From the NCBI RefSeq assembly GCF_023008405.1, contig NZ_CP095376.1, positions 6,118,501-6,182,500 of the forward strand: DNA of 64,000 bases, given 5' to 3'. Shown in pieces: positions 1 to 64,000 of the stretch. Within the stretch, counting starts at the first letter, position 1; each line of letters begins with the position of its first letter. Both the position numbers and the translations under genes were made by a program. Source of the stretch: Amycolatopsis sp. FBCC-B4732 (GTDB taxonomy: Bacteria > Actinomycetota > Actinomycetes > Mycobacteriales > Pseudonocardiaceae). Under the pieces are notes generated by a model. It ran no database searches, was not told where the DNA came from, and saw nothing but the letters and a program-made list of their open reading frames with translations.

Positions 1-485
1 AGCACGCCGACGGCCGGCGGCAGGTCGGAGCCGCGGCGGTGCAGGTAGGTCGCGGTCTGGCCCTCGAAGGCCACGACGCGGCGCAGCTCGAGCTTCTCGC
101 CGATGCGGGCCGAGAGCTCCTGGACGACCTCGTTGACGGTCTTGCCGTCGAGCTCGGCGGCCTTGAGCGCCTCGACGTCGGAGGTCTTGACGGTCTTCGC
201 GACCTCGACGATCTTCGCGGCGAGCGCCTGGAAGTCGGCGTTCTTGGCGACGAAGTCGGTCTCGGAGTCGAGTTCGATGAGGACACCGCCCTCGCCGGTG
301 ACCAGGCCCTCGGCGGTGGCGCGCTCGGCGCGCTTGCCGACGTCCTTGGCACCCTTGATGCGCAGGAACTCGACGGCCTTGTCGAAGTCGCCGCCGTTCT
401 CCTCGAGCGCCTTCTTGCAGTCCATCATGCCGGCGCCGGTCATCTCGCGCAGGCGCTTCACGTCAGCGGCGGTGTAGTTCGCCAT
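1..485 (-). CDS. tsf: Elongation factor Ts (3' end outside window)
   Basis: Guanine-nucleotide exchange factor that recycles EF-Tu during translation elongation in the cytoplasm. The visible 161 N-terminal residues begin [19 protein letters not shown] and contain the UBA-like N domain and the TDFVAKN signature (about residues 76-82) that contacts EF-Tu. The ATG lies at 485-483. It follows rpsB on the same strand, the usual rpsB-tsf order, with a strong hairpin between them that may set the rpsB:tsf ratio. The C-terminal part runs off the left edge of the window. Confidence 0.97.
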
Positions 486-532
486 TCTGGTAGATCCGTC
501 CTTTTCAGGTACGTAAGTCTTGGAGGGTGCTA

Positions 533-568
533 CGCCCGTGCGGCCGGCCGGAGCCGGCCGCACGGGCG
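533..568 (-). terminator. Strong hairpin between rpsB and tsf
   Basis: A perfect 16-bp GC-rich stem (533-548 pairs with 553-568) with a 4-nt loop sits 8 bp after the rpsB stop and about 48 bp before the tsf start. There is no U-tract, which is common for actinobacterial terminators. Its place inside a conserved two-gene operon suggests partial termination or an mRNA processing/stability barrier. The structure is seen directly; the role is inferred. Confidence 0.75.
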
Positions 569-576
569 GGTGAACA

Positions 577-1449
577 TCAGGAGGAGGCGGTCGCCTGCTC
601 GGTCGGGGCCTCGACCGGAGCCTCGACGGCGGCAGCGGCCTCGGTCGCGTCGGCGGCGGCGGTCTCGGAGCCGGCGAGCAGCTCCTTCTCCCACTCGGCC
701 AGCGGCTCGTCCGCGGCGACACCCGGCTCGGGCTTCGTGTCGGCCGACGCACCGTTGCGGCTGGACCGCTGCATCAGACCGGCGGCCGCGGCCTCGGCGA
801 CGACCTTGGTCAGCAGCGCGGCCGACCGGATGGCGTCGTCGTTGCCCGGGATCGGGTAGTCGACCTCGTCCGGGTCGCAGTTGGTGTCCAGGATCGCGAC
901 GACCGGGATGTTCAGCTTGCGAGCCTCGCCGACGGCGATGTGCTCCTTCTTCGTGTCGACGATCCACACGATGCTGGGCACCTTGGCCATGTCGCGGATG
1001 CCGCCGAGGGTCTTCTCGAGCTTGTCCTTCTCACGGGTGAGCGTGAGGATCTCGCGCTTGGTGAGACCTTCGAAGCCGCCGGTCTGCTCGCGCGACTCGA
1101 GCTCCTTCAGGCGGAGGAGGCGCTTGTGCACGGTCTGGAAGTTGGTCAGCATGCCGCCGAGCCAGCGCTGGTTCACGTAGGGCATGCCCACGCGCGAGGC
1201 TTCGGCCGCGATGGCTTCCTGAGCCTGCTTCTTGGTGCCGACGAACATGATCGTGCCACCGTGCGCGACGGTTTCCTTGATGAACTCGAAGGCACGGTCG
1301 ATGTAGGTCAGCGTCTGCTGCAGGTCGATGATGTAGATGCCGTTGCGCTCGGTGAAGATGTAGCGCTTCATCTTCGGGTTCCACCGACGAGTCTGGTGCC
1401 CGAAGTGCACGCCGCTGTCGAGCAGCTGCTTCATGGTGACGACGGCCAT
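577..1449 (-). CDS. rpsB: 30S ribosomal protein S2
   Basis: Small-subunit ribosomal protein, 290 aa. It begins [20 protein letters not shown], which matches the universal S2 start; the reading frame stays open far upstream (to 2619), but that part is antisense shadow of the neighbouring gene, so the ATG at 1449 is chosen. S2 hallmarks FVGTKKQAQ and WLGGMLTNF are present. The last ~60 residues are an Ala/Glu-rich acidic tail typical of actinobacterial S2. A TAGAAT -10-like hexamer lies about 235 bp upstream. Confidence 0.97.
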
Positions 1450-1684
1450 TGCCGGAATCACACCTCTTCTGTGTAGTGCGCGCCGGGTTCGATCGGCGCG
1501 CTGCTCGGTTTTGTCGCTCCCGGCCGGGTGGCCGTTCGCCCTGGTGCCCGTGGCGGCGTCCGGACCCGGAGGTGCTGAGGAACCCCTGGGACCGCCGGAC
1601 CCCGTGCGTCTCCCCCGCGTGGAAAATCGAGGGGAACGCGCACGTGCACGCGAAGTCAGTCCGCTCACACGGACCGCGCAAAAG

Positions 1685-1690
1685 ATTCTA
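1685..1690 (-). promoter_or_regulatory. Candidate -10 element for rpsB-tsf
   Basis: On the minus strand the sequence reads TAGAAT, one mismatch from TATAAT, followed by a long leader to rpsB. No convincing -35 is visible because the upstream stretch is G-rich. The remainder of 1450-1816 holds the rpsB leader and, on the other side, the DnaA-box pair and the upstream region of the M23 peptidase gene. No further gene is seen there. Confidence 0.4.
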
Positions 1691-1738
1691 CCCCCTCCCA
1701 CCACCCCACCCCCCACCGGCGGCGATTGAGCGACGGAG

Positions 1739-1766
1739 TTGTCCACAACGCCTCCGGTTATCCACA
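1739..1766 (+). other. Two tandem DnaA boxes
   Basis: TTGTCCACA (1739-1747) and TTATCCACA (1758-1766) both match the DnaA-box consensus TTRTCCACA and lie in the same orientation, 10 bp apart, in the intergenic region between rpsB and the M23 peptidase gene. TTGTCCACA is the form preferred in high-GC actinobacteria. Binding is inferred. Another TTGTCCACA (complement) occurs at 8751-8759 in the other large gene-less stretch. Confidence 0.5.
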
Positions 1767-1816
1767 GATTCACCGACGACCTCCCACGGCGGCCGCGGGT
1801 GCCGCAGGCTGGAGCC

Positions 1817-3115
1817 ATGGAGTCGATCATGCGTTTCCGGCACTGGCTGCCGGGGTGGGCAGGAGTGGTGTTCGTGCTGGTCGCGGCGGTGTCCGCGGGA
1901 TTGGGAGGTGCGGCTGGGACGGCTTTGGCGCCGGCCCGGGAGCCGGTTTCGGCGGGGCCCGAAACGGTGGTGACGGCCTCGGCGGTGGTGGCGTCGGAGC
2001 TGGGGATAGGTGGCGAGACGGCCGCTGATTTGGGGCCGCCGCCGACCTCCCCGCCGCTCGTCCCGGAGCTGCCCGCCGGGCGGTGGCCGCCGCCTTTGGG
2101 AGCCCCGCCGGCGGGGTCCCGATTGCTCGCACCGGGCCGCACCGAGACGCAGCCGGCTGTGTCGGCGGAGTCGCCATCGGCGGCGCCACGACTGCTCACG
2201 CGGGGCCGCACCGAAGCTCGGCTGGCTGCCCCCGCAGAGTCGTCGTCGGCGCGGTCACGGCCGCTCGCGCGGGGCCCCGCCGAGGCTCGGCCAGCTGCCC
2301 CCGCAGAGTCGCCATCGGCGGGGCCACGACTGCTCGCGCAAGCCCGCACCGAAGCTCGGCCAGCTGCCTCCGCAGAGTCGTCGTCGGCGGGGTCACGGTT
2401 ACTCGCACCTGGCCGCGCCGAAGCTCGGCCAGCTGCCCCGCCGGCGTTCCGGTCGGCACCACCACGACCGGCCGGACCGGCCCCCTCACCGGCCGCCATG
2501 CCGGTGTTCCCGTCGGCGGTGCCAAGACCACCCGAACCGGCGTCCGCCACGGCCGCGGCCGCCCTGGCGAAGTTCGCGAGCGGGCCCCCGCCGGCTCCCT
2601 CCTGGGCGAGCGCACTCATGGCCGTCTCGAATCCCGCCGCGGCGATCCGGGCCGATACCCCAGGGGCGTGGTCCGCGCCGGATGTGCGGCAGCCGCGGCT
2701 GTCCTGGCCGTTATCACCCGTTCCGGTGGTGGCGAAGTACTTCGACGCCCCCGAAACGCCCTACGGCGCCGGGCACCGCGGGGTCGACCTGGCCGCCGTG
2801 CCCGGGCAGGAGGTGCTCGCGGCCGATGCGGGCGTGGTCGTGTTCGTCGGGCCGGTGGGCGGGCGGACCGTCATCTCCGTCGACCACGACGGCGGGTTGC
2901 GCACCACCTACGAGCCCATCGCGCCGAAGGTGGCCGTCGGTGAGCAGGTCTACCGGGGGCAGGTGCTCGGGACCGTCCTCGCCGGGCACCCCGGCTGCCT
3001 GCTGGCGGCCTGCCTGCACTGGGGCGTGCGGCGGGGCGACGAGTACGTCGATCCCCTGGCCCTGACCGGCGAAGTGGGCGAATACCGGCTCAAGGCGTGG
3101 GGAGGTGATCGATGA
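1817..3115 (+). CDS. Secreted or membrane-anchored M23 (LytM) peptidase with Pro/Ala-rich repeats
   Basis: Predicted cell-wall endopeptidase of 432 aa. An N-terminal hydrophobic segment (about residues 13-38) acts as signal peptide or anchor. A long Ala/Pro/Arg-rich linker follows, containing five 23-residue repeats (residues 102-216), and then a C-terminal LytM domain with HRGVDLA (H320, D324) and LHWG (H401), the zinc ligands of M23 enzymes. So the active-site set looks complete. ATG 1817 is chosen over the TTG at 1739, which lies inside a DnaA box, and over ATG 1829. Its stop abuts the convergent whiG stop with no gap. Location between whiG and rpsB is conserved in actinobacteria. Confidence 0.88.
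2120..2464 (+). repeat. Five 69-bp in-frame tandem repeats in the M23 peptidase linker
   Basis: Five consecutive units of 23 codons, each close to [23 protein letters not shown]. The units keep frame and length while the residues vary, giving a flexible, probably wall-spanning spacer. Copy number could vary between strains. Confidence 0.85.
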
Positions 3116-4099
3116 TCAGGTGCCGGTCTGCTCGACGAGCTTGGCGCGCAGGCGCATGACGGCCCGGGTGTGCAGCTGGCTGACCCGCGACTCGGTGACA
3201 CCGAGGACCTTGCCGATCTCGGCGAGGGTCAGGCTCTCGAAGTAGTAGAGGCTGACGACGATCTTGTCGCGCTCGGTGAGCTGCGCGATCGCCTGCGCGA
3301 GCTGGCGGCGGTTGTCCTGGTCGACGAGCACCGCGACCGGGTCGACGGCGTCGTCGTCGGGCAGCGTGTCGACCAGTGACCCGCTGTCCTTGCCGGCGGC
3401 CACCAGGTCCTCCAGCGCGACGACGCTGGTCAGCTGCAGCTGGCCGTAGAAGTCGCGCAGGTCGTCGAGGCCGATGCCGAGTTCGGCGGCGAGCTCCGCG
3501 TCGGTCGGCGTGCGGTGCAGGCGGGCGCCGAGGCGCTCCATCGCGCGCTCGGCCTCCTTGGCCTTGCTGCGGACCGCGCGGGGCACCCAGTCCTGCGACC
3601 GGAGGTCGTCGAGGATGGCGCCGCGGATGCGCTGCATCGCGTACGTCTCGAAGCGCAGGCCGCGCTCGGGGTCGAACTTCTCGATCGCGTCGACGAGGCC
3701 GAAGATGCCCGACTGCACGAGGTCACCGACGTCGACGTGCGTGGGCAGGCCGGTGCCGACCCGGCCCGCGACGTACTTGACCAGCGGGGCGTAGTGCAGC
3801 ACGAGCCGATCGCGCGACGCCTGGTCGGGGCTGTCGGCGAACTGCTGCCACAGCGCCGCGATCCCGGCGTCGACGTCGTAGCCGGCGCGGGTGTCCGCGG
3901 GCGCGGCGGCCTCACCGTGAGTGGTCACTCCGGCGGCTTCGGTCACGTGCGGTCCTGCGGTCATTGCACAGTCGTTCTCGGCATGCGGCTCAGTGTCGTC
4001 TCCGTGCTCGTGCGGATGCGCGTGCGCCGCCGGGCCCGCTGCTGACGACCCCGGCGAGACCCCCGGGGCCGCCTCAGGCCCTGGGGTGCGCTCGGTCAT
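3116..4099 (-). CDS. whiG: RNA polymerase sigma factor of the WhiG/FliA family
   Basis: Sigma-28-type factor, 327 aa. After an unusual ~85-residue low-complexity N-terminus rich in His, Ala and Glu come region 2 ([17 protein letters not shown] ... [15 protein letters not shown]), region 3 and region 4 with the -35-binding helix-turn-helix ([20 protein letters not shown]). In sporulating actinomycetes WhiG commits aerial hyphae to spore formation; in non-sporulators the target set is unknown. Its start overlaps the end of xerC by 26 bp, indicating co-transcription. An internal ATG 45 codons in, or a later GTG, may be the real start because the extra N-terminus lacks sigma features. Confidence 0.9.
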
Positions 4100-5054
4100 G
4101 GATCGCTTTCAACCGGTCGACGGTCACATGAGTGTAGAGCTGCGTCGTGGCAAGCGTAGCGTGACCAAGCAGTTCCTGAACGCTCCTGAGATCCGCGCCC
4201 CCTTCGAGCAGATGCGTCGCGGCGGAATGACGCAGGCCGTGGGGCCCCATGTCGAGCGCTCCGGGCACCGCCGTGACGGCGTCGTGCACCACGCGCCGCA
4301 CCGCCCGCGGGTCGACGCGTTTGCCGCGGACACCGAGGAAAAGCGCGGGCTCAGCGCCGTCACCACCGCTTTCGGCGACGATCTTCGGCCGCCCCTCGTC
4401 GATCCAGTCGGTCAGCGCCGCCGCCGCCGGCACGCCGAACGGGACCACTCGTTCCTTCGCGCCCTTGCCGAGCACCGTGACGACACGCCGGGAGAAGTCG
4501 GCGCCGCCGACGTCCAGCCCGCACAACTCCGACACGCGGATGCCGGTGGCGTAGAGCAGCTCGACGATCGCGCGATCACGCAGTGCGACCGGATCGCGTT
4601 GCTCCGCACCCGCCGCCGACGCCTGCATCACCTCCCCCGCCTGCCCGGCGCGCAGCACCCCGGGCAGGGTGCGGTGCGCCCGCGGGGCGGCGAGCCGCCC
4701 GCCCGGGTCGGTGGCCAGGACGCCGGTCCGGTGTGCCCAGGCGGTGAACGTCCGCGCCGAGGCGGCCCGCCGCGCGAGCGTCGTGCGGCTCGCCCCACCG
4801 GACTGCTGCGCGGCGAGCCACGCCCGCAGCCGCGCGAGATCGAGGTCGGCGAGGCCGCCACCGCCGTCCACGACGAAGCCCAGCAGCGAGACGGCATCTC
4901 CGATGTACGCGCGGACGGTGTGCGCGGACAGGCCCCGCTCGAGCCCGAGATGCCGTTCGTACCCGGTGACGACGGCCCGGACGGGCTCGGGCAACGCGGC
5001 CCGGAGCGCGCGCAGATCGGGACGGCGGGCCCGGCCGGAGCGTGGTGACGGCAT
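4074..5054 (-). CDS. xerC: Tyrosine recombinase XerC
   Basis: Site-specific recombinase for chromosome dimer resolution at dif, 326 aa. The N-terminal SAM-like core-binding domain (about 20-125) precedes the catalytic domain, where the expected residues can be seen: R173 (GIRVSEL), K197 (LGKGAKER), H272 and R275 (HGLRHSAA), H298 (LGHATL) and nucleophile Y307 (QLYTHV). The ATG at 5054 is preferred because upstream residues in the open frame have no family resemblance. It lies between dprA and whiG, its usual actinobacterial place, and overlaps whiG. Confidence 0.93.
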
Positions 5055-5157
5055 GGATGTCACGCTGCGCGAACTACCGCCCGCGGTCAAGGATCGCCAC
5101 GCGGGCCCACCGGACCGGCCGAACCCCATCGACGATTTCGGCCGGATTTCGTGGCGT

Positions 5158-6747
5158 TCACGAGCTTTCCCTCCGCCGTCGCCACCCGGCTTCCCCGCGG
5201 ACGGCGAATCCGTCGATCTCCAGTGCCGGCAGCAAGGCCCGCACCCGCCGCAGCGGGATGCCGGCTTCGACCGCGATCTCCGCGTCGGACCGGTCCGCGC
5301 GCACTACGAGTGCCTCGTAGGTGCGCAGTGCTTCGGGGCCCAGCCGGTCGGTGGACCGCTTCTGCCGGCCGGACGCGGTGTCCTCGGCGATGCCGAAGTG
5401 GCCGACCGTCTCGAGGACCTGGTCGATCGTCGAGACCAGCGTCGCCCGCGAGTCACGGATCAGCTCGTGGCAGCCGATGGACATCGCGGACGAGATCGGT
5501 CCGGGCAACGCCATCACGATCTTGCCGAAGGCACCGGCGGTGCTCGCGGTGTTGCGTGCGCCGCTGCGCCGGCCGGCTTCGACCACCACGGTGCCCTCGG
5601 TGAGGGCGGCGATGAGCCGGTTGCGGACGAGGAAGCGGTGCCGCGCCGGCGGGGTGCCGGGCGGGTACTCGCTGACGACCGCGCCACCGGACCGCGCGAT
5701 CCGGTTCAGCAGCCCGACGTGGCCGGCCGGATAACCGGCGTCGACGGCACAGCCGAGCACCGCGACGGTGACCCCGTCGGCGGCGAGCGCACCGCGGTGC
5801 GCCGCCCCGTCGATGCCGTACGCCGCGCCCGAGAACACCGGCACGCCCCGGCCGGCCAGCCCGTAGGCGAGTTCGGCGGCGTGGTGTTCGCCGTACTCGG
5901 TGGCCGAGCGGGCCCCGACGATGGCCACGGCCCGATCGGTGGCGGTGCCGAGCGCGACCTCGCCGGACACCCACAACGCCAGCGGCGGCACGGCTTCGGC
6001 CACCCCGCGCAGCGCGGCTTGGTCGAGGGCGAGCAGCGGCCAGGCGGGCCACTCGTCGTCCTCAGGCATGACCAGCCGGGCGCCGACTTCGGCGGCGCGG
6101 GCGAAGTCCTGGGCGACCAGGTTGTAATCCCGCCGGGCTTCGGTCGCCTTCAGCACCTCCGGCGGGCAGTCGCCGGCGCGGACCCGTCTGGCGGCCGCGA
6201 TCGGTCCGTGCTCGGCCACGAAGGCAATTAGGGCGGGCGCCGGTGGTTCGGCTACCCGCAGGAGGTACGCGCGGGCCTGGCGGATCTCGTCGGGGTGCTT
6301 GCCCGCACCCGCTTGGCGAAGTCCGGGGCTCGGGCCTCCTGCTCCGGGACGGTCGGTGCGCGGCCCGCCACCTGCTTGTGGAAGCTCGGCGCTCGAGCCG
6401 CCATCCGCCTGCGGAAGATCGACGCTCGCACCATCAAGCTCCGGGTTCGTGCCGCCACCTGCTTGCGGAAGCTCGGTGCTCGAGCCGCTGCCCGCCCGCG
6501 GGAGGCCGGTAGTCGGGCCGCCACTCTCCCGGGAGGGCTCGGGGCTCGGGCCAACGGCCGCCCGCGGGAGGTCGATGCTCGGGCCGCAGCCCTCCCGGGA
6601 AAGCTCGGGGCTCGGGCCAACGGCCACTCGGGGAAGCTCGGGGCTCGGGCCAACCGCCGCTCGGGGGAGCTCGGTGCTCGGGTTCCCGCCCACTCGCGGG
6701 AGTTCCGGGCGTGCGCCACCATTTGACTGCGGGAGTTCGGTTGTCAT
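5158..6747 (-). CDS. dprA: DNA-processing protein DprA with a repeat-rich N-terminal extension
   Basis: Rossmann-fold protein that loads RecA on incoming single-stranded DNA during transformation; 529 aa against about 300-400 for most homologues. The start ATG overlaps the comM stop in an ATGA, which fixes the start. Residues 4-152 consist of about 14 undecapeptide repeats (consensus E-L-P-R-A-G-G-G-P-S-P). The DprA core follows, with [10 protein letters not shown], the [11 protein letters not shown] loop, RNRLIAALT and [11 protein letters not shown], and a C-terminal winged-helix-like segment. It is the third gene of yraN-comM-dprA, a DNA-uptake operon. The extension looks disordered and its role is unknown. 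Confidence 0.93.
6292..6738 (-). repeat. About fourteen 33-bp repeats coding an undecapeptide in dprA
   Basis: Tandem units of 11 codons such as [33 protein letters not shown] and [11 protein letters not shown]; one unit is shortened to 7 residues and one to 10. Frame is kept throughout. The periodicity makes repeat-like shadow reading frames on the opposite strand. Slippage or unequal recombination is the likely origin. Confidence 0.9.
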
Positions 6748-8255
6748 GCCGCCACCCGCTCGCGGAAGTCCAGGGCTGCGCCTACTTGTTCGGCGCCGGG
6801 GCGGGGCTCGCCGTCCAGGTCGGCCAGGGTCCACGCGATGCGTAGGCAGCGGTCGGCGCCGCGGCCGCTCAGGGCTCCGCGGTCCATGGCTCGGTCCAGC
6901 AGGATCGTTGCGTCGGGTGGTAGGGCGAACTCGCGGCGCAGGGCCGGTCCGGGGACCTCCGAGTTGGACAGCCAGCCGTGGGCATGCCACCTTTGCGCCG
7001 CGCGTTCGCGAGCCGTGAGGACCCTCTCGCGGACCGTTTGCGACGGCTCCGCCGCGTCGGCGTCGTGTGCGCTGATGGCGCTCAGCGGCCTCAGGCGGAC
7101 CCGCAGGTCCACGCGGTCGAGCAGGGGTCCGGAAAGCTTGCCCAGGTAGCGGCGGCGGGCGTTCGGCGAACACACGCAGTCGGCGTCCTTCGGGGGCGCG
7201 CACGCGCACGGGTTGGTGGCCAGCACCAGCTGGAAACGGGCTGGATACGTGATTGCGCCTTTGACCCGGGCGATGCGGACTTCGCCCTCTTCGAGGACGG
7301 TTCGGAGGGACTCGAGGCATTGGCCGCCGAACTCGCAGACCTCGTCGAGGAACAGGACGCCGCGGTGGGCTCGGCTGATCGCGCCCGGCATGGCGATGCC
7401 GCTGCCGCCGCCGATCAGCGCCGGTACGGAGATCGAATAGTGCGGGGCGACGAACGGGGGCACCGTGACCAGCGGGGAGGACTTCGACAGCGAGCCGTCG
7501 ACCGAGTGCACCGCGGTCACCTCCAGGGATTCCTCGGAGGTGAGCTGCGGGAGGAGGCCCGGCAGGCGCCTCGCCAGCATCGTCTTGCCCACCCCGGGCG
7601 GGCCGGTCAGGAGGAGGTGGTGGCCACCTGCCGCGGCGACCTCCAGGGCCCAGCGTGCTTCCGGTTGGCCGACGACGTCCGCGAGGTCCGGGACCTCCGG
7701 AGGGGGCACCGGGCCGGGTGGTTCGGGGCGGGCCAGATCGCCTTCGCGCTTCAGCCACGCCACGAACTCCCGCAGGTGGGGGGCGCCTGCCACCTCCATT
7801 CCGTCGACGAGGCCCGCCTCGACGAGCGAGTCCGTCGGGACGACGGCCTTTCCGTAACCGGCCGCGCGGGCTGCGAGCAGGCCCGGGAGGATGCCGCGCA
7901 CCGCTCGGATCCGGCCGTCCAGAGCGAGCTCGCCGAGCAACACCGTGTTGAGGAGGCGCGTCGCGGGAACGGCGCCCGATGCCGCGAGTACCGCCGCCGC
8001 GATGCCCAGGTCGAACGCGGAGCCCATCTTGGGGAGGTTGGCCGGGGACAGGCCGAGCGTCACCTTGCCGTCCGGCCACGGCTGCCCGGAATTGCGGACG
8101 GCGGACCGGACGCGGTCCTTCGCCTCGCGCAAGCCGGCGTCGGGGAGGCCCACGAGGGTGATCCGGCTGAGTCCGCCGCCGAGGTCGGCCTCGATCTCGA
8201 TGACTCGGCCTTCGATGCCGAGGAGGCCGGCTGACCAGGCCTTGGCGATGGGCAT
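6744..8255 (-). CDS. comM: ComM/YifB-type Mg-chelatase-like AAA+ helicase
   Basis: 503-aa member of the YifB/ComM family; ComM promotes branch migration during natural transformation in other bacteria. Starts MPIAKAWSAGLLGIEG, typical for the family. The N-terminal LonC/ChlI-like domain is followed by the AAA+ core with Walker A GPPGVGKT, Walker B GVLFLDEV and the family Cys cluster (NPCACAPPKDADCVCSPNARRRY), then a C-terminal lid with the sensor region RADRCLRIAWTLADL. Its ATG shares one base with the yraN stop (TGATG), and its stop overlaps dprA: tight coupling. Confidence 0.94.
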   Translation of the reverse strand: MPIAKAWSAGLLGIEGRVIEIEADLGGGLSRITLVGLPDAGLREAKDRVRSAVRNSGQPWPDGKVTLGLSPANLPKMGSAFDLGIAAAVLAASGAVPATRLLNTVLLGELALDGRIRAVRGILPGLLAARAAGYGKAVVPTDSLVEAGLVDGMEVAGAPHLREFVAWLKREGDLARPEPPGPVPPPEVPDLADVVGQPEARWALEVAAAGGHHLLLTGPPGVGKTMLARRLPGLLPQLTSEESLEVTAVHSVDGSLSKSSPLVTVPPFVAPHYSISVPALIGGGSGIAMPGAISRAHRGVLFLDEVCEFGGQCLESLRTVLEEGEVRIARVKGAITYPARFQLVLATNPCACAPPKDADCVCSPNARRRYLGKLSGPLLDRVDLRVRLRPLSAISAHDADAAEPSQTVRERVLTARERAAQRWHAHGWLSNSEVPGPALRREFALPPDATILLDRAMDRGALSGRGADRCLRIAWTLADLDGEPRPGAEQVGAALDFRERVAA

Positions 8256-8632
8256 CAGAACGCCGCCTCGATGTGCTGGAGGCGGGGGCTGGTGCCCGGT
8301 TCGGCGAGGATGGTGACGACGTCGTAGCGGACCGGGCACCAGCCGATGCGGAAGTGGCTCAGCCAGCGTTGGGCGGCTCGGCGGACGCGGCCGGCCTTCT
8401 CCTCGGTGACGGTCTCCGTCGGGAGGCCGAACTCGGTGCCGGTGCGGGTCTTGACCTCGCAGACGATGACCCGGGTGCGATCGGTGAAGACCAGGTCCAA
8501 CTCGCCTTCGCGGCAGCGCCAGTTGCGGGCGAGCAGGACGAGGCCGCGTTCCTGCAGGTGGCGGAGGGCCAGGTCTTCGCCCCAGGCGCCCAGGTCTCGG
8601 CGGTGTTTTGCGAGCTCGTCGGTGCCCGGCAT
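8255..8632 (-). CDS. YraN family (UPF0102) nuclease-fold protein
   Basis: 125-aa protein of the conserved UPF0102 family with an endonuclease-like fold. Motifs: GAWGEDLALRHL near the N-terminus and REGELDLVFTD with CEVKTRTG, which resemble the D/E...ExK metal site of restriction-like nucleases. First gene of the yraN-comM-dprA-(xerC-whiG) cluster and probably involved in handling DNA, although its exact role is not known. Start ATG at 8632. Confidence 0.88.
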   Translation of the reverse strand: MPGTDELAKHRRDLGAWGEDLALRHLQERGLVLLARNWRCREGELDLVFTDRTRVIVCEVKTRTGTEFGLPTETVTEEKAGRVRRAAQRWLSHFRIGWCPVRYDVVTILAEPGTSPRLQHIEAAF

Positions 8633-9149
8633 CGTGTTCGCCCCCTCGTCGGTCCGCGCCGGTCACCGGGGCGGTCCCGGCGATCACGGTGCGTGTGCGT
8701 TCGACGATGCCAGCGGGCGGAGGGGGCCGACCAGAGCCGATTCGCGCAGCTGTGGACAACCGGGGTGCTGGGGACAACCGGTCCCGGACCGCGGCGGAAG
8801 TGCCCCGAACTGTCGGTGCGGTGTGCTAGGAGCGGCCCGGCCACAAGCGCTGGGCTCGAAGGGGTCGGGATCCGCGGCCGCCGAGCCAGGGATGGTCCGG
8901 GACGCACGAGGATCGGCGGGGCGACGCCTCAGCAGAGGGCAGGGGCCGACGGGCTGCGTGGTCACCAGGAGGGCAACACACGCGCAGACCTCAGGAGGAC
9001 GAGGGAGGGCGACGCACGTCCGAGGGGCTCGGATGCCGCACCGAGCAGAGGGGGAAAGGGCGGATCGGGACGGGCCGCGCGCGCTCGGCAGTGCCCCGGA
9101 CCTCTCGGTGCGCGGTGCCAGGGCCGAAATCGAGCCGTGGACGCACGAA
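8633..9149. other. Gene-less 517-bp stretch upstream of yraN
   Basis: No reading frame here looks like a real gene on either strand. Visible content: one perfect DnaA box (complement of TTGTCCACA, 8751-8759) beside a near-match (about 8771-8779), and an imperfect direct repeat of about 22 bp (8799-8820 and 9090-9112; AGTGCCCCG ... TCGGTGCG). It presumably carries the promoter for yraN-comM-dprA on its left side. Confidence 0.5.
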
Positions 9150-9195
9150 AAGAACCGCGCCGCCTCACCCGTTCAGGTGAGGCGGCGCGGTTCTT
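9150..9195 (-). terminator. Terminator after DUF2469 gene
   Basis: A perfect 20-bp stem (9150-9169 with 9176-9195) and a 6-nt loop, starting 12 bp after the DUF2469 stop codon. The left arm begins with A-residues and the right arm ends in TTCTT, so on the minus strand it ends lepB-rnhB-DUF2469 transcription; it could also work in the other direction. Confidence 0.88.
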
Positions 9196-9206
9196 CGGAG
9201 ACTGGG

Positions 9207-9530
9207 TCAGCCCGAGAACGGGCCGTCTTCCGGGAGACGCAAGTCCGGCTTGTCGAGCTCCTCCACGTTCACGTCCTTGAACGTGATGACCCGGACGTGC
9301 TTGACGAAACGGGCCGGGCGGTACATGTCCCAGACCCACGCGTCCGACATGCGGACCTCGAAGTACACCTCGCCGCCGCCGTCGCGGACCTGGACGTCCA
9401 CTGCGTTGGCCAGGTAGAACCGCCGCTCGGTCTCCACCACGTACGAGAACTGACCCACTATGTCGCGGTACTCGCGGTACAGCGAGAGCTCCATCTCGGT
9501 CTCGTACTTCTCGAGATCCTCTGCGCTCAT
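9207..9530 (-). CDS. DUF2469 conserved actinobacterial protein
   Basis: 107-aa cytoplasmic protein, highly conserved in actinobacteria next to rnhB. Characteristic start MSAEDLEKYETEMELSLYRE and the YLANAVDVQVRDGG segment. Function is not established. It overlaps the rnhB stop by 4 bp (ATGA), so the two are translationally coupled, and it ends just before a strong terminator. Confidence 0.9.
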   Translation of the reverse strand: MSAEDLEKYETEMELSLYREYRDIVGQFSYVVETERRFYLANAVDVQVRDGGGEVYFEVRMSDAWVWDMYRPARFVKHVRVITFKDVNVEELDKPDLRLPEDGPFSG

Positions 9531-10423
9531 GAAATCCGCGCCCCTCCTCGGGATCGTGCTGCTGCTCCGCCGGCGGAGCGTTCATTGTGACCCACACCCG
9601 CGGCCGGGGCATGCAGCGGCAGGCTGAGTTGTGGCTCGAGTGCGTCGTCGAGGGCCGCGGACAGGGTCGCCGTGGTGCCGGCTTCCATGGCCTTCTCGAG
9701 GGCCGCGTACGTCAGCAGGACCGGCCTGGTCGGACGCACGCCGTGCTTGACGGCCACCTTCGCCACGTTCGTGTAAGACCAGCGGTGGACGTCGCTGGGG
9801 CCGTGTTCGCGCAGCGCCGCCAGGTGATCGGAGGTGCTGTAACCCTTGTGCACGTCGAAACCGTAGTGCGGGAGGTCGTCGTGGTGGCCCGCCATGATGC
9901 GGTCGCGCGTCACCTTCGCCAGCACCGACGCGGCCGCAATGCAGGCCACCGAGCGGTCGCCCTTGATCACCGCCGTGTTCGGGGCGGTCAGGCCCGGGAC
10001 GCGGAAGCCGTCGGTGAGGAGGTAGCCCGGGTGGACGCGCAGCGCCGCCGCGGCTCGGCGCATGCCCTCCAGGTTCATCACCCGGATGCCGTAGAGGTCG
10101 ACCTCGGCCGTCGGGATGACGATCACCGAGTAGTCGACGGCCCGGGCGAGGACCAGGTCGTAGACCCGGTCCCGCGCCTTCGCCGTCATCAGCTTGGAGT
10201 CCGTCAGCTCGGTCAGCTTCGCCGCGTCGCCCTGCTTGAGCACGCAGGCCGCGACCACCAGCGGCCCGGCGCAAGCCCCGGCGCCGGCTTCGTCCACACC
10301 GGCGACCGGGCCGAGGCCACGGCGGTCGAGCGCGCCCTGCAGACCCCAGAAGAGGTCGCCGCGCACCACGGCCCGCGGTGGCCGGATCGGCTCGGCCGCG
10401 GTGAGGGGAACGGGAAGAGTCAA
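9527..10423 (-). CDS. rnhB: Ribonuclease HII, atypical GRG motif
   Basis: Endonuclease that nicks RNA in DNA-RNA hybrids and at single ribonucleotides; 298 aa, start TTG. The first catalytic Asp-Glu pair (VDEAG), a third Asp (ELTDSKLM) and a fourth (LLTDGFR) are present, together with KGD. Odd feature: where the family has DEAGRG (the GRG motif that reads the ribose 2'-OH), this sequence reads DEAGAGACAG, so the Arg is Ala. The C-terminal ~45 residues are an unconserved tail. It lies between lepB and the DUF2469 gene in conserved order. Confidence 0.93.
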   Translation of the reverse strand: MTLPVPLTAAEPIRPPRAVVRGDLFWGLQGALDRRGLGPVAGVDEAGAGACAGPLVVAACVLKQGDAAKLTELTDSKLMTAKARDRVYDLVLARAVDYSVIVIPTAEVDLYGIRVMNLEGMRRAAAALRVHPGYLLTDGFRVPGLTAPNTAVIKGDRSVACIAAASVLAKVTRDRIMAGHHDDLPHYGFDVHKGYSTSDHLAALREHGPSDVHRWSYTNVAKVAVKHGVRPTRPVLLTYAALEKAMEAGTTATLSAALDDALEPQLSLPLHAPAAGVGHNERSAGGAAARSRGGARIS

Positions 10424-10460
10424 GGCTGGATCACCCGTCTGCCGACACGGATCGGGGTGG

Positions 10461-11387
10461 TTAGCGTTTCCGGCGCAGTCCGGACTTCAGCTTGCGCCCG
10501 AGGAACAGCGCCGGCCACGCCCCCGCGACGCCGACGCCGAGCGGGATCCCGCTCTGCCACGCCGGTGCGCCGAGCGCCACCGGCTGCGCCGACTCCTGCG
10601 GGTTGTGGTCACTGATCCCGCCCCAGCGGCTCGGCGGGAGGACGATGATCCGCGCCTTGCCGATGATGTTGTCCACGGGGACCGCGCCGTTCACGCCGCC
10701 GCCGCCCTGGAACCGGGAGTCGTCGGAGTTGTTGCGGTTGTCGCCCTGAACCCAGACCATCCCGGCCGGCACCTTGACCGGATCGAAGGTCTTCTGCTCC
10801 TGGACCGACGGGTCTTCCCAGTGGATGTACGGCTCGTCGAGCGCCTTGCCGTCCACGATCATCCGGCCCTGCGGGTCGCAGCACTGAACGGTCTGGCCGC
10901 CGACGGCGATGACCCGCTTGACGAAGTCGCGCTCGTCCGGCGGGGCGAACCCGACCAGCGAGCCGAGCCCCTGGATGGCACGGACGACGATGTTGCCCGA
11001 CTCCTGCGGCGCGATCTCGTTGTTGATCCACGCCGGCGGGCCCTTGAACACGATCACGTCACCCGGGGAGGGTTCGGTGAAGTCGTAGGTGACCCGGTCG
11101 ACGAGGATCCGGTCGCCGTGGCAGCCGGGACACCCGTGCAGCGTCGCCTCCATGGACCCCGAAGGGATCATGAAGACTTTCGCGAGGAATGTCTGGATCA
11201 GGATCGTGAGCACCAGGGCGATCACGAGCAGGATCGGCAGTTCCTTCCAGAACGACCGTTTCTTGGCGGGCTTGGCTCGCCGCCGGCGGGATCCCCCGCG
11301 CTCCTCGGATCGGGACAGCCGCGGCTGGTCCTCTTCGGAGCGATCGGGGTCATCCTCAGGAGCGTTCTGGGACACGGGTTCGGCCAC
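10461..11387 (-). CDS. lepB: Signal peptidase I
   Basis: Membrane-bound serine protease that removes signal peptides from exported proteins; 308 aa, GTG start. A basic, charged cytoplasmic N-terminus (1-47) precedes one transmembrane helix (about 49-69); then the catalytic Ser is in IPSGSMEATL (S78) and the general-base Lys in DFVKRVIAVGG (K157). The box GDNRNNSDDSR is also intact. A second hydrophobic C-terminal segment (about 280-297) is followed by a basic tail. Sits between rplS and rnhB. Confidence 0.95.
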   Translation of the reverse strand: MAEPVSQNAPEDDPDRSEEDQPRLSRSEERGGSRRRRAKPAKKRSFWKELPILLVIALVLTILIQTFLAKVFMIPSGSMEATLHGCPGCHGDRILVDRVTYDFTEPSPGDVIVFKGPPAWINNEIAPQESGNIVVRAIQGLGSLVGFAPPDERDFVKRVIAVGGQTVQCCDPQGRMIVDGKALDEPYIHWEDPSVQEQKTFDPVKVPAGMVWVQGDNRNNSDDSRFQGGGGVNGAVPVDNIIGKARIIVLPPSRWGGISDHNPQESAQPVALGAPAWQSGIPLGVGVAGAWPALFLGRKLKSGLRRKR

Positions 11388-11418
11388 GTCGTCAGGCTAC
11401 CGGTAACCGGGTTGTGAC

Positions 11419-11787
11419 TCAGTTAGCCGAGGCCGTCTCGCGGTTCTCGCGGCGCTCCTTGATCTTGGCCTTCTTGCCGCGCAGGTCGCGCAGGTAGTAG
11501 AGCTTCGCGCGCCGCACGTCACCGCGCTTGTGGACCTCGACCTCGGCGATGTTCGGCGAGTGCACCGGGAAGGTGCGCTCGACGCCCACGCCGAAGGAGA
11601 TCTTGCGGACGGTGAAGGTCTCCCGGATGCCGCCGCCCTGACGGCGGATCACGACGCCCTGGAAGACCTGGTTGCGCTCGCGGTTGCCCTCGATGACGCG
11701 GACGTGCACCTTGAGCGTGTCGCCCGGGCGGAAGTCCGGGATGTCGGAACGCAGCGACTGCTTGTCCAGCGCGTCCAGGGTGTTCAT
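11419..11787 (-). CDS. rplS: 50S ribosomal protein L19
   Basis: 122-aa large-subunit protein at the 30S interface. Starts [19 protein letters not shown]; the family signature [21 protein letters not shown] is complete. The open frame extends 39 codons upstream without L19 similarity, so the ATG at 11787 is used. Separated by 166 bp from trmD, so it may have its own promoter. Confidence 0.97.
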
Positions 11788-11953
11788 CGGTGGTCCGTCC
11801 TCGTCTTCGTATGGCTTGCGTACACGACCCCGGGCGCGCAACGGTGGCGCTGCGGGCGACCCAGGGGGCTGCTGGCGGGCTCGCGGACGACGAGGTCCAC
11901 TCACGCCAACCTGTCAAGTATCGCAGACGCCGGCACCGGTCGAGCAACCGGCC

Positions 11954-12700
11954 CTAAGCCTGCCGGGGGTCCAAGCCCTCGAGGACCCCGCGATCGTGCT
12001 TGTCGAGACTACCTTCGGGCAGCGCGGCCAGGAGATCGGGGCGGCGCCGGGCGGTGCGTTCGAGGGCCTGGTCGCGCCGCCAGCGGTCGATCAGCGCGTG
12101 GTTCCCGGACCGCAGCACGTCGGGCACGGCGAGCTCGCGCCACACCTCGGGGCGTGTGTAGCTGGGTCCTTCGAGGAGGCCGTCGGAGAACGAGTCCTCG
12201 GCGGCCGAACGCGAATTCCCCAGCACTCCGGGCAGCAGCCGGACGACGGCCTCGACCATGACGAGCACCGCGGCCTCGCCGCCGACCAGGACGTAGTCGC
12301 CGATCGACACCTCGTCCACCGGCATTCGGCGGGCGGCGTCGTCGACGACGCGCTGGTCGATGCCCTCGTAGCGGCCGCAGGCGAACACCAGGTGCTGCTC
12401 TTCGGCGTACGCGTGCGCCAGTTCCTGGGTGAACGGCCGGCCCGCCGGCGTCGGCACGACGAGCCGCGTCCCGGGGCGGCAGACGTCGTCCAGGGCCGGG
12501 CCCCAGATCTGTGGCTTCATGACCATGCCGGGACCGCCGCCGTACGGGGCGTCGTCGACCGCACGGTGCACGTCGTGGGTCCAGTCGCGCAGGTCGTGCA
12601 CGCCGACCTCGATGAGGCCGCGGTCGATCGCCCGGCCCAGCAGCGCGGCGCGCAGCGGGTCGAGGTATTCGGGGAAGATCGTGACGACGTCGATCCGCAT
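11954..12700 (-). CDS. trmD: tRNA (guanine-37-N1)-methyltransferase
   Basis: SPOUT-class enzyme that methylates G37 of tRNAs reading CNN codons, which prevents +1 frameshifting; 248 aa. Motifs [40 protein letters not shown] and the knotted SAM site [15 protein letters not shown] are in order. One base separates its start from the rimM stop, consistent with the rpsP-KH-rimM-trmD operon. Confidence 0.97.
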
Positions 12701-12701
12701 C

Positions 12702-13214
12702 TCAGGCGTCCAGGAGCCCTTCCGGCGGGTCGAGCACGACCCGGCCGCCGCCGATGTCCACGGTGGGGACGATCGCGCGGACGAACGGCACCAGCACCTC
12801 GCGGCCGTCGACGTCCAGTTCGAGCAGTTCGCCCGCGGGCGAGTGGACGACTTCGACGACCTTGCCGACGACGGTGCCGTCGGTCAGCTCGGCCCGCAGG
12901 CCGGCCAGCTCGTGGTCGTAGAACTCGTCCGGGTCGCCGGTGGGCGGCAACGTGTCGGTGTCGGCGAGCAGGAGGGCGCCCCGCAGCGTCTCGGCGACGT
13001 CGCGGGTCAGTACCTCCTCGAAACGCACCAGCAGCCGCCCGCTGTGTTCGCGGGCGGCTGCGATGGTGAGTTCCCTTTTGCTGCCGTCACGCAGCTTCGT
13101 CAGCACGGCCGCACCGACGCGGAAGCGCTCATCCGGCGAGTCCGTGCGCACGTCCACCGCGAGTTCCCCGCGGATTCCGTGCGCCTTGGCGATGCGGCCG
13201 ACTACGACGTCCAT
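12702..13214 (-). CDS. rimM: Ribosome maturation factor RimM
   Basis: 170-aa 16S rRNA-processing factor that binds S19 during 30S assembly. Starts [20 protein letters not shown], the classic RimM N-terminus; the C-terminal PRC-barrel domain covers about 95-168 (FYDHELAGL ... [12 protein letters not shown]). Next to trmD and the KH-domain gene, as usual. Confidence 0.95.
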
Positions 13215-13235
13215 CCTGACCGTTTCCGAAAAGGC

Positions 13236-13475
13236 TCAGCGGTCGGTGTCGACGACGTCGACGCGGACGCCGCGGCCACCGATGCCGCCCATGACGGTGC
13301 GCAGGGCGGTCGCCGTGCGACCACCCCGGCCGATCACCTTGCCGAGGTCGTCGGGGTGCACGTGCACCTCGAGCGTGCGGCCACGGCGCGTGGTCAGCAG
13401 CTCGACCCGGACCTCGTCCGGGTTGTCGACGATCCCGCGCACCAGGTGCTCGAGGGAGTCAGCCAGAAAGCTCAC
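13236..13475 (-). CDS. KH-domain RNA-binding protein (KhpA type)
   Basis: 79-aa single KH domain with the nucleic-acid-gripping GxxG loop seen as [17 protein letters not shown]. Known relatives (KhpA) bind RNA in complexes controlling cell elongation or translation. Its ATG overlaps the rpsP stop by 4 bp. Confidence 0.92.
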
Positions 13476-13915
13476 TCGGCCTTCTCACCCTCGGTGGCTT
13501 CGGCCTTCTCGGCCTCGGCCTTCTTGGGGGCGGGCTTCTTCTTCGGCGTGGTGGCCTCGGTGGAGGGCTCCTCGCCGGCCGCGGCCAGCGCCGCGTTGAA
13601 CAGGTCCTGCTTGGACGGCTTCGGCTCGGCCACCTTCAGGGTGCCCTCGGCGCCCGGCAGGCCCTTGAACTTCTGCCAGTCACCGGTGATCTCCAGCAGG
13701 CGCTGGACCGGCTCGGTCGGCTGCGCGCCGACGTTCAGCCAGTACTGGGCGCGCTCGGAGACGACCTCGATCAGGCTCGGCTCTTCCTTCGGGTGGTACT
13801 TGCCGATCGTCTCGATGGCCTTGCCGTCCCGGCGGGTGCGCGCGTCGGCGACGATGATGCGGTAGTACGGCGCACGGATCTTGCCGAGGCGCTGCAGCTT
13901 GATCTTGACGGCCAC
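13472..13915 (-). CDS. rpsP: 30S ribosomal protein S16
   Basis: 147 aa: an S16 core ([20 protein letters not shown] ... [12 protein letters not shown]) of about 85 residues plus a ~60-residue Lys/Glu/Ala-rich tail, a common actinobacterial extension. First gene of the rpsP-KH-rimM-trmD operon. The 171 bp upstream separates it from the CPBP-family gene and should contain the promoter. Confidence 0.97.
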
Positions 13916-14086
13916 GGGTGTGGGTTCTCCTCGAATCTCTCTGGTGCTGGGCTGGGCGTACGCGGGCCGAGTGGGGACACGGTCGCGGGCACCCGAAGGT
14001 CAGGAGCTTTCGCACGGTGAGAGGGTCCGGCGGAAGCAGGCAGTGACCCATTCTGCCAGACGGCCGCCGCGGGCCCGGAAAGAGGC

Positions 14087-14890
14087 TCAGAAAGAGGCCA
14101 CGCCGAGCGCGCCGAGCAGGATGGTGAGCGCCGGGAGGAAGTTGTTGACCTGGTGCGCGACGATGCTGCCCGGCAGCCGTCCGGTGACCAGCCGCGCCAG
14201 GCCGATCGGGACCGCGATGACCAGCAGCAACGTCGTGCGCAGCGGCTCGAGGTGGCTCGCCGCGAACACCGCCGTGGACAGCAGGAACGCGGCCACGCGG
14301 CCCCAGCGCTCGCTGCGCCACTGCAGCTGCTCGGCGGCGCCCCACAGCAGGCCGCGGTAGATGATCTCCTCGCAGATCGGGCCGAGCAGCCAGAGGTAGA
14401 CGAACATCACGACGGCCGCCGAAACCGACATTCGGCGGTCCTCCACCAGCGCGCTGATCGCCGAGGTCGCGTTGGCGTCGCCGACGAAGCGCGTCCACAG
14501 GTAGGCGGCGACCGTGGTGAAGACGAGCCCGACGCAGCCGTAGCGCACGCCGGTGCGGACGTCGGCCCAGCGCCACTCGATCCGCAGGTCGACGATCGGC
14601 CCGTTGCCGCGCACGTAGGTGATCAGGACCGCGACGCCCGCGGCGATCATCGTCGGCAGCATGGTGCCGAGCAGCACGACGCGCATCGGCAGCGGACCGG
14701 GTCCGGTGTCCCCGACCAGCACGGACACGAACGCGGCGCTGGAGAGCAGGACGGCTTCGACGAGGAGGAACGCACCGAACCCCCACTTGTGCCGCGGCAC
14801 CGGGGGCAGGAACTCGGTCGAGGCGGGCTCCTCGGGCTCGGGGAAGGGTGCGGCGCCGGCAGCCGGGTCCCGGGGCTGGGAAGTGGTCAC
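14087..14890 (-). CDS. CPBP-family intramembrane metalloprotease-like protein (first of two)
   Basis: 267-aa integral membrane protein. A Pro-rich cytoplasmic N-terminus (1-33) precedes about seven hydrophobic segments. The CPBP/Abi motifs are visible: CEEIIYRGLLWG (EExxxR), an ASH in FAASHLEPLR and HQVNN near the C-terminus, which place it among glutamic-type CAAX/Rce1-like proteases. The substrate is unknown. A second, divergent family member lies immediately downstream in the same orientation. Confidence 0.85.
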   Translation of the reverse strand: MTTSQPRDPAAGAAPFPEPEEPASTEFLPPVPRHKWGFGAFLLVEAVLLSSAAFVSVLVGDTGPGPLPMRVVLLGTMLPTMIAAGVAVLITYVRGNGPIVDLRIEWRWADVRTGVRYGCVGLVFTTVAAYLWTRFVGDANATSAISALVEDRRMSVSAAVVMFVYLWLLGPICEEIIYRGLLWGAAEQLQWRSERWGRVAAFLLSTAVFAASHLEPLRTTLLLVIAVPIGLARLVTGRLPGSIVAHQVNNFLPALTILLGALGVASF

Positions 14891-14989
14891 GCCTTGCCTC
14901 CGCGTCGCTCGGCTCCTGCTTCGAGCCTAGCGGCCGGGCGGTGATCACACAGTATCCGTCCGACTACTGTCCATCGATCTTCGCAACGT

Positions 14990-15715
14990 TCAGTGCGCGA
15001 CGAACAGCAGCACGGCGGGCGGGAGGTTGTTGGCGGCGTGGGCGATCACGCCGGCGCTGACGCGGCCCGAGAGGTGCCGGGCGAGCCCGATCGCGATGCC
15101 CTGGCCGATCAGCGCGATCGTGCGGGTCGGCTCGCCGTGGAGCTGCGCGAACACCACCGACGTCAGCAGGAGCACCACCCACGGCGGGACGCGGTGGAAG
15201 GCCAGCGCGTTCCAGAGCGTGCCGCGGACCAGCAGTTCTTCGGTGATCGGGGCGCCGGCGATGACGATCACCGCGGCCAGCACCAGCCACACGGTGTCGC
15301 CGTCGAAGGTGTCGGCGAGGTCGGTCAGCGGGCTGTCGGAGGCGTCGTCGGCGCCGTAGACGGCGATCAGCACCAGGTTGAGCCCGTAGCCGACGACCAG
15401 CGCGAGCACCCCGCAGGCGAGGCCGATCCGGACGTCGCGCCAGGTCGGTTTGAGCCCGAAATCGGCGCGCAGCCCGTGACCCCACCGCCACGAACCGACC
15501 GCCGGGCCGAGGCCGAGCAGGAGGTTGGGCACGAAGGCGAGGAGCAGGAGCGGGCCGATGTCGCGCAGCTCGAGGGGGTCGAACTCGCCGACGTTGCGGT
15601 TCACCGCCGCGGCGATGATCAGGTTGATCAGGTAGTAGCCCGCGATCCCCGCGATGAACGCCACGAAACACCAGTGCGCTCCCAGTACGCGCCGTGCGCC
15701 GTCGTCGTCCGTCAC
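14990..15715 (-). CDS. CPBP-family intramembrane metalloprotease-like protein (second of two)
   Basis: 241-aa membrane protein, GTG start at 15715 (the frame stays open upstream without similarity). Contains TEELLVRGTLWN (EExxxR), a conserved His in FAQLHGEPTR and HAANN, the same three motifs as its neighbour. The pair probably arose by duplication: both share hydrophobicity layout but little else. Some CPBP proteins give bacteriocin self-immunity; here there is no bacteriocin gene nearby, so a housekeeping protease role is as likely. Confidence 0.83.
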   Translation of the reverse strand: MTDDDGARRVLGAHWCFVAFIAGIAGYYLINLIIAAAVNRNVGEFDPLELRDIGPLLLLAFVPNLLLGLGPAVGSWRWGHGLRADFGLKPTWRDVRIGLACGVLALVVGYGLNLVLIAVYGADDASDSPLTDLADTFDGDTVWLVLAAVIVIAGAPITEELLVRGTLWNALAFHRVPPWVVLLLTSVVFAQLHGEPTRTIALIGQGIAIGLARHLSGRVSAGVIAHAANNLPPAVLLFVAH

Positions 15716-15761
15716 GCTCCCCACGCTAAAGTGCCGCCCCCGCAAGGAAAACGGCGGGGGT

Positions 15762-16838
15762 CTACGCGTGGACGACGCCGCCGAGCACGATGTGCGAGGG
15801 ATGCCGCAGCACACCCAGGTCGTCGCGCGGGTCGCTCGGGTAGACGAGCAGGTCGGCCGGGGCGCCGTCGGCGATGCCGGGGTGGCCGAGCCAGTCGCGG
15901 GCGGCCCAGGACGCGCTCGCGAGGGCCTGCTCGCGGGTCATGCCCGCGCGGTGCAGCGCCTCGATCTCGTCCACGAGCCTGCCGTGCTCGACCATGCCGC
16001 CGGCGTCACTGCCCGCGAAGACGCGTACGCCCGCTTCGACGGCCGTCGCGACCATCTCGCGGACGCCGGCGTGCAGCGCCCGCATGTGCGCCGCGTAGGC
16101 CGGGTACTTGCCCGCCTTGTCCGCGATGCCGGGGAAGTTCTCGATGTTGATCAGCGTCGGCACCAGGGCGACGTCGTGGCGGGCCAGCTCGCCGAGCTGG
16201 TCGGCGCTCAGTCCGGTGCCGTGTTCGAGGCAGTCGATGCCGGCCGCGATCAGGCCGGGCAGCGCCGCTTCGCCGAACACGTGCGCGGTGACGCGGGCGC
16301 CGTTTTCGTGCGCCACCTCGACGGCTTCGGCCAGGACGTCGTCCGGCCACAGCGGCGCGAGGTCGCCGACGCCGCGGTCGATCCAGTCCCCCACCAGCTT
16401 GACCCAGCCGTCGCCGTCCCGCGCCTGCTCGGCGACCGCGCCGGGCAGCTGCGAAGGGTCGTCCAGCTCGATGCCGAGGCCGGGGATGTACCGCTTGGTC
16501 AGGGCGAGGTGCTGCCCGGCGCGGATGATCGTCGGCAGGTCGGCCCGCGCCTGCAGGGGCCGGACGTCGATCGGGAGGCCGCAGTCGCGGATGAGCAGCG
16601 TGCCCGCCGCCCGGTCCTGCAGCGCCTGCTCGGTCGCCTCTGCGAGCGAGACGGGGCCGCCGACGCCGATGCCGGGGTGGCAGTGCGCGTCGACCAGGCC
16701 GGGCACCAGGAAGACGTCCCGGCCCAGCGACTCGGCGTCCGGGACCGGCTCGAACGAGATCCGGCCGCCGGTGATCCAGAGTTCGCGGGACTCGCCGCCG
16801 GGCAGGACCACCCCGGCGGCGTGCAGCGCCGTGCTCAA
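15762..16838 (-). CDS. Metal-dependent amidohydrolase
   Basis: 358-aa member of the amidohydrolase superfamily. Metal-binding residues appear in order: LVDAHCHPG (HxH), a Lys in WVKLVGDW, TAHVFGE, CLEHGT and FAGSDAGG. The C-terminal strand returns to the beta-sandwich (ADLLVYPSDPRDD). Resembles imidazolonepropionase/prolidase-like enzymes, substrate unknown. The start is TTG at 16838, overlapping the ffh stop as TTGA, so it is probably co-transcribed with ffh. Confidence 0.85.
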   Translation of the reverse strand: MSTALHAAGVVLPGGESRELWITGGRISFEPVPDAESLGRDVFLVPGLVDAHCHPGIGVGGPVSLAEATEQALQDRAAGTLLIRDCGLPIDVRPLQARADLPTIIRAGQHLALTKRYIPGLGIELDDPSQLPGAVAEQARDGDGWVKLVGDWIDRGVGDLAPLWPDDVLAEAVEVAHENGARVTAHVFGEAALPGLIAAGIDCLEHGTGLSADQLGELARHDVALVPTLINIENFPGIADKAGKYPAYAAHMRALHAGVREMVATAVEAGVRVFAGSDAGGMVEHGRLVDEIEALHRAGMTREQALASASWAARDWLGHPGIADGAPADLLVYPSDPRDDLGVLRHPSHIVLGGVVHA

Positions 16839-18373
16839 TTGTCCTTCGGGTTCTTCGGCAGCTTGAACTTCGACGGGTCGAAGCCCGGGACGTCGTTCAT
16901 GCCGCCCAGCTGCGAAAGGTCGGGCATGCCGCCCGGCATCTGGCCGCCCGGGGGCAGCATCGGCATGCCGCCGGGGAAGCCGCCGCGGACCTTGGGCTGG
17001 GTCGGGCCGCGGCCCTTCTTGCCCTTCTTGCCCTTGCGCGACTTGGAGCCGCCGCCCCCGCCGCCGAAGCCGAACCGGCCGGCCATCTGCGCCATCATCT
17101 TGCGGGCTTCGAAGAACCGGTTGACCAGGTCGTTGACCTCGCGGACGGTGACGCCGGAGCCGTTGGCGATGCGCAGCCGGCGCGAGCCGTTGATCATCTT
17201 CGGGTCGTCGCGCTCGGCCGGGGTCATGCCGCGGATGATCGCCTGCAGCTTGTCCAGGTGCTTGTCGTCGACCTGGGCCAGCTGGTCCTTCATCTGGCCG
17301 GCACCCGGGAGCATGCCGAGCAGGTTGCCGATCGGGCCCATCTTGCGGACCGCGAGCATCTGCTCGAGGAAGTCCTCCAGGGTGAGCTGGCCGCTGGACA
17401 GCTTCGCCGCGGCCTTCTCGGCTTCACCCTGGTCGAAGGCCTGCTCGGCCTGCTCGATCAGGGTGAGGACGTCACCCATGCCGAGGATCCGCGACGCCAT
17501 CCGGTCCGGGTGGAAGGTGTCGAAGTCCTCGAGCTTCTCGCCGTTGGAGGCGAAGAGGATCGGCTGGCCGGTGACCTCGCGGACGCTCAGCGCGGCACCA
17601 CCGCGGGCGTCGCCGTCGAGCTTGGTGAGCACGACGCCGCTGAAGCCGACGCCGTCCTGGAACGCCTGGGCCGTGGTCACGGCGTCCTGGCCGATCATCG
17701 CGTCGACGACGAACAGGACCTCGTCCGGCTCGACCGCGTCGCGGATGTCCGCGGCCTGCTTCATCAGCTCTTCGTCGACGCCGAGGCGGCCCGCGGTGTC
17801 GACCACGACGACGTCGTGCTGCGCGTGCTTGGCCTCGGCGATGGCGCGGCGGGCGACGTCGACCGGGTCGCCGACGCCGTTGCCGGGCTCGGGCGCGAAG
17901 GTGACGACGCCGGCGCGCTCGCCGACGACCTGCAGCTGCGTGACGGCGTTCGGGCGCTGGAGGTCGCAGGCGACCAGCATCGGCGCGTGGCCCTGCTTCT
18001 TCAGCCACAGCGCGAGCTTGCCCGCGAGCGTTGTCTTGCCGGCACCTTGCAGACCGGCGAGCATGATCACGGTCGGCGGGGTCTTGGCGAGGTTGAGCCG
18101 GCGCGTCTCGCCGCCGAGGATCGCGACGAGCTCCTCGTTGACGATCTTGACGACCTGCTGCGCGGGGTTGAGCGCCTGGGAGACCTCGGCGCCCTTCGCC
18201 CGCTCCTTGATCTTCGCGATGAAGGCCTTGACCACGCCGAGGGCGACGTCGGCCTCCAGCAGCGCGATGCGGATTTCGCGCGCGGTGGCGTCGATGTCGG
18301 CGTCGGACAGCCTGCCCTTGCGCGTGAGCGTCTGCAGGGCGGCGGTGAGCCGATCGGAGAGGGTGTCGAACAC
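16835..18373 (-). CDS. ffh: Signal recognition particle protein Ffh
   Basis: SRP54 GTPase that binds signal peptides on ribosomes and delivers them to FtsY (encoded at 61.6 kb). 512 aa; GTG start at 18373 followed by the typical MFDTLSDRLTAALQTL. NG domain: P-loop GLQGAGKTT, DTAGRLGVDEELM, TKLDGDARGG. M domain: LEDFLEQMLAVRKMGP ... GSGVTVREVNDLVNRF with Met-rich segments, ending in a Gly/Met/Pro-rich tail. The open frame upstream is shadow. The divergent ABC exporter starts 183 bp away. Confidence 0.97.
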   Translation of the reverse strand: MFDTLSDRLTAALQTLTRKGRLSDADIDATAREIRIALLEADVALGVVKAFIAKIKERAKGAEVSQALNPAQQVVKIVNEELVAILGGETRRLNLAKTPPTVIMLAGLQGAGKTTLAGKLALWLKKQGHAPMLVACDLQRPNAVTQLQVVGERAGVVTFAPEPGNGVGDPVDVARRAIAEAKHAQHDVVVVDTAGRLGVDEELMKQAADIRDAVEPDEVLFVVDAMIGQDAVTTAQAFQDGVGFSGVVLTKLDGDARGGAALSVREVTGQPILFASNGEKLEDFDTFHPDRMASRILGMGDVLTLIEQAEQAFDQGEAEKAAAKLSSGQLTLEDFLEQMLAVRKMGPIGNLLGMLPGAGQMKDQLAQVDDKHLDKLQAIIRGMTPAERDDPKMINGSRRLRIANGSGVTVREVNDLVNRFFEARKMMAQMAGRFGFGGGGGGSKSRKGKKGKKGRGPTQPKVRGGFPGGMPMLPPGGQMPGGMPDLSQLGGMNDVPGFDPSKFKLPKNPKDN

Positions 18374-18463
18374 GGGTGTGCACGCTCCAGCTGGGTCGAG
18401 AGTGGCGCGCCGGACGAGGCCGGCCCCTCCGAGGGTAGTCGCTCCGGCTCCTTCTCTTCGCGG

Positions 18464-18559
18464 GTACGCACGCATACTACGCGTGTGCGTACTAACACGG
18501 TCACTACTTCCCGAAAAAGACTGGAACCATGCCTCTGATTCGGTAAACATACGTGTATG
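18464..18559 (+). promoter_or_regulatory. Inverted repeats between ffh and the ABC exporter (candidate MarR operator)
   Basis: GTACGCAC (18464-18471) and GTGCGTAC (18485-18492) form a perfect 8-bp inverted repeat with 13-nt spacing. A second palindrome CATAC-GT-GTATG (18548-18559) overlaps the exporter's ATG. The exporter lacks an obvious Shine-Dalgarno, so transcription may start close to the ATG. Because a MarR gene follows the exporter, these are candidate autoregulatory operators. The palindromes are seen; binding is inferred. Confidence 0.5.
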
Positions 18560-20335
18560 ACTTCCGTGCCCGTGCTCCGAGAACCGGCCACCGACGCCGA
18601 CGAGCCGGTCCCGCTGCGGCGGATCGCCGGCCTGTTCCGCCCGCACCGCGGGCCCCTCGCCGCGCTGTTCGCGCTGATCGTGGTGCAGGCCGGCCTCGGC
18701 GTCGTCTCGCCGTTCCTGCTGCGCGAGATCCTCGACGACGCCCTGCCGCACCGCGACACGCTGCTGATCAGCCTGCTGGCCGCGGGGATGATCGTCTGCG
18801 CGGTCGGCAGCGGCTCCCTCGGCGTCGCCACCACCGGCCTGTCGAACACGATCGGGCAGCGCGTGATGAACGAGCTGCGCGTCTCGGTCTACGGCCACCT
18901 GCAGCGGATGTCGCTCGGCTTCTTCACGCGGACGAAGAGCGGCGAAGTGCTCTCGCGCGTCTTCAACGACATCGGCGGCGTCGACAACGTCATCACCACG
19001 ACCGCGGGCTCGGTGGTGCAGAACGCGACCACGACGATCGCCATCACCGCCGCGCTGATCGCGCTCGACTGGCAGCTGGCGGGGTTGTCGCTGGTCGTCG
19101 TCCCGCTGTTCCTGCTGTTCACGCTGCGGCTGGGCAAACGGCGGCGGACGCTGGCCCGCGGCCGGACCCGGCGGATGGCCCGGCTGACGACGATGGTCGA
19201 GGAGTCCCTGTCCGTCACCGGCGTGCTGCTCGCCAAGACGATGGGCAACGAGCGGGCGGTGCGCGAGCGCTTCGGCGCCGAGTCGCGGGAGATCGCGGCG
19301 CTCGAACGGGCCGCCGCGCTGGCCGGGCGCTGGCAGACGGCGTCGCGCGGGATGAGCCTGACCGTCATCCCGGCGCTGGTCTACTGGATCGCCGGGCTCG
19401 CGCTGGCCGGCGGCGCGTCGCCGTTCTCCCTCGGCACCGTGGTGGCGTTCACCAGCATGCTCAACCGGCTGGTCGCGCCGGCGACCGCGATGCAGACCAT
19501 CGGGCAGAACGTGGCGACGTCGAAGGCGCTGTTCGGGCGCATCTTCGAGGTGCTCGACCTGCCGGTGGAGATCGCCGACAAGCCGGGGGCGCGCTCGCTC
19601 GAGGTGCGCCGCGGCGACGTCTCGATGCGCGGGGTCTCGTTCCGCTACGACTCCGACGGCGGGTGGACGCTGCGGGACATCGACCTCGACGTCCCGGCCG
19701 GGACCACGACGGCGCTGGTCGGCGCGACCGGTTCGGGCAAGACGACGCTCGCCTACCTGGTGGCGCGGCTCTACGAGGTGAGCGCCGGTTCGGTGAAGAT
19801 CGACGACATCGACGTCCGCGACGTCAAGCTGGCCTCGCTCGCGGCGGGCGTCGGGCTGGTTTCGCAGGAGACCTACCTGTTCCACGACACGGTGCGGGAG
19901 AATCTGCGCTTCGCGAAGCCGGACGCGACCGACGAGGAGATCGAGCTGGCGGCGAAGGCGGCGCACATCCACGACACCCTCGCCGGGCTGCCGGAGGGGT
20001 ACGACACGGTCGTCGGCCAGCGCGGCTACCGGTTCTCCGGCGGCGAGAAGCAGCGGATGGCGATCGCCCGGATCCTGCTGCGCAACCCGCCGGTGCTCAT
20101 CCTCGACGAGGCGACCAGCGCCCTGGACACCCGCACGGAACGCTCGGTGCAGGCCGAGCTCGACCGGCTCGCGGCGGGGCGCACGACGCTGACCATCGCG
20201 CACCGGCTGTCCACTGTGGAGCACGCGGACCAGATCGTCGTGCTGCACGAGGGCCGGATCGCCGAGCGCGGGACGCACGAGGAGCTGCTGGCTCGCGATG
20301 GGCGGTATGCCCGGCTGGTGCGCGGAACCGCCTAA
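18557..20335 (+). CDS. ABC multidrug exporter (half-transporter, TMD-NBD)
   Basis: 592-aa type-IV ABC exporter. Six transmembrane helices (about 25-310), then the nucleotide-binding domain with Walker A GATGSGKTT, Q-loop VSQETYLF, signature FSGGEKQRM, Walker B LILDEATSALD and the H-loop IAHRLST. As a half-size protein it should dimerise. The MarR regulator starts 9 bp after it, which points to efflux of a toxic compound or antibiotic sensed by that regulator. Confidence 0.93.
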   Translation: MTSVPVLREPATDADEPVPLRRIAGLFRPHRGPLAALFALIVVQAGLGVVSPFLLREILDDALPHRDTLLISLLAAGMIVCAVGSGSLGVATTGLSNTIGQRVMNELRVSVYGHLQRMSLGFFTRTKSGEVLSRVFNDIGGVDNVITTTAGSVVQNATTTIAITAALIALDWQLAGLSLVVVPLFLLFTLRLGKRRRTLARGRTRRMARLTTMVEESLSVTGVLLAKTMGNERAVRERFGAESREIAALERAAALAGRWQTASRGMSLTVIPALVYWIAGLALAGGASPFSLGTVVAFTSMLNRLVAPATAMQTIGQNVATSKALFGRIFEVLDLPVEIADKPGARSLEVRRGDVSMRGVSFRYDSDGGWTLRDIDLDVPAGTTTALVGATGSGKTTLAYLVARLYEVSAGSVKIDDIDVRDVKLASLAAGVGLVSQETYLFHDTVRENLRFAKPDATDEEIELAAKAAHIHDTLAGLPEGYDTVVGQRGYRFSGGEKQRMAIARILLRNPPVLILDEATSALDTRTERSVQAELDRLAAGRTTLTIAHRLSTVEHADQIVVLHEGRIAERGTHEELLARDGRYARLVRGTA

Positions 20336-20344
20336 CCTGGGCCC

Positions 20345-20809
20345 ATGCACCCGGACCCCGACACCGCTTCGCGCGTGAGCGCCGACGCCGAGCTCGCCGA
20401 CCTGGCCTGGCGGGTCCGCGAGGGCGTCGGCCGGCTCAACTGGCGGATGCGCGCCGAGCGCGACCCGAACGGTCCGGGCCCGGCGGTGCTCGCGGTGCTG
20501 AGCCGGCTCTACCGGGCGGGCACCCACACGCCGACCGAGCTGGCCGAGGCGGAACGGCTGCAGCCGCAGTCGCTGACGCGGATCCTGGCCTGGGTGTCGG
20601 AACGCTCGCTGGTCACGCGGACGACCGATCCGGAAGACGGGCGGCGGTCGTTGATCAGCATCACGCCGGAAGGGCTGGCGGTGCTGCGGGAGTACAGCGT
20701 GCAGCGGGAACGGTGGCTGGCGGCGGCGCTGGAGTCGACGTTGTCGCCGACTGAGCGGCAGCTGCTGAAGCTGGCGGCGGATCTGCTGGTGCGGGTGGCG
20801 GACGCCTGA
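20345..20809 (+). CDS. MarR-family transcriptional regulator
   Basis: 154-aa winged-helix regulator. The DNA-binding part is seen as HTPTELAEAERLQPQSLTRILAWVSERSLVTR followed by the wing TDPEDGRRSLISITPEG. Flanking helices form the usual MarR dimer interface. Forms an operon with the ABC exporter (9-bp gap) and likely represses it until a ligand binds. Its stop codon is the first part of a terminator stem. Confidence 0.9.
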   Translation: MHPDPDTASRVSADAELADLAWRVREGVGRLNWRMRAERDPNGPGPAVLAVLSRLYRAGTHTPTELAEAERLQPQSLTRILAWVSERSLVTRTTDPEDGRRSLISITPEGLAVLREYSVQRERWLAAALESTLSPTERQLLKLAADLLVRVADA

Positions 20810-20852
20810 AAGCCGCCGTGGAGACCCCTCGATCCCTCCACGGCGGCTTTCA
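20807..20852 (+). terminator. Terminator of the exporter-marR operon
   Basis: A perfect 17-bp stem (20807-20823 with 20836-20852) and a 12-nt loop. The left arm includes the marR stop codon TGA and the right arm ends CTTTCA, a partial T-run. The next 230 bp up to the ku stop hold only a 7-bp inverted repeat (GTCAGCG 20988-20994 / CGCTGAC 21005-21011), possibly the end of ku transcription. Confidence 0.85.
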
Positions 20853-21083
20853 CGACTCCCCTCGTCCGCGCCGCCTCCCCGCGGTGCGGACACGGGTTCC
20901 GGGAACGGGCCGCTCCTCCGTCGGCCCGCCCCGGAACCCTGGTCCCCGGACGGCTCACCTCCCCAGGGGCCGTCCGGATCCCCCCTCGTCAGCGATCCGG
21001 TATCCGCTGACAGGACGAAGTCTGCCGCGCCGGGGGTGGCCGGTTGAGTGTGAGAACCCTCAATTACCCGTGGGTAGTAATAC

Positions 21084-21947
21084 TCAAGACGTCTTCGCGC
21101 GCCCGCGGCCCGCCGCTCGCTTCGCCGTCGTACGCGCCTTCGCCGCCCTCGACGCGGCGGTCTTGGCCTTCGCGACGGCGTCGGGACGCGCGTCCGCGGC
21201 CGTCTCCTGCAGCGCCGCCAGCAGGCGGGTGACGCCGTCCGCCTGCTCGGCCGCCGTGGGCTGGACGACCTCGGCGCCGTCGATCTTCGACTGGATCAAC
21301 GCCTGGAGCGCTTCGCAGTAACGGTCGGGCACGCGGCCGGGGTCGAACTCGCCGGTCAGCTCCTCGATGAGGTTCACCGCGCGGCGCAGCTCGCCGGGCC
21401 GGATGTCGACGTCGGCGTGGCGGAACGGGAAGTCGGGCTCGCGCACCTCGCCGGGCCACAGCATGGTTTCGAGCACGATCACCTGGTCGCGCACGCGCAG
21501 GGCGCCGAGCGTCTCGCGGCGGCGGAGCGCGACCGTCACCAGCGCGACCCGGCCCGACTGCTGCAGCGCCTCGCTGAACAGCACGTACGGCTTAGTGCCC
21601 GCCGGCTCGGGTTCGAGGTAGTAGCTGCGCGCGAACCAGATCGGGTCGACGTCGGCGAGCGGGGCGAAACCGCGGATGGCGATCGTGCGGGCGGGCATCG
21701 GCAGCGACGCGAGTTCGTGGTCGGACAGCAGGACGACGTCGCCGCCGGGGACCGGGTAGCCGCGCACCATCTCCGCCGGCGGCACCTCTTCGCCGTCGAC
21801 CTCGCACACGCGCTTGACCCGGACGCGGCCGCCGTCGGTTTCGTGGACCTGGTGCAGCGGGATCTCGCGCTCTTCCGTCGCGCTGTACGCCTTCACCGGA
21901 ACGGCGTAACTCCCGAACCCGATCGTGCCCGACCAGACAGCCCGCAT
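21084..21947 (-). CDS. ku: Ku protein (non-homologous end joining)
   Basis: DNA-end-binding homodimer of the bacterial NHEJ pathway, 287 aa. It starts MRAVWSGTIGFGSYAVPVKAYSATEE, the usual Ku opening, preceded by GGAGGT with a 7-nt spacer; this decides for the ATG at 21947 over the GTG 9 bp upstream. The beta-barrel ring covers about 1-210 and includes ERYVLFS-like KPYVLFSEAL. The Lys/Ala/Arg-rich tail after residue ~245 is the type that helps thread DNA. The partner ligase LigD is not in this window. Confidence 0.95.
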   Translation of the reverse strand: MRAVWSGTIGFGSYAVPVKAYSATEEREIPLHQVHETDGGRVRVKRVCEVDGEEVPPAEMVRGYPVPGGDVVLLSDHELASLPMPARTIAIRGFAPLADVDPIWFARSYYLEPEPAGTKPYVLFSEALQQSGRVALVTVALRRRETLGALRVRDQVIVLETMLWPGEVREPDFPFRHADVDIRPGELRRAVNLIEELTGEFDPGRVPDRYCEALQALIQSKIDGAEVVQPTAAEQADGVTRLLAALQETAADARPDAVAKAKTAASRAAKARTTAKRAAGRGRAKTS

Positions 21948-22000
21948 GCGCACCACCTCCGCAGGTCCCAGGCTAGCCAGGCGATCCCGCGGGCCGACAG

Positions 22001-22363
22001 CTACAAACGGGTGTCAGGCGCGACGGATTCGCTCACACATTCGAACGACGGCGTGACCGCGTCGAGCGCTTCGGCCGAACAGCGGGACGCGACGGCGGCC
22101 GCGCGGAGCACCTCGGTGACCACCTCGACGTCGAGCGGCGGGGCCGCGGCGAGCGCGTCCGCCCCGGCTCCGACGCGGGCGGCGAGCCCGGCGAGCGCGC
22201 GCGAAATGGCTTCCTGGCCGGCCACGAGCTGGGCGACGACGTCGGTGAGCTCGGCGGTCGTCGCGCCCGGGCCGCCGCAGCGCAGGCCCGCGGCGAGCTC
22301 CTCGGCGCACGACCGCAGGTGGGCGGCGACGACGGTCGGGGGCAGCGTCAGCCGATCCTGCAT
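22001..22363 (-). CDS. Small helical hypothetical protein
   Basis: 120-aa acidic, Ala-rich protein, not recognised. It starts MQDRLTLPPTVVAAHLRSC and is almost entirely predicted helix, with three heptad-like segments and no membrane segment or known catalytic motif. Similar small helical proteins in actinomycetes are unstudied. The upstream frame extends to 22636 only as antisense of the tetR gene, with which this gene shares a divergent promoter region. Confidence 0.6.
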   Translation of the reverse strand: MQDRLTLPPTVVAAHLRSCAEELAAGLRCGGPGATTAELTDVVAQLVAGQEAISRALAGLAARVGAGADALAAAPPLDVEVVTEVLRAAAVASRCSAEALDAVTPSFECVSESVAPDTRL

Positions 22364-22443
22364 TCGCGCACCCCCTCGGTCAGAGCAGCCATAGTGCCAC
22401 CGCACGCGCCGTGACCTGATGCGACACACCGCCGCTTGCTTAT

Positions 22444-22473
22444 TTGACCGAACGTTCTCGAAATGGCTAGGGT
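22444..22473 (+). promoter_or_regulatory. tetR promoter with embedded palindromic operator
   Basis: -35 TTGACC (22444-22449), 18-nt spacer, -10 TAGGGT (22468-22473), start codon ATG 22481, so the transcript is probably leaderless. A GAACGTTC palindrome (22450-22457) lies inside the spacer, where the encoded TetR would block its own promoter. Confidence 0.65.
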
Positions 22474-22480
22474 TTCGATC

Positions 22481-23065
22481 ATGTCCCGGGTCAAGGAGTT
22501 CGACGTCGACGAAGCCTGCGACGCCGCGCTCACGCTCTTCCGGCAGCAGGGGTACGAGGCGACGTCGGTCAGCGACCTCGTCACGCACGTCGGCGTCGCC
22601 AAAGCCAGCCTGTACGCGACCTTCGGGTCGAAGCACGACTTCTACGTGACGGCGTTGAAGCGGTACGCGGAACGGGCCGACGCGCGAGTATTGGCCGAGT
22701 TGTCGGGCCCGGGCTCGGGGGTGGCCGCGGTACGCCGGCTTTTCGACGGCTACCTGGCGGAAATCCTCGGCGACGAGACGAAGATGGGCTGCTTCGTCGT
22801 CAACGCTGCGATCGAGCTGCTCCCCCGCGACCCCGAGGTCGCCCGGCTGGTGGAACGCAGCTGGGACACCCTCGAGGTCGCGCTCACCATGGCGCTCGAG
22901 CGCGCCAAGGCGCAGGGCGAACTCGCCGCCGGCAGCGAACCGGCGGCGCTCGCGCGCTTCCTGCTGACCGTGCTGCAGGGCCTGCGCGTACTGGGCAAGG
23001 GCGCGGACGCTTCACGTCGGCTGGACGCGGCCGCCTCACAGGCAATGCGCCTTATTCAAGACTGA
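22481..23065 (+). CDS. TetR-family transcriptional regulator
   Basis: 194-aa repressor. N-terminal HTH: EACDAALTLFRQQGYEATSVSDLVTHVGVAKASLYATFGSK (written here only to show the helix order, the recognition helix being VAKASLYATF). The C-terminal ligand domain resembles the AcrR/YxaF-type (KMGCFVVNAAIELLPRDPEV). The ATG at 22481 is chosen because the -10 box lies 7 bp before it; ATG 22463 would lie upstream of the predicted transcription start. Followed after 23 bp by an SDR gene that it probably controls. Confidence 0.9.
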   Translation: MSRVKEFDVDEACDAALTLFRQQGYEATSVSDLVTHVGVAKASLYATFGSKHDFYVTALKRYAERADARVLAELSGPGSGVAAVRRLFDGYLAEILGDETKMGCFVVNAAIELLPRDPEVARLVERSWDTLEVALTMALERAKAQGELAAGSEPAALARFLLTVLQGLRVLGKGADASRRLDAAASQAMRLIQD

Positions 23066-23088
23066 TCGGACCAGAAAGAAGGCACACG

Positions 23089-23835
23089 ATGGGGGCACGA
23101 TTCACCGGCAAGGTCGTCCTGGTGACGGGCGGCGGTTCGGGCATCGGGCGGGAGACGGCGCGGGCGTTCGCGGCCGAGGGCGCGACGGTGGTCGTCGCCG
23201 GGCGCGACGAGCAGCGGCTGGCGGCCGTGGTGCAGGAGATCGGCGGCGACGCGGTGACGGTGGACGTCACCGACCCGGCGGACGTGGCGCGGATGGTCGA
23301 GACGATCGTCGCGCGGCACGGCGGGCTGGACGTCGCGGTCAACAACGCGGGCATCCTCGGGTCGCCGGCGCCGGCCGCGGACCTCGACGAGGACGGCTTC
23401 GGCGCGGTGCTGGCCACGAACGTCACCGGGACGTGGCTGTGCCTGAAGCACGAGGTCGCGCACATGCGGGCGCACGGCGGCGGCGCGATCGTCAACATCG
23501 CGTCGAACATCGGCGCGCACGGGCGGCTGCCGAACATGGCGGCCTACGCGGCGTCGAAGGCCGCGGTGAGCGCGCTGACCCGCACGGCGGCGCGCGACCA
23601 CATCGGCGAGGGGGTCCGCATCAACGCGGTCAGCCCGGGCGCGACGGACACCGGGATGTCGTTGCGCCCCGGCGAGACGGACGCCGATCGCGCCGAGCGG
23701 GTGAAGGGCGCGATCCCGCTGGGCCGGGTGGGTGCCACCGCCGAGGTGGCGGCCGCGGTGCTGTGGCTGGCTTCGGACGAAGCGGCCTTCACCGTCGGGC
23801 ACGACCTGGTGGTCGACGGCGGCGTGACCGCCTGA
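23089..23835 (+). CDS. Short-chain dehydrogenase/reductase
   Basis: 248-aa classical SDR with NAD(P)H-binding TGGGSGIG (about residues 14-21), NNAG, the catalytic Ser in IVNIASN, YAASK (Tyr and Lys) and the PG motif after NAVSPGATDTGM. Acidic/basic choice after strand 2 (VVAGRDEQR) suggests NADP(H). Substrate unknown. Lies 23 bp after a TetR gene, a frequent redox-stress or xenobiotic pairing. It converges on the micro-gene array at 23868-24192. Confidence 0.92.
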   Translation: MGARFTGKVVLVTGGGSGIGRETARAFAAEGATVVVAGRDEQRLAAVVQEIGGDAVTVDVTDPADVARMVETIVARHGGLDVAVNNAGILGSPAPAADLDEDGFGAVLATNVTGTWLCLKHEVAHMRAHGGGAIVNIASNIGAHGRLPNMAAYAASKAAVSALTRTAARDHIGEGVRINAVSPGATDTGMSLRPGETDADRAERVKGAIPLGRVGATAEVAAAVLWLASDEAAFTVGHDLVVDGGVTA

Positions 23836-23867
23836 CCGGCGGCCCCACCCGGGCCCGCGGCGTTCCT

Positions 23868-23888
23868 TCAGGACTCACGGTTGCGCAC
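23868..23888 (-). CDS. Micro-ORF 6 of the array, (V/M)RNRES
   Basis: Last copy. GTG start, codons CGC AAC CGT GAG TCC TGA; GGAGGAG with a 6-nt spacer. CGT replaces CGC silently. A GC-rich, imperfectly self-complementary stretch (about 23838-23862) follows and could end transcription. Confidence 0.6.
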   Translation of the reverse strand: MRNRES

Positions 23889-23927
23889 GGGGCTCTCCTC
23901 CTGGGAGTGCGGACGGGTGGGCGGGGC

Positions 23928-23948
23928 TCACGACTCGCGGTTGCGCAC
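23928..23948 (-). CDS. Micro-ORF 5 of the array, (V/M)RNRES
   Basis: GTG start, codons CGC AAC CGC GAG TCG TGA; GAGAGGAG with a 7-nt spacer. Confidence 0.6.
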   Translation of the reverse strand: MRNRES

Positions 23949-23989
23949 GGGGCTGCTCCTCTCGGGCGTGCGGGCGGATGACTGGGGGT

Positions 23990-24010
23990 TCAGGACTCGC
24001 GGTTGCGCAC
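23990..24010 (-). CDS. Micro-ORF 4 of the array, (V/M)RNRES
   Basis: GTG start, codons CGC AAC CGC GAG TCC TGA; AGAGGAG with a 6-nt spacer. Confidence 0.6.
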   Translation of the reverse strand: MRNRES

Positions 24011-24048
24011 AGGGCTCTCCTCTCCGGCGTGCGGACGGGCGGCTCGGC

Positions 24049-24069
24049 TCACGACTCGCGGTTGCGCAC
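24049..24069 (-). CDS. Micro-ORF 3 of the array, (V/M)RNRES
   Basis: GTG start, codons CGC AAC CGC GAG TCG TGA; AAGGAG with a 7-nt spacer. TCG replaces TCC silently. Confidence 0.6.
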   Translation of the reverse strand: MRNRES

Positions 24070-24109
24070 GGCAGGACTCCTTCCGGACGTGCTGACGGAT
24101 GGCTGCGAT

Positions 24110-24130
24110 TCAGGACTCGCGATTGCGCAC
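24110..24130 (-). CDS. Micro-ORF 2 of the array, (V/M)RNRES
   Basis: GTG start, codons CGC AAT CGC GAG TCC TGA; AAGGAG with a 7-nt spacer. The AAT codon is a silent change from AAC of the other copies, rare in this GC-rich genome. Confidence 0.6.
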   Translation of the reverse strand: MRNRES

Positions 24131-24171
24131 GGCGCTACTCCTTCCGGGCGTACGAACAGGACAGTGGCGAG

Positions 24172-24192
24172 TCAGGATTCGCGGTTGCGCAT
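24172..24192 (-). CDS. Micro-ORF 1 of the array, MRNRES
   Basis: First in transcription order and the only copy with ATG. Codons ATG CGC AAC CGC GAA TCC TGA; Shine-Dalgarno GGGAGG 8 nt before the start. The GAA and TCC choices differ synonymously from some other copies. Confidence 0.6.
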   Translation of the reverse strand: MRNRES

Positions 24193-24302
24193 GACGGCGG
24201 CCTCCCTTCGCTGCTCCGATCGTGTGGCAATCGTCGATCGTCGCCGCCCGGTGTGGTGGGGTGGACGCGGATCGTCGGCTCACCCAGGGGAGTTGGACCG
24301 CC

Positions 24303-25613
24303 TTGAGTATGGACGGCGCCCGTCCGGCCGAACGCCACGCGGCCAGGATCCGAGGGGCGCTGAACCCTGCTCGCTGGACGCTCTGGCGGCAGCGCCGATC
24401 GCTCGTCTTCTACTGCTTCCTCGTCGAGTCCGTGGCGCTCGTGGCCACCGTCTGGACGGCCGCCGAAGTACCCGTGCGGACGTGGGACGTGGCCGTCCTC
24501 GGGGTGCTCGCCGGGCTCGGTGTGATGCAGGCCGAGCTGGGCCGTCAGGTCGAGCGCGTCCGGCGGCTGGTGTCGGACACCCCGCACATCAACCTGACGT
24601 CGGTCTGGACGTTCGCCGGCGTGCTGCTCCTGCCGCCCGCGCTCGTCACGGCGCTGATCGCCGTCCTCTACCTGCACCTGGCGACGCGCAGCCTCGCGCG
24701 GATCAAGCGCGTGCCGCCGTTCCGGACCACGCTGAACGCGACGCTCGTCGTCATCACCTGCTACGCGGCCGAGTTCGTGCTGAGCCGCCTCGGCGTCCCG
24801 GACATGTACACGGCGCTGACGTCGGGCTGGCGGGGCGTCACGGCCATCGCGCTCGCCGCGGCGGCGTACTTCCTGGTCTCGGCGATCACGATCCTGCCGG
24901 CGCTGACCATCACGACGCGCTCGGTGAAGGCGTTCTTCGGCGGCCTCGGCGACAACCTCCTCGAGGTCGCGACGCTGTGCCTGGGCCTGCTCACGGCGCT
25001 GACGCTGGCGACGCTGCCCGCGCTCGCCGTCGCGATCGTGCCGCCGCTGCTGGTGCTGCACCGGGCGGTGCTGATCAAGCAGCTGGAGATCGCGGCGACG
25101 ACCGACGAGAAGACCGGCCTGTTCAACACGACCGGCTGGCACGTGCTCGCTTCACGCGAGCTGGCACGCGCCCAGCGCAGCAAGCGGAGCACGTTCGGCG
25201 TGCTGATGATCGACCTCGACCACTTCAAGCTGATCAACGACGAGCACGGCCACCTGGCGGGCGACGCGGTGCTGCGCGCGGTCGCGGCGACGATCAAGAG
25301 CGCGGTCCGCGACTACGACTCGGTCGGCCGCTTCGGCGGCGAGGAGTTCGTGGTCCTGCTCCCGGAGATCGGCCCGGCGGCGGTCCTGGCGGTGGCGGAG
25401 CGCATCCGCTCGGCGATCGAGACGCTGAAGGTCGAGTACTTCGACGGCACGGCGTCCCGGGTGATCGGCGACCTGTCGGCATCGATCGGCGTGGCGACGT
25501 ACCCGGACGGCGGCACGGCCGTCGACCGCCTGCTGCAGGCCGCGGACAAGGCCCTGTACCGGGCCAAGGACGCGGGCCGCAACCAGGTGGTCGACGGCAC
25601 CGCGCCGGCTTAG
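24303..25613 (+). CDS. Membrane diguanylate cyclase (GGDEF)
   Basis: About 436 aa; makes c-di-GMP from GTP. Roughly six hydrophobic segments (to about residue 265) form an MASE-like membrane sensor. The GGDEF domain follows, with IDLDHFKLIND, the active-site loop GRFGGEEF, and RDYD five residues ahead of it, the RxxD inhibitory I-site; so the enzyme should be active and product-inhibited. Start: TTG 24303 after AGGGGAG (10-nt spacer); ATG 24309 is an alternative. The 3' end overlaps the convergent DUF262 gene by 4 bp. The micro-gene array lies directly upstream, transcribed away. Confidence 0.9.
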   Translation: MSMDGARPAERHAARIRGALNPARWTLWRQRRSLVFYCFLVESVALVATVWTAAEVPVRTWDVAVLGVLAGLGVMQAELGRQVERVRRLVSDTPHINLTSVWTFAGVLLLPPALVTALIAVLYLHLATRSLARIKRVPPFRTTLNATLVVITCYAAEFVLSRLGVPDMYTALTSGWRGVTAIALAAAAYFLVSAITILPALTITTRSVKAFFGGLGDNLLEVATLCLGLLTALTLATLPALAVAIVPPLLVLHRAVLIKQLEIAATTDEKTGLFNTTGWHVLASRELARAQRSKRSTFGVLMIDLDHFKLINDEHGHLAGDAVLRAVAATIKSAVRDYDSVGRFGGEEFVVLLPEIGPAAVLAVAERIRSAIETLKVEYFDGTASRVIGDLSASIGVATYPDGGTAVDRLLQAADKALYRAKDAGRNQVVDGTAPA

Positions 25614-25625
25614 GAAGCCGCCGCC
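25608..25625. repeat. Left 18-bp direct repeat flanking the DUF262 gene
   Basis: GCTTAGGAAGCCGCCGCC, identical to 27393-27410. It covers the stop codons of both the diguanylate cyclase and the DUF262 gene. Together the copies bracket a 1.8-kb segment that holds only the DUF262 gene and a terminator, like att sites or an insertion-generated duplication. Confidence 0.6.
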
Positions 25626-27304
25626 TCCAGCCGCCAGAGGCCGCCGAGCACCTTCAGCAAGGTCTCCTGACGCTCTTCGAGGACGGCCGGGGTCCAGCCG
25701 TCCGACGCGAGCACCTGGGAAGTCAGCACGAACGGTGGCCAGCTCGTCTTCTCGAAGTACTTGGTCTTCTTCACCTCGAACTCGAGGTTGCTCGCCTGGG
25801 AGTTCTTCCGTTTCGACAGCAGGACGAGGTTCGCCAGGCGGTGCACCCAGTAGACCCGTTCCTGCGCGGTGAACGCGTGGGTCCACACGCTGTCCACGGC
25901 CGGGGACTGCGGGAGGACGTGCTCCACGCTGATCAGGGGGTAGCCGTCGTAGTTCGTTCCCCCGTCCGACAAGGCCGAGTCGAGGCGGAGCAGCACGTAC
26001 AGGCGGATCCTCGTCACCGTGTAGATCTCCGCGCCCAGCTTCGCCAGGGTTTCCGCCTGTTCGTCCCCGGAAAGCTGCAGCGGGGACTCCGGGGCGTAGA
26101 GGTCGCGGTCCTTCTCCAGCCAGTCGAGGACGCGGCCGTACCGCTCGACCCGGCGGGTGATGTCCACCCGGCGCACGAGCATGCTGGCGGCGAGGCGTTC
26201 GAGGTCGCCGAGGAAACGCAGCAATGACGCGGAGTCGGCGGTCGGCCGGCTGAAGTAGCTGATCGCCGGCGGGATCCAGTCCGTGTTGTCGAGCTGTTTC
26301 AGCCAGGCCAGGAGCCGGTTGATCTCCTCGGCGCCCGGTCCCCCGGCGTAGCTGGCGCTCCTGACCACCTCGAAAGCGTCCGAAAAGGGAACCAGCACGT
26401 CGTCGATGAACTTCTTGCCGTCGGGTACCCGGCTCAGCACGGACGCCCGGAATTCCTTGAGGATCGACTCCCGGGCCTTCGTCTTCGCGTACACCATCCG
26501 GATGTGGGAGAAGAGATCGCCGAAGTCGTTTCGGCCGAGGTCGTCTTCCTCCTGTGCCCACTTGGTGGTGTAGGCGTCTTGGTCGGCTTCCGGGATCTTG
26601 CCGATGATCTCCGACTTCAGGATGTCGGTGTGGGTGAGGTCCAGGCCGCGTTCGTTGAGGACCGAGAAGATCCGGTAGGCGGACTCGAAGTCGACGGTCG
26701 CCACGACGACGAGGTAGGTGTACATGTCGATGAACGAGACCAGCCGCTCGCGCTCCACCGTCTCGAGCGCGTTCAACCGGGTCTTGAACAGCAGCGCGTT
26801 CTCGACCAGCCGGAGCCGACTGTCCGGCGTCACGTTCCGGAGGTCCGGCAGCAGGTCGTTGCCGGATCGCTCCTGGATGTACTTTTCGAAGAAGCCCTGG
26901 TCCTGATCCCGCAGCCGGAGCCGCGGCTGGTCGGCGGTGCCCTTGATCGGGTCGCCCTTCTGGAAGATGCGCTTCTCGAGCGAAGCGGCGAACTCCGGCG
27001 AGACCTGTTCGCGGAGGACGCTGTAGAGCACCGTCAAGGTGGTGAGGCGCTGCTGTCCGTCGACCACCTCGGCGAGCGCCTGCTTTTCCGCTTTGACGAG
27101 GACGATGCTCCCCAGGAAGTAGGGATCCGATTCGGACAGCGAGTCTCTCGACCGGGAAGCGGCCAGGAGATCGTCGAACATCTCACCGGCCTGCTCCGTC
27201 GTCCACGCGTACGGGCGCTGGTAACGAGGGATGGTGAATTGGTAGGCGTCGTCGAAGATCTCGCCGACGGTGTGCTCCGCTGCTTGGATTTTGGTCCCGG
27301 CCAT
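25610..27304 (-). CDS. DUF262-DUF1524 (GmrSD-like) restriction protein
   Basis: 564 aa. N-terminal DUF262: IPRYQRPYAWTTEQ, then the nucleotide-handling motif EVVDGQQRLTTLTVLY (VDGQQR). The long helical middle is followed by a C-terminal DUF1524 HNH-type nuclease: SVEHVLPQSP and HRLANLVLLSKRKNSQASN (His ... Asn ... ASN). This is the full GmrS-GmrD architecture in one chain, known in type IV restriction of glucosylated-hydroxymethylcytosine phage DNA; the target of this protein is inferred. The ATG at 27304 starts MAGTKIQAAEHTVGE. It is the single gene between two 18-bp direct repeats and shares its C-terminal AAAS-stop with GlnD, as expected of an insertion. Confidence 0.88.
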   Translation of the reverse strand: MAGTKIQAAEHTVGEIFDDAYQFTIPRYQRPYAWTTEQAGEMFDDLLAASRSRDSLSESDPYFLGSIVLVKAEKQALAEVVDGQQRLTTLTVLYSVLREQVSPEFAASLEKRIFQKGDPIKGTADQPRLRLRDQDQGFFEKYIQERSGNDLLPDLRNVTPDSRLRLVENALLFKTRLNALETVERERLVSFIDMYTYLVVVATVDFESAYRIFSVLNERGLDLTHTDILKSEIIGKIPEADQDAYTTKWAQEEDDLGRNDFGDLFSHIRMVYAKTKARESILKEFRASVLSRVPDGKKFIDDVLVPFSDAFEVVRSASYAGGPGAEEINRLLAWLKQLDNTDWIPPAISYFSRPTADSASLLRFLGDLERLAASMLVRRVDITRRVERYGRVLDWLEKDRDLYAPESPLQLSGDEQAETLAKLGAEIYTVTRIRLYVLLRLDSALSDGGTNYDGYPLISVEHVLPQSPAVDSVWTHAFTAQERVYWVHRLANLVLLSKRKNSQASNLEFEVKKTKYFEKTSWPPFVLTSQVLASDGWTPAVLEERQETLLKVLGGLWRLEAAAS

Positions 27305-27353
27305 GCGGAAGATCTCGGTGAGCGGGCACCGGTCGTTACAGCCGTTACCGCAT

Positions 27354-27387
27354 TGTTCGGAGCCGCGGGTCCGCGCGGCTCCGAACA
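27354..27387 (-). terminator. Terminator after glnD
   Basis: Perfect 14-bp stem (27354-27367 with 27374-27387), 6-nt loop, 8 bp after the glnD stop. It separates amt-glnK-glnD transcription from the DUF262 gene, whose own promoter must lie in the ~50 bp after it. It falls inside the segment bracketed by the 18-bp repeats. Confidence 0.85.
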
Positions 27388-27392
27388 AACGC

Positions 27393-27410
27393 GCTTAGGA
27401 AGCCGCCGCC
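27393..27410. repeat. Right 18-bp direct repeat at the glnD 3' end
   Basis: Identical to 25608-25625 and covering the last five codons and the stop of glnD. Gene 3' ends are common integration targets because the duplication rebuilds the coding sequence. Confidence 0.6.
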
Positions 27411-29710
27411 AGGACGGCTTGTTCCACCTCTCGGCGCCAGCCCGGTTCGATGCGGCCGCTGCGGGGGGTCACCGCGAACGAGTCCACCACCGCTCCGCCC
27501 AGTGTCGATGCCTTCGCCCAGCGGACCTCCGCGTCGCACCTCCGCAACGCGCCCGCCACCCGGAACAGGAGGCCGATGCGGTCGGCCGCGCGCAGCTCCA
27601 GGACCACCGTGTCCGGGCCCGTTGCCTCGTCGTCGAACCACAGGACCTTCGGCGCCACCGAAGCCGCCGACGGGGAGCCGTAGTCGCGTTCCTTCGCCGC
27701 CAGGCGCTGGGTCAGGGGCAGGGTGCCCGCGACCGCCCGGGCGAACTGCTCGCGCAGCAGCGTCGCGTCCGGCAAGGAGCCGAACTTCGGGGACGCCGTG
27801 AACACGCCCGCGCGGCCGCCGTCGTGGCCGCGCAGGACCGCCGCGTGGACCTCCAGGGAATTCAGCGCCAGTACGCCCGCCGCCGGGGCCAGGAGTTCCG
27901 CGCGGGCCGGGACCGCCAGCAGGACCGTCACGACCTTGCCGTGGGAGCTGATGCGGATCTGGCCCGTGCCCGACGCCACCGCCGACGCGACGAGTTCGCG
28001 TTGTTCGTCGTCCATCGGCGAAGGGGCCGTGAAACCCTTGCCGTGCAGCACTTCTTCGCAGCCCGACACCAGTTCCGCGAGCAGGCGCGCCTTCCAGTCC
28101 GTCCACACGCCCGGGCCGGTGGCCAGCGAATCCGCCTGCGTCAACGCGTGCAACAGCTCGACCAGGACCAGGTCGCTGTCCAGCGTCTTCACCACCCGCG
28201 CCACCGTGGCCGGCTCGCTGATGTCGCGCCGGGTCGCCGTGTGCGGCAGCAACAGGTGGTGGCGGACCATCGCCGACACCGTCGCGACGTCGGCCGGGCT
28301 GAGACCGAGGCGGGTCGCGACCTGGGCGGAGATCTTCGCGCCCAGCTCCGAATGATCGGCCTCGCGGCCCTTGCCGATGTCGTGCAGCAGCGCGCCGATC
28401 AGCAGCAGGTCCGGCCGCGCGACCGTGGTGGTCAGCTTGGCCGCCTCGACGCAGGTGCGCACGAGGTGGCGGTCGACCGTCCACTGGTGCACCGGCGAGC
28501 GCGGCGGCAGGTCGCGGACCGCGCCCCACTCGGGGAACAGCCGGGACCACAGGCCGGTCCGGTCGAGCGACTCGACCGCGTCGACCAGGCCCTCCCCCGC
28601 GCCCAGCAGCTCGACCAGCGCGTTCAACGCCTCCGCCGGCCACGGCGCGCGCAGCTCCGGCGCCGATTCCGCCAGCGCTTTCAACGTGCCGAGCGCGATC
28701 GGCTTCCCGGTGCGCGCCGACGCCGCGGCCACCCGCAGCAGCAGCGCCGGGTCCTTCGCCGGGACGGCGTCGCGGGCCAGCGCGACCTCGTTCCCGTGCA
28801 GCACCACGTTTTCCGCGAGCGGCGTCCGCGACGGACGGCGCCCGAACCGCGTCTTCGGCGGCTCCACAGTGGACCGGAGAGCCACGTCCAGCGCGTACGC
28901 GATGGTGCGGCCCGCGCCGGACAGCTTGCGGGCCAACGTGAACCGGTCGCCGAAGCCGAGTTCGGCGGCGACCAGCTCGGCCTCCGGCGCGGCCAGGACG
29001 TCCCGTTCGCGCCGGATCTCCCGCCGCAGTTCGGTGCGGACGTCGAGCAGGAGTTCCTTGGCCTCCAGCAGTTCTTCGCCCGGACGCGCGGTGAGCTGCG
29101 CCGCGGCCAGTGCTTCCAGGACGGCGAAGTCCCGCAGCCCGCCCCGGCCGTGCTTGAGGTCGGGTTCGGCGGACTGCGCGATCTCGCCGCTGCGGGCCCA
29201 GCGCTGCCGGACCGACGCCGTCATGTCCGGGATCTGCTTGCGCGCGGTGCGGCGCCACTGCTCGCGCGCCGCCGAAACCAGCCTGCCGCTCAGCTCGGCG
29301 TCCCCGGCGAGGTGCCGGGCGTCGAGCAGGCCCATCGCCACGCGAAGGTCCTCCGAAGCGACCTTCAGCGCTTCGCCGGGCGTGCGGACCGAGTGGTCCA
29401 GCCCGACTTTCGCGTCCCACAACGGGTACCAGAGCGCGTCCGCGATCTCGCCGACGCCGCTGTTGCCGTTGTGCACCAGCAGCAGGTCGAGATCGGAGAA
29501 CGGCACCAGCTCCCGGCGGCCGAGCCCGCCCACGGCGACCAGCGCGACACCCGGTTCCGCGGTGTCGACGCCGGCCGCCGAGGCTCCCCTGCCCAGCCAG
29601 AACTCGTAGAGGTCGACCAAGGCCGCCCGCAGTGCGGACGCCCCCAGCCTCCCGTGCCTGCCCTCGAGCAAACGCTCGGTGGCCTTGACCAGTTCGCCCC
29701 CGTCGGCCAT
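27395..29710 (-). CDS. glnD: [Protein-PII] nucleotidyltransferase GlnD
   Basis: 771-aa bifunctional regulator that modifies and demodifies the PII protein according to glutamine level; in actinobacteria the transferred group is AMP. Nucleotidyltransferase motif GGLGRRELVPFSDLDLLLVH near the N-terminus (about 62-80), the GlnE-like helical domain, the HD phosphohydrolase site LLIGALLHDIGKGREADHS, and C-terminal ACT domains (RISSHGKVVTVLLAVPAR; VVLELRAADRIGLLFRVAGAL). Third gene of amt-glnK-glnD, 10 bp after glnK. The extreme C-terminus lies in an 18-bp repeat. Confidence 0.95.
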   Translation of the reverse strand: MADGGELVKATERLLEGRHGRLGASALRAALVDLYEFWLGRGASAAGVDTAEPGVALVAVGGLGRRELVPFSDLDLLLVHNGNSGVGEIADALWYPLWDAKVGLDHSVRTPGEALKVASEDLRVAMGLLDARHLAGDAELSGRLVSAAREQWRRTARKQIPDMTASVRQRWARSGEIAQSAEPDLKHGRGGLRDFAVLEALAAAQLTARPGEELLEAKELLLDVRTELRREIRRERDVLAAPEAELVAAELGFGDRFTLARKLSGAGRTIAYALDVALRSTVEPPKTRFGRRPSRTPLAENVVLHGNEVALARDAVPAKDPALLLRVAAASARTGKPIALGTLKALAESAPELRAPWPAEALNALVELLGAGEGLVDAVESLDRTGLWSRLFPEWGAVRDLPPRSPVHQWTVDRHLVRTCVEAAKLTTTVARPDLLLIGALLHDIGKGREADHSELGAKISAQVATRLGLSPADVATVSAMVRHHLLLPHTATRRDISEPATVARVVKTLDSDLVLVELLHALTQADSLATGPGVWTDWKARLLAELVSGCEEVLHGKGFTAPSPMDDEQRELVASAVASGTGQIRISSHGKVVTVLLAVPARAELLAPAAGVLALNSLEVHAAVLRGHDGGRAGVFTASPKFGSLPDATLLREQFARAVAGTLPLTQRLAAKERDYGSPSAASVAPKVLWFDDEATGPDTVVLELRAADRIGLLFRVAGALRRCDAEVRWAKASTLGGAVVDSFAVTPRSGRIEPGWRREVEQAVLAAAS

Positions 29711-29720
29711 CCCCGTCGCC

Positions 29721-31444
<1,724 letters not shown>

Positions 31445-31548
31445 ATCGTCCTCCCGTGCCCTGGGTTCGTGCGTTGGCAGTTTTGGCGCGCGGTGTTTCA
31501 CGGGGCGGCGCGAGAGGTTTCACCCGCGTGAACTGTCCGCGCCGGGTT

Positions 31549-31564
31549 GTTACGGACAGGTTTC
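31549..31564 (-). promoter_or_regulatory. Candidate GlnR box upstream of amt
   Basis: On the minus strand: GAAAC-n6-GTAAC (plus strand GTTAC at 31549-31553, GTTTC at 31560-31564). These match the two half-site types of the actinobacterial GlnR box with the expected 6-nt spacing. amt-glnK-glnD is a known GlnR target. The divergent rlmA start is 54 bp on the other side. Only one box pair is visible. Confidence 0.4.
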
Positions 31565-31617
31565 CGGAGACCTGTGCTGAAGTGTCCGGTTGCTTTACGC
31601 CGTGGTCGAATAGCCCC

Positions 31618-32472
31618 ATGACGGCGAGCGGCCCCGGTAATGACCCACTGCCACCCCGAGTGGTGGAGGCGTTGCGGTGTTCGGTCTGCGGTGACCTGAT
31701 CGGGCTAGCCGATCGCACGCTGCGTTGCGGGAACCGCCACTCTTTCGATCTAGCGCGACAGGGTTACGTGAACTTGTTGCACGCGCGAATCCCAGCGGGG
31801 ACGGCGGACACCGCGGAGATGGTCGCGGCCCGCGCGGACTTCCTCGCGTCGGGCGCTTACCGTGGCCTCGCCGACGAGCTGGCGCGGGCGTGCGCGGAGG
31901 CCGACGACCTAGTCGTCGATGCGGGCGCGGGCACCGGCTACTACCTGGCGCGGGTGCTGGACGCGTCCGGCGCGTTCGGCCTCGCGCTGGACGTCTCGGC
32001 GGCCGCGTTGAAACGGGCGGCCCGCGCCCACCCGCGGCTGGGCGCGGCGGTGTGGAACCTGTGGGAGCCGTGGCCGGTGGGCGACGAAGTGGCGTCGGTC
32101 GTGCTGAACGTCTTCGCGCCGCGCAACGGGCCGGAGTTCCACCGCGTGCTGCGCCCCGGCGGCCTGCTGGTCGTGGCCGCCCCCGCGCCGGACCACCTGC
32201 GCGAGCTGGGCGACCTGGTGCTGGCGGTCGACGAGCGCAAGGACGAGCGCCTGGACGGCACCCTCGGCGAGTACTTCGCGCGGACGGGCCGCACGGCGGT
32301 CCGCCAGGAGGTCGAGCTGTCCCCGGAGCAGGTGCGGCAGGTGGTCGGGATGGGGCCGGCGGCGTTCCACCTGGACCGCGGTGACCGCCGGGCGCGGCTG
32401 GCGGCGTTGAGCGAGCCCCAGGTCGTGACGGTGTCGTTCACGGTGTCGACCTACCGGCGTCTGGAAGGGTGA
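31618..32472 (+). CDS. 23S rRNA (guanine-N1)-methyltransferase, RlmA/TlrB type
   Basis: 284-aa SAM-dependent enzyme. N-terminal zinc finger CSVCGDLIGLADRTLRCGNRHSFD (C-x2-C ... C-x3-H) and QGYVNLL are hallmarks of RlmA enzymes, followed by the Rossmann SAM site VVDAGAGTGYYLARVL and NVFAPRNGPEFHRVLRPGG. Gram-positive relatives methylate G748 and can give macrolide (tylosin) resistance; that activity is inferred here. The ATG at 31618 is used because the open frame upstream has no similarity. The next gene starts 4 bp after its stop. Confidence 0.87.
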   Translation: MTASGPGNDPLPPRVVEALRCSVCGDLIGLADRTLRCGNRHSFDLARQGYVNLLHARIPAGTADTAEMVAARADFLASGAYRGLADELARACAEADDLVVDAGAGTGYYLARVLDASGAFGLALDVSAAALKRAARAHPRLGAAVWNLWEPWPVGDEVASVVLNVFAPRNGPEFHRVLRPGGLLVVAAPAPDHLRELGDLVLAVDERKDERLDGTLGEYFARTGRTAVRQEVELSPEQVRQVVGMGPAAFHLDRGDRRARLAALSEPQVVTVSFTVSTYRRLEG

Positions 32473-32476
32473 AGGG

Positions 32477-33106
32477 GTGAAGCCCGACTGGACCGCCCCC
32501 GCGACCCGGCTCGCGGACGCGGAATGGGTCCGGGCCCGCATCGGCGGCGCGGCGAAGCTGTACGGGTGCGCGCGGCCGGAGGTGCTGGGCACGATCTGGT
32601 GGTACTCGCTCTCGTCGGTGCTGGTGGCGCCGGCTGTCGAGGGCCTGGTCGCCGGAAAGCTCGTGGACCCGTCGCTGGACGCCGTGGAGCTGGACCTCGT
32701 CGCCGACGGCCGGTTCCTCGGCGCGCGGTCCACCCGTGCGCTGGAGGGCGGTTTGCCCGAGCTGGGGGCGGCCTTCAAGGTCGCCCTCGGCACCGCGATC
32801 GGCACCATCGCCGCCGTCAGCGGGGCCCGGGAGCGCGCGCTGGGCGCCATCGCCACCGACTCGATCGGCAACCGGCTGCTCTGGACGTCCGATCCCGAGC
32901 GGGCGCTCACCCTGGCCGAGCCTTTGGTCGCGGCGATCGGGCTGGACCTGCCGAAGCCGCGGTTCGTGCGCGTCGGGCGCACCCCGGCGGTGCGGCGGGC
33001 GTCGTGCTGCCTCATCTATGAAGCAGGCAACCCCAAGTGCGTGAGCTGCCCGCGTCAGCCGCCCGCCGAGCGCGAAGCCCGCCTTCGCGCGGCGCTCAGT
33101 CGATGA
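32477..33106 (+). CDS. FhuF-like (2Fe-2S) siderophore-iron reductase C-terminal domain protein
   Basis: 209 aa, GTG start. The C-terminal pattern RRASCCLIYEAGNPKCVSCP gives C-C-x10-C-x2-C, the unusual 2Fe-2S site of FhuF-type ferric-siderophore reductases. The rest is helical, without membrane segments. Follows the rRNA methyltransferase by 4 bp and overlaps the convergent sigma-factor gene by 11 bp. No siderophore genes are nearby. Confidence 0.75.
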   Translation: MKPDWTAPATRLADAEWVRARIGGAAKLYGCARPEVLGTIWWYSLSSVLVAPAVEGLVAGKLVDPSLDAVELDLVADGRFLGARSTRALEGGLPELGAAFKVALGTAIGTIAAVSGARERALGAIATDSIGNRLLWTSDPERALTLAEPLVAAIGLDLPKPRFVRVGRTPAVRRASCCLIYEAGNPKCVSCPRQPPAEREARLRAALSR

Positions 33107-34055
33107 CGGCCAGCTCGAGCTTCGCCAGCCGGTCCGGGTCGGCGATGACGTCGATGCCCGTGATCCGGTCGTCCTCGACGCGGAACGCCAGGACCACCGC
33201 GAGCCGTCCTTCGCGGACCATGAGCAGGCCGGGCGCGCCGTCGACGAGGGCCAGTTCGCTCGCGCGGGCGCGTTCGGACGCCAGGATCGCGCCGCGGCGG
33301 ACGCTCTCGACGCCCTGAAGCACGATCGGCGCCGGCGTCGGGCCGGCGAAGCGGTCGGCGCGCAGGACGACGTCCGGGGCGAGGAGGGCGAGCAGCGCCT
33401 CGAAGTCGCCGCCGCGGGACGCCGCCAGGAACGCTTCGACGACCTTGCGCCGCCGGGGCAGGCCCGCGTCCGCGGCGGTCCCGCCCTTGCTGTGTCGATC
33501 GTTACCAATCCGACCGGCAGTCACGGCGGAACCGGTGCCCGTGGCAGAGCCGGCGCCGGACCGTGTCCGCCTGCTTTCGGCCGGATTGGTAACGCGGCGG
33601 CGGGCGCGGCTCGCGAGCTGCCGGGTCGCGGCCGGCGTCTTGCCGAGCATCGGCGCGATCTCCTCGAACGGCACCGCGAACATGTCGTGGAGCACGAAGG
33701 CGACGCGTTCGGCCGGGCCCAGCGCGTCGAGGACGACCAGCAGCGCGAGCCCGACTTCGTCGGCCAGCTCGGCTTCCTGCGCGGGATCACGGCGCTCGTC
33801 GTCGGGCTCGGGCCGCCCGTCGAGCGGTTCTTCGGGGTGGTTGCGCCGGGACCGCAGCGCGGAGAGGCACACGCGCGCGACGACGGTGGTCAGCCACGCG
33901 GGGACGTTGCCGATCTCGGCGGCGTCGGTGCGGTGGAACCGCAGCCACGCCTCCTGGACGGCGTCGTCGGCCTCGGCGGCCGACCCCAGCATCCGGTAGG
34001 CGACCGCGCGCAACCGCGGCCGCTCCCGCTCGAACCGCTCGGTCAGCGCGTCCAC
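33096..34055 (-). CDS. SigJ-like ECF sigma factor with SnoaL-like C-terminal domain
   Basis: 319 aa. Region 2: RLRAVAYRMLGSAAEADDAVQEAWLRF; region 4: LGPAERVAFVLHDMFAVPFEEIAPMLGKTPAATRQLASRARRRV; then a SnoaL/NTF2-like domain (VVEAFLAASRGGDFEALLALLAPDVVLRAD) that replaces an anti-sigma partner in the ECF41/SigJ group. Start: GTG 34055 with AGAGGA upstream (6-nt spacer). Between region 4 and SnoaL lies an unusual ~40-residue insert bounded by 13-bp inverted repeats at DNA level. No neighbouring carboxymuconolactone decarboxylase-type gene is seen, unlike many ECF41 loci. Confidence 0.87.
   Translation of the reverse strand: MDALTERFERERPRLRAVAYRMLGSAAEADDAVQEAWLRFHRTDAAEIGNVPAWLTTVVARVCLSALRSRRNHPEEPLDGRPEPDDERRDPAQEAELADEVGLALLVVLDALGPAERVAFVLHDMFAVPFEEIAPMLGKTPAATRQLASRARRRVTNPAESRRTRSGAGSATGTGSAVTAGRIGNDRHSKGGTAADAGLPRRRKVVEAFLAASRGGDFEALLALLAPDVVLRADRFAGPTPAPIVLQGVESVRRGAILASERARASELALVDGAPGLLMVREGRLAVVLAFRVEDDRITGIDVIADPDRLAKLELAVID
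33500..33594. repeat. 95-bp segment with 13-bp terminal inverted repeats inside the sigma gene
   Basis: CGTTACCAATCCG (33500-33512) and CGGATTGGTAACG (33582-33594) are perfect inverted repeats, A+T-richer than the surrounding. The segment matches the extra linker between sigma region 4 and the SnoaL domain and keeps the frame. Could be a small mobile-element relic or a stem that affects translation. Confidence 0.6.
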
Positions 34056-34155
34056 TCTGTTCCTCTCACCCGGGGTCACCGGAGTAGACCCCGCGGCGGC
34101 GGGCGATGTGACCGGAACGGGAGTGAGCCCGGTCATACCCGGTGGACGGCCGGTC

Positions 34156-34593
34156 TCAGACCACGCAGAACTCGTTGCCCTCGGGGTCCGCCAGCACGAA
34201 GTGGTCGGGGCGCCCGTCCAGGGTGTGCTCCTGGAGCACCGTCGCACCCGCCGCGGTGAGGCGGGCGATCGCCTCGACGACCCGCTCCCAGCGCGTCTCC
34301 CAGGGCACCTCGCGGCCGCCGCCGGCGTGGACGTCCAGGTGGAGGCGGTTCTTCGCGACCTTGCTCTCGGGGACCTTGAGGAAGCTCATGCTCGGCAGGA
34401 CGCCCTCGGGGTCGCTCAGGAACGCGCCGTCGTCCCACTCCGCCTCGGGCACGCCCTGCTGCTCGAACCACGCCTCCCAGCTCGCGCACCCCGGCGGGGG
34501 CGGGCGCTCGATGTAGCCGAGGGCCACCGCCCAGAACTTCGCCAGCGCGCGGGGTTCCGCGCAGTCGATCGTCAGGCTCCAGCGCACCGTCAC
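34156..34593 (-). CDS. VOC-superfamily (glyoxalase/bleomycin-resistance-like) protein
   Basis: About 145 aa. Beta-alpha-beta modules: VRWSLTIDCAEPRALAKFWAVALGYIERPPPPG and the second half RLHLDVHAGGGREVPWETRWERVVEAIARLTAAGA ... FVLADPEGNEFCVV, the standard VOC ending. The metal ligands His/Glu are suggested by HLDVH and EFCVV. GTG 34593 is chosen: TACCCT lies about 6 bp upstream, suggesting a leaderless transcript; GTG 34587 is an alternative. Substrate unknown. Confidence 0.8.
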   Translation of the reverse strand: MTVRWSLTIDCAEPRALAKFWAVALGYIERPPPPGCASWEAWFEQQGVPEAEWDDGAFLSDPEGVLPSMSFLKVPESKVAKNRLHLDVHAGGGREVPWETRWERVVEAIARLTAAGATVLQEHTLDGRPDHFVLADPEGNEFCVV

Positions 34594-34702
34594 GGGGGAA
34601 GGGTAGCCCCGCGCAGGCGCCGGCACCGCGCGTAACAAGAGCAGAGGGCCCGGCGACATCCCCGGCACGTTGCACCGGCCGAGAGGGTGGGCGAGCATTC
34701 GC

Positions 34703-35050
34703 ATGGACATCGCCGTTTCCGTGAACGATCCCGCGCTCCAGGAGTCGCTGCTCGACTGGTTGCGCGGCGACCCCGAGCTGAGACCGGCGGTGCGCAAGCG
34801 CTACGCCGCGCCGAAGCCGGGCGAGCTCGGGACGATCGCGGACGCGATCATGATCTCGGTCGGCAGCGGAGGCGCGCTGACCGTCCTCGCTTCCGCGGTG
34901 AAGGCCTGGGTGCAGCGGCCACGCGGCAAGCACGTCGTCGTCCGGGTGAGCCGGGGTGACCGCGTCGCGGAGATCGACGCCGAGCGAGTCGGGTCGGAGG
35001 ACATCGAAGCGATCCTCGACCGCGTGTTCCGGGAGGACGAATCGGCATGA
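34703..35050 (+). CDS. EACC1-like effector-associated constant component
   Basis: 115 aa, starts MDIAVSVNDPALQESLLDWLRGDPELR. The middle TIADAIMISVGSGGALTVLASAVKAWVQ is hydrophobic and glycine-rich, and the end is a beta-rich HVVVRVSRGDRVAEIDAERV ... DIEAILDRVF. The layout matches Effector-Associated Constant Component 1, a small domain encoded beside variable effectors (caspases, trypsins and others) in predicted multicomponent conflict systems of multicellular bacteria. Its stop overlaps the caspase start by 4 bp. Family assignment is from pattern memory, not from a search. Confidence 0.7.
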   Translation: MDIAVSVNDPALQESLLDWLRGDPELRPAVRKRYAAPKPGELGTIADAIMISVGSGGALTVLASAVKAWVQRPRGKHVVVRVSRGDRVAEIDAERVGSEDIEAILDRVFREDESA

Positions 35051-36366
35051 CCGGCGCGGTTCCGGAAGAATCGCGCGTCGTCCTCATCGGCACGTCCCAG
35101 TACACCGACGAGCGCCTGCCTCCCATTCCGGTCGTCGAGCAGTGCCTGCACGACCTGCGGGACGTACTGACCGACCCGGACCACGGGCTCGTCGGGGCGG
35201 AGCACTGCACGGTTCTCCTCGACGAGCCGGACATCGCCCAGCTGGGGCGCCGGATCCGCGAGGCGATGGCGGGCGCGACGGGTCTGCTGGTCGTCTACTT
35301 CGTCGGCCACGGCATCGTCGGCCGCCGGCACGAGCTGTACCTCGGGCTTCCCGACAGCGATCTCGAGCACCCCACTTTCGGTTCGCTGTCCTACGACGCG
35401 CTGCGAGACCAGATCCTGGACAGCCCGGCGCGGACGAAGGTCGTCATCCTGGATTCCTGCTATTCGGGGCGGGCGATGGGGGAAACACTCGCGGATCCGG
35501 TCGGGGCGGTCGTCGGCCAGCTGGACATCGACGGCACGTACCTGATGACGTCGGCCCAGCGCGACCAGGTCGCGCTCGTGCTCGAGGGCGAGGCGCACAC
35601 GGCGTTCACCGGGCGGCTGTTGCGAGTACTGAAGACCGGAATTCCGGAAGCGGGTGAATTCCTGACGGTCGACGACGTCTTCCACCAGCTGTCGACGGTG
35701 ATGACGGCGGCCGGCCTCCCGCGGCCGCAGAAGCGCGGGAGCCAGAATTCGGGGCGGTTCAGGATCGCGCGCAACCACGCCATTTCGGCCGAGAGTGAAG
35801 AGGACCTGGACGTCCGGGTCAAGGGGATCATCCGGCGCGGGCGGGCCGAGAGCTGGGCGAAGCAGCTGCCGGACTTGCGGAAGGTGCTCGCCCGGCAGCA
35901 GGCGCTTCTCGGTGACGGGCACGCGAAGGTGTGGCGGACCGAGCAGCTCATCGCCCACGCGATCGGGGAGGGCGGAGATCCGTCGGAGGCGGTCGAGCGG
36001 CTGCGGGACCTGTTCGTCCGGCAGTCCGCCGAGCTTGGTGAGGAGCACGCCGACACGCTGTGGACGCGGCATTTGCTGGCGGTGAACCTGGGTGAGTCGG
36101 GGCTTCGGGAGGAGGCGATTGCCGTACTTCGGGCGCTGTTGCCTGACCTTCGGCGCGTGTCGGGGCACCTTGATCCGGCTTGCTGGCGGGCTCAGCACGT
36201 TCTCGCGGTGAATCTCGCTTTGACCGGGTGGATCGAAGAGAGTGTTGCGCTTTTGAAGGAGCTGCGGACGATGCAGAAGGTTCACCTGGGTGAAGGGGCG
36301 CCTCAGACCGGCCGGGTGCGGCGGGATCTGATGCTGCTTTCGCAGGAGGAGGCGGACCGTGTTTGA
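35047..36366 (+). CDS. Caspase-like (C14) protease with C-terminal helical repeats
   Basis: 439 aa. Caspase-fold domain (about 8-240): strand VVLIGTSQY, catalytic His in LVVYFVGHGI (H88), catalytic Cys in VVILDSCYSGRAM (C138), so the dyad is intact. TSAQRDQVALVLEGEAHTAFTGRLL is typical of bacterial CHAT/caspase relatives. Residues about 265-439 form TPR-like helical repeats (EAVERLRDLFVRQSAELGEEHADTLWTRHLLAVNLGESG and similar; each unit shorter than quoted families' 34 residues). Coupled to EACC1 upstream and overlapping the ClpC-like gene downstream by 8 bp. Likely effector of a regulated-death or immunity module. Confidence 0.85.
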   Translation: MTGAVPEESRVVLIGTSQYTDERLPPIPVVEQCLHDLRDVLTDPDHGLVGAEHCTVLLDEPDIAQLGRRIREAMAGATGLLVVYFVGHGIVGRRHELYLGLPDSDLEHPTFGSLSYDALRDQILDSPARTKVVILDSCYSGRAMGETLADPVGAVVGQLDIDGTYLMTSAQRDQVALVLEGEAHTAFTGRLLRVLKTGIPEAGEFLTVDDVFHQLSTVMTAAGLPRPQKRGSQNSGRFRIARNHAISAESEEDLDVRVKGIIRRGRAESWAKQLPDLRKVLARQQALLGDGHAKVWRTEQLIAHAIGEGGDPSEAVERLRDLFVRQSAELGEEHADTLWTRHLLAVNLGESGLREEAIAVLRALLPDLRRVSGHLDPACWRAQHVLAVNLALTGWIEESVALLKELRTMQKVHLGEGAPQTGRVRRDLMLLSQEEADRV

Positions 36367-37714
36367 GCGCTTCACCGATCGAGCGCGCCGTGTCGTCGTC
36401 CTGGCCGAGGAGGCGGCCAAGGAGCTGCAGCACGACTACATCGGAGCCGAGCACCTCCTCATCGCCATGGCGTTCGAAGGCGAAGGGATCGCTGCCCAGG
36501 CACTGGACCGTCACGGACTCACCTCCGAGGTGCTCCACAAAGAAGTGCTCGAGGTCGTCGGTCCGGGCACGGCGCCTCCCGGTGCGGGACACCTTCCTTC
36601 CACATCCGACATGAAGAAAGTTCTGGAGCTCGCGTTGCGCGAAGCACTGCGACTCGGCCACAGCTACATCGGGACAGAACACATCCTGCTCGGGCTGATC
36701 CGCAAAGGCAAAGGGGTGGAGGTCGAGGTACTGTCCAACCTGCGCATCTCACTCGACGAGCTCCGGCAAACAGTGCTGGAATTCATTCCGAATCAGGCAA
36801 AAACTCCGGCGGCGGAAATCACGAAAACGGCACAAAGGGCACCGTCCCCATTGGAACAGCTGGGGCGCGGCCTCACCGAACTCGCGCGGGACGGTGCGCT
36901 GGACCGCGTCGTCGGCCGCGCCAAAGAGATCGATCGGCTCATCCAGGTCCTCTCCCGCCGCACGCGGCACAATCCCGTCCTTGTGGGTGAGCACGGGGTC
37001 GGCAGGGCAGCGGTCTTCGACGGACTCGCCCAGCGGATCGTCGCAGGCGAAGTCCCGGAGCGACTCAAGGGCAAAGCCGTCCACGCGCTCAACCGCGGTG
37101 GCCACGCCGACGAAGAACTGCGCGAAGCAATGGCCGAAGTCCGGGCGCGCGATGACGTCATCCTGCTGCTCGACGACATCTCCGACCTCGTGCACGGCAA
37201 ACACGCCGAAATCCTGAGCGCAGCTGTGCTGCACGGCGACGTCCTCGTCGGGTGCACCGCCACCCCCGAGAGCTATCGCCGGGTCAACGCCGAAAGTCCC
37301 GCGCTCGCTCAGCTCTTCCAGCCGATCCAGGTGGTCGAGATGGCGCCGGAATCCGCGGTCGAAGTGCTGCGGGTCATGCGGGGACGGCTGGTCGACCACC
37401 ACCGCCTCACGATCGAGGACGACGTGCTCGTCACGGCCGTCGAGCTGGCCTCGCGGTACGACCGGCAGCACCGGCTGCCGAGGAGCGCCATCGACCTCAT
37501 CGACGAGGCCTGTGCCCGCGCGGCCGGGACGTCGAGCCTGAGCGAGGCCGACCTCAGCCGGACCATCCAGGACCTGCGCAACGAGTGGAAGGTCGAAGCG
37601 CAGCTCCTCGGCGTGCTCGAACCCGCCCACCGGGGACGTCCCGCGCGGCCGGTGCCGGAGGCTTTCCTGCAGTTCTACGGCGGTGTCGACAGCGAGATCT
37701 GGCGCGTCGGCTGA
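36359..37714 (+). CDS. ClpC-like protein: double Clp-N domain plus degenerate AAA+ module
   Basis: 451 aa against ~820 for ClpC; only N domain and one AAA+ module. Two Clp-N repeats: FTDRARRVVVLAEEAAK ... DYIGAEHLLIAM and LELALREALRLGHSYIGTEHILLGLI. In the AAA+ part Walker A is GEHGVGRAA (210-218; the catalytic Lys-Thr replaced by Arg-Ala), Walker B is LLLDDISDL (Glu to Asp), the pore-loop stretch with KYRGEFEERL is shortened to NRGGHADEEL, and the arginine-finger ERRFQP reads AQLFQP. So it should not unfold proteins. GTG start after GGAGGAGG. Some stretches (36.6-36.85 kb) are less GC-rich than neighbours, hinting at transfer. Confidence 0.85.
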   Translation: MFERFTDRARRVVVLAEEAAKELQHDYIGAEHLLIAMAFEGEGIAAQALDRHGLTSEVLHKEVLEVVGPGTAPPGAGHLPSTSDMKKVLELALREALRLGHSYIGTEHILLGLIRKGKGVEVEVLSNLRISLDELRQTVLEFIPNQAKTPAAEITKTAQRAPSPLEQLGRGLTELARDGALDRVVGRAKEIDRLIQVLSRRTRHNPVLVGEHGVGRAAVFDGLAQRIVAGEVPERLKGKAVHALNRGGHADEELREAMAEVRARDDVILLLDDISDLVHGKHAEILSAAVLHGDVLVGCTATPESYRRVNAESPALAQLFQPIQVVEMAPESAVEVLRVMRGRLVDHHRLTIEDDVLVTAVELASRYDRQHRLPRSAIDLIDEACARAAGTSSLSEADLSRTIQDLRNEWKVEAQLLGVLEPAHRGRPARPVPEAFLQFYGGVDSEIWRVG

Positions 37715-37772
37715 GCGACCGGCCGCTGGGACGGATAGCGCCCCCGCGAACCCGTGGGTAGCGTGCACACCG

Positions 37773-39059
37773 ATGAGTGAACGCACCTGGGGTTTCCGCA
37801 CCCGCGCCCTGCACGCGGGTGGTACCCCCGATCCCGCGACCGGGGCCCGGGCCGTGCCGATCTACCAGACCACCAGCTTCGTCTTCGAGGACGCGGCCGA
37901 CGCCGCCAACCTCTTCGCGCTGCAGAAGTACGGGAACGTCTACAGCCGGATCGGGAACCCGACCGTCGCCGCGTTCGAGGAGCGGGTCGCCAGTCTCGAA
38001 GGGGCCATCGGCGGGGTCGCCACCGCGAGCGGGCAGGCCGCCGAGTTCCTCACCTTCAGCGCGCTCGCCGAGGCCGGTGACCACATCGTGTCCGCGAGCG
38101 GCCTCTACGGCGGCACCGTCACCCAGCTCACCGGGACGCTGCGGCGCTTCGGCGTCGAGACGACGTTCGTCAGCGGCGGGATCGACGACTACGCCGCCGC
38201 GATCACCGACCGGACGCGGCTGCTCTACACCGAGGTCATCGGCAACCCCGGTGGCGGCATCGCCGACCTCGCCGCGCTCGCCGACCTGGCGCACGCCCAC
38301 GACATCCCGCTGGTCGTCGACGCCACGCTCGCCACGCCGTACCTGTGCCGCCCGATCGAGCACGGGGCCGACATCGTGCTGCACTCGGCGACGAAGTTCC
38401 TCGGCGGCCACGGGACGACGCTCGGCGGGATCGTCGTCGAGTCAGGGAAGTTCGACTGGGGCAACGGTAAGTTCCCGCGGATGACCGAGACCGTCGACAG
38501 CTACGGCGGCCTGAAGTACTGGGAGAACTTCGGCGAGTACGCGTTCTGCACCCGGCTGCGCGCCGAGCAGCTGCGGGACATCGGCGCGGCGCTCTCGCCG
38601 CACTCGGCTTTCCTGCTGCTGCAAGGGATCGAGACGCTGCCGCAGCGGATGGACGCGCACGTCGCCAACGCCCGCGCGATCGCCGAGCACCTCGAAGCCG
38701 ACCCGCGCGTGGCCTGGGTGTCCTACGCCGGGCTGCCGTCGCACCCGCACCACGACCTCGCGAAGAAGTACCTGCCCGCCGGGCCGGGCGCGGTGTTCTC
38801 CTTCGGCATCGACGGCGGCCGCGCGGCCGGCGAGAAGTTCGTCGAGTCGGTCGAACTGCTGTCGCACCTGGCGAACGTCGGGGACGCGCGGTCGCTCGTC
38901 ATCCACCCGGCGTCGACGACGCACGCGCAGCTGTCGGAAGAGCAGCTCGCGGCCGCGGGCGTCGGGCCGGACCTGATCCGGCTGTCGATCGGGCTGGAGG
39001 ACGTCGGCGACCTCGTCTGGGACCTCGACCAGGCGCTGGGCAAGGCGGTGGCGGGATGA
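37773..39059 (+). CDS. metY: O-acetylhomoserine (thiol)-lyase / sulfhydrylase
   Basis: 428-aa PLP enzyme of the Cys/Met metabolism family; makes homocysteine from O-acetylhomoserine and sulfide. PLP-binding Lys in [17 protein letters not shown]; other signatures [20 protein letters not shown] and [16 protein letters not shown]. The 50-residue insertion with [20 protein letters not shown] is typical of MetY rather than MetB/MetZ. ATG 37773 starts [22 protein letters not shown] lies 8 bp before it, so the mRNA may be leaderless. Overlaps the next gene as ATGA. Confidence 0.94.
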
Positions 39060-39532
39060 CCCACGACGTCGGGGCCGTCGAGCGGCGCGCGATCTTGAAC
39101 CGGACGAAGTCGGTGACGATCGTCGGCGCGTCCGCCAACCCGGCGCGGCCCAGCTACTTCGTCGCGACCTACCTGCTTTCCTCGACGCGGTACGAGGTCA
39201 ACTTCGTCAACCCGCGCCTGGACACGCTGCTCGGGAAGCCGGTGTACGCGTCGCTCGAGGACGTCCCGGGCGAGCTGGACCTGATCAGCGTCTTCCGCAA
39301 GCACGACGACCTGCCGCAGGTGGCCGGCGAGGTCGTCGACGCCGGCGCGCGGACGCTGTGGCTGCAACTCGGGTTGTGGCACGAGCCGGCCGCCGACCGG
39401 GCGCGGGAGGCCGGGCTCGACGTCGTGATGAACCGGTGCGTGAAGATCGAGCACGCGCGCTTCGCCGGCGGGCTGCACCTGGCGGGGTTCAACACCGGCG
39501 TGATCAGCTCGCGGCGGCAGTCGGCGCCTTAG
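39056..39532 (+). CDS. CoA-binding (YccU-type) protein
   Basis: 158-aa Rossmann-fold protein of the CoA_binding family. Motifs: TIVGASANPARPSYFVATYL, VNPRLDTLLGKPVYASLEDVPGELDLISVFRK, TLWLQLGLWHEPAADRAREAGLDVVMNRCVKIEHAR. Frequently encoded beside MetY, with which it overlaps by 4 bp; the biochemical role is unknown, perhaps binding an acyl-CoA or nucleotide effector. Confidence 0.88.
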   Translation: MTHDVGAVERRAILNRTKSVTIVGASANPARPSYFVATYLLSSTRYEVNFVNPRLDTLLGKPVYASLEDVPGELDLISVFRKHDDLPQVAGEVVDAGARTLWLQLGLWHEPAADRAREAGLDVVMNRCVKIEHARFAGGLHLAGFNTGVISSRRQSAP

Positions 39533-39575
39533 GCGGCACGGGAAGAGAACGGGCGTTCCCACTGTTGGCCCCGGT

Positions 39576-40334
39576 ATGACTTTGGGGATCACGTTGTCCG
39601 GCGGCCCGACGGCGCTCTTGGAACTGGGCGGCGTCCGGCTGCTCACCGACCCGACCTTCGACGCGCCCGGCGACCACCCGGTCGGCGAGCGCGTGCTGGT
39701 CAAGACCGAGGATTCGGTGCTGTCCGAGGCCGCGGTCGGGGTGGTGGACGCCGTGCTGCTGTCGCACGACCAGCACCCCGACAACCTCGACGACCGCGGC
39801 CGCGCGTACCTCGCCACGGTGCCGTTGACGCTGATCACGCCGAGCGGGGCCGCGCGCCTCGGCGGCACGGCGCGGGGGCTGGCGCCGTGGGAGGAGACGC
39901 GGGTGGGGCCGCTGACCGTCACCGCCGTCCCGGCCCTGCACGGACCCGAAGGGGCTTCGCGGGTCACCGGGGACGTCACGGGCTTCGTGCTGACCGGCGA
40001 TGGCCTCCCGACCGTGTACGTCAGCGGGGACAACGCGTCGGTCGATCTCGTGCGCGAGATCGCCTCGCGGTTCCGCGTCGACATCGCGGTGCTCTTCGCC
40101 GGCGCCGCCCGGACACGGTTCTTCGACGGTGCTCCCCTGACACTGACCAGCGAGAACGCCGTCGAAGCCGCGAAGGTGCTCGGTGCGGCGAAGGTGGTGC
40201 CGCTGCACTTCCGCGGCTGGCAGCACTTCACCGAGGGCTCGGACGTGCTCCGGAAGGCCTTCGAGGCAGCCGGGCTGGCCGACCGGCTGGTGCTCCTCGA
40301 ACCCGGCCGGCACGCGGCGGTCCGAGCCGGGTGA
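39576..40334 (+). CDS. MBL-fold metallo-hydrolase (UlaG-like)
   Basis: 252 aa. The beta-lactamase-fold core shows GGPTALLELGGVRLLTDPTFD, AVLLSHDQHPDNLDDRGR (variant of HxHxDH with H-x2-H-x-D-N), VTAVPALHGPEG, GLPTVYVSGDNAS and VVPLHFRGW. The altered metal box is typical of an actinobacterial sub-family, so activity is probable but the substrate is not known. Stands alone, 43 bp after the CoA-binding gene. Confidence 0.83.
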   Translation: MTLGITLSGGPTALLELGGVRLLTDPTFDAPGDHPVGERVLVKTEDSVLSEAAVGVVDAVLLSHDQHPDNLDDRGRAYLATVPLTLITPSGAARLGGTARGLAPWEETRVGPLTVTAVPALHGPEGASRVTGDVTGFVLTGDGLPTVYVSGDNASVDLVREIASRFRVDIAVLFAGAARTRFFDGAPLTLTSENAVEAAKVLGAAKVVPLHFRGWQHFTEGSDVLRKAFEAAGLADRLVLLEPGRHAAVRAG

Positions 40335-40371
40335 GCACGGGTCCGGGAGCGGGCCGTGAGAGGCTGGCGGC

Positions 40372-40548
40372 ATGGCCAAACCGACGCCGCTGCAGTTCCG
40401 CAACCTCCTCGTCGCCCTGCTGGCGGCGGCGGGCTTCGTCTGGAGCGTCGTGACCGGCCTGCCGTGGTGGGTCAGCGCGATCGTCGGCTGCGCCTGCGTC
40501 CTCTCACTGGCTTCGGCCTACCTCAACCGGCCCGGGGCGAACAGCTAG
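40372..40548 (+). CDS. Small two-helix membrane protein
   Basis: 58 aa: MAKPTPLQFRNLLVALLAAA is the N-terminus; hydrophobic segments at about 11-29 and 32-50 are split by Pro-Trp-Trp, and the end is polar. It has a normal ATG and codon use matching the genome; GGCTGGCGG precedes the start. It sits 9 bp before the Mrr-like endonuclease gene, so it could be in the same transcript. Not recognised. Confidence 0.65.
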   Translation: MAKPTPLQFRNLLVALLAAAGFVWSVVTGLPWWVSAIVGCACVLSLASAYLNRPGANS

Positions 40549-40557
40549 CGTGACCCC

Positions 40558-41580
40558 ATGACGACGATCTGGGGCGTCCACAACGACCAGCCCCAACTGG
40601 ACCTGGTCGCGAACGGATTCGTGTCGATCGGCTGGGACGACCTCGGGGATCTCACCGATCTCAAGGACGATCGCGAGGACGCGAAAGAACGGGTCGCCCG
40701 GAAACGTCCGTACCTCAAGCCGGGCGCCATCCCGGTCACCGCCGGGACGCTGCTTTCCTTCCGGCACCGGATGCGGCCCGGGGATCTCGTGATCTACCCG
40801 TACAAGCCGGACAGCACGATCAACATCGGCCGCATCACGGGTGACTACTACTTCGCGAAGGACGCTCCCACGCACGCCAACCGGCGACCGGTGACCTGGC
40901 TGCGGACGAGCATCCCCCGCACGACGTTCTCCCAGAGCGCGCGCTACGAAATCGGCTCGGCCGTGACCGTGTTCCAGGTCAAGCAGCACAAGCAGGAGTT
41001 CCTCGACTTCCTCGACGGTGCGACTTCGGCCACGGCCCCGTCAGTGGCCGAAGCCGAACCCGAAGCCGCCGCGGACGAAGCCGCGGATCAGCCCGATCCC
41101 GAACGGATCGAGACCTACACCCGCGACTTCATCATCGAGACCCTGATGACCAAGCTCGAGGGGATCGACTTCGAGCACTTCGTCGCCCACCTCCTCGGGG
41201 CCATGGGGTACCGGACCGAGGTGACGAGCCCTTCACGGGACGGCGGCTACGACATCCTGGCCTCGCACGACCCGCTCCTGCTGGAGCCGCCGATCGTCAA
41301 GGTGCAGTGCAAGCGCACGACCTCGTCGATCGGCCGCCCCGAGGTTCAGCAGCTGACCGGGACACTCGCGGCCGGCGGGTCCGAGCTCGGCTTGTTCGTC
41401 ACACTGGGCAGCTATTCCGCCGACGCGCAGCACGAAGAACGGCACCGCCAGAACCTCCGCCTGATCAACGGCCGCCAGCTGGTCAAGCTGATCTTCGAGC
41501 ACTACGACAAGTTCAGCCTCGAGTACAAGCGCCTTCTCCCGCTGCGGCCCGTCTACATCGTGGACAGCACGCTGAGCTAG
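40558..41580 (+). CDS. Mrr-type restriction endonuclease with N-terminal reader-like domain
   Basis: 340 aa. The C-terminal half is the Mrr_cat PD-(D/E)XK domain: GIDFEHFVAHLLGAMGY, then SRDGGYDILA (Asp) and VKVQCKRTTSS (QxK), GRPEVQQLTGTLAAGGSELGLFVT. The N-terminal ~150 residues (MTTIWGVHNDQPQLDLVANG ... GDLVIYPYKPDSTINIGRITGDYYF) resemble PUA/EVE-type domains that read modified bases. An acidic Ala/Glu linker lies between. Probably a type IV (modification-dependent) enzyme; no methyltransferase is adjacent. The stop overlaps the convergent allantoicase gene by 4 bp. Confidence 0.87.
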   Translation: MTTIWGVHNDQPQLDLVANGFVSIGWDDLGDLTDLKDDREDAKERVARKRPYLKPGAIPVTAGTLLSFRHRMRPGDLVIYPYKPDSTINIGRITGDYYFAKDAPTHANRRPVTWLRTSIPRTTFSQSARYEIGSAVTVFQVKQHKQEFLDFLDGATSATAPSVAEAEPEAAADEAADQPDPERIETYTRDFIIETLMTKLEGIDFEHFVAHLLGAMGYRTEVTSPSRDGGYDILASHDPLLLEPPIVKVQCKRTTSSIGRPEVQQLTGTLAAGGSELGLFVTLGSYSADAQHEERHRQNLRLINGRQLVKLIFEHYDKFSLEYKRLLPLRPVYIVDSTLS

Positions 41581-42590
41581 CGCGTCTTCGAGAACCGCGC
41601 CTTCAGGTTCGTGCGGCCCGCCTCCGTGAGGCGGCCGAAGAGCCGCAGGCGGGCCAGGCCGCCGTCCGGGTAGATGTCCAGGCGGGCCTCCGTCACCTCC
41701 GGGGCGTCCTTCACGGCGAAGCGGTGGCGGGTGTCCGGTTGCAGGCGCGTCTTCGGGAGCAGGTCCACCCACTCGCCGTACGTGTCGCGGCCGCTGACCG
41801 ACGCCCAGCCCGGGGCGTTGCCCTTCAGGTTGCTCGTGTCCAGTTCCGCGAAGCGGACGATGCCCGCGCCCGCCAGGCGCAGCGTCACCCAGTCGTTGCC
41901 GGCGTCGCGGCGGCGGGCCGTCTCCCAGCCCTCCGCCTGGTGGGCCGCCAGGCCCGGGGACAGCAGGTTGTTCGGCGACGAATAGAACTTGTTGCTGCAG
42001 CCCGTGACCACCGCCCCGTTCTCCAAGGCCGCCAGGTCGAGCGCGTCCAGGTCGAGCAGGTCCGGGTCCGGGATCGGCAGGCCGTGGACGCGCAGGCGGG
42101 CGACGCCGCCGTCCGGGTGCTGCGTCAGGCGTACGTGCGTGTACCGGCGGGAACCGTTGATCGCGTAGAAGTTCTCCGTGTGGCCGGCCGCCGGGGCTCG
42201 GTCGACCAGGACGTCCCAGTCGGCCGATGCCAGCTCCGCCGCCGAGGGGTAGCCCGGGACCGAGGTCGCCTCCACCGAGACGTGCGGCGGGTAGTTTCCC
42301 TTGAAGAACGCCGTGTCCACGATGACGCCGGTGACCGTGCCCGCCAGGCCGAGCCGGAGGACGGCTTGGTCGTCGCCCGGTTCGCGGTGGCGGCGGGTTT
42401 CCCAGCCGTCGTAGACCTGGCCCTTGGGGCCGAACGTCTCCGCGCGGTGGGCCGGGACCCACGGGTTGACCAGGTTCTCCTTCTCGGCGAACAGCTCGTC
42501 GGTCGCCCACATCACGGTCCCGCCGAAGCGCCGGGACGCGAGGTCGGGCAGTTCTGTCCACTCAGGACGGTCGGACACCACAGCCTCCAT
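41577..42590 (-). CDS. alc: Allantoicase
   Basis: 337-aa enzyme, allantoate to ureidoglycolate and urea. Two jelly-roll repeats: FGGTVMWATDELFAEKENLV, YDGWETRRHREPGDDQAVLRLG in the first, and NKFYSSPNNLLSPG, GWETARRRDAGNDWVTLRL in the second, each with the typical GWET-R motif. Lies 1 bp after allB on the same strand. With allB it makes the late steps of urate breakdown. Confidence 0.94.
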   Translation of the reverse strand: MEAVVSDRPEWTELPDLASRRFGGTVMWATDELFAEKENLVNPWVPAHRAETFGPKGQVYDGWETRRHREPGDDQAVLRLGLAGTVTGVIVDTAFFKGNYPPHVSVEATSVPGYPSAAELASADWDVLVDRAPAAGHTENFYAINGSRRYTHVRLTQHPDGGVARLRVHGLPIPDPDLLDLDALDLAALENGAVVTGCSNKFYSSPNNLLSPGLAAHQAEGWETARRRDAGNDWVTLRLAGAGIVRFAELDTSNLKGNAPGWASVSGRDTYGEWVDLLPKTRLQPDTRHRFAVKDAPEVTEARLDIYPDGGLARLRLFGRLTEAGRTNLKARFSKTR

Positions 42591-42591
42591 T

Positions 42592-43920
42592 TCAGCAGTT
42601 CCCCCGGGTCAGCAGCGCGCCATGCGGCGCGTCGCCGGTGATTTCGGTGCCCCGCAGCCACGTCGAGCGCACCACGCCGGCCAGCGGACGGCGGTCGTAG
42701 GCGCTCACCGGGTTGCGGTGCTTCAACTTCGCGACGTCGACGACGAACGCCTCGTCCGGCGCGAACACGCAGAAGTCGGCGTCGTAGCCCACCGCGAGGT
42801 GGCCCTTGCGGCGCATCCCGGCCTGCGCGGCCGGGCGCTCGGCCATCCAGCGGATGACGTCGGTGAGCGCGAACCCGCGTTGCCGCGCCTGCGTCCAGAT
42901 CGCCGGCAGGCCCAGCTGCAGGCTGGAAATCCCGCCCCACGCCTCGCCGAAGTCGCCGCTGTCGAAGCGTTTCAGCTCCGGCGTGCACGGCGAGTGGTCG
43001 CTGACGATCGTGTCGATCACGCCGTCGGCGAGCCCCTGCCAGAGCCGCTCGCGGTTGGCCGCCTCGCGGATCGGCGGGCAGCACTTGAACTGCGTCGCGC
43101 CGTCGCGGATCTCCTCGGCGACGAAGCTCAGGTAGTGCGGGCACGTTTCCGCCGTCAGCGCCACGCCGTCACGGCGGGCCGCGGCGATCAGCGGCAGGGC
43201 GTCCGAAGAGGACAGGTGCAGGATGTGCGCCCGCGCGGAAGTGCGGCGGGCCGCCTCGATCACGTGCGTGATGGCGAGATTCTCCGCCTGCCGCGGCCGC
43301 GAGTGCAGGAAGTCGACATAACGACCGCCGTGCGGCTCCGGCGCCGCACCGATCTCGTGCGCGTCCTCGGCGTGGACGATCATCAGCGCGTCGAAGGAAC
43401 TCAGCTCCCGCAACGCTTCATCGAGCCCGGCCGGGTCGAGCGGCGGGAACTCGTCGACGCCGGAGTGCAGCAGGAAGCACTTGAACCCGAACACGCCGGC
43501 GTCGTGCAGCCCGCGCAGGTCGGGAACGTTGCCCGGGATCGCACCGCCCCAGAAGCCCACGTCGACGTGCACGCGCCCGGCGGCCGACTTGCGCTTCACC
43601 TCCAGCGCCGCCACGTCCACCGTCGGTGGCAGGCTGTTCAGCGGCATGTCCACGATCGTGGTCACCCCGCCCGCGGCGGCCGCGCGGGTCGCCGTTTCGA
43701 AGCCCTCCCACTCGGCGCGGCCGGGGTCGTTGACGTGGACGTGCGTGTCGACGAGTCCCGGCAGCAGCACGACGTCGCCGCCGAGGTCGAGGACGCGGTC
43801 GCCGGACAGCGAAGCGCCGCCGGGTTCGACCGCGACGATCCGGCCGCCGTCGACGCCGAGCGTCACGGGAACTTCGCCCTCGGCCGTCACGGCCCGTGGG
43901 GCGCGCACCACAAGATCCAT
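42592..43920 (-). CDS. allB: Allantoinase
   Basis: 442-aa amidohydrolase, allantoin to allantoate. Metal site: [14 protein letters not shown] (HxH), carboxylated-Lys region [31 protein letters not shown], and [15 protein letters not shown] at 43920 starts [19 protein letters not shown]; the upstream open frame is not family-like. A good promoter lies at 43990-44019. Operon with alc. Confidence 0.95.
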
Positions 43921-43989
43921 CCGAAAGCCCTTCGCCGGGAGGATGAGCACCATCGATTCCACAGAACGGAAAGACGGTTTCGCACAACG

Positions 43990-44042
43990 ACAGTAACCAC
44001 GGCGCGCGCCGCTCGTCAACGACGGACGCGGCGCGTTACGGT
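43990..44042. promoter_or_regulatory. Divergent promoters of allB-alc and the DUF77-HTH gene
   Basis: Minus strand: -35 TTGACG (44019-44014), 18-nt spacer, -10 TACTGT (43995-43990), giving a ~63-nt leader before allB. Plus strand: -10 TACGGT (44037-44042) 7 nt before the GTG of the regulator gene, a leaderless arrangement. TACGGT recurs before the OHCU decarboxylase gene. Confidence 0.6.
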
Positions 44043-44048
44043 CGACCC

Positions 44049-44525
44049 GTGCGGCTTGAAGCGGAGTTCACCAGCGAACCGTTCCACGGCGAAGGTTCGC
44101 CGCCCGAACACGCCGTCGCCGCTCGCGACGCCGCCGCGGAAGCGGGACTGGACACCGACTTCGGGCCGCTCGGCACCCTCGCCCGCGGCGAGGCGAAGGA
44201 GCTGCTCGAGGCCCTGCCGTCGATCGCGAAAGCGGCCTTGGACGGCGGCGCCACCCGCGTCACGCTGCAGCTGCGCCGGGCCGACGACCCCGGGGGCGCG
44301 CCGGTCGTCGAGCTGAACGACGCGCTGGCCCGGCTGATCGCCGACGTCGAGCGCGAACTGGGCGCCAAGCTCGGCGAACTCGACCGCGCGGGCAAGCAGC
44401 GCGCGGTCCGGCTGCTGCGTGAACGCGGGGCCTTCGGCCTGCGGAAATCGGTCTCGTCGGTGGCCGACGCGCTGGGCGTCACCCGGTTCACGGTCTACAA
44501 CTACCTCAACCGGGAAGCGGACTGA
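44049..44525 (+). CDS. DUF77-like / helix-turn-helix regulator of the purine cluster
   Basis: 158 aa, GTG start. Residues 1-80 ([21 protein letters not shown] ... [34 protein letters not shown]) follow the DUF77/thiamine-binding (YkoF/MTH1187-like) pattern; a charged helical link leads to a C-terminal HTH ([21 protein letters not shown]). Position at the head of the OHCU decarboxylase-HIU hydrolase-uricase genes and divergent from allB points to a local regulator, with the N-domain as ligand sensor. Function is inferred. Confidence 0.75.
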
Positions 44526-44534
44526 CCAGCGCTT

Positions 44535-44574
44535 TCAACAAAATGTTGACGGAACTCCGGGGCCGACGTACGGT
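44535..44574 (+). promoter_or_regulatory. Promoter and palindromic operator of the urate genes
   Basis: TCAACA-AAA-TGTTGA (44535-44549) is a perfect 6+6 palindrome overlapping -35 TTGACG (44546-44551); 17 nt later comes -10 TACGGT (44569-44574), 6 nt before the GTG at 44581. So this second promoter is leaderless and can be switched by a dimeric repressor, most simply the HTH protein encoded just upstream or PucR. Confidence 0.7.
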
Positions 44575-44580
44575 CAGGCC

Positions 44581-45030
44581 GTGCTGCTCACCGAGTTCAA
44601 CACCGCCGACGTCCGCCCGCTGCTGACCGAGTGCCTCGCCGTGCCCCGGTGGGTCGACGCCGTGCTGGCCGGGCGCCCGTACGCCGACGTCGACGCGCTC
44701 AAAGCCGCCGCCGGCCTGCCGTTGAGCAGCGACGAGATCCGGCAGGCGATGGCCGCGCACCCGCGGATCGGGGACAAGCCGGCGGACGGCTTCGCGCGCT
44801 CCGAACAGTCCGGTGTGGACAATCCGGACGCGTTCGCCGCCGCGAACGCCGAGTACGAAGCCAAGTTCGGGCACGTCTACCTCGTCTGCGCCAGCGGCCG
44901 CAGCGGCGACGAGCTGCTGAAGATCCTGCGCGAGCGCCTGGACAACGACCCCGCGACCGAACTGGCCGTCGCCGGGCGCGAACTCCTCAAGATCGCCGAA
45001 CTCCGACTCGCGAAAGCGGTGACCGCGTGA
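44581..45030 (+). CDS. OHCU decarboxylase
   Basis: 149-aa 2-oxo-4-hydroxy-4-carboxy-5-ureidoimidazoline decarboxylase, last step from urate to S-allantoin. Signatures: LTECLAVPRWVDAVLAGRPY, AHPRIGDKP (catalytic His and Arg-Ile-Gly-Asp box), SEQSGVDNPDAFAAANAEYEAKFGHVYLVCASGRS. GTG start at 44581 (protein LLTEFNTADVRPL); the open frame upstream is not family-like. Followed by HIU hydrolase and uricase. Confidence 0.93.
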   Translation: MLLTEFNTADVRPLLTECLAVPRWVDAVLAGRPYADVDALKAAAGLPLSSDEIRQAMAAHPRIGDKPADGFARSEQSGVDNPDAFAAANAEYEAKFGHVYLVCASGRSGDELLKILRERLDNDPATELAVAGRELLKIAELRLAKAVTA

Positions 45031-45103
45031 ACGAGCCTGCGAGTGAACCATCCAACACTGCGCTTCCGGCTCAGGCGGCACCGAGCGCCAGCGAGGTGTG
45101 CGC

Positions 45104-45421
45104 GTGAGTCTCGTGACCACCCACGTCCTGGACACGGCGAAGGGGTGCCCCGCCCAGGGGATCGCCGTCCGCTTCGAGACCGCCGACGGGAAACCGATTG
45201 CTGAGGGCCGCACCGACGACGACGGCCGCGTCCGCGACCTCGGCCCGGAAACCCTCGAGCCCGGCGTCTACCGCCTGGTCTTCGACACCGGCGCCTACCT
45301 GGGCCCGGACGCGTTCTTCCCGGAGGTCGCGCTGACCTTCCGGATCCTCGACGGCACCGCGCACCACCACGTGCCGCTCCTGCTCAGCCCGTTCGCCCAT
45401 TCGACCTACCGAGGGAGCTGA
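45104..45421 (+). CDS. 5-hydroxyisourate hydrolase (transthyretin-like)
   Basis: 105 aa; hydrolyses HIU made by urate oxidase. Active-site pieces: SLVTTHVLDTAKGCPA (His), the RFETADGKPIAEGRTDDDGRV strand, HHHVPLLLSPFAHSTYRGS with C-terminal YRGS. GTG 45104 has GAGGTG 7 nt upstream; GTG 45098 is an alternative. Stops 2 bp before the uricase start. Confidence 0.94.
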   Translation: MSLVTTHVLDTAKGCPAQGIAVRFETADGKPIAEGRTDDDGRVRDLGPETLEPGVYRLVFDTGAYLGPDAFFPEVALTFRILDGTAHHHVPLLLSPFAHSTYRGS

Positions 45422-45423
45422 CC

Positions 45424-46305
45424 GTGGCCATCACCCTGGGCCCCAACCAGTACGGCAAGGCGGAGGTCCGCCTGGTCACGGTGCGCCGCGACGGCCCCGT
45501 GCACCACCTGAAGGACCTCACCGTGTCGACGTCGCTGCGCGGTGAGCTGGCCGCGACGCACCTGACCGGCGACAACGCCGGCGTGCTCGCGACCGACACG
45601 CAGAAGAACACCGTGTACGCCTTCGCGAAGGAGGCGCCGGTCGGCGAGATCGAGGACTTCGGCCTGCGCCTGGCCCGCCACTTCGTCGGCACGCAGCAGA
45701 ACATCACCGGCGCGCGCGTGAAGATCGACGAGCACGGCTGGGACCGGATCGCGGTCGGCGACGAGCCGCACGACCACGCGTTCAGCCGCTCGGGTGACGA
45801 GCGGCGCACGACGGCCGTGACGGTCCAGGGCGACCGCGCGTGGGTGGTGTCCGGCATCGACGGCCTGACGCTGCTCAAGTCCACCGGTTCGGAGTTCCAC
45901 GGCTTCCCGCGCGAGGAGTACACGACGCTCGCCGAGACCGACGACCGCATCCTCGCCACCGCCGTCACGGCGAAGTGGCGCTACCAGGGCTTGGACGTCG
46001 ACTGGGCGGAGAGCCACCGCGAGATCCGGCGCGTGCTGCTGGCGACGTTCGCGACGAAGCACAGCCTTTCCCTGCAGCAGACGCTGTACGCGATGGGGCA
46101 AGCGGTGCTGGAGACCCGCGAAGAGGTCGCCGAGGTCCGGCTGTCGCTGCCGAACAAGCACCACTTCCTGGTCGACCTGAGCCCGTTCGGGCTGAAGAAC
46201 GACAACGAGGTGTTCTACGCCGCGGACCGGCCGTACGGCCTGATCGAGGGCACAATCCTGCGTGACGACGCCGAGGACCCGGGCCCGGCCTGGGACCTCC
46301 ACTGA
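45424..46305 (+). CDS. Urate oxidase (cofactor-free uricase)
   Basis: 293 aa, GTG start. Oxidises urate to 5-hydroxyisourate with O2. T-fold motifs: the catalytic Lys-Thr region (GPNQYGKAEVRLVTVRRDG; AGVLATDTQKNTVYAFAKE with TDTQKNT), ALEVASTN-free, HAFSRSGDERRT, STGSEFHGFPREEYTTLAETDDRILAT and PNKHHFLVDLSPFGLKNDNEVF. Third gene of the urate operon. Confidence 0.95.
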   Translation: MAITLGPNQYGKAEVRLVTVRRDGPVHHLKDLTVSTSLRGELAATHLTGDNAGVLATDTQKNTVYAFAKEAPVGEIEDFGLRLARHFVGTQQNITGARVKIDEHGWDRIAVGDEPHDHAFSRSGDERRTTAVTVQGDRAWVVSGIDGLTLLKSTGSEFHGFPREEYTTLAETDDRILATAVTAKWRYQGLDVDWAESHREIRRVLLATFATKHSLSLQQTLYAMGQAVLETREEVAEVRLSLPNKHHFLVDLSPFGLKNDNEVFYAADRPYGLIEGTILRDDAEDPGPAWDLH

Positions 46306-46321
46306 GCGGAGCTTTCGTAGG

Positions 46322-46376
46322 GAAAGTGCCGTCCCCGCACTTTCACGTGAAAGTGCGGTGGATAGATCGCTCTATC
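46322..46376 (+). promoter_or_regulatory. Mutually exclusive hairpins and a TetR-type palindrome
   Basis: A perfect 24-bp palindrome (46335-46358, arms CCGCACTTTCAC / GTGAAAGTGCGG) follows uricase. GAAAGTGC also occurs at 46322-46329 and can pair with GCACTTTC (46337-46344) instead, so three 8-mers compete. Then GATAGA-TCGC-TCTATC (46361-46376), just before the tetR start, looks like an autoregulatory operator. Confidence 0.6.
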
Positions 46377-46384
46377 ATGGGGGC

Positions 46385-46969
46385 GTGGCAGGGACCAAGG
46401 AACGCATCATGGCCGCCGGAGCGGAACTGTTCCGGCGCAACGGCTACACCGGCACCGGGCTCAAGCAGATCGTCTCGGAAGCGAACGCGCCCTTCGGGTC
46501 GCTCTACCACTTCTTCCCCGGCGGCAAGGAGCAGCTCGGTCAGGAGGTCATCCGCACCTCCGGGCTCGCCTACATCCAGCTCTTCGACCTCTTCATCGTG
46601 CCCGCGCCCGACCTGATCAGCGGGATCGAAGCCTTCTTCGCCGCCGGGATCGCGACGCTCGAAGCCACCGACTACGTCGAGGGCTGCCCGATCGCGACCG
46701 TCGCGCTGGAAGTCGCGAGCACCAACGAGCCGCTACGCCAGGCCACCGCCGACGTCTTCACGGCGTGGATCGACGCCGGGACCGAGAAGTTCGCGAAGTT
46801 CGGCATCGGCACCGAAGCCGCCCGGACGTTGACGATCACCGCCGTCAACAACCTCGAAGGCGCGTTCGTGCTCTGCCGCTCGCTGCGCGACACCGAAGCG
46901 ATGGCCGTGGCGGGCGCGGCGACCGTCGACGTCGCTCGCCGGCTCCTCAACGAGAACACACAACTTTAG
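46385..46969 (+). CDS. TetR-family transcriptional regulator
   Basis: 194 aa, GTG start right after a palindromic operator. HTH: GLKQIVSEANAPFGSLYHFFPGGKEQLG, typical of the AcrR/LmrA-YxaF subgroup that also carries EGCPIATVALEVAS in the ligand domain. In that subgroup targets are often multidrug or redox genes. Here the nearest downstream gene is an alpha-galactosidase, 103 bp away; control of it is unproven. Confidence 0.9.
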   Translation: MAGTKERIMAAGAELFRRNGYTGTGLKQIVSEANAPFGSLYHFFPGGKEQLGQEVIRTSGLAYIQLFDLFIVPAPDLISGIEAFFAAGIATLEATDYVEGCPIATVALEVASTNEPLRQATADVFTAWIDAGTEKFAKFGIGTEAARTLTITAVNNLEGAFVLCRSLRDTEAMAVAGAATVDVARRLLNENTQL

Positions 46970-47072
46970 TCGGGAATCCAACACGAATACTCAAGATGGC
47001 GCTTGACCGCACAGCAGGGGACACGGAAGCTTCTTTTCTCCTCCTCCCCCACCGCTGTCGGTTGGAGCTGCC

Positions 47073-48650
47073 ATGCGCCGTGTCCTCGCTGTCCTCGCCA
47101 CCGCCGTAGCCGCCCTCGGAATCGTGTCCCCACCCGCCGACGCCCTCGAAAACGGCCTCGCGCGGACGCCGCCGATGGGCTGGAACACCTGGAACACCTT
47201 CGAGTGCAACATCAACGAGACGCTGGTCAAGCAGACCACCGACCTGATGGTCAGCTCCGGGATGCGCGACCGCGGCTACACCTACGTCAACCTCGACGAC
47301 TGCTGGATGACCCGCACCCGCGACAGCGCGGGCAAGCTCGTCGCCGACCCCGCGAAGTTCCCCGGCGGCCTGAAGGCGCTCGGCGACTACATCCACGCGC
47401 GCGGGATGAAGTTCGGCATCTACGAGAGCGCCGGCTCCGAGACCTGCCAGCACTACCCCGGCAGCCTCGGGCACGAGCAGACCGACGCGAACAGCTACGC
47501 GAGCTGGGGCGTCGACTACCTCAAGTACGACAACTGCGGCAGCCCGGCCGGGGAGAACCAGCAGGACTACGTCCGCCGCTACGCCGCGATGCGCGACGCG
47601 CTGAAGGCCACCGGCCGCCCGATCGCCTACAGCATCTGCGAATGGGGCAACTTCAGCCCGTCGACCTGGGCGCCGGACGTCGGCAACCTGTGGCGCACCA
47701 CCGGCGACATCACGAACAACTGGGGCAGCATCGACTCGATCTACCGCCAGAACGTCGGTCTCGCGGCCGCGGCGAAGCCCGGTGCCTGGAACGACCCGGA
47801 CATGCTCGAAGTCGGCGACGGCATGGACTTCCAGGAGGACCGCGCCCACTTCACGCTCTGGGCCGCGATGGCCGCGCCGCTGATCGCGGGCGCCGACCTC
47901 CGCTCCGCCAGCGTCGCCACGTTCTCGACGTACCTGAACGGCGACGTCATCGCCGTCGACCAGGACACCCTGGGCAAGCAGGCCCGGCGGATCTCGTCGT
48001 CCGGCGGCCTGGACGTCCTCGCGAAACCGCTGTCCGACGGGGACGTGGCCGTGGTGCTGTTCAACGAAAACGGCGACACCCGCACGGTCTCGACGACGGC
48101 CGCCGCGGCCGGGCTGCCCGCCGCGTCGAGCTACCGGCTGACCAACCTGTGGTCGAAGGAGCTGACCACGAGCACCGGGACGATCAGCGCCGCGGTTCCT
48201 TCGCACAGCACGGTGATCTACCGCGTGAAGGCCGGCGCGTCCGGCTCGAGCACCGGCACCGCGCAGCCCCTGCAGGGCGCGTCGTCCTCGCGGTGCGTCG
48301 ACATCAACGGCAACGTCACCACGCCCGGCACCAAGGTCGACATCTGGGACTGCGACGGCGGCGCGAACCAGTCCTGGACGTTCACCGGTGCCGGTGAGCT
48401 GAAGGCCGGCGGCCTGTGCCTGGACGCCGACGGCGGCACCAGCGCCGCCGGGACCAAGCTCATCGTCTGGACCTGCCACGGCGGCGCGAACCAGAAGTTC
48501 AAGCTCGCCGCGGACGGCTCGATCACCCAGGCCGGGCTCTGCGTCGACGTCACCGGCGGGGACAAGCCCGCCGGCAACGTCAACGGCGTCCAGCTCGAAC
48601 TCTGGGGCTGCAACGACGACGCCAACCAGAACTGGTCGCTCAAGCGCTGA
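47073..48650 (+). CDS. Secreted GH27 alpha-galactosidase with ricin-type CBM13
   Basis: 525 aa. Signal peptide MRRVLAVLATAVAALGIVSP with cleavage near ADA-LENG. The GH27 barrel starts LARTPPMGWNTWNTF; catalytic nucleophile D153 in YLKYDNC and the acid/base Asp in WNDPDMLEVGDGM (about 239-251). A C-terminal beta-sandwich is followed by a Q-x-W lectin domain (about 395-525: GANQSWTF, GANQKFKL, DANQNWSLK). Acts outside the cell on plant galactosides or galactomannan. Its stop directly abuts the convergent xanthine dehydrogenase stop. Confidence 0.93.
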   Translation: MRRVLAVLATAVAALGIVSPPADALENGLARTPPMGWNTWNTFECNINETLVKQTTDLMVSSGMRDRGYTYVNLDDCWMTRTRDSAGKLVADPAKFPGGLKALGDYIHARGMKFGIYESAGSETCQHYPGSLGHEQTDANSYASWGVDYLKYDNCGSPAGENQQDYVRRYAAMRDALKATGRPIAYSICEWGNFSPSTWAPDVGNLWRTTGDITNNWGSIDSIYRQNVGLAAAAKPGAWNDPDMLEVGDGMDFQEDRAHFTLWAAMAAPLIAGADLRSASVATFSTYLNGDVIAVDQDTLGKQARRISSSGGLDVLAKPLSDGDVAVVLFNENGDTRTVSTTAAAAGLPAASSYRLTNLWSKELTTSTGTISAAVPSHSTVIYRVKAGASGSSTGTAQPLQGASSSRCVDINGNVTTPGTKVDIWDCDGGANQSWTFTGAGELKAGGLCLDADGGTSAAGTKLIVWTCHGGANQKFKLAADGSITQAGLCVDVTGGDKPAGNVNGVQLELWGCNDDANQNWSLKR

Positions 48651-50906
48651 TCAGGTGCCGGTGAGGTGCTCCGGCCGGACCGGGACGCGCGGGAGCGCGA
48701 GCCCGGTCGCGGCCCGGATCGCCGCCACGATCGCCGGGGTCGACGAGATCGTCGGCGGCTCGCCGACCCCGCGCAGGCCGTAGGGCGCGTGCGGGTCCGG
48801 GCGCTCCAGGACGTCGATGCTCATCGGCGGCACGTCCAGGACCGTCGGGATCAGGTAGTCGGTGAAGGAGGGGTTCCGGATCTTCCCGCCGGAGGTCTGG
48901 ATCTCCTCCATCACCGCGAGCCCGAGCCCCTGCGCGGAACCGCCCTGGATCTGGCCCAGCACGGCCTGCGGGTTGAGCGCCTTGCCGACGTCCTGGGCGC
49001 AGTCGAGCGCGACCACCTTGACCAGGCCCAGCTCGACGTCGACGTCGACGACCGCCCGGTGCGCGGCGAACGCGTACTGCACGTGTGCGGTCCCCTGCCC
49101 GGTCTCCGGGTCCAGCGCGGTCGTCGGCCGGTGCCGCCACTCCACGGTTTCGTCGTAGACGTCGTCGCCGAGGACGTCCACCAGGTCGGCGAGCACCTGG
49201 CCGTCGGCCGCGACGAGCTTGCCGCCGACCACGCGCACCCGCTGGTCGAACCGCGACAGCAGCTTCGCGCGCACCGCACCGCAGGCGGCCTGGACCGCGC
49301 CGCCGGTGACGTAGGTCTGGCGTGACGCCGACGTCGAGCCGCCGTTGCCGATCGAGGTGTCCATCGGCAGGATCGTCACCTGGTCGACGCCCAGTTCGGT
49401 CCGGACGATCTGCTGCATGATCGTGACGAGCCCCTGGCCGACCTCGCAGGCCGCGGTGTGCACGGTCGCCGCGGGCTCGCCGCCGACGAGCTGCAGGCGC
49501 ACGCGGGCCGTCGAGTAGTCGTCGAAGCCCTCGGAGAAGCAGACGTTCTTGATCCCGACGGCGTAGCCGACCCCGCGGACGACGCCTTCGCCGTGCGTGG
49601 TGTTCGAGACCCCGCCCGGCAGGTGCCGCAGGTCGAAGGGCCGCTCGGGCGGCATCGGCTTGTCCTGCACCAGTCCCAGCAGCTCGGCGACGGGGGCCGC
49701 CGAGTCGACGGTCTGGCCGGTCGGCATCAGGTCGCCCTCGCTCATCGCGTTGCGGACGCGGATCTCGACCGGGTCCAGGCCGCAGGCGGCCGCGAGCTTG
49801 TCCATCTGGGACTCGTAGCCGAACGCCGCCTGCACCGCGCCGAACCCGCGCATCGCACCGCACGGCGGGTTGTTCGTGTACGTACCCCAGCAGTCGATCG
49901 TGACACTGTCCACTTTGTACGGCCCGGCGCCGAGGGTGGCGGCGTTCGCGACCACCGCCCCGGTCGAGGACGCGTACGCGCCGCCGTCGAGGTAGAGCCG
50001 CGTGCGCACGTACACGAGCCGGCCGTCGCGGGTGGCGCCGTGCTCGTAGTACATCTTCGCCGGGTGGCGGTGGACGTGGCCGTAGAACGACTCTTCGCGG
50101 TTGTAGACCATCTTCACCGGCTTGCCGGTGTGCAGGGCGAGCAGGCACGCGTGCACCTGCATCGACAGGTCCTCGCGGCCGCCGAACGCGCCCCCGACAC
50201 CGCCGAGCGTGAGCCGCACCTTCTCGACCGGCAGGCCCAGCGCCGCCACGATCTGCTGCTGGTCGACGTGCAGCCACTGCGTCGCGACGTAGAGGTCGAC
50301 GCCGCCTTCGGTGTCCGGCACGGCGAGCCCGGACTCCGGCCCGAGGAAGGCCTGGTCCTGCATGCCGACCTCGTAGACGCCGGAAACGACGACGTCCGCG
50401 GCGAGTTCTTGCGGACCACGGCGGATCTTCACGTGCCGCACGACGTTGCCGCCGTCGTGCAGCGAAGCGCCTTCGCCCGCGACAGCCGCTTCGGAGTCCG
50501 TCACCGGCTCCAGCTCTTCGTAGGAGACGGCGATCCGCTTCATCGCGCGGCGCGCGGTCTCCGGGTGGTCGGCGGCGACCAGCGCGACCGGTTCGCCCTG
50601 GTACCGCACGACGTCGGAGGCGAGCACCGGCTGGTCGGAGTGCTCCAGGCCGTACCGGTTGACGCCCGGGACGTCTTCGTGCGTCAGCACCGCGTAGACG
50701 CCGGGCACGGCGAGGGCGTCGGTGATGTCGATCGCGGTGATCCGCGCGTACGGGTGCGGGCTGCGCAGCGTCACGCCCCACACCATGTCCTCGTGCCAGA
50801 GGTCCGAAGAGTAGGCGAATTCGCCGCGGACCTTGACCGTGCCGTCGGGTCGCCGCGGCGACGTGCCGACGCCGTCGGCCGCCTGCGTGCTGACGGTGGT
50901 GGTCAT
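48651..50906 (-). CDS. Xanthine dehydrogenase, molybdopterin-binding subunit
   Basis: 751 aa; large Mo-cofactor subunit oxidising hypoxanthine and xanthine to urate. Starts MTTTVSTQAADGVGTSPRR. Motifs: VRYQGEPVALVAADHPETARRA, GGVGGAFGGRED, AMRGFGAVQ, HTAACEVGQGLVTIMQQI, QIQGGSAQGLGLAVMEE and the catalytic Glu in LRGVGEPPTISS. ATGA overlap with the deaminase gene upstream; last gene of xdhB-xdhC-deaminase-xdhA. Confidence 0.93.
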   Translation of the reverse strand: MTTTVSTQAADGVGTSPRRPDGTVKVRGEFAYSSDLWHEDMVWGVTLRSPHPYARITAIDITDALAVPGVYAVLTHEDVPGVNRYGLEHSDQPVLASDVVRYQGEPVALVAADHPETARRAMKRIAVSYEELEPVTDSEAAVAGEGASLHDGGNVVRHVKIRRGPQELAADVVVSGVYEVGMQDQAFLGPESGLAVPDTEGGVDLYVATQWLHVDQQQIVAALGLPVEKVRLTLGGVGGAFGGREDLSMQVHACLLALHTGKPVKMVYNREESFYGHVHRHPAKMYYEHGATRDGRLVYVRTRLYLDGGAYASSTGAVVANAATLGAGPYKVDSVTIDCWGTYTNNPPCGAMRGFGAVQAAFGYESQMDKLAAACGLDPVEIRVRNAMSEGDLMPTGQTVDSAAPVAELLGLVQDKPMPPERPFDLRHLPGGVSNTTHGEGVVRGVGYAVGIKNVCFSEGFDDYSTARVRLQLVGGEPAATVHTAACEVGQGLVTIMQQIVRTELGVDQVTILPMDTSIGNGGSTSASRQTYVTGGAVQAACGAVRAKLLSRFDQRVRVVGGKLVAADGQVLADLVDVLGDDVYDETVEWRHRPTTALDPETGQGTAHVQYAFAAHRAVVDVDVELGLVKVVALDCAQDVGKALNPQAVLGQIQGGSAQGLGLAVMEEIQTSGGKIRNPSFTDYLIPTVLDVPPMSIDVLERPDPHAPYGLRGVGEPPTISSTPAIVAAIRAATGLALPRVPVRPEHLTGT

Positions 50907-52243
50907 CCGGCCTCCCTCAACCGGGCGCTCGCGGCCGCCAGCTCGCGGGCGATCGCGGACTCGTCGGCTTCGCGCAGGGTGGCGTCCTCGACGATCGCCT
51001 TGCCGCCGACGAACAGCCGGCGCAGCGGCGGCGTCGTGCCGAGCACCAGCGCCGCGACCGGGTCGGCGATGCCCGCGTGGTTCAGGCCGGTCAGGTCCCA
51101 GACGGCGAGGTCCGCGAGCTTGCCGGGTTCGATCGAGCCGAGATCCGCCGCGCGGCCCAGGCAGCGGGCGCCGCCCATCGTGCCCATCCACAGCGCTTCC
51201 CGCGTGGTCAGGCCGCGGGGCCCGCCGCGCTGGCGGGCCTGCAGGAGCGCCTGGTGCAGCTCCTCGGCGAGGCCGCCGGACTCGCTGGACGCGGCCCCGT
51301 CGACGCCGAGACCGACCGCCACGCCCGCGTCGAGCAGGTCGCGGACCGGGGCGATGCCGGCGCCGAGCCGGCCGTTGGACGTCGGGCAGTGCGCCGAGCC
51401 GGTGCCGGTCGCGCCGAAGCGGCGGATCGCGTCGGGCGCGAGGTGGACGGTGTGCGCGAGCCAGACGTCGTCGGCGAGCCAGCCCAGCTTGTCGGCGTAC
51501 TCGGCGGGCGTGCAGCCGACTTCGGCGAGGCACTGCTTCTCTTCGTCGAGCGTCTCGGCGAGGTGCGTGTGCAGCCGGACGCCCTTGCGGCGGGCCAGCT
51601 CGGCCGCGCCGGACATCAGCCGTTCGGTGACCGAGAACGGCGAGCACGGGCCGACGGCGATCTGCAGGTGGGCGCCGGGCGAGTCGTCGTGGAAGCGGCC
51701 GATCGCGGCTTCGGTGCCGGTCAGCGCGTCCTCGGTCGTCTCGACGAGGTTGTCCGGCGGCAGGCCGCCGTCGGACTCGCCGCGGTCCATCGACCCGCGC
51801 ACGACGTGCAGCCGGACGCCGATCCGCTGGCGGGCCGCGGCCAGCGCCGCGACCTGGTCGCCGCCGTCGCGCGGGAAGACGTAGTGGTGGTCGGCGACGG
51901 TGGTGCAGCCGGTCAGCGCCAGGCGCGCCATCCCGGCGGTGCCGGCGGCGTGGGTGATCTCGTCGTCCAGGCGGCCCCAGACCGGGTAGAGCGCGACCAG
52001 CCACTCGAAGAGCGTGTGGTCGGCGGCCAGGCCGCGGGTCGCCCACTGGTAGAGGTGGTGGTGGGTGTTGATCAGGCCGGGCGTGACCAGGCAGCCGGCG
52101 GCGTCGACGCGCTCGTCGAACTCGCCGGTGTAGACGCCTTCGCCGACTTCGGCGATCCGGTCGTTCTCGACGACGACGTGGCCGGAGGCGTACTCGGGGC
52201 CGGAGACGGTGGCGATCGCCGCGTTCGCGATGAGGGTCTTCAC
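50903..52243 (-). CDS. 8-oxoguanine deaminase-type amidohydrolase
   Basis: 446 aa, GTG start overlapping the preceding stop (GTGA). Deaminase metal ligands: LINTHHHLYQWATRGLA (HxH), LHTHLAETLDEEKQC, LAHTVHLAPD, and Asp in GLGVDGAASSESGGL. HHHLYQWATRGLAADHTLFEWL resembles known 8-oxoguanine deaminases; it would convert 8-oxoguanine (or another oxidised purine) to urate and feed the uricase branch. Guanine deaminase activity is the alternative. Embedded among xanthine dehydrogenase genes. Confidence 0.86.
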   Translation of the reverse strand: MKTLIANAAIATVSGPEYASGHVVVENDRIAEVGEGVYTGEFDERVDAAGCLVTPGLINTHHHLYQWATRGLAADHTLFEWLVALYPVWGRLDDEITHAAGTAGMARLALTGCTTVADHHYVFPRDGGDQVAALAAARQRIGVRLHVVRGSMDRGESDGGLPPDNLVETTEDALTGTEAAIGRFHDDSPGAHLQIAVGPCSPFSVTERLMSGAAELARRKGVRLHTHLAETLDEEKQCLAEVGCTPAEYADKLGWLADDVWLAHTVHLAPDAIRRFGATGTGSAHCPTSNGRLGAGIAPVRDLLDAGVAVGLGVDGAASSESGGLAEELHQALLQARQRGGPRGLTTREALWMGTMGGARCLGRAADLGSIEPGKLADLAVWDLTGLNHAGIADPVAALVLGTTPPLRRLFVGGKAIVEDATLREADESAIARELAAASARLREAG

Positions 52244-52707
52244 GCGACACCACCCTTCGCCACCGCGCGCACCGCGTCCAGGATCTTTTCGTAGCCGGTG
52301 CAGCGGCAGAGGTTGCCGGCGAGCGCTTCGCGGATCTCCTCGTCGCTCGGGTCGGGGACGCGGTTCAGCAGGTCGTGCGCGGCGACGACCAGGCCAGGGG
52401 TGCAGAAGCCGCACTGCACGGCGCCGTTGTCCACAAAGGACTGCTGGAGCGGGTCGAGGGTGTCGCCGTCGGCCAGTCCCTCGACCGTGCGGACCACGCG
52501 GCCCTCGGCCTGCCCGGCCGCGACCAGGCAGGCACACACCGGCACTTCGTCGAGGTAGACCGTGCAGGAGCCGCATTCGCCCTGCTCGCAGGCGTTCTTC
52601 GAGCCCGGGAGGCCGAGCCGCTCGCGCAGCACGTAGAGCAGGCTTTCGCCCTCCCAGACGTCGTCCGCCTGGCGGTCTTCGCCGTTGATCGTGACATTCA
52701 GGCGCAT
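52240..52707 (-). CDS. Xanthine dehydrogenase, 2Fe-2S subunit
   Basis: 155 aa with two 2Fe-2S clusters: plant-ferredoxin-like CEQGECGSCTVYLDEVPVCAC and the helical site CGFCTPGLVVAAHDLL ... NLCRCTGYEKIL. Passes electrons from Mo to FAD. ATG 52707 lies 10 bp inside the end of the FAD-subunit gene, so the two overlap. Confidence 0.95.
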   Translation of the reverse strand: MRLNVTINGEDRQADDVWEGESLLYVLRERLGLPGSKNACEQGECGSCTVYLDEVPVCACLVAAGQAEGRVVRTVEGLADGDTLDPLQQSFVDNGAVQCGFCTPGLVVAAHDLLNRVPDPSDEEIREALAGNLCRCTGYEKILDAVRAVAKGGVA

Positions 52708-53561
52708 GCGCGCTCCCCCGTCCGGTGGTCGTCCCAGGCCCAGGTCAACGTACGCCTCGCCAGTACCCCCAGCGCGTGCTTCCGATACGCGGCGCTGCCG
52801 CGGACGTCGTCGATCGGCGACGTCGCTTCGGCGACCAGCTCGCCGAAGCGGCGCTTCAGGGAGTCGGGCAGCGCCTCGGCCGAGCCCCACGGCAGTTCGG
52901 CGGCCAGGAACTCTTCGGCTTCGCGGGCGTGGCGGGGCGTCGGGGCGGCGGACCCGATCGCGGCGCCCACCTTCCCGTCGCGCAGGGCCAGCGCGAACGA
53001 GCAGACCGCGATGACCATCGCGTTGCGCGTCCCGACCTTGGCGAACTGCTGCGGGCCGGCGTGCGCGGGCAGGTGGACGGCGGTGATCAGCTCGTCCGGC
53101 TCGAGCGAGTGGCGTTTCACGCCGACGTAGAACTCCTCCGCGCGGAGGAGCCGGGTCCCCCGCACGGAGGCCACCTCGATCCGGGCGTCGAGGGCCAGCA
53201 GCACCGGGTGGGTGTCCCCGGCGGGGGACGCGGCGCCGAGGTTGCCGCCGACCGTGCCGCGGTTGCGGATCTGCGGCGAGCCGACCGTGCGGGACGCCAT
53301 GGCCAGCGCGGGGACGGATTCACCCACTTCGGCGATCACGCGGGTGTACGGGACGCCGGCACCCAGCCGGACGGTGCCGTCCGATGTGGACCACTCCGTC
53401 AGCCCGGGCACCGTGGTCAGGTCCAGCATGGCTTCGGGGCGCCGGTGGTCGAAGTTCAGCTCGACCATGACGTCGGTGCCGCCGGCGATCGGCACGGCGG
53501 CCGGCCGCTCCGCCTTGAGGGCGAGGGCCTCGGCGAGCGTCTTGGGACGCAGGAACTCCAC
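52698..53561 (-). CDS. Xanthine dehydrogenase, FAD-binding subunit
   Basis: 287 aa. FAD site: VPIAGGTDVMVELNFD and SRTVGSPQIRNRGTVGGNLGAASPAGD, plus the C-terminal CO_deh_flav_C domain. GTG start at 53561 with AAGGAG 5 nt upstream. First gene of the operon, divergent from pucR. Confidence 0.94.
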   Translation of the reverse strand: MEFLRPKTLAEALALKAERPAAVPIAGGTDVMVELNFDHRRPEAMLDLTTVPGLTEWSTSDGTVRLGAGVPYTRVIAEVGESVPALAMASRTVGSPQIRNRGTVGGNLGAASPAGDTHPVLLALDARIEVASVRGTRLLRAEEFYVGVKRHSLEPDELITAVHLPAHAGPQQFAKVGTRNAMVIAVCSFALALRDGKVGAAIGSAAPTPRHAREAEEFLAAELPWGSAEALPDSLKRRFGELVAEATSPIDDVRGSAAYRKHALGVLARRTLTWAWDDHRTGERACA

Positions 53562-53632
53562 TCGTGCTCCTTTGTGAGGGCGATGGACCAGTAGACGCCA
53601 AACCGGGCACGGGCGGCAACGGCACGGCGCAT

Positions 53633-53671
53633 GAAACGCACAGCAGCGAACCCGGGGACGTTTGTGCTTTC
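53633..53671. promoter_or_regulatory. Imperfect inverted repeat between xdhB and pucR
   Basis: GAAACGCACA (53633-53642) and TGTGCTTTC (53663-53671) pair except for one extra base. A symmetrical site in the 121-bp divergent region is a candidate PucR operator. Evidence is only the symmetry and place. Confidence 0.35.
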
Positions 53672-53682
53672 CTACAAGCCTG

Positions 53683-55014
53683 ATGACGACCGTGAAAACT
53701 CTGCTCGGCCTGCCGCGGCTGCGGCTGCGCCCGCTGGCCGGGGCCGACCTGCTCGACCGGCCCGTGACGCGCATCTACGTCACGGAGCTGCCCGACCCCG
53801 GACGGTACCTGTCGGCGGGCGAACTGGTGCTGTCCGGTCTGCTCTGGTGGCGGCGCCCGGGCGACGCCGAGCCGTTCGTGGCCGCGCTGGCCCGCTCGGG
53901 CGCGGCTGCGCTGGCCGCGTCCGGCGCCGATTCCGGCGGGATCCCGGCCGACGTGGTCGACGCCTGCGCGCGGCACCGCATCCCGTTGCTGGAAGTGCCC
54001 ACCGACCTGTCGTTTTCGGTGATCACCGAGCAGGTGGTGCTGGCGCTGGCCGCCGCGTCCGACAGCGCGCGCAAACGTTTGCAGGCCGCCGCGGACGCCC
54101 CGGTCGAGACGCTGCTGGAGCGCGCGTCGGCGGAGCTCGGGCTGCCCTGCTGGGTGCTTTCCGGCCTCGGCCGGGTGATCGCCGGCGCCGCCGCGCTGCC
54201 CCTGCCCGCCGAAGACGTCGTCCGCCGGTACGCGGCCCGCGAGCCCGGGCCGCTGACGGTGCTCCCGGTCGAGGGGCGCCAAGCCGTGCCGTGGCTGATC
54301 GCCGCCGGCGGCCCGCTGAGCACGGCGCAGGCCGAGCTGGCGGAGGAACTCGCGGGGCTGATCGGGGTCACCCGGGCGCGGACCGCCCCGGCCGAAGCCG
54401 AGCTGCCGGCCTCGGCCCGCGTCGTCGCGCTGCGGACCGAGGGCAGCGACGAGAGCCGGGACGTCCTGCGGGAGCTGCTGCCGGACGGGCTCCTGCTGGA
54501 GTCCACCGGGGACACGTCGTACGCGGCGACGACCGCGCAACCGTCCACACTGGAGCTGTCCACTGTGGAACCTCTGCTCCGGGCGACGCGGATCCTGTGC
54601 GGGGTCAGCGAACCGGCACCGCGGACCGAGGCGTGGGAGACCGCGCGGTACGCGGTGGGGGTGGCGGCCCGGCGGCCGGGCCGCGTCGTGGTCGTCCCCG
54701 CCGCCGACGTCGCGGCGCACCAGCTGCTGCTCGCCGGCGCCCCGGACGGGGTCCGCGCGGCCCTGCGGCGCCGGGTGCTCGGGCCGCTGCTGGCCTACGA
54801 CGCCGAGCAGCACACGGACCTGGTGCACACGGTCCGGGTGTTCCTGGAGTGCTCGGGTTCGCCGACGCGGGCGGCGAAGGCGTTGCACGTCCACGTCAAC
54901 ACGCTGCGCTACCGCATCGGCCGGGCGGGCGAGCTGCTCGGCGCGGACCTGACCGAGTTCACCGACCAGCTCGACGTCTACCTCGCCCTGCGCGCCGGCG
55001 ACGAGGGAGGGTGA
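53683..55014 (+). CDS. pucR: PucR-family purine catabolism regulator
   Basis: 443 aa. N-terminal PucR domain (about 5-125: LRPLAGADLLDRPVTRIYVTELPDPGRYLSAGELVLSGLLW; only the pattern matters here), a GGDEF-like middle, and the C-terminal HTH_30 (LVHTVRVFLECSGSPTRAAKALHVHVNTLRYRIGRAGELLG split over two helices). Activator of purine use in Bacillus and actinomycetes. ATG 53683 starts MTTVKTLLGLPRL. Divergent from the xanthine dehydrogenase operon that it likely controls. Confidence 0.92.
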   Translation: MTTVKTLLGLPRLRLRPLAGADLLDRPVTRIYVTELPDPGRYLSAGELVLSGLLWWRRPGDAEPFVAALARSGAAALAASGADSGGIPADVVDACARHRIPLLEVPTDLSFSVITEQVVLALAAASDSARKRLQAAADAPVETLLERASAELGLPCWVLSGLGRVIAGAAALPLPAEDVVRRYAAREPGPLTVLPVEGRQAVPWLIAAGGPLSTAQAELAEELAGLIGVTRARTAPAEAELPASARVVALRTEGSDESRDVLRELLPDGLLLESTGDTSYAATTAQPSTLELSTVEPLLRATRILCGVSEPAPRTEAWETARYAVGVAARRPGRVVVVPAADVAAHQLLLAGAPDGVRAALRRRVLGPLLAYDAEQHTDLVHTVRVFLECSGSPTRAAKALHVHVNTLRYRIGRAGELLGADLTEFTDQLDVYLALRAGDEGG

Positions 55015-55048
55015 TCGGGCGGGCGGACCGCTGCGGCACACTCGGGGC

Positions 55049-56245
55049 GTGGGTAAACGGAAGCGCGTCGCCGTCGAGGAAGCCGTCTCGTGGGCCGGGG
55101 CGGTGCCGACGGCCGAGGAAGCTCGGGACACGCTGCTCGCCGCCGCCCACGGGACCGCGCGGGGTACGGCGGACCGGCTCGCGCCCGGCCTCGAACTGCC
55201 TGCCGAGGTGGCCGAGGGCGCGCACCTGGCCGGGCAGCAGGTCATCGCGCGGGTCTGCCGGGGCGGCTGGCTGCCCGAGGACCTGGACCAGGCCGCCCGC
55301 CGCCGCGTCGACGAGTTCGCCCGGTCCTGCGTGCTCGACGCGCTGGCCGCCCACGTCGAGCAGTTCGCGCCCGCGACGGTCCACCCGCGCTGGCGGGAGC
55401 AGCTCGAAGACGTCGGCGCCGTGCGGTGGTGGCCGGACCCGCACCTGACGCACTGGGCGGCCAAGCACATCCTCACCCCGGCCGAAGCGCTGACGACCGT
55501 GATCGAGGCGCTCGGCTTCCTGCTGACCCTGCCGCCCGTCACCCTCGTCCTGCCCGTGCCGGGGACCGCGACCCCGGAGCGGCCCGCGCACCACGCCGTC
55601 GACGAGAAGAAGCTCGGGCGGGTGCGCGCGCTGCTGGCGAAGGCCGAGTCGAGCTCGTTCCCGGACGAGGCCGAAGCTCTCTCGGCGAAGGCGCAGGAGC
55701 TGATGACCCGGTACGCCCTCGACCGCGTGCTCGTCGAGGCCGGCGAGGCCGCGCCCGAGCTGCCCGCGGCCCGCCGGATCTGGCTCGACACGCCGTACGT
55801 CGACGCCAAGTCGCTGCTGGTGCACGTCGTCTCGAAGGCCGACCGGTGCCGGGCGGTCTTCGACCCGCGCTGGGGGTTCGTCACCGTCGTCGGCGACGAG
55901 GCGGACCTGGACTCCGTCGAGCTGATGACGACGTCCCTGCTCGTCCAGGCGACGCGGGCGATGATCGCCGACCCGGCCGGGCGGTCGCGGGCGTTCCGGA
56001 AGTCGTTCCTCGTCTCCTACGCCACCCGCATCGGCGAGCGGCTCGACCAGGCCGCCGAAGTGACGATCGCGGAGGCGCCGGACCGGGACCGGCTGCTGCC
56101 GGTGCTGGCGTCGCACGAGCTGAAGGTCGAGGCGGCCTTCAGCACCCGGTTCCCCGAAGTGGTGCACAAATCGGTGACCGTGCGCAGCCACGAAGGCTGG
56201 GGCGCGGGCCGCGAGGCCGCCGACCGCGCCCGGCTCGGCGAGTGA
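55049..56245 (+). CDS. DUF2786 domain protein
   Basis: 398 aa, GTG start. The DUF2786 motif is clear: LGRVRALLAKAESSSFPDEAEALSAKAQELMTRYALD (about residues 188-224). The N-terminal ~170 residues are helical and carry RWWPDPHLTHWAAKHIL; the C-terminal part has the SYATRIGERL segment common to such proteins. Function unknown; some relatives are phage-encoded. 34 bp after pucR but without functional link. Confidence 0.8.
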   Translation: MGKRKRVAVEEAVSWAGAVPTAEEARDTLLAAAHGTARGTADRLAPGLELPAEVAEGAHLAGQQVIARVCRGGWLPEDLDQAARRRVDEFARSCVLDALAAHVEQFAPATVHPRWREQLEDVGAVRWWPDPHLTHWAAKHILTPAEALTTVIEALGFLLTLPPVTLVLPVPGTATPERPAHHAVDEKKLGRVRALLAKAESSSFPDEAEALSAKAQELMTRYALDRVLVEAGEAAPELPAARRIWLDTPYVDAKSLLVHVVSKADRCRAVFDPRWGFVTVVGDEADLDSVELMTTSLLVQATRAMIADPAGRSRAFRKSFLVSYATRIGERLDQAAEVTIAEAPDRDRLLPVLASHELKVEAAFSTRFPEVVHKSVTVRSHEGWGAGREAADRARLGE

Positions 56246-56288
56246 CTCCGGTCACCGGACGCGCCCCCGGGACACTCCCGGCCGCTGC

Positions 56289-57476
56289 TCAGCCTTCGCG
56301 CCGCGCGTACTTCTCCAGCTCCGGCCGCCCGAACGACAGCTCGCTCTCGTCGAGCGCGCCGCAGTCGAGGCCGCGCAGCAGGTACACCGCCAGCGCCTGG
56401 GCCGTCGCCGGTTCGTCGAGCACGCCCCCGGCCTTCTTCTCCGCGTACGCGCGCAACCGGTCCACCGCCTCGGCGAACCCCGAGCGGTAGAACGTGTACG
56501 TCGCCGCGAAGCGCGTCGGGAGCTGGTGCGGGTGCAGGTCCCAGCCCTGGTAGAAGCCGCGTTCCAGGGACCGCCGCACCAGGCGCAGGTGTTCGGCCCA
56601 CGCCGCGGGCAGCGCGTCGCCGACCGGGAGCTTGTTCGTCGAGCCGTCCGACAGCCGGACGCCGGTGCCCGCCGCCGAGACCTGCATCAGGCCCTTGGCG
56701 AGGTCCGCCGCCGGGTGCTCCATGCTCTGGTACGCCGCCGCGATGCCGAGGCCGGCGCTGTAGTCGTACGTCCCGTAGTGCAGGCCCGAACACCGGCCTT
56801 CGGCCGCCTGCACGATCCGCGGCACCGCGAGCGTCCCGTCGATGTCCACAATGGACTGCGACGTCTCGATCTGGACCTCGAACCGCAGCGTCCCCTCGGC
56901 GAGCTCGTACGCGGATTCCAGGCGCGCCAGCACTTCCGCGGCCACCGACACCTGCTCGATCGCCGTCACCTTCGGCAGCGTGACGACGAACCCGGGCGGC
57001 AGCGGCCCGTTGCCGAGCAACCCGGTCAGGAACAGGTCCAGGGTGCGGATCCCGCGCCGGCGCGTCGCCGCCTCGAAGCTCTTGAACCGGATGCCGCAGA
57101 ACGGCGTCCCGCCGGTGGTGGCCAGGGTCTGCCCGGCCGCCAGCGCGGCGGCGTCCTCGACGTCGTCGGGGACGCGGCCGTAGCCGTCCTCGAAGTCGAT
57201 CCGCAGGTCCTCGATCGGCTCGGTGAGCAGCTTGGCGCGCACGCGTTCATACCCGGACGCGTCGAGCCCGAGCAGGTCCTCGTGCTCGACGAAGACACGC
57301 ATCGCCTGCTTGCCCCAGTCGGCGACCAGGCGCGTCCGGTACTGCGACGCCGGCACGTACACCGTGTGCACCGGCTGCCGGCCCGGCCGCTCCCCCGGGT
57401 ACGCCGCCGCGACGCGCGCGTCGGCCTCGGCCAGACGCGCGTCCGCGGCGGCGTAGACGTCTTCGGGAAGACGCAC
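56289..57476 (-). CDS. CitE-like aldolase/lyase (DUF6986 type)
   Basis: 395 aa, GTG start adjacent to the malate synthase stop. HpcH/HpaI-CitE fold: LRIDFEDGYGRVPDDVEDAA, TLPKVTAIEQV, FEVQIETSQSIVDIDG (Glu ligand), GLHYGTYDYSAGLGI, WDLHPHQLPTRF. Usually next to malate synthase in actinobacteria. It may handle malyl- or related acids formed from glyoxylate; the substrate is not proven. Confidence 0.83.
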   Translation of the reverse strand: MRLPEDVYAAADARLAEADARVAAAYPGERPGRQPVHTVYVPASQYRTRLVADWGKQAMRVFVEHEDLLGLDASGYERVRAKLLTEPIEDLRIDFEDGYGRVPDDVEDAAALAAGQTLATTGGTPFCGIRFKSFEAATRRRGIRTLDLFLTGLLGNGPLPPGFVVTLPKVTAIEQVSVAAEVLARLESAYELAEGTLRFEVQIETSQSIVDIDGTLAVPRIVQAAEGRCSGLHYGTYDYSAGLGIAAAYQSMEHPAADLAKGLMQVSAAGTGVRLSDGSTNKLPVGDALPAAWAEHLRLVRRSLERGFYQGWDLHPHQLPTRFAATYTFYRSGFAEAVDRLRAYAEKKAGGVLDEPATAQALAVYLLRGLDCGALDESELSFGRPELEKYARREG

Positions 57477-59051
<1,575 letters not shown>

Positions 59052-59112
59052 GGGGAAACACCTCGAGGGTTCGGATCTTTGGATAACGGCCCTACGGTTT
59101 TCTACCAGCCGG

Positions 59113-59141
59113 ACTATAGTTTCTGCATAGCGGAAGCTCAA
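59113..59141 (-). promoter_or_regulatory. aceB promoter with IclR operator in the spacer
   Basis: Minus strand: -35 TTGAGC (59141-59136), 17-nt spacer, -10 TATAGT (59118-59113). The spacer contains TTCTGC-ATA-GCGGAA (59121-59135), a 15-bp palindrome with one mismatch. TATAGT also reads on the plus strand at 59115-59120 as an iclR -10. A repressor bound here would block both genes. Confidence 0.7.
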
Positions 59142-59163
59142 CGCCGACGTAAGGAGGGCCACC

Positions 59164-59940
59164 GTGCCGGCGGAGAAGAACGGTCGCGACGGCGGCGTCC
59201 AGTCCCTGCAGCGTGCCTTCGAGCTGCTGGAACACCTCGCGGACACCGGCGGCGAAGCCAGCCTGTCGGAGCTGGCGACGCTGTCCGGGCTGCCGATGCC
59301 GACGATCCACCGGCTGATCCGCACCCTGGTCGACCTGGGCTACGTCCGCCAGAACACGAACCGCCGGTACGCGCTGGGCGCGCGGCTGATCCGGCTGGGC
59401 GAGAACGCGAGCATGCAGTTCGGCGCGTGGGCGCGGCCGCTGCTGGCGGAGCTGGTCGAGGAGGTCGGCGAGACGGCGAACCTGGCGGTCCTGGAGCGCG
59501 ACGAGGTCGTGTACGTGGCCCAGGTCCCCTCGAAGCACTCGATGCGCATGTTCACCGAGGTCGGGAGGCGGTTGCTGCCGCACGGGACCGGGGTGGGGAA
59601 GGCGATGCTGGCGCACCTGCCTTCCGAGGACGTCCAGGCGTTGCTCTCGCGGACCGGTATGCCGGCGTACACGGAGCACACGTTCACGGATGCGGATCTG
59701 CTGGCGGTCGAGCTTTCGAGGATCGCTTCGCAGGGGTACGCGCTGGACGAGGCGGAGCAGGAGCTGGGTGTGCGGTGCGTCGCGGTGGCGGTGCCGGGGG
59801 CGCCGGTACCGGCGGCGGTGTCGGTGTCGGGCCCGTCGGGGCGGCTGACCGCCGAGGCGGTGGCGCACATCGCCCCGGCGGTGCAGCGGGTGGCGGACGC
59901 CCTGGGTGCGAGTCTCTCCCAAGCGCCACTATCAGTGTGA
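59164..59940 (+). CDS. IclR-family transcriptional regulator
   Basis: 258 aa, GTG start after AAGGAGG. Winged HTH: GGEASLSELATLSGLPMPTIHRLIRTLVDLGYVRQ; the ligand domain shows HSMRMFTEVGRRLLPHGTGVGKAMLAHL and the GYALDEAEQELGVRCVAVAVPG signature of AllR/KdgR-type IclR proteins. Likely represses aceB and the lyase gene until glyoxylate or an allantoin-derived ligand binds. Confidence 0.93.
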   Translation: MPAEKNGRDGGVQSLQRAFELLEHLADTGGEASLSELATLSGLPMPTIHRLIRTLVDLGYVRQNTNRRYALGARLIRLGENASMQFGAWARPLLAELVEEVGETANLAVLERDEVVYVAQVPSKHSMRMFTEVGRRLLPHGTGVGKAMLAHLPSEDVQALLSRTGMPAYTEHTFTDADLLAVELSRIASQGYALDEAEQELGVRCVAVAVPGAPVPAAVSVSGPSGRLTAEAVAHIAPAVQRVADALGASLSQAPLSV

Positions 59941-59956
59941 CAGAGGGTGATATCTA

Positions 59957-60313
59957 GTGACTGAAAGTGACCCTGCTGCGGAGGGTGCAGACCCCGCCGG
60001 TAAGATCGACGGCATGGCAAGACTCGATGATCTCGAAGCCCGCGTAACCGCGTTGGAGGAACAGGGACACCAGTATCGGCGAGACGCCGCGGCCGCCCGC
60101 ATACTGGCCGGCGCGGCGGACCGGGATGTGTCCGACTTCAAGCAGACCTTGAATGGCCACACCCAGGTGTTGAACGCCCTGCGCGAGACCCAGGTCGAGC
60201 ACGGCCAGCGGCTGGACACGCTGGAAGCCAAGGTCGACAGCGGGTTCACCAAGGTCAACATCAGCATGGAACAGATCAGCGGGCTGCTTCAGCGGCTGAT
60301 CGACAAGGGCTGA
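59957..60313 (+). CDS. Small coiled-coil protein
   Basis: 118 aa, GTG start (GAGGGTGAT upstream). Heptads run over most of the length (ARLDDLEARVTALEEQ; LNALRETQVEHGQRLDTLEAKVDSGF; ISMEQISGLLQRL). Not recognised. ATG 60014 is an alternative start: TAAGAT at 60001-60006 lies 7 bp before it and fits a leaderless promoter, giving a 99-aa protein that begins with the coiled coil. It is 16 bp after iclR. Confidence 0.65.
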   Translation: MTESDPAAEGADPAGKIDGMARLDDLEARVTALEEQGHQYRRDAAAARILAGAADRDVSDFKQTLNGHTQVLNALRETQVEHGQRLDTLEAKVDSGFTKVNISMEQISGLLQRLIDKG

Positions 60314-60317
60314 TCCC

Positions 60318-60818
60318 TCACTTCAGCTCCCCCGCCAGCAGGTCCATCAGCAGGCCGTCGTGCCAGCTGCCGTCCGCCGCCCGCTCGTAGCGGCGTAGTA
60401 CGCCCACCGGCCGGAAGCCGATCTTCGAATACACCCTGATCGCCGGCTCGTTGGCCGCCGCGGGGTCGATCGTCAGGCGGTGGTGGCCCTGGTCGAACAG
60501 GTGCCCGGCCAGGGTGCGGAGGGCGTCCGTGCCGAGGCCGCGGCCGTGGAAGCCCGGGTCGATCGCGATGTCGATGCCCGCGTGGCGGTACTGCGGGTCG
60601 AGCTCCTCGCAGCTCTGGATCAGCCCGACGACGGCCCCGTCCGCCTCGATGACGTAGCAGCGGAAGCCGTCCTCGGCGGTGTAGATGCTCTCGATTTCCG
60701 ACTCCGGCTCGCCCCACCAGCGGGCGACCTCCGGGGTGGCCAGGATTTCGCGTGCGCGGGCGCGATCCGCTGGGCCGATCGGGCGCAGCCGCACCCGATC
60801 GCCGTGGATGGCGGTCAT
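60318..60818 (-). CDS. GNAT acetyltransferase, AAC(6')-like
   Basis: 166 aa. Acetyl-CoA site: GIDIAIDPGFHGRGLGTDALRTLAGHLF (R-G-x-G), then HHRLTIDPAAANEPAIRVYSKIGFRPVGVLRRYE. The start VRLRPIGPADRARAREILATPEVARWWG and YTAEDGFRCYVIEADG resemble aminoglycoside 6'-N-acetyltransferases, but many such proteins act on other amines. ATG 60818 is preceded by GAGAGGA. Convergent with the coiled-coil gene. Confidence 0.85.
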   Translation of the reverse strand: MTAIHGDRVRLRPIGPADRARAREILATPEVARWWGEPESEIESIYTAEDGFRCYVIEADGAVVGLIQSCEELDPQYRHAGIDIAIDPGFHGRGLGTDALRTLAGHLFDQGHHRLTIDPAAANEPAIRVYSKIGFRPVGVLRRYERAADGSWHDGLLMDLLAGELK

Positions 60819-60957
60819 GATTGTCCTCTCTCGTAGCGGATGACGGCTTCGCGACGTCTGGTACGAGGAGGGGCACGAGCGGAAGGGCGTCAACCGGGCA
60901 CACCGGAATTCTGCGCCGGTCGCGCCCGTTCGTCATCCGAATATCGGCGGAGGCCGC

Positions 60958-61428
60958 ATGGACTCGCACACCGGCGCCTTGGCGTGGCTCGCGCAGGGCG
61001 CCGCTTCGAACCTGCTGGACCGGCTCGTCGCCCGGGCGCTCGACGGGCCGCCCCCGGTACCCGCGTGGCCACGGCCCGGCGGGGCCCCCTCGGGCACCGT
61101 CGAGATCTCCGTGCGCCACCACTCGGCCGCGAAGGTCCGCACGCCGGTGATCCTCACGCTGCAGGAGGACGGCAGCCGCACGGGCACGGTGTTTTCGGTC
61201 GTGCTGGGCAACACCGCCCGCATCGCGGTCCCCGCCGGCGCCTACTTCGGCGCGGCGATGGTCCTCGACCCGGCCCACCGCACCCTGCAGGGCATCGGCT
61301 GGTCGCGGCTCACGGTGACCGCCCGCCGGACGTCCCCGTGCCTCATCCCGGCGCGCCGCCCGTCGGCACCGGTGATCCTGCAGCTGGGCCTGCGAAAACC
61401 CGACGGGACGCCGCTGTTCCGGCTTTGA
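60958..61428 (+). CDS. Hypothetical beta-rich protein
   Basis: 156 aa, not recognised. A helical start (MDSHTGALAWLAQGAASNLL) is followed by a Pro-rich link and mostly beta segments (TVEISVRHHSAAKVRTPVILTLQEDG; RIAVPAGAYFGAAMVLDP). No signal peptide or catalytic motif. Codon bias fits a real gene. The 127 bp after it to the ftsY stop shows only a short GACCGT-type hairpin. Confidence 0.5.
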   Translation: MDSHTGALAWLAQGAASNLLDRLVARALDGPPPVPAWPRPGGAPSGTVEISVRHHSAAKVRTPVILTLQEDGSRTGTVFSVVLGNTARIAVPAGAYFGAAMVLDPAHRTLQGIGWSRLTVTARRTSPCLIPARRPSAPVILQLGLRKPDGTPLFRL

Positions 61429-61555
61429 CGGTCGTCGCGACCGGGCGGCCGCGCGGTGCCCACCTGATCTCCGCGCTGCCCGCGGCGCCCGCCGACCGGC
61501 TCGCGTCCGGCCTGGTCATCCCGGACACCGCCAGGGAAAACCACGCCATCCGGCG

Positions 61556-62854
61556 CTAGCCCAGCAGGGCGTCCACGAACGCGCCCGGCTCGAACGGGGC
61601 CAGGTCGTCCGGGCCCTCGCCCAGCCCGACCAGCTTCACCGGGACGCCCAGCTCGCGCTGGACCTGAAACACGATCCCGCCCTTCGCGGTCCCGTCCAGC
61701 TTCGTCAGCACGATGCCCGTGACGTCGATGACCTCAGCGAACACCCGGGCCTGCATCAGGCCGTTCTGGCCCGTCGTCGCGTCCAGGACCAGGAGCACCT
61801 CGTCGACCTTCGCCTGCTTCTCCACGACGCGCTTGACCTTGCCCAGCTCGTCCATCAGGCCCGTCTTCGTGTGCAGGCGGCCCGCCGTGTCGATCAGGAC
61901 CGCGTCGACGCCCGTGTCCACGCCGCGCTTCACCGCGTCGAACGCCACCGCCGCCGGGTCCGCGCCCTCCTTGCCGCGGACGACCTCCGCGCCCACGCGC
62001 TCGGCCCACGTCTGGAGCTGGTCGGCCGCCGCCGCGCGGAAGGTGTCCGCCGCGCCCAGGACCACCGTCTTGTCCTGGGCCACCAGGACGCGGGCGAGCT
62101 TGCCCGTGGTCGTCGTCTTGCCCGTGCCGTTGACGCCCGCCACCAGGACCACCGCGGGCTGCTTCTTGCCGTCGACGATGTGGGGCAGCGCCCGCACCGC
62201 GCGCTCGCTGCCGGTGGACAGCTGCGCCGTCAGCACCTCGTGCAGCACCTCGCGGGCCTCGGCCGACGAGCGGATCGCGCGCCGCGAGAGCTCGTCGCGC
62301 AGGCGGTCGACGATCTGGGTCGTGGTGGCCGCGCCCAGGTCGGCCATCAGCAGCGTGTCTTCGACGTCCTGCCAGGAGTCCTCGTCGAGGTCGCCGGCGC
62401 CGAGCAGGCCGAGCAGGCTCGTGCCGAACACCGAACGCGACTTCGCCAGCCGGCCGCGCAGGCGCTCGATGCGGCCCGTCGCCGGGTCGATCTCCTCGAC
62501 CACCGGAGCGGCCGGAGCCGGCGCGGCGGGCGCGGCGGGCTCTTCGGGGAGCTTGACGTCGCGGACCGTGCGCTGCGCCGAATCACGCGGCACGGCGGCG
62601 TCATCGCCGACCGCGGGCTGGCCTTCGGTCTCCGGCCGGTCCTCGACCGGGTGCTCGGGCGCTTCGGCCGACCCGCCGGGCGCGAGGGCGATGCCCCCGC
62701 TGGCCGCGTAGGAGCCGCCCTTCGGCTTCTCCTCGACCTCGCGCTTGGCGTCCAGGCTGATCCGGCGCTTGCGCGCGACCAGCAGGCCGGTCACCAGGAG
62801 GGCGACCAGCACGACGACGGCCAGGACTACGAACAGGAACCAGGTGCTCGACAC
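61556..62854 (-). CDS. ftsY: Signal recognition particle receptor FtsY
   Basis: 432 aa. N-terminal membrane anchor STWFLFVVLAVVVLVALLV, then a long acidic Pro/Ala-rich A domain, and the NG GTPase: GVNGTGKTTTTGKLA, DTFRAAAADQL, IDTAGRLHTKTGLMDELGK, TKLDGTAKGG. Docks the Ffh-ribosome complex (ffh at 16.8-18.4 kb) at the membrane. Start GTG 62854 with GGAAGGA 8 nt upstream; ATG 62863 would be too close to that site. Confidence 0.95.
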   Translation of the reverse strand: MSSTWFLFVVLAVVVLVALLVTGLLVARKRRISLDAKREVEEKPKGGSYAASGGIALAPGGSAEAPEHPVEDRPETEGQPAVGDDAAVPRDSAQRTVRDVKLPEEPAAPAAPAPAAPVVEEIDPATGRIERLRGRLAKSRSVFGTSLLGLLGAGDLDEDSWQDVEDTLLMADLGAATTTQIVDRLRDELSRRAIRSSAEAREVLHEVLTAQLSTGSERAVRALPHIVDGKKQPAVVLVAGVNGTGKTTTTGKLARVLVAQDKTVVLGAADTFRAAAADQLQTWAERVGAEVVRGKEGADPAAVAFDAVKRGVDTGVDAVLIDTAGRLHTKTGLMDELGKVKRVVEKQAKVDEVLLVLDATTGQNGLMQARVFAEVIDVTGIVLTKLDGTAKGGIVFQVQRELGVPVKLVGLGEGPDDLAPFEPGAFVDALLG

Positions 62855-62994
62855 GGGACCCATCCTTCCATCCGCACCGCGCGGACCCGGACACCCCGTC
62901 CACACAGGCAATTCGCCACCAGATCGATCCCGATTGGGCCAAGACTTCACCAAGTGGGTTGCGTCACAGGAAGACCTGCACTAAACCCCTCCGG

Positions 62995-64000
62995 ATGGGT
63001 AACCACGGCTTCCGGGTGATCGGCCTGATTTCGGGCACGTCGGTCGACGGCATCGACGTGGCCGCCGCCGACCTGCGCGCCGAGGACGACACCGTGGTGC
63101 TGACGCCGCTCGGCGAGCTCGACGTCCCCTACCCGGAACCGCTGCGCGAAGCCCTCCTCGCGGCCCTCCCGCCCGGCCCCTGCACCGCCGGCGAGCTGAC
63201 GCGGCTCGACACCGGCGTCGGGCAGGCGTTCGCCGACGCCGCCCGGCGCGGGGCCGAAGAACTCGCCGGCGGCAGCGCGGACCTGGTCGCTTCGCTCGGC
63301 CAGACGGTGTTCCACTGGGTCGAGGAAGGCCACGTCCGCGGCACCCTCCAGCTCGGCCAGCCGGCCTGGATCGCCGAGCGCACCGGCCTGCCGGTGGTCG
63401 CCGACCTGCGGGCCCGCGACGTCGCCGCGGGCGGCCACGGCGCTCCCCTGGCGAGCACGCTCGACCAGCTGTGGCTGCGCGGCCTCGCCCAGGACACCGG
63501 GCGCCCGGTCGCCGCGCTCAACCTCGGCGGCATCGCGAACATCACCGTCGTCGCCGACGGCGCACCGGCGATCGCCTACGACACCGGCCCCGCCAACGCG
63601 CTGCTCGACCTCGCCGCCCACCGCGTCACCGGGCAGCGCAGCGACGTCGACGGGCGGCTCGCGCTCGACGGCTCGGTGCGCGCCGACCTGCTCGGCAGGC
63701 TGCTCGCCGACCCCTACTTCGCCGCCGCGCCGCCGAAGTCGACCGGCAAGGAGCACTTCAACGCGGCCTACCTCGACGCCGCGCTGGCCGGCCTCGACCC
63801 GGTCGGCCCCGCCGACCTGCTCGCGACGCTGACCGAGCTGACCGCCGTGACCGTGGCCGAGCGGTGCCGCCGCCACGGCGTCACGATCGTCATCGCCTCC
63901 GGCGGCGGCATCCGCAACCCGGCGGTGATGACGGCGCTGGCGCGGAACCTGCCTTCGGCCGTGCTCAAGACCAGCGACGACCTCGGCCTGCCCGGCGCCG
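62995..64000 (+). CDS. anmK: Anhydro-N-acetylmuramic acid kinase (3' end outside window)
   Basis: The first 335 codons are visible. Sugar kinase of cell-wall recycling that converts anhMurNAc to MurNAc-6-phosphate. Starts MGNHGFRVIGLISGTSVDGID (phosphate loop), then ASLGQTVFHW, QLGQPAWIAERTGLPVVADLRARDVAAGGHGAPL, ALNLGGIANITVV, YDTGPANALLD, KSTGKEHFN and ASGGGIRNPAVM, all AnmK signatures. Divergent from ftsY. Confidence 0.93.
   Translation, partial: MGNHGFRVIGLISGTSVDGIDVAAADLRAEDDTVVLTPLGELDVPYPEPLREALLAALPPGPCTAGELTRLDTGVGQAFADAARRGAEELAGGSADLVASLGQTVFHWVEEGHVRGTLQLGQPAWIAERTGLPVVADLRARDVAAGGHGAPLASTLDQLWLRGLAQDTGRPVAALNLGGIANITVVADGAPAIAYDTGPANALLDLAAHRVTGQRSDVDGRLALDGSVRADLLGRLLADPYFAAAPPKSTGKEHFNAAYLDAALAGLDPVGPADLLATLTELTAVTVAERCRRHGVTIVIASGGGIRNPAVMTALARNLPSAVLKTSDDLGLPGA

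Follow-up and report, generated by a model that had tools for sequence, protein, structure and literature searches.

Why does one stretch of Amycolatopsis DNA encode the same hexapeptide six times over, each time as a separate gene? The window analysed here (the whole 64 kb stretch, to which unlabelled coordinates refer) carries six tandem micro-ORFs on the minus strand at 23868-24192, each consisting of a Shine-Dalgarno (SD) sequence, an ATG or GTG start, codons for RNRES and TGA. The initial annotation had described such an array, and six exact minus-strand matches to RTGCGNAAYCGNGARTCNTGA, 59-62 nt apart, confirm it. Two further descriptions also hold: the peptide is identical in all units with silent nucleotide variation (AAC/AAT, CGC/CGT, GAG/GAA, TCC/TCG), and the array lies between a convergent SDR gene and a divergent GGDEF gene for a diguanylate cyclase (DGC). 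The features of the locus are:

23089..23835, plus strand: SDR gene, convergent with the array
23868..23888, minus strand: micro-ORF unit 6, GTG CGC AAC CGT GAG TCC TGA, SD AGGAGGAG
23928..23948, minus strand: micro-ORF unit 5, GTG CGC AAC CGC GAG TCG TGA, SD GAGAGGAG
23990..24010, minus strand: micro-ORF unit 4, GTG CGC AAC CGC GAG TCC TGA, SD GAGAGGAG
24049..24069, minus strand: micro-ORF unit 3, GTG CGC AAC CGC GAG TCG TGA, SD AAGGAG
24110..24130, minus strand: micro-ORF unit 2, GTG CGC AAT CGC GAG TCC TGA, SD AAGGAG
24172..24192, minus strand: micro-ORF unit 1, ATG CGC AAC CGC GAA TCC TGA (MRNRES), SD GGGAGG
24193..24308, no strand: divergent intergenic region between array and DGC gene, alike in the relatives compared
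24309 (ATG; alternative GTG at 24222)..25613, plus strand: membrane DGC of 434 aa, divergent from the array

One unit starts with ATG and five with GTG, and an SD-like GGAGG or AGGAG precedes all six. They are the only RTGCGNAAYCGNGARTCNTGA matches in the 10.19 Mb genome, where a reversed control pattern has none. Both strands of the window together hold 12 SD-preceded ORFs of 5-7 aa, six of them the MRNRES units; no other identical pair of such ORFs lies less than 200 nt apart. In the window's clade the SDR gene stands at the site that the MFS gene has in many relatives; we regard it as a neighbour that probably plays no role in the mechanism. The promoters of array and DGC gene are both presumed to lie in 24193..24308; this region contains no match to the sigma70 consensus, and a scan of the array for promoter and terminator consensus sequences returned nothing. 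The sequence that follows the array has no more folding potential than shuffled versions of it (z -0.5 and +0.8), and no Rfam family matches in the window.

Tandem repeats also occur elsewhere in the window. At 2109-2439, about 4.8 copies of a 69-bp repeat, in frame with 23-aa repeats, lie in the linker of what looks like an M23-peptidase-type protein (ORF 1739-3115, plus strand, named by eye); the minus strand is likewise open in one frame. At 6365-6710, upstream of a DprA-like region (also named by eye), the minus strand of 33/66-bp tandem repeats is open as 11-aa repeats of the type PELPRxxxGPS.

Relatives support the earlier proposal that selection acts on translation of the hexapeptide. 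Exact MRNRES arrays are present in 26 of 80 Amycolatopsis genomes (177 units in total, 4-11 per genome; reversed control 0). Taking one locus per genome leaves 172 of the 177 units, as the array of G051 spans two contigs and the five units on the second of these were left out. Since the exact pattern permits silent changes only, its counts are circular by themselves, and a rescan of the 26 loci with up to six mismatches served as the unbiased check. It yielded two extra matches, one a chance overlap and the other a unit whose start has changed from GTG to GTT; replacement variants of MRNRES were not found in these loci, and the peptide is kept in 172 of 173 units. The degenerate unit, the only one of its kind, sits in an otherwise intact array (G039, locus L015). 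Among the 172 units, third codon positions are changed at 144 of 860 sites, and the first and second positions of codons 2-6 at 0 of 1720. The start codon is ATG in 59 and GTG in 113, and the SD stands 5-10 nt from it in 164. The spacers are nearly all different (144 distinct of 146), with intervals in all three frames. In a relative whose DGC is 68% identical (G062), MRNRES is retained with serine AGC in place of TCN; a single MRNRDS unit, a conservative change, occurs in each of G008, G078 and A. vastitatis (L045). Selection on the peptide is thus well supported.

The linkage to DGC and MFS genes, together with a wide family of related arrays, goes beyond the initial annotation. The window's genome contains five peptide-DGC loci, no two of them with the same peptide. 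The four further loci share the order MFS-peptide-DGC. One has a single MRGKEQ unit, another four MSDKGW units and one MRDKGW, and the third has three units encoding MTNRDL, MRNRDL and MANRDL, one of which starts with TTG. The fourth (L356) has no divergent micro-ORF and carries a single 85-codon ORF with seven PTDWT repeats joined by basic linkers:

G000:C1:410821-411078 (L356:1572-1829), plus strand: PTDWT ORF, 85 aa, flanked by genes for an MFS protein and a DGC of this family

Six homologues of this ORF (P0121-P0126) have 5-7 PTDW[TAS] repeats, and those with names are hypothetical proteins. As the PTDWT repeats are encoded within one ORF, the peptide rather than the micro-ORF seems to be the selected thing. 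Three other DGCs of the genome (at 6.92, 6.22 and 5.09 Mb) have neither a micro-ORF nor a repeat ORF.

A similar picture emerges across the family. With one mismatch allowed, the pattern matches 65 of 390 Pseudonocardiaceae genomes (two hits for the reversed control) and finds MRNREY pairs in one genus and single MRNREW units in another; the sites L115, L116 and L128-L130 lack an SD and were set aside as chance. An SD-anchored search for MRNR[DE]x finds matches in 78 of the 390 genomes, spread over 11 of 46 genera, with no reversed-control hit. Among 394 genomes drawn from the class, it matches two, the window's own and that of a relative within the family. All 29 loci inspected from the family search (L202-L230; matches in genera g22, g24, g25 and g41-g46 lie outside this set) point away from a relative of the window's GGDEF gene, as do three further matches (L360-L362). 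In genus g4 (L117-L127), a conserved block, TTGTCAGACTGGGCATTGTCCCC, lies some 85-110 nt ahead of the first unit and is a possible promoter or operator.

Approached from the DGC side, many more peptides come to light. Upstream of Amycolatopsis DGC paralogues we find MRNRET, MRNRDS, MSRDN, MRNREN, MCGRDN, MRDRGN, MSDRGN, MRNRDN and MRTREG, and also MNGRED, MRGIEY, MRNKDL, MGNKDW, MRGRDN, MRSRDN, MRSKEQ and MAGRDQ. Stop codons are mostly TGA, with TAG in MRNRET and TAA in L272. In paralogue loci hand-picked to cover the groups of DGC homologues, and so not a random sample, a micro-ORF of 5-8 aa lies on the divergent strand in 31 of 40 (L250 being doubtful) and on the other strand in 3 of 40; a first set of 20, picked likewise, gave 13 and 1. 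Several loci (L256-L259, L261, L266, L270) were first scored as having no micro-ORF, and MAGRDQ was recovered by a wider SD filter; under the same filter, none was seen in the other DGC groups so scored. L233 escaped the first count only because no BLAST hit came from the DGC stub fetched there. In the window's genome (G000), G058, G062 and G491, no peptide was seen at more than one DGC locus. MRNRDM appears twice in G144, probably from one locus, since the two stretches lie near contig ends and match exactly over 3430 bases. In genus g8, DGCs 69-73% identical to the reference, which has MRNREW, use MRNRDM. Loci L213-L230 of this genus, with DGCs about 72% identical and either MRNREW or MRNRDM, form a natural set for mapping specificity residues.

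The micro-ORF/DGC arrangement recurs, with other peptides, in Pseudonocardiaceae and in Jiangellaceae-like genomes. Class-wide, 16 of 29 loci with DGC homologues have a divergent micro-ORF (MRNII in L284 is doubtful) and one has a same-strand micro-ORF; several of the divergent ones are heptapeptide arrays, and many of the remaining 13 loci align in the GGDEF domain alone. L276 has 13 copies of MRDTTW[S/R] beside one DGC, with Ser encoded by AGC, and was probably amplified recently, as several of its spacers are identical. In family f22, micro-ORFs in up to 13 copies accompany 28 of 30 DGC loci (same strand, 2 of 30). One DGC type goes with MRDNTWT and its variants, a second with MRGNSWD or MRANSWD. 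The two loci scored as having none contain masked bases (L309) or a doubtful candidate only (L315). The nearest named proteins belong to Jiangella and Phytoactinopolyspora, and an assignment of f22 to Micromonosporaceae was dropped on their account.

When the heptapeptide motif was searched back in Amycolatopsis, 15 of 80 genomes matched (L364-L378), with arrays of 2-19 units such as MRDNNWTR. A Jiangella-type DGC (57-62% identical) lies within the fetched stretch at 13 of these 15 loci and an MFS gene at all 15. Counting the units with Trp at positions 4-7 and leaving out other SD ORFs there, 138 of 143 start MRDNNW and five MQDNNW; the residues after Trp drift (TR, AR, IR, SR, DR, FR). A near-constant core with a free tail is the pattern that a recognised ligand would be expected to show.

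The second recurrent partner is an MFS gene beyond the micro-ORFs, convergent where read and matching Pfam MFS_1/MFS_3 in three examples. It is present at 18 of 18 loci in g8, 10 of 11 in g4, 23 of 27 in f22 and 29 of 40 Amycolatopsis paralogue loci, and at 0 of 15 loci in the clade of the window. At the 40 paralogue loci, MFS gene and micro-ORF occur together in 29, neither in nine, the micro-ORF alone in two and the MFS gene alone in none (p=2e-7). Among short loci of 1.4 kb (L174-L193), nine of 20 have the MFS gene, and L177, L178, L179 and L185 have a micro-ORF without it; among L271-L299, the figure is 8 of 29. By its genomic position, the linked MFS protein is likely the exporter of the peptide.

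What could the DGC contribute? The window's protein has an N-terminal transmembrane sensor (residues ~24-257) followed by a GGDEF domain at 263-426 (PF00990, E 2.9e-44, 151 bits against a curated cut-off of 23.8). The GGEEF signature is intact and the RxxD I-site reads RDYD; by domain and signature the protein qualifies as a predicted diguanylate cyclase. Its first 255 residues are 94-96% identical to proteins named Amycolatopsis. A Foldseek search with the full model probed mostly the GGDEF part, so the N-terminal domain was folded alone; its best match, in a structure comparison list drawn from Foldseek's own candidates, is to the S-components of ECF transporters. No S-component Pfam family was found in three of the DGCs at E<=1. 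As modelled, the sensor domain resembles an ECF S-component and may share its six-helix fold. Peptide and N-terminal domain co-vary, and the DGC is predicted to be the receptor of the peptide.

We therefore favour, at a probability of roughly 0.55, a reading in which the array encodes, in many copies, a short peptide ligand of the adjacent DGC, with export; linkage and co-variation suggest the ligand role. One short transcript with several independently initiated six-codon ORFs would give many copies of (f)MRNRES. In vitro, ORFs of 2-8 codons can be translated again by the same ribosome without release, according to PMC6495379. In relatives that have it, the adjoining MFS protein would export the peptide. 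The N-terminal membrane domain of the DGC would then sense it, probably from the outer face, and binding would alter c-di-GMP synthesis by the GGDEF domain, in a direction that may be up or down. With different peptides for different DGC paralogues, a cell would possess several insulated peptide-to-c-di-GMP channels, five in this genome. Of the four options put forward in the initial annotation, this retains the peptide effector, produced in multiple copies off a single mRNA. RNA or ribosome titration, a toxic peptide and a regulatory leader fit less well, because a repeated peptide is found inside one ORF at another locus of the same genome, because DGC paralogues pair with different peptides, and because the next downstream gene is convergent where read. 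A leader or attenuator is disfavoured, as no co-directional gene lies directly downstream (the SDR gene in the window and the MFS gene in the relatives read are both convergent), and a type I toxin as a hydrophobic small protein would be expected, the peptides here being 5-8 aa long and hydrophilic or charged.

The strongest competitor, which we consider unlikely though worth keeping in mind, is a ligand that never leaves the cytosol, binds the DGC (or the MFS protein) from inside and reports the state of translation or growth. Copy number would then set the dose, and the PTDWT protein would provide multivalency. Inspection by eye showed no secretion signals, the PTDWT ORF looks like that of an ordinary soluble protein with basic linkers, and the locus in the window's clade lacks the MFS gene, all of which agree with this idea. 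However, MFS linkage is otherwise strong, with a micro-ORF at 29 of 29 MFS-bearing loci. S-components, moreover, bind ligands from outside, although here the resemblance is one of predicted fold only.

Less probable still is an exported bioactive peptide of the microcin C type, modified or not, with the MFS protein as exporter and the DGC serving regulation or immunity. A seven-codon gene with a strong SD and an export pump is a known arrangement, and re-translation of ORFs of 2-8 codons without ribosome release would suit it (both in PMC6495379). Against it, the constant partner is a DGC, most of the peptides lack a C-terminal Asn, and the four matches to the ThiF/MccB family (PF00899) in the window's genome are not near the array or the other four loci, none being less than 240 kb from any of the five.

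We give very little credence to a device acting at the level of translation (a sponge for RBSs or ribosomes, or a sensor of stalling or peptidyl-tRNA drop-off) in which the product is irrelevant. Strong tandem SDs, very short ORFs and mostly TGA stops are what it would use, but each paralogue keeps its own specific peptide, the serine codon changes from TCN to AGC with the peptide retained, and, where read, the next gene downstream runs convergently; multi-copy encoding by repeats within one reading frame likewise makes ribosome- or RBS-based explanations unlikely. Tandem protein-binding sites in the DGC promoter region with fortuitous ORFs, suggested by repeats between divergent genes, are close to refuted, as only the start codon and silent codon positions vary, orientation and SD are conserved, opposite-strand micro-ORFs are rare (3 against 31 of the 40 paralogue loci) and unit intervals are irregular, from 59 nt up.

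Returning to the exported ligand of the DGC, the combination of micro-gene arrays and DGC looks like an undescribed peptide-signal system. The initial annotation knew of no described system, and we likewise found no description of a peptide-array/DGC system in open-licence PMC papers, including the excerpts of PMC6429828 and PMC7641383. The latter, a review, states in the part available that the signals driving synthesis and breakdown of such messengers remain open. More tentatively, at somewhat short of even odds, these loci could represent a novel class of signalling between bacterial cells, in which unprocessed peptides of 5-8 residues are exported by MFS proteins and read by S-component-type receptors fused to DGCs. 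This would include amplification by tandem micro-genes (up to 19) or repeat polyproteins, and several orthogonal c-di-GMP channels per genome. If true, actinomycete DGCs would have specific input signals, namely short peptides readable from genomes and testable by adding synthetic peptides. Genes of 6-7 codons, unlisted by gene finders, can be conserved as arrays across orders. c-di-GMP is a reported controller of development in streptomycetes. As Amycolatopsis includes antibiotic producers, defined peptides able to shift c-di-GMP could serve as practical switches.

Among known systems, microcin C (mccA encoding MRTGNAN, MccB, and the MccC pump; PMC6495379) is alike in its gene of about seven codons, strong SD and fMet-Arg start and in a linked exporter gene, which here is putative; short ORFs of this length suit re-initiating translation. 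It differs in that the arrays here have many tandem copies and a membrane DGC as constant partner. Its pump is adjacent, and an MFS_1/MFS_3 gene adjoins the micro-ORF in most relatives surveyed, though in 0 of 15 in the window's clade. A C-terminal Asn is common to all McC precursors in that paper, whereas most of the peptides here have S, T, Y, W, M, D, L, Q, R or another residue at that place; some, including MCGRDN, MSRDN, MRDRGN and MRDNNWN, do have N. The ECF S-components RibU, BioY, ThiT and NikM/CbiM provide the best predicted fold match to the DGC N-terminal domain, which differs in being fused via a helix to GGDEF and in having an extra N-terminal helix. In the pheromone pairs of Firmicutes (Rgg/SHP, Rap/Phr, AgrC/AIP), a small peptide gene lies beside the receptor gene, shp often being divergent from rgg, and paralogues have cognate peptides, derived from longer precursors that carry signals for export or processing. 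Their receptors are not known to be diguanylate cyclases, nor are six-codon tandem arrays known from them; the likeness lies in the adjoining genes and in the cognate peptide per paralogue, the difference in precursor length and receptor type. Finally, precursors of the yeast alpha-factor type carry multiple copies of a peptide, as does the L356 precursor with its seven copies of one short motif and basic linkers. The latter is bacterial, has no signal peptide that we could see and serves as an alternative to a micro-ORF array.
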